DNA from: Armatimonadota bacterium
Lineage (GTDB): Bacteria > Sysuimicrobiota > Sysuimicrobiia > Sysuimicrobiales > JACQTN01
DNA: 12,240 nucleotides
Direction of reading: 5' to 3'
Assembly: GCA_016210785.1 (NCBI GenBank)
Contig: JACQTN010000545.1
Coordinates: 1 to 12,240, forward strand
Part shown: positions 1-12,240 of the stretch, one piece after another
How positions within the stretch are numbered: position 1 is the first letter of the stretch
Layout: every line of letters starts with the position of its first letter
The notes under the pieces: model-generated
What the model was told of the DNA's origin: nothing
Seen by the model: only the letters and a program-made list of their open reading frames with translations
Databases searched by the model: none
Made by a program: the position numbers and the translations under genes

Positions 1-112
1 GAAATGCTCCGAAGCTGCGTGGGTGGTGCCAGATCAGCATGCTCCTTGCACAGGGTGGCGGACGCCTATGATGACGGAGCACCTTGTACGGAGTGACCGG
101 GGCTAGCGGGGC
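1..112. other. Leading non-coding stretch, no gene recognised
   Basis: No convincing coding sequence. One frame stays open from base 1 to a TGA at 94-96, but its translation is Cys-rich and unlike a known protein. An inverted repeat TGCTCCG (5-11) / CGGAGCA (75-81) could form a loose hairpin. No clear -10/-35 pair is visible ahead of the first gene. It may be the tail of an intergenic region that begins outside the window. Confidence 0.3.
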
Positions 113-412
113 ATGCGCCGGATCGTCTTCTTCGGGATGTTCGCCGTAGCCATCTGGGCGCTCGCGGAGCTGTGGGCCCTGGCCGGGCCGGTGTGGGAGC
201 AGCGCTCGGGGGGCCCCTGGCCGGCCGCCCTCGGGTACGCCGCGCTCCTGGTGGGAAGCTTCCTCTACCTGGGGTTCCTGCTGTATGAGGCGGACCGGGC
301 CGCGGGACGCGTGAAGCGGCCCATCGCCTTGTACGACCGCTGGATCGCTGCCAAGCAGCGGAGGATCAACAAGGGTTCAGGGGACTCACGGCGGCTCACG
401 AGGGAGGCGTGA
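113..412 (+). CDS. Small two-helix membrane protein, unknown function
   Basis: I do not recognise this 99-residue protein. Two hydrophobic segments are visible, at about residues 4-26 and 37-58, joined by a short loop rich in Gly, Pro and Trp. The C-terminal 40 residues are basic (RVKRP, KQRRINK) and would sit in the cytoplasm by the positive-inside rule. The shine-Dalgarno-like sequence is weak (GGGG about 4 nt before the ATG). Its TGA (410-412) overlaps the next ATG by one base, so the two are probably translated together. The protein could be an accessory or assembly factor of a membrane complex, but nothing in the sequence shows this. The ATG at 137 is an alternative start but would remove part of the first helix. 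Confidence 0.6.
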   Translation: MRRIVFFGMFAVAIWALAELWALAGPVWEQRSGGPWPAALGYAALLVGSFLYLGFLLYEADRAAGRVKRPIALYDRWIAAKQRRINKGSGDSRRLTREA

Positions 413-606
413 TGGACGACGGGCGTCGCCGGTACGGACTGGTGCTGTTGCTGCTGATCGCCGCCGCGGCGGTGTGCGCGGTCGGGGTGCTCGTGGGCGA
501 GCTGACGGGGCGGTGGAACCTGGGCGGCGTCTTCCTGGGCGTGCTGCTCATCGTCTACTCGTTCATCGTCCTGGTGTTGCGCAAGGGCGGGTTCACTCAG
601 GCTTAG
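412..606 (+). CDS. Small two-helix membrane protein, unknown function
   Basis: A 64-residue protein with two predicted membrane helices (about 9-30 and 37-56) and short charged ends (DDGRRR at the N-terminus, RKGG near the C-terminus). The ATG at 412 is preferred over the GTG directly before it: AGGGAGG at 401-407 lies about 4 nt upstream and the ATG overlaps the stop of the preceding gene (TGATG). It forms a translationally coupled pair with the upstream two-helix protein. No family recognised. A structured repeat begins 6 nt after its stop codon. Confidence 0.6.
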   Translation: MDDGRRRYGLVLLLLIAAAAVCAVGVLVGELTGRWNLGGVFLGVLLIVYSFIVLVLRKGGFTQA

Positions 607-611
607 CAGGT

Positions 612-945
612 AAGGTTGGGCGGAGTGACTTTACGCCACTCCGCCCTCCACCAAGTGTCCGACGAGGGGAGGGCCTTCGCGGCACGTGCGACGTTCTTAC
701 GAGGCGCGCCGTTCTACCGCGCGGCACGTTCAACGTCGGTGCAAGGTGCGCCACTCTGCCGCGCTCACCGGACTCACGGCGCACCGCCTCACGGCGCACC
801 TGCGACGGTGTGGGTTCCGGAACACAGATGATGCTCGGACTGACCCACCTGAAATCTCTGGACTGCCTCTGCAGTGGGCAGGTCGAAGCTCTGCAGAGAT
901 TGCAGGCGGGTCACAGGCTCAGCCGGTCCTGCGCATGAATGAGGC
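612..945 (+). repeat. Structured intergenic repeat, copy 1
   Basis: This fills most of the 382-base gap between genes. It matches 8047-8376 and the start of the stretch at 12104. It opens with AAGGTTGGG and a perfect 10-bp hairpin (arms 618-627 and 637-646, 9-nt loop). A block conserved in all copies follows (GTGTCCGAC, then a G-rich run and CCTTCGCGGCACGTG). Two modules start with GGCACGT at 681 and 723; the second ends in a 26-nt core (757-782) containing CCGCGCTCACC and GGACTCACGGCG, while the first is shortened after TACCGCGC. The tail has GATGATGCTCGG (827-838), a long hairpin found only in this copy, and GCATGAATGAGGC (933-945). No terminal inverted repeats or transposase seen. The strand is given as that of the upstream gene. 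Confidence 0.8.
841..913 (+). other. Long stem-loop upstream of the cytochrome b cluster
   Basis: Arms 841-860 and 894-913 pair over 20 positions with one mismatch (852/902) and one G-T pair. The 33-nt loop holds a smaller perfect hairpin, ACTGC-ctct-GCAGT (862-875). It sits in the tail of repeat copy 1, where copy 2 has only a short hairpin (CAGC-caa-GCTG, 8346-8356). There is no T-run, so it is not a standard intrinsic terminator. It lies about 75 nt before the cytochrome b start and could act as a leader structure or RNA-stability element. Confidence 0.5.
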
Positions 946-988
946 AAAGGTTTACTGAGAGGCGCTCGTAGGCGGGGAGGCGTACACG

Positions 989-2206
989 GTGTACAAGCGC
1001 TGGCTTCGGGCCCTGCAGCGTGCCACCCTCAGGGTGGACGTCTTCATCAACCGCGTCTATCCCAGCGAGTGGAACCCGCTGTACTTCACGGGCGGCCTGG
1101 GCAACCTGTTCCTGGTGGTGCTGGTGCTGTCGGGGATCTTCATCTTCCTCTACTACATGCCGTCCATCGACAGCGCGCACAACTCCGTCAGCTACCTGAC
1201 CGAGCGGGTTCCCTACGGCGGGCTGATTCGCGGCATCCACCGATACGCCGCGGACGGCTTCATGCTGGCCATCCTGCTGCACCTGTTCCGGAACTGGTTC
1301 ACCGACCGCTACCTGTTCTCGCGGGACAGCCCGTGGATCTCCGGCATGTTCCTGCTGGGCTTCGCCGGATTCGTGGGCGTCAATGGCTACATGATGGCCT
1401 GGGACGACCGCGGCCAGGCGCTGCTGGCGATGACGGTGCGCGTGCTGGAGAGCATCAACCTGCGCCTGCCGTTCCTGGTCATCACCACACACCCCCTGGG
1501 GTTCGGCGGCATCGAGTGGGTGCACGTGGGCCGCGCCACCGCGGACCTGCTCACGGCAGGTCCGGGCATCGGGGAGGGGACACTGGTCCGTCTGCTCTAC
1601 ATGCACGTCGTGCCGGCCTCCACGCTATTCCTGCTGCTGTGGTGGCACTACGTGCGGCTGCGCCATCCCAAGATCTGGCCGCCCGCCACGTGGGTGCTGT
1701 TCTGCCTGGGCGCGGTGACCTTCTTTGCCGCGGTGGTGCCCGCGGTGAGCGGCACCCCGGCCCAGCCGGCCGGGAAGCCCGCCGCGTTCCCGCTGGACGT
1801 CTTCTACCTGCTGCCGTACTGGCTGCTGAAGTTCATGGGGCCGGTGGTGGTGGTGGTGCTGGGCGTGGCCGTCTTCGCGTACGGGTTCTACATCCCATAC
1901 CAGATGCGGGAGGAGCAGATCGAGCCGCTGCGCCATGCCGGCAAGGCGATCGTCATCGAGCCCAACTGCACCGGCTGCGAGCTGTGCTACTACGACTGCC
2001 CCTACAACGCCATCGTGATGGCGTCCTCCCCGCGGCCCGGCCAGACCCGCGCGGCCGCCAACCGGAAGCTGGTGGCGATCGTGCTGGACTCCCGGTGCGT
2101 GGAGTGCGGGATCTGCATCGGGGCCTGCCCCTTCCAGGCCCTGGAGCTGCCGCAGATCACCGAAGCCCAAATCCAGGAGAAGGTGCTGGCGGCATGTCGG
2201 ACCTGA
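989..2206 (+). CDS. Cytochrome b fused to a 2x[4Fe-4S] ferredoxin domain
   Basis: A 405-residue quinone-reactive membrane protein. The N-terminal part (about 1-230) is a bc1/b6-type cytochrome b with four helices. Its heme-b ligands are H84 and H98 on one helix and H206 and H220 on another, both pairs with 13 residues between them; b6-type proteins usually have 14 in the second pair. Two more hydrophobic segments follow (about 234-253 and 272-300). In the region where bc-type proteins carry PEWY, the sequence reads FPLDVFYLLPYW, so the usual Qo glutamate motif is missing. The C-terminal domain carries two cluster motifs, C327/C330/C333/C337 and C370/C373/C376/C380, each last Cys followed by Pro, and probably faces the cytoplasm. 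The GTG start follows GGGGAGG at 974-980. The 3' end overlaps the next gene by 13 nt. No Rieske gene is present in the window. It likely moves electrons between menaquinol and the next gene's product. Confidence 0.9.
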   Translation: MYKRWLRALQRATLRVDVFINRVYPSEWNPLYFTGGLGNLFLVVLVLSGIFIFLYYMPSIDSAHNSVSYLTERVPYGGLIRGIHRYAADGFMLAILLHLFRNWFTDRYLFSRDSPWISGMFLLGFAGFVGVNGYMMAWDDRGQALLAMTVRVLESINLRLPFLVITTHPLGFGGIEWVHVGRATADLLTAGPGIGEGTLVRLLYMHVVPASTLFLLLWWHYVRLRHPKIWPPATWVLFCLGAVTFFAAVVPAVSGTPAQPAGKPAAFPLDVFYLLPYWLLKFMGPVVVVVLGVAVFAYGFYIPYQMREEQIEPLRHAGKAIVIEPNCTGCELCYYDCPYNAIVMASSPRPGQTRAAANRKLVAIVLDSRCVECGICIGACPFQALELPQITEAQIQEKVLAACRT

Positions 2207-2628
2207 GCCCTAAGATCATTGGTTTCGTGTGCGACTGGAGCGTGGCGCTGGCCGAGGCGGTGACCGAGGACGGCCGGCTGCGGGCGCTGCCCAACGTGCA
2301 CATCATCATGGTCCCGTGCTCGGGCTTCCTGCGACCCCAGTGGGTGGAACTGGCGCTGAAGCAGGGCGCCGACGGCGCCTTCGTCTGCGGCTGTCCCTAT
2401 GGCGACTGCCTGAACCGGGAGGGCAACTACCTGATCCGGGACCGCATCCAGCAGATGCGGCGCCGGCTGCAGCGCCAGCGGGTGGACCCCGACCGCGTGG
2501 CGATGATCGCGTACGGGTTCCACGACGGGGAAGCGTTCATCGCCGCCGTGCGGGAGTTCGCCGATCGCGTGCGGGCCATGGGCACGGCGGCGCCGTCCGC
2601 CAGGGCGCCAGTATCGGGCAGCTCGTAG
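2194..2628 (+). CDS. MvhD/FlpD-type iron-sulfur protein (hydrogenase delta subunit family)
   Basis: A 144-residue soluble protein of the family that includes methyl-viologen-reducing hydrogenase delta subunit MvhD, which carries a [2Fe-2S] cluster and passes electrons between hydrogenase or formate dehydrogenase and heterodisulfide reductase. Visible marks are C13, C42 in VPCSGFLRP, and C65, C67 and C72 in FVCGCPYGDC, followed by the usual EGNY (77-79). The ATG at 2194 is chosen because AGGAGAAGG lies about 10 nt upstream and the resulting length suits the family. It overlaps the cytochrome b-ferredoxin gene by 13 nt, which implies coupled translation and a direct redox partnership with the ferredoxin domain. 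No hdrA, hdrBC or hydrogenase gene lies in the window, so the cytoplasmic partner is unknown. The C-terminal 15 residues are low-complexity Ala/Ser/Pro. Confidence 0.85.
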   Translation: MSDLSPKIIGFVCDWSVALAEAVTEDGRLRALPNVHIIMVPCSGFLRPQWVELALKQGADGAFVCGCPYGDCLNREGNYLIRDRIQQMRRRLQRQRVDPDRVAMIAYGFHDGEAFIAAVREFADRVRAMGTAAPSARAPVSGSS

Positions 2629-2731
2629 GCGTACCCGCCAGGACCTGTCGCGGTCCGGAGACCGCCGTCTCGGTGGTGGTGACGTTGGCGCGCCCGAGCC
2701 GCCGGGGCGGGCGTCGGGAGGAGGTGAGGGC

Positions 2732-2842
2732 ATGCCCCCCAAGCGCACGCTGGGAGTGACGATCGCCTACATCGTGTTCTACGTGCTCTTTTTCGCGCTG
2801 CTGACCCTCATCAGCATGTTCGGGATGATTGCGGAGGTCTGA
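2732..2842 (+). CDS. 36-residue single-helix protein, probable oxidase-type small subunit
   Basis: A short gene with a strong ribosome binding site, AGGAGGTGAGG at about 2719-2728, just ahead of ATG 2732. The product has a basic start (MPPKRT) and one membrane helix at about residues 9-32, ending MIAEV before the stop. Size, topology and position directly before a CcoN-like gene match the tiny subunits of heme-copper oxidases (CcoQ of cbb3, subunit IIa of ba3), but I see no diagnostic motif. The 103-nt gap before it contains a perfect 6-bp stem with a CGGA tetraloop (2650-2655/2660-2665). Confidence 0.65.
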   Translation: MPPKRTLGVTIAYIVFYVLFFALLTLISMFGMIAEV

Positions 2843-2870
2843 CCACCGGTCTTCATGGAGAGTCTCGACG

Positions 2871-4280
2871 ATGGGATCCCTGGTCGACTGGGTCGCACCC
2901 CAGACTGAGGACAGCGCCGCCCGGCGCTTCCTGTACTCCTCTGTCTTCTGGCTGCTGGTCGGCGTGCTGCTGGGGCTGACCATGGTCGTCAAGGTCCTGG
3001 TCCCCGACCTGCTGGGCGGCGTGGCCTGGCTGTCTTTCGGCCGGATCCGCCAGATCCACGTGGACCTGGGGCTCTTCGGTTTCCTGAGCGCCGCCCTCCT
3101 GGCCGCCGCCTGCTTCGTGGTGCCGCGCCTGTGCCGTGCCCCGCTGGCCGGGGAGCGGGCTGCCAACCTGGCGGTGTGGGCCTGGAACGCGGCGGCGGCG
3201 CTGGCGGTGATTACGCTGGCGGGCGGGCAGACGCGGGGCCGGGAGTGGGGCGAGGCGGTCTGGTCGGTGGATCTCCTGCGCCTGGCTGCCTTTGTGCTGC
3301 TGTGGTTCGCCGTCTTTCGCACGATCCGCCGGCGCCGGTCGCCCGAGATGTACGTCACGCTGTGGTACCTGGCGGCGGCGCTGGTGTGGGGGCCGATGGT
3401 GCTGTTCTTCGGCAAAGGTCTGTGGGCGCCGGCCACGCCCTACGCGGGCGTGGTGGAGGCGCTGGCGGGATGGTTCACCGGGCACGGCATGATCACGCTG
3501 TGGGCCGGCGCGCTGGCACTTGGCGTCGCGTATTACCTCGTGCCCAGGCTCAGCGGCAACCCGCTGTACAGCGTCACGCTGGCCGCGGTGGGGTTCTACG
3601 GGCTCGCGTTGTTCGGGCCGTTCGCCGGCCCCCTCCCGAGCGTGGGCGGCCCGGCACCGTACTGGCTGCAGACCGTGGCCGTGGTGGCGGGCGTCATGCT
3701 GCTGATCCCCGGGCTGAGCGCGGCCACCAATCTCTGGAGGACCCTGGGCGGCGCGTGGGACCGGGTCCGCGCCGACGTGGCGCTGGCCTTCGCCGTGGTG
3801 GGCATCCTGGCGTACCTGCTCTCCGTGGTGCAGGGAGCGCTGGCAGCGCTGCGGGTCGTCCACAACTTCCTGGCCTTTACCCAGTGGGGCGCCGGCCAGA
3901 CGATGCTGACACTGGGCCTGGCGTACGGCTCCTTTGCCCTGGCTGCGGTGTACCACATGCTGCCCGCCGTCACCGGGCGGCGGCTGTATAGCGAGCGCCT
4001 GGCGTGGTGGCACTTCTGGCTGTCGGTGCTGGGCTGGGTCGTCTTCCTGTCCCTGTTCTGGGTGGCCGGGCTCGTGGAAGGCGTGATGTGGAACGCCGGC
4101 GCCACGCCGTTCATCGCCTCCGTGAAGGCCACGGTCCCGCTGTGGGCCGGGCGGCTCGTGGCGGGGACCGCGATCGTGACCGCCCAGGTGCTGTTCGCGT
4201 ACAATGTCTACTCCACGGCGGTGGCCGGAACGACAGTGCCCGCGGCGGAGCGGGAGCGCGAGGCGGTGGCGACGGCATAG
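2871..4280 (+). CDS. CcoN-like heme-copper oxidase subunit I homologue lacking most metal and heme ligands
   Basis: A 469-residue, about 12-helix membrane protein that aligns by eye with cbb3 oxidase subunit I. Shared features are FGRIRQIH (56-63), GHGMITLWAG (204-213), YYLVPRLSGNPLYS (221-234), WLQT...MLLIPG (265-281), LGGAWDRVR (292-300), WWHFWL (379-384) and WVAGLVEGVMW (397-407). The ligands are the odd part. H63 (low-spin heme side) and H205 (first CuB ligand position) remain. The CuB His-His pair after GP is Phe-Ala (GPFAGP, 249-254). The helix-10 heme histidines (GHVH in cbb3) are Q343 and M345 within WGAGQTM. O2 reduction is therefore unlikely; the role may be structural, quinone-binding or heme-b binding. 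ATG 2871 follows GGAGAG; an upstream TTG in frame at 2829 has no support. It lies 28 nt after the small single-helix gene and before a CcoO-like cytochrome c. Confidence 0.85.
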   Translation: MGSLVDWVAPQTEDSAARRFLYSSVFWLLVGVLLGLTMVVKVLVPDLLGGVAWLSFGRIRQIHVDLGLFGFLSAALLAAACFVVPRLCRAPLAGERAANLAVWAWNAAAALAVITLAGGQTRGREWGEAVWSVDLLRLAAFVLLWFAVFRTIRRRRSPEMYVTLWYLAAALVWGPMVLFFGKGLWAPATPYAGVVEALAGWFTGHGMITLWAGALALGVAYYLVPRLSGNPLYSVTLAAVGFYGLALFGPFAGPLPSVGGPAPYWLQTVAVVAGVMLLIPGLSAATNLWRTLGGAWDRVRADVALAFAVVGILAYLLSVVQGALAALRVVHNFLAFTQWGAGQTMLTLGLAYGSFALAAVYHMLPAVTGRRLYSERLAWWHFWLSVLGWVVFLSLFWVAGLVEGVMWNAGATPFIASVKATVPLWAGRLVAGTAIVTAQVLFAYNVYSTAVAGTTVPAAEREREAVATA

Positions 4281-4316
4281 TTTACGGATGCAGGGAAGGA
4301 TCAAACGGAGGAGACG

Positions 4317-4799
4317 ATGCCGCAGAGCCTCAACAGAATCGTGGTGACGGCCGTCGGGCTGCTGGTGCTGGGCGTGCTGGTCACGCTGGTGCTGCCGGCG
4401 GGGGATGAGGCGCTGCATCGTTCCTCGCAGGAGAAGAAGCCGCTGACGGCGCTGGAGGAACGGGGACGGCAGGTGTTCCTGCGCGAGGGGTGTTGGGCCT
4501 GCCACACCGAGCAGGTGCGGGCGATCGAGGCCGGGTTCGCCCACATCCGCCAGCCGGGCGATATCGGCGCTGCTTCGGAGGGTGGAGAGTACGCCGCGCG
4601 CAGCCCCGCGCTGCTTGGGGCGCGCCGTCGCGGTCCCGATCTGACCCGCGTCGGGACGCGCCTGTCCAGCAAGGAGTGGCACGTCCGACACCACCAGGAC
4701 CCGCAGGCGGCCAGCACGGGATCCATCATGCAACCGTACGGGTATCTCTCCCAGGCCGACCTGGACGCGCTGGCGGCCTACATGCTCAGCCTGAAGTGA
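4317..4799 (+). CDS. Membrane-anchored monoheme cytochrome c, CcoO-like
   Basis: A 160-residue cytochrome c resembling subunit II (CcoO) of cbb3 oxidase. One N-terminal helix (about 9-27) anchors a periplasmic domain with heme motif CWACH (C59, C62, H63). The CcoO-like block GARRRGPDLTRVG (101-113), a Trp-His pair (WH, 121-122), and a likely axial Met at M138 in SIMQPYGYL follow. The start has a strong GGAGGAG at 4306-4312. It follows the CcoN-like gene after 36 nt, the usual ccoN-ccoO order, although the partner subunit has lost its catalytic ligands. It probably carries electrons between the membrane complex and the next cytochrome c or the cupredoxin. Confidence 0.88.
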   Translation: MPQSLNRIVVTAVGLLVLGVLVTLVLPAGDEALHRSSQEKKPLTALEERGRQVFLREGCWACHTEQVRAIEAGFAHIRQPGDIGAASEGGEYAARSPALLGARRRGPDLTRVGTRLSSKEWHVRHHQDPQAASTGSIMQPYGYLSQADLDALAAYMLSLK

Positions 4800-4844
4800 G
4801 CGCGACATCTTCCGACGGGCTCAGGACAGGGAGGCAATCATCGC

Positions 4845-5513
4845 ATGGCGCAGCAGCCCAAGACGCAACAGGCTGAGCCGCAGCCCCCGCAGGAGCGGCA
4901 GCTCGGCGGATTTCTGGTGCGCGAGGGGCGCGTCCCGTGGGGCCTGCTCCTCCTGTACGCCGTGCTGCCGCTGTGGGGCATCTACTACATGTTCAGCGGG
5001 CTCTCCGCCCCGGAGATCACGCCCAGGCCGCCCGTGGCCGTGGCGCCCCCGGCGGCCCCTGGCGCGCCTGCCCCGGGCGCGCCAGGGGCCGCACCGCCGC
5101 GTCCCGGCGCCCCACCCACGCCCGCCGCGCCGCGCCCGCCCGACGCGTTCACGAAGCAGGCCCAGGAGATCATCGCCTCCGTGCCCGAGGCGGAGCGTGG
5201 CAAGACGCGCCCCCAGGTGAGCCCGGCGGCCCTCGCCGCGGCAAAGCAGCAGTTCGGCTCGCTGTGCGCCATCTGTCACGGCCCGCAGGGGCGTGGCGAC
5301 GGTCCCGCGGGGGCCGGCATGACGCCTCCGCCCATGAACTTCGCGGCCGGCTCATTTGTCAACATCCCGGAGGGCGTGACCTTTTACGTCGTCAAGCACG
5401 CCGTGATGGTGGGAGGGAAACCGCGCAGCGCGATGCCGCCCTTCGGGTCGTCGCTGAGCGACGAGCAGATCTGGGCCCTGGTCGCCTACCTGCGGGATAC
5501 CTTCGCGAAATAG
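4845..5513 (+). CDS. Membrane-anchored cytochrome c with a Pro/Ala-rich linker
   Basis: A 222-residue protein with a short cytoplasmic N-terminus rich in Gln and Pro, one membrane helix (about 31-50, VPWGLLLLYAVLPLWG), a Pro/Ala/Gly linker (about 57-100) and a class-I cytochrome c domain. Heme motif CAICH (C141, C144, H145) is followed by GPQGRGDG and a likely axial Met M197 in SAMPPFG; the ending DEQIWALVAYLRD is typical of the family. The layout resembles CcoP-type or tethered electron-shuttle cytochromes, but with a single heme. GGGAGG lies about 10 nt before the ATG. The linker DNA contains a perfect 17-bp inverted repeat (5052-5092). It probably delivers electrons over a distance through its flexible tether. 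Confidence 0.88.
   Translation: MAQQPKTQQAEPQPPQERQLGGFLVREGRVPWGLLLLYAVLPLWGIYYMFSGLSAPEITPRPPVAVAPPAAPGAPAPGAPGAAPPRPGAPPTPAAPRPPDAFTKQAQEIIASVPEAERGKTRPQVSPAALAAAKQQFGSLCAICHGPQGRGDGPAGAGMTPPPMNFAAGSFVNIPEGVTFYVVKHAVMVGGKPRSAMPPFGSSLSDEQIWALVAYLRDTFAK
5052..5092. repeat. Perfect 17-bp inverted repeat inside the cytochrome c linker
   Basis: Arms 5052-5068 and 5076-5092 are exact reverse complements with a 7-nt loop (TGCCCCG). They lie wholly in the Pro/Ala/Gly linker codons. The stem is nearly all G-C and would be very stable in mRNA. It may be a by-product of low-complexity Pro/Ala/Gly coding, or a real translation or mRNA-processing element. Confidence 0.6.
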
Positions 5514-5599
5514 ACCCCTCGAGACATCTTTCGCGGCCGCCGGGGTGTTTGGCCGAAGTCCCCGCGCTAGGCCCGTGACCACCGCCGGGAGAGAATGAC

Positions 5600-5956
5600 G
5601 TGACCTGGCACAGGAGCGGCATCCTCATCACGGCGGCGGCGGTCGTCCTGGCCGCGTGCGGCGGGCCGTTCCGGAAACCCGCGCAGGCGCCCCACGAAAT
5701 CCGCCTGACGGAGAAGGAATGGGCCATCGAGCCAAAGAACGCCAGGGTGGCGGCGGGCATGGTCACGATCACCGTGATCAACCAGGGGACCGTCGAGCAC
5801 AACTTCGTGATCGAGCGCGTGGTCACCATTGAGCGCATCCAGCCTCGGGAGTCGAAAGCGGTGCAGGTCAACCTCAGCCCGGGCACATATCAACTCCTGT
5901 GCACGCTGCCGGGGCACCGCGAGGCCGGCATGACCGCGATCCTGAGGGTGGAATAG
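5600..5956 (+). CDS. Type-1 copper (cupredoxin) lipoprotein
   Basis: A 118-residue small blue-copper protein. The N-terminus is a lipoprotein signal, with hydrophobic residues 8-18 and lipobox LAAC (C20 would be lipidated), giving an outward-facing membrane-tethered protein. The cupredoxin fold is indicated by EWAIEPKNARVAAG and VTITVINQGTVEHNF. The copper ligands are H67, C101, H106 and M111 (C-x4-H-x4-M), a full type-1 set. GTG 5600 follows GGGAGAG with 6 nt spacing. It comes 86 nt after the tethered cytochrome c gene and is a plausible electron acceptor or donor for that cytochrome. The stop overlaps the next start by one base. Confidence 0.87.
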   Translation: MTWHRSGILITAAAVVLAACGGPFRKPAQAPHEIRLTEKEWAIEPKNARVAAGMVTITVINQGTVEHNFVIERVVTIERIQPRESKAVQVNLSPGTYQLLCTLPGHREAGMTAILRVE

Positions 5957-6969
5957 TGGGGACGAAGCCCTCCCCACAGGTGGATCTCACGCAGATCTAC
6001 GCGCCGGTGCAGGCCGACCTGGCGGCGCTGCCGGAGATGCTGCGCGACGAACTGCGGGCCGACGACTCCTTTATCGGCGAGCTGGTGGCGCACGTGCTCT
6101 CGACGCGGGGCAAGCTGGTCCGGCCGGCCCTGGTCTTCCTGAGCGCCCAGGCGTGCCGGGCTGAGATCGCCGCGCCGCCGCCCGGGGCGAAGGACGAGGA
6201 GATGCTGGTCGCCGCGGCCGTGGAGCTCATCCACGTGGCGTCCCTGATCCACGACGACGTGATCGACCAGGCCGACCTCCGGCGCGGCTCGGCGACGGTC
6301 AACACCCGGTGGGGCAACCAGGTGGCGGTCCTGCTGGGCGACTACCTGTTTGCCAAGTCCTTCCACCTGCTGTCTCGCATTTCCCACCCGGAGGTCGCGC
6401 CGGGGATCGCCATGGCCACGGTGAGGATGAGCCAGGCCGAGATCAAGCAGATCAAGTACGGGGGCACGCCGCACACACAGGAGCAGATCTACCTGGACAT
6501 CATCGACGGCAAGACGGCATGGCTCTTCTCCGCCGCCTGCCGGTGCGGCGCCCTGGTGGTAGGGGCCTCCGAGGCGCGGGCCGCGGCCCTGGCCGACTTC
6601 GGGCTCAACTGGGGCATGGCTTTCCAGATCGTGGACGACGCCCTGGACGTGACCAGCAGCACCCAGGCGCTGGGCAAGCCCATCGGCAGCGACATCAATA
6701 CCGGCAAGATTACCCTCCCCACGATCATCGCCCTCAAGCGGAGCGCGCCGGCCGATCGGGAGCGGCTGGAGCGCCTCCTGACGTCGCCGGACGGCGGGCT
6801 GGACGAGGTGCGGGAGATCATCGCGCGGTGCGACGGCGTGGGCGAGGCGCTCCGGACCGCGGAAGCCTACACGGCCCGTGCCGCCGCCGCCCTGACCGCC
6901 CTCAACGCAAGCCCGGCCCGCACCGGCCTCCTCGACCTCACCACCTTCGTGCTGCAGCGCCAGCACTAA
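5956..6969 (+). CDS. Polyprenyl diphosphate synthase (long-chain, quinone side chain)
   Basis: A 337-residue trans-isoprenyl diphosphate synthase that extends allylic diphosphate with isopentenyl diphosphate. Visible marks are GKLVRP (52-57), the first Asp-rich motif DDVID (100-104) after LIH, RRGSATVN (109-116), GDYLFAKSF (128-136), the second Asp-rich motif DDALD (227-231), and GSDINTGKITLP (244-255). Length and motifs fit the heptaprenyl/octaprenyl group (HepT/IspB) that makes menaquinone tails; exact chain length cannot be read here. GTG 5956 is chosen because GAGGGTGG sits 5 nt upstream and the GTG shares its G with the preceding TAG; the longer frame from 5899 would run through the cupredoxin gene. 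Its coupling to the electron-transfer genes suggests joint supply of quinone and its redox complex. Confidence 0.9.
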   Translation: MGTKPSPQVDLTQIYAPVQADLAALPEMLRDELRADDSFIGELVAHVLSTRGKLVRPALVFLSAQACRAEIAAPPPGAKDEEMLVAAAVELIHVASLIHDDVIDQADLRRGSATVNTRWGNQVAVLLGDYLFAKSFHLLSRISHPEVAPGIAMATVRMSQAEIKQIKYGGTPHTQEQIYLDIIDGKTAWLFSAACRCGALVVGASEARAAALADFGLNWGMAFQIVDDALDVTSSTQALGKPIGSDINTGKITLPTIIALKRSAPADRERLERLLTSPDGGLDEVREIIARCDGVGEALRTAEAYTARAAAALTALNASPARTGLLDLTTFVLQRQH

Positions 6970-6982
6970 CAATACCTGTGAC

Positions 6983-7005
6983 CCCTCTCCCCCTGGCGGA
7001 GAGGG
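6983..7005 (+). terminator. Stem-loop after the polyprenyl synthase gene, terminator-like
   Basis: CCCTCTCC (6983-6990) pairs perfectly with GGAGAGGG (6998-7005) across a 7-nt loop, starting 14 nt after the stop codon. There is no T-run, so intrinsic termination is not assured. The pattern resembles widespread intergenic CCCTCTCCC/GGGAGAGGG repeats. It may mark the 3' end of the cluster transcript. Confidence 0.45.
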
Positions 7006-7090
7006 CGCCGGTACGTGGGTGAGCGCAGTGTCACGTTGCGTCTTGCAAAAAGTGGAACGAGCCGGGTGAGGGGAATCCCGCGGAGGGGCC

Positions 7091-8041
7091 ATGATCGCTG
7101 TCACCGGGGCAGGCGGGTTCATCGGGCAGCACCTGCTGGATACCCTGCGGCAGGAGGGCCTGCCGGCGAGGGCGGTGGTGCGCCGGCCCCAGGCGCTGCC
7201 GCCCGAGGCGGGCGCCGTGGACGTGGCCGCGGCGGAGGTCGGCGACCCGGCGGCGCTGGAGGCGGCCTTCCGAGGCTGCCGCGCGGTCGTCCACCTGGTG
7301 GCGGTCATCCGCGAACGCGGGGCCGCGACCTTTGAGGCCGTGAACCGGCTGGGCGCCCGGCACGTGGCGACCGCGGCGCGGGCCGCGGGCGTGGCGCGCC
7401 TCGTCCACGTCAGCGCCCTGGGCGCGCGCCCCGACCAGCGGGGGCGCTACCTGGCCTCCAAGTGGCGCGGCGAAGAGGAGATCCGCGCCGGCGGCGTGCC
7501 CTGGGTCATCCTGCGGCCCTCCTTTGTCTTTGGGCCCGGCGGTGGGGCGATGGCGCAGTTCGCGGCCGTGGTGCGCTACGGTCCCTGGTATCCGGTGCGC
7601 CAGATCGCGGGCCGGGTGCCCGGCCTGGAGGCGCTGGCGTCGCTCGTGCCCGTCGTGCCGGTCCTGGGATCGGGGCAGTACCGGTCTATGCCGGTGGACG
7701 TGCGCGACCTGTGCGCGGGCATCGCGCAGGCCCTGACCCGCGACGGCGTTACGGATCAGACCTTCGAGCTGGGCGGCCCGGAGGTCGTCCCCTACGACGA
7801 CCTGATCCGGTTGATCGCCAGGACGCTGGGCGTGCGCCGCGCCCTGGTGCACGTGCCGCTGCCGGTGGCCTGGGGCATCGTGCGGGCGTCGCGTCTGCTG
7901 CCCGACCCGCCCATCACCCCCGACGAGTTCGAGGCGATCCTGGAGGACAACCTCTGCGACAACGGGCCGGCGCTGCGCGCCTTCGCCCTGCGGCTGCGTC
8001 CGCTGGCGGAGACGGTGGCCTGGTCGCTGGGCATCGCCTAG
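7091..8041 (+). CDS. NAD(P)-binding atypical SDR, NDUFA9/complex I 39-kDa-like epimerase family
   Basis: A 316-residue Rossmann-fold protein of the extended/atypical short-chain dehydrogenase family. The nucleotide site is TGAGGFIG (5-12) and R31 in VVRRP would favour NADP. HLVAVI (68-73), VSALG (107-111) and a Y120-x3-K124 pair (YLASK) follow, then LRPSFVFGPG (141-150). The C-terminal half (YRSMPVDVRDLC, FELGGPEVVPYDDL) is like NDUFA9-type proteins that bind NADPH and take part in complex I assembly or quinone/isoprenoid metabolism. The substrate cannot be told. ATG 7091 follows GGAGGGG closely. It stands alone between a hairpin and repeat copy 2, so it may be the last gene of the upstream unit or a monocistron. 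Confidence 0.83.
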   Translation: MIAVTGAGGFIGQHLLDTLRQEGLPARAVVRRPQALPPEAGAVDVAAAEVGDPAALEAAFRGCRAVVHLVAVIRERGAATFEAVNRLGARHVATAARAAGVARLVHVSALGARPDQRGRYLASKWRGEEEIRAGGVPWVILRPSFVFGPGGGAMAQFAAVVRYGPWYPVRQIAGRVPGLEALASLVPVVPVLGSGQYRSMPVDVRDLCAGIAQALTRDGVTDQTFELGGPEVVPYDDLIRLIARTLGVRRALVHVPLPVAWGIVRASRLLPDPPITPDEFEAILEDNLCDNGPALRAFALRLRPLAETVAWSLGIA

Positions 8042-8046
8042 CCGAT

Positions 8047-8376
8047 AAGGTTGGGTGGAGTGTCTTTGCGCCACTCCACCCTTCACGATGTGTCCGGACG
8101 GGGGAGGCTCTTCGCCGGCACGTGTGATGTTCCTTCGAGGCGCATCGTGCTACCGCGCTTACAGGACTCACGGCGGGCACGTTCGACGTTGTGCGCCGTG
8201 CCCCCTGGTACCGCGCTGGCCGTACTCACGGCGCCCATGACCGGCACGTGCCAGTATATGCTAGGTGTCCTATTCTGCCGCGCTCACCAACTTCGCGGCG
8301 CGCCCGCGACCGTGCGGAGTCCGGAATACCGATGATGCTCGGCCTCAGCCAAGCTGGGCCTGTGCATGAATGAGGC
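8047..8376 (+). repeat. Structured intergenic repeat, copy 2
   Basis: Begins 6 nt after the SDR stop with AAGGTTGGG. The opening hairpin has arms 8053-8062 and 8072-8081 with a 9-nt loop; relative to copy 1 one stem pair is T-A instead of C-G. Three modules start with GGCACGT at 8117, 8176 and 8243 (59 and 67 nt apart). Their 26-nt cores are at 8151-8176, 8209-8234 and 8276-8301; the third is the most divergent. The tail has GATGATGCTCGG (8331-8342), a short hairpin (8341-8360) and GCATGAATGAGGC (8364-8376). Reading frames inside are not conserved between copies, so it is unlikely to code for protein. Confidence 0.8.
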
Positions 8377-8493
8377 GTAGGCATTTCCAAGACGGGCTGT
8401 TGGCAGATGAGGTATCGCAGGCCATGCGCAGGGCCAGCCTGGCTGTTGACCCTCCGAGTAACATAGGAGAATCCCGCGGCGGGGTGTAACCGG
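8377..8493. other. Unassigned spacer between repeat copy 2 and the tatA promoter
   Basis: This 117-nt stretch holds no ORF with support. A small palindrome GCCAG-c-CTGGC lies at about 8434-8444 and a TTGACC at 8446-8451, but no -10 hexamer stands at the right distance from the latter. Nothing else recognised. Confidence 0.3.
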
Positions 8494-8499
8494 TATAAT
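8494..8499 (+). promoter_or_regulatory. Probable -10 element for tatA
   Basis: A perfect TATAAT in very GC-rich DNA, placed 64 nt before the tatA ATG. No good -35 hexamer is seen 16-18 nt upstream and there is no TGn extension, so an activator or a different sigma factor may be needed. Transcription would begin near 8506. Confidence 0.5.
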
Positions 8500-8562
8500 A
8501 GGGTGGTGGGTGAGCCCAGGCGCGTGGCCGGCGTGTGCGGAAGGCTGCGCGGGAGGTGGCGT

Positions 8563-8763
8563 ATGATCGGACTCGGCACGCAGGAACTGATCATCATCCT
8601 CATCATCGCGATCCTGCTCTTCGGGCCTTCCCGGCTGGCCGGCCTCGGCGGCGCGCTGGGGAAGGCCATCAAGGAGTTCCGCGGCTCGGTCAAGGACGTG
8701 GACGAGGAGCTGAAAGGGGGCGCCAAGGACGGCGAGACCCGGCGCCAGGAACCGCGCACGTAG
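8563..8763 (+). CDS. tatA: Twin-arginine translocase subunit TatA/TatE family
   Basis: A 66-residue TatA-family protein; these oligomerise to form the pore for export of folded proteins. It has the canonical layout: short N-terminus, one helix (about 8-21), FGPSRLAGLG hinge (20-29), amphipathic helix (ALGKAIKEFR, 31-40) and a charged tail. ATG 8563 is chosen because GGGAGGTG lies at 8551-8558; the longer frame from GTG 8503 would start about where transcription is expected. No tatC is in the window. Periplasmic Fe-S or copper proteins are common Tat cargo, but none of the neighbours shows a twin-Arg signal. Confidence 0.92.
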   Translation: MIGLGTQELIIILIIAILLFGPSRLAGLGGALGKAIKEFRGSVKDVDEELKGGAKDGETRRQEPRT

Positions 8764-8802
8764 TCGCGCCGATACCGCCGCACGATTCCGGAGCAGACCG
8801 GC

Positions 8803-9063
8803 GTGGCGCGCCGCACGCGCAGTCCGTGGTGGGTGCTGGTGGTCGTCGTCATCGTGGGCGCCATCCTGGGCAGCGTGATCGCCGAAGCGGTGGGTCAGTA
8901 CCCCGGCGCGGGGATTCTGGCCCGCAGCGTCACCGCCGGCCTCGATCCGCCGCTGTCGATCGACCTCCGCCTCTTCACCCTCACGCTGGGGCTGTCCCTT
9001 CGATTGAACCTGGCGACCCTGCTTGGTATAATACTGGCGGTGTGGATATTCCGGTTGCTCTGA
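8803..9063 (+). CDS. DUF4321-like small membrane protein
   Basis: An 86-residue protein with a basic start (MARRTR) and two helices, about 9-30 and 66-86. The conserved look (GAILGSVIAE, then a loop with LSIDLRLFTLTLGLSLRLN) and its place ahead of radC-mreB-mreC match DUF4321 proteins of Bacillota; function unknown. The GTG start follows GGAGCAG with 6 nt spacing. The last 20 codons include ATA and TTG codons that are unusual for this genome and coincide with a promoter for the next genes. Confidence 0.72.
   Translation: MARRTRSPWWVLVVVVIVGAILGSVIAEAVGQYPGAGILARSVTAGLDPPLSIDLRLFTLTLGLSLRLNLATLLGIILAVWIFRLL
9004..9032 (+). promoter_or_regulatory. Strong sigma-70-type promoter for radC-mreBC, inside the DUF4321 gene
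   Basis: TTGAAC (9004-9009) and TATAAT (9027-9032) are separated by exactly 17 nt, and TGG just before the -10 gives an extended TGn motif. This is the best promoter match in the window. Transcription would start near 9039, about 185 nt before radC. Confidence 0.7.
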
Positions 9064-9070
9064 CGCCTTC

Positions 9071-9130
9071 CCTGAGTCCGTCGAAGGGTGTGCCCTGATC
9101 CTGTCGACGGGCGAGCGGCGTCGAAGGATC
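9071..9130. repeat. REP-like palindromic intergenic sequence
   Basis: Two versions of the common CCTGAGCCTGTCGAAGG-type motif stand in tandem: one at 9071-9087 and one at 9094-9110. The second forms a hairpin: arms 9097-9108 and 9120-9130 pair with one bulge. It lies in the DUF4321-radC gap, in the leader of the promoter just upstream. It is probably a dispersed REP-type element. Confidence 0.5.
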
Positions 9131-9223
9131 CCCCCAGCGAAATGCCGGAGCGCCTCCGGCCGCCTGTCGTCTGCGCGCGGTCTCCCCAATCGAGATCTCG
9201 GCGGCACGGGAGTGAAGCCGGGC

Positions 9224-10033
9224 ATGACGCCGTCTCCCCGCTCGACGCTGAAAGATCTGCCCGAGGAACTCCGTCCCCGGGAGCGCCTCATGCGCGCGGG
9301 CGCCGGCGCGCTCTCCACCGCCGAGCTGATCGCGATTCTCCTCCGCGTCGGAACCGCGCGCGTCACCGCTGTGCACCTGGCCGCCGAACTGCTGGTCCGC
9401 TTCGGCTCGCTCCAGGGCCTGGCCGAGGCGAGCGTCCAGGAACTCGGCGCGGTGAAGGGGATCGGGCCCGCCAAAGCGGTGCAGGTGCTGGCGGCGTTCG
9501 AGCTGGGACGCCGGCTGCACACCGCGGCGCCGCGGGCCCGGCACGTGGTGCGGACGCCCGCGGACATCGCCGCGCTCCTCATGCCCGGGATGCGCTACCT
9601 GGACCGGGAGCGCTTCTGCGCCGTGCTGCTGGACACGCGCCACCAGGTGATCGATGTGGTGGTGGTCTCTTTGGGCAGCCTCAACGCCACCACCGTGCAC
9701 CCGCGCGAGGTGCTGAAGGAGGCGATTCGCCGCAGCGCAGCCGCGCTGGTGCTGGTGCACAACCATCCGTCGGGGGACCCCGAGCCCAGCCGCGACGACG
9801 TCCGGGTGACAGAGCGGCTGCGGGCGGCGGGCGAGGTGGTGGGGATCGAGGTGCTCGACCACGTGATCCTGGGAGACGGGCGGCACGCCAGCCTGCGGGA
9901 GCGTGGTCTGGGGTTCTCCCCGGCGGATCCCGGCGCGCAGGGGCCGGTGCGAGAAGGCCCGCCGCACGGGCAGGCGCGCCGCCGGGGCGGCGGCCCGCGA
10001 CCGCGCGGGCCGGAACCGGGCGCGCGCGGGTAA
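9224..10033 (+). CDS. radC: RadC family JAB/MPN-domain protein
   Basis: A 269-residue RadC homologue. It opens with the family signature LKDLPEELRPRERLMRAGA (9-27), has a helix-hairpin-helix (ELGAVKGIGPAKAVQ, 73-87), and a JAMM zinc site H179-x-H181-x7-S189-x2-D192 (HNHPSGDPEPSRDD). The family was once tied to DNA repair; its molecular role remains unsettled. ATG 9224 is preferred over GTG 9212 because GGGAG at 9208-9212 is about 11 nt from the ATG but touches the GTG. The family core ends near residue 231 (LRERGLGF); the last 38 residues are a Pro/Gly/Arg-rich tail not usual in RadC of about 225 residues. Confidence 0.92.
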   Translation: MTPSPRSTLKDLPEELRPRERLMRAGAGALSTAELIAILLRVGTARVTAVHLAAELLVRFGSLQGLAEASVQELGAVKGIGPAKAVQVLAAFELGRRLHTAAPRARHVVRTPADIAALLMPGMRYLDRERFCAVLLDTRHQVIDVVVVSLGSLNATTVHPREVLKEAIRRSAAALVLVHNHPSGDPEPSRDDVRVTERLRAAGEVVGIEVLDHVILGDGRHASLRERGLGFSPADPGAQGPVREGPPHGQARRRGGGPRPRGPEPGARG

Positions 10034-10098
10034 GAGATGGGTGAGGGTGCCCCGGAGGAGGAGCAGAAGCGGCAGGGGCGGGGTGGGAGACGACGAAA

Positions 10099-10104
10099 TA
10101 TAAC
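10099..10104 (+). promoter_or_regulatory. Possible -10 element before mreB
   Basis: TATAAC lies in a short AT-rich island (10096-10110) in the otherwise GC-rich 175-nt gap before mreB. No good -35 is seen at the right spacing, so this is a weak call. The rest of the gap holds a purine-rich run (10034-10093) and GC-rich sequence with no recognised feature. Confidence 0.3.
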
Positions 10105-10190
10105 TAGATTGTGACCGGCCGCTACGCCCACCGCACCGCCCGGCGCGGGGGCGGCGAGCGGCGTGTCAATGACGTCGAGCGGCGCTGTAG

Positions 10191-11246
<1,056 letters not shown>

Positions 11247-11272
11247 GCAGGGAGGGGGGCGCAGCCGGGGCC

Positions 11273-12097
11273 ATGCGCATCCTTGCCGATGTTCTCAGCC
11301 GCCCGATCGCGCTGTTCGTGCTGCTGTTGTTCGTGACCCTGCTGACGCTGACGCTGCAGGTGCGCATGGAGCAGCGGCGGCAGGTGGGTGCGGTGGGCAT
11401 GCTGGTGCTCACCCTGCTGGCGCCGGTTCAGGATGGGCTGACGCGTGCCGCGGACGCGGGCGCGGGCAGCTGGCGCCTGCTGGCGGAGATCGGCGCGCTG
11501 CGGACGGAGAACGCCCGCCTGCACGCGGAGGTGGCCCGGCTGTCGCGCGAAGCGGCGGATCTGCGGGAGCGCGCCGCGGCCACCGAGCGGCTGGAGCGGC
11601 TGCTGGTGCTGACCCAGGAGCGGCCGGGGCGTCTGGTGGCGGGCCGCGTCATCGCCCGCGATGCCGCCGTGTGGCTCAGCACCGTCATGGTGGACCATGG
11701 ACGGGCGCACGGCGTGCGGCGCGGCGCGCCGGTGGTGGTGCCGGAGGGGCTGGTGGGGAGGGTGATGGAGGCCGCGCCCGCCAGCAGCCGCGTGCTGCTC
11801 ATCACCGACTCGCGCAGCGCCGTGGGGGCGCTCCTCCAGCGGTCCCGCGACGTGGGCGTGGTGGAGGGCACCGGGCACCCCATGCTGGTCATGCGCTACC
11901 TCTCCCGCGGAGCTGACGTGCGCGCCGGCGACGCCGTGGTCACCTCGGGTCTGGGCGGGGTCTTTCCCCGCGGCCTGGTCATCGGCACAGTCGTAGAGGT
12001 GGCCAAGGATCAGGTCGGCCTCTTCCAGGAGGCGAAGGTGAAACCGGCCGTCGACCTGGGCCGGCTGGAGGAGGTGCTCATCGGTCAGGAACCCTAG
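11273..12097 (+). CDS. mreC: Rod-shape-determining protein MreC
   Basis: A 274-residue bitopic membrane protein that links MreB to the periplasmic wall-synthesis machinery. It has one N-terminal helix (about 10-30), a further hydrophobic stretch (about 39-51), a coiled coil (about 68-112, rich in Leu, Glu and Arg) and the beta-domain. The domain includes GRVIARDAAVWLSTVMVDHG (124-143), VPEGLVGRV (156-164) and TSGLGGVFPRGLVIGTV (224-240). GGAGGGGGG (11251-11259) lies 13 nt before ATG 11273, a longer gap than usual. mreD normally comes next; instead a structured repeat begins 7 nt after the stop and fills the rest of the window. Confidence 0.95.
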   Translation: MRILADVLSRPIALFVLLLFVTLLTLTLQVRMEQRRQVGAVGMLVLTLLAPVQDGLTRAADAGAGSWRLLAEIGALRTENARLHAEVARLSREAADLRERAAATERLERLLVLTQERPGRLVAGRVIARDAAVWLSTVMVDHGRAHGVRRGAPVVVPEGLVGRVMEAAPASSRVLLITDSRSAVGALLQRSRDVGVVEGTGHPMLVMRYLSRGADVRAGDAVVTSGLGGVFPRGLVIGTVVEVAKDQVGLFQEAKVKPAVDLGRLEEVLIGQEP

Positions 12098-12103
12098 CCG
12101 GGG

Positions 12104-12240
12104 AAGGTTGGGTGAAGTGGCTTTGCGCCACTTCACCCTCCACCGAGTGTCCGACCGGGGGAGGCCCTTCGCGGCACGTGCTTCACGGTTGCGAGGAGCA
12201 CCATGCTACCGCGCTCGCCGGACTCACGGCGCCCCCACGA
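12104..12240 (+). repeat. Structured intergenic repeat, copy 3 (cut by window end)
   Basis: Starts with AAGGTTGGG 7 nt after the mreC stop. The hairpin arms 12110-12119 and 12129-12138 again pair perfectly over 10 bp, with a G-C to A-T compensated change not seen in the other copies and one shared with copy 2. The conserved block GTGTCCGAC-GGGGGAGGCCCTTCGCGGCACGTG follows, then one module (GGCACGT at 12173, 26-nt core 12207-12232). The rest lies beyond the window. Confidence 0.8.

Follow-up and report, generated by a model that had tools for sequence, protein, structure and literature searches.

The window analysed here, a stretch of 12,240 nucleotides (positions 1 to 12,240 of contig JACQTN010000545.1) from an Armatimonadota bacterium of the order Sysuimicrobiales, carries a run of respiratory genes followed by a polyprenyl synthase and an epimerase-like gene, in the following order:

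113..412, plus strand: orfA, a small membrane-protein-like ORF with no Pfam match (followed by BLAST)
412..606, plus strand: orfB, a small membrane-protein-like ORF, matched in some operons
989..2206, plus strand: cytochrome b2 fused to a 2x[4Fe-4S] ferredoxin domain (cyt b2-Fd; PF00033, Fer4)
2194..2628, plus strand: MvhD/FlpD iron-sulfur protein (PF02662, 107 bits, scan from 2203)
2871..4280, plus strand: ligand-poor CcoN homologue (pseudo-CcoN), 469 aa, 12 TM, H63 and H205 kept and four ligand His lost
4317..4799, plus strand: FixO/CcoO-like mono-heme cytochrome c (PF02433, 103.5 bits, cut-off 29.6)
4845..5513, plus strand: cytc2, a mono-heme cytochrome c with an N-terminal hydrophobic stretch (PF00034/PF13442)
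5600..5956, plus strand: cupredoxin, likely an electron carrier (PF13473)
5899-6969: polyprenyl synthase, downstream of the respiratory genes
7091-8041: epimerase-like gene, downstream of the respiratory genes

The start of the MvhD gene, which overlaps the end of the gene upstream, was placed by eye from the reading frame. The upstream part of the operon was found on contig C233 (L101) of the same genome, which encodes a diheme cytochrome c, a Rieske protein and cytochrome b1 (cyt b1), and the end of which matches the first 198 bases of the window (192 of 196 aligned positions equal).

The reading frame of pseudo-CcoN begins with ATG and contains zero internal stops. Its product matched PF00115 with 200 bits, compared with a curated cut-off of 34.8, and even the ligand-less relative P0033 reached 78 bits. 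Structure prediction, which the initial annotation had proposed as a check, returned a confident model of the 12-TM subunit I fold, and structural alignments to CcoN (PDB 3mk7, 8smr, 6xkw) covered the full length at 28-30% identity, in agreement with the view that the CcoN frame is retained along the protein.

In cbb3 oxidase, His60 and His347 of CcoN are the ligands of the low-spin heme, His345 is that of heme b3, and His207 together with the pair His257-258 binds CuB. With Pseudomonas stutzeri CcoN (3mk7) as ligand reference, its residues numbered by counted chain position, H60 and H207 align with H63 and H205 of the window protein, so that both of these histidines are retained; they are indeed, as the initial annotation had stated, the only His at ligand positions. 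The CuB pair H257/H258 corresponds to L255/P256 (FAGPLP vs WAGPHH) and not to Phe-Ala, as had been assigned, which occupies 251-252. At the replaced GHVH motif, H345 and H347 align with Q343 and M345, as had been read from the sequence. Thus, four of the six ligand histidines are absent, which bears out the description of an oxidase-like subunit I without CuB and heme ligands, and tyrosine 251 of CcoN is lost as well (G249). The protein contains five His in total, the other three aligning with non-ligand positions of CcoN, so that no histidine elsewhere fills the CuB or heme sites.

Six histidines define catalytic heme-copper proteins. With PF00115 reached and these ligands missing, pseudo-CcoN is best described as a putative non-oxidase member of the superfamily, as had been proposed. 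It resembles CcoN in its whole-length fold and in the adjacent FixO/CcoO-like cytochrome c, but differs in the ligand set, with two of the six His in the window protein and none in any of its 18 relatives. It also scored far below the CcoN equivalog TIGR00780 (249.4 bits vs a cut-off of 583.15). The FixO-like protein likewise remained under the ccoO equivalog cut-off (89.3 vs 200.65 bits), and no diheme CcoP was found in the window, where cytc2 has one CxxCH and reached 20.6 bits against the 179.95 of TIGR00782.

All six ligand His were present in 19/19 CcoN-like loci outside the order, so that the loss in the window protein is not ordinary variation. This control comprised 20 loci minus the window's own, drawn from the 58 of 386 genomes that were matched in a search with P0027 at E 1e-20. 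The 25 ligand-bearing rows of our alignments were selected for having the His, hence their invariance is no independent control. Besides the window's own, 41 database proteins were compared, of which 22 had all six His, 10 were clade members with none and nine others lacked three to six. The latter are further CcoN-like proteins (P0009, P0023-P0030), assigned to Verrucomicrobia or Terrimicrobiaceae where the source gives an organism name.

Searching 61 genomes with the window protein gave matches in 10, namely its own genome, eight others of the same order with identities of 37-41%, and one outside the order with an ordinary CcoN. A profile search of the 43 genomes of the order recovered full-length matches in nine (the window's and the eight relatives), along with weak partial matches in the window's genome and in G025, and the protein database added ten clade members, three of them nearly equal to genome rows. 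All six ligand positions were non-His in 18/18 relatives, the rows of which are not independent (16 groups at 99% identity, 15 at 95% and 13 at 90%). One of these proteins, from bacterium HR32, is named cbb3-type oxidase subunit CcoN1 in its source record. In a tree of 47 rows, the 19 rows grouped together as a single clade (100/99), in which the window protein branched off first; the searches found no other member of its own branch and no homologue closer than 41%. Next to this clade (97/97), on a long branch, stands P0009, which has lost all six His. Six other ligand-poor rows, which keep none to three His, form a second group (100/99) placed apart from the window's clade; judging by these sequences, at least two ligand losses therefore seem to have occurred, with the caveat that long branches meet in the second group. 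P0015, P0018, P0019, P0022, P0028, P0029 and L032, mostly near-copies, were omitted from the tree, and the partial L033 had been removed earlier.

The dN/dS ratio of pseudo-CcoN, measured in the relatives and not on the window's own branch, was well below 1, in accordance with the earlier statement that the gene is intact and not decaying. For the same genome pairs it was 2-5 times that of the cytochrome b subunits. This faster evolution compared with the cytochrome b neighbours, together with the draft state of the genome (72% complete, 616 contigs), could point to a decaying gene or an assembly error, an explanation that we regard as very improbable and reject: the same losses recur in full-length frames in eight other genomes and ten database proteins, and are thus not unique to the window sequence, the ratio argues for selection, and the predicted fold is confident. 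Practically no credence is due to a working oxidase or NO reductase that uses other ligands. Its fold and PF00115 membership would suit such an enzyme, but the window protein has two of the six ligands, and across the 19 clade rows no His, Cys or Met is invariant, by which replacement ligands elsewhere in the protein were rejected.

The retained residues H63 and M345 stand at the two ligand positions of the low-spin heme, and Y221, Y315 and S234, invariant in the ligand-bearing rows, persist in the window protein as well. The window protein might therefore use His63 and Met345 to hold a single low-spin heme b, and pass electrons within an electron-transfer complex. This appears quite unlikely to us, since position 63 is A, G or S in 18/18 relatives and position 345 is never Met; the suggestion of such a heme as a family trait is thereby not supported. 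With the window protein on the first branch of the clade, its two residues look like remnants, and no homologue closer than 41%, in which their conservation could have been followed, was found.

Another reading is a subunit that is heme-free yet active beyond the anchoring of partners, moving protons or ions or binding quinone. Selection in the relatives is compatible with it, as are 59 residues that are invariant in the 18 relatives and in the minority among ligand-bearing rows, some of them charged. However, four residues along the helices that are invariant in the ligand-bearing rows (Y223, Y251, N289 and Y317 by chain position) have given way to others in the 18 relatives: Y223 to L, F or V, Y251 to G or A, N289 to G in 16/18, and Y317 to L, V or F (the three commonest residues being considered at each position). 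Some of these four residues presumably belong to the proton path. We consider an active role of this kind unlikely.

In the eight relatives, the main genes follow the window's order from the diheme cytochrome c through the polyprenyl synthase, with no cupredoxin match; ccmC and ccmE stand upstream in 7/8, the contig of the eighth stopping short of that point, and orfA and orfB were matched in only some of them. Homologues with the same ligand losses next to cytochrome b-ferredoxin and MvhD genes, a search for which the initial annotation had called, thus exist in the same operon. The cyt b2-Fd gene itself was found in 37/43 genomes of the order (E 1e-40), so the core complex is more widespread than pseudo-CcoN. 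By profile search, 28 of these 37 genomes have no pseudo-CcoN module, from which it follows that the complex does not need it. Neighbourhoods were fetched for 15 of the 28. In these, MvhD is followed by a cupredoxin match (nine operons) or directly by the polyprenyl synthase (six), no FixO-like or CcoN match was obtained, and the cytc2 query matched the diheme gene only. Pseudo-CcoN, the FixO-like cytochrome c and cytc2 hence constitute a three-gene module that is present or absent as a whole in the operons read (9/9 vs 0/15). Using the window's cupredoxin as BLAST query, a match between MvhD and polyprenyl synthase was obtained in 9/15 operons without the module and in 0/8 relatives with it; the module thus occupies the place of the cupredoxin in 8/8 relatives. 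In the window the two occur together, in keeping with its early branch. OrfA was matched by BLAST in 15/15 operons without pseudo-CcoN and in some of the rest.

The cofactor motifs of the partner proteins are well conserved. Cyt b2-Fd has four heme His in 26/26 rows and eight Fe-S Cys in 10/10 rows, MvhD four invariant Cys in 10/10 rows, cytc2 an invariant CxxCH and one invariant Met in 9/9 rows, and the FixO-like cytochrome c an invariant CxxCH in 9/9 rows with no Met column invariant in that alignment. In the Rieske protein, the cluster-binding Cys and His are invariant in 9/9 rows; its matches to solved Rieske proteins were weak (best E 2e-7), no Pfam match was obtained, and it reached 34.6 against a cut-off of 97.4 for Rieske_proteo. 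PF00033 and PF00032 were over their cut-offs for one cyt b1. The PEWY-type quinol-site motif reads SDWY in 25/25 cyt b1 rows, and cyt b2 is without SDWY. The cyt b1 and b2 sets hold 24 rows each from the order, the rest being G151 and, for cyt b2, G212. In cyt b1 the first heme pair is intact. In place of the second His of helix B, however, 25/25 rows have Arg, which stands opposite the helix-B His in an alignment to cytochrome b6, and in helix D the residue 14 past the first His is not His in any of the 25 rows but Phe, Tyr or Leu. At a distance of 11 to 17 residues behind the first His, no further His occurs in helix D of 24/25 and in helix B of 18/25 cyt b1 rows, the rest being unmatched by the motif of our script. 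The two hemes b of a Rieske-partner cytochrome b are therefore not both provided for in cyt b1, the bH ligands being absent in all 25 rows. This would make b1 and b2 an asymmetric pair, with the low-potential electron leaving via b2, [4Fe-4S] and MvhD.

COX1 matches distinct from pseudo-CcoN were obtained in 9/9 module genomes, in G028 weaker ones only (best E 4e-44). Two copies in the window's own genome, on C386 and C607, keep all six ligands, as read by eye for these two copies only. Across the order, in which several genomes are incomplete, a COX1 match was found in 36/37 genomes with cyt b2-Fd vs 2/6 without it, in line with a role of the complex in an aerobic chain. Four genomes of one genus (g6; G005, G021, G029, G032) had neither cyt b2-Fd at E 1e-40 nor any COX1 match. 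A live CcoN paralogue that could serve as a partner was detected in none of the 43 genomes of the order, many of them drafts, with the window protein and the A1 profile as queries, the exceptions being partial weak matches in G000:C535 and G025. Contig C535 (L027), from the window's own genome, bears an incomplete heme-copper oxidase-like gene, which contains the motifs WSHH and IHAH and is truncated where the contig ends.

One genome of another phylum, G151 (L096), contains a cluster of CcoN, FixO-cytochrome c, cytochrome c, Rieske, cyt b1, cyt b2-Fd and MvhD, the CcoN of which (L142) keeps all six His. As it is not sister to the ligand-less clade in the tree, an ancestral operon is not demonstrated by it, and G151 can be regarded as an analogue or as a distant picture of the ancestor; within its phylum (4 genomes), the search gave G151 alone. 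In the genomes of the ligand-bearing relatives L031 and L033 (38-43% identity; the L031 frame has a stop), a search for such an operon gave only partial cytochrome b or ferredoxin matches (best E 9e-31). Among the 297 genomes of G212's phylum there was no match at E 1e-45; as the copy in G212 itself also misses this cut-off, that negative result carries no information.

From these observations we consider it fairly probable that pseudo-CcoN is a descendant of the subunit I of a cbb3-type oxidase that has lost its oxygen chemistry and now serves as a heme-free scaffold in a three-gene module docked on a Rieske/cytochrome b complex. The ligand loss, the predicted fold, the gene order, the all-or-none occurrence of the module in the operons read, the selection in the relatives and the cofactor motifs of the partners form the basis of this reading; the physical complex, the scaffold role and the direction of electron flow are what we infer. 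In a true cbb3 oxidase, the CcoO subunit passes electrons to heme b in CcoN. With no heme in the CcoN fold this path stops, so that the two cytochromes c must hand their electrons elsewhere, and the simplest role of the fold would be to hold both of them at the Rieske/cytochrome b complex. Pseudo-CcoN would accordingly be a membrane scaffold, free of heme in the relatives and perhaps nearly so in the window's genome, that docks, with the co-inherited FixO-like protein and cytc2, on a complex of diheme cytochrome c, Rieske protein, cyt b1, cyt b2-2x[4Fe-4S] and MvhD. Docking would bring the hemes of these cytochromes c to the positive side, where they would form an exit for electrons that may lead to soluble carriers and to A-type oxidases encoded elsewhere. 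Invariant positions are enriched on the inferred positive side (54/183 vs 42/279 elsewhere; Fisher p 0.0003, 18 related rows), the topology being assumed from the superfamily; since the rows are related and the ligand-bearing CcoN display the same trend more weakly (19/176 vs 6/104 and 7/165, 13/269 together, p 0.02), this test is soft. Also weighing against the scaffold are H63 and H205, which are present in the window protein but in none of its relatives, the higher dN/dS of pseudo-CcoN mentioned above, and the 28 of 37 genomes with cyt b2-Fd in which no module was found.

For the complex as a whole, we tentatively propose, with somewhat more doubt than confidence, that a one-heme cyt b1 works with the Rieske protein, and cyt b2-[4Fe-4S] with MvhD, joined in one lineage by two cytochromes c and a scaffold of oxidase fold that carries no heme, and that quinol electrons would be split between a high-potential exit via cytochrome c and a low-potential one via cyt b2, Fe-S and MvhD. 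Similarly, a subunit of CcoN fold lies next to a Rieske/cytochrome b complex in the bc1-cbb3 supercomplexes of P. aeruginosa (8smr) and R. capsulatus (6xkw); however, their CcoN is a live oxidase, whereas here the ligands are missing. In bd oxidases of the CydA/CydA' type, a subunit homologue stripped of its heme ligands stays in the respiratory complex, a parallel in the retention of a ligand-less oxidase homologue, but in another superfamily. The nearest printed idea that we found to such an asymmetric b1/b2 pair concerns the Rieske/cytochrome b complexes of the anammox bacterium Kuenenia, which are proposed to make NAD(P)H (PMC12954380). These likewise combine Rieske/cytochrome b with an Fe-S protein proposed as low-potential electron acceptor, but with an FAD-containing putative NAD(P) reductase in place of cyt b2-ferredoxin, MvhD and the pseudo-CcoN module. 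In the literature covered by our search, to which subscription papers and preprints did not belong and which was in part accessible in excerpt, no published account of a ligand-less CcoN or of such a complex was found, and the main text of PMC11604079 on Sysuimicrobiota, as far as it was accessible, contains no mention of cbb3, ccoN, Rieske or cytochrome.

A maintained family without the six His suggests that the heme-copper fold can persist for another purpose, and it is a warning that COX1 hits should not be counted as oxygen respiration. If our reading is true, this dead oxidase subunit would be, to our knowledge, the first heme-copper subunit I made purely structural. The series of six, two and zero ligands lets one study the change from enzyme to scaffolding, and the surrounding complex, which has a one-heme cytochrome b and a branch of Fe-S proteins, provides a testable case of divided quinol oxidation.

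In G212, a single protein of 687 aa (L095, 7738-9801) unites a cytochrome b with 2x[4Fe-4S] and a domain resembling MvhD, and its gene lies near SCO-like and heme-copper-oxidase-like genes (all named by eye). Finally, each of the 23 operons fetched from the order has a polyprenyl synthase match behind the respiratory genes, the product of which possibly supplies the quinone side chain.
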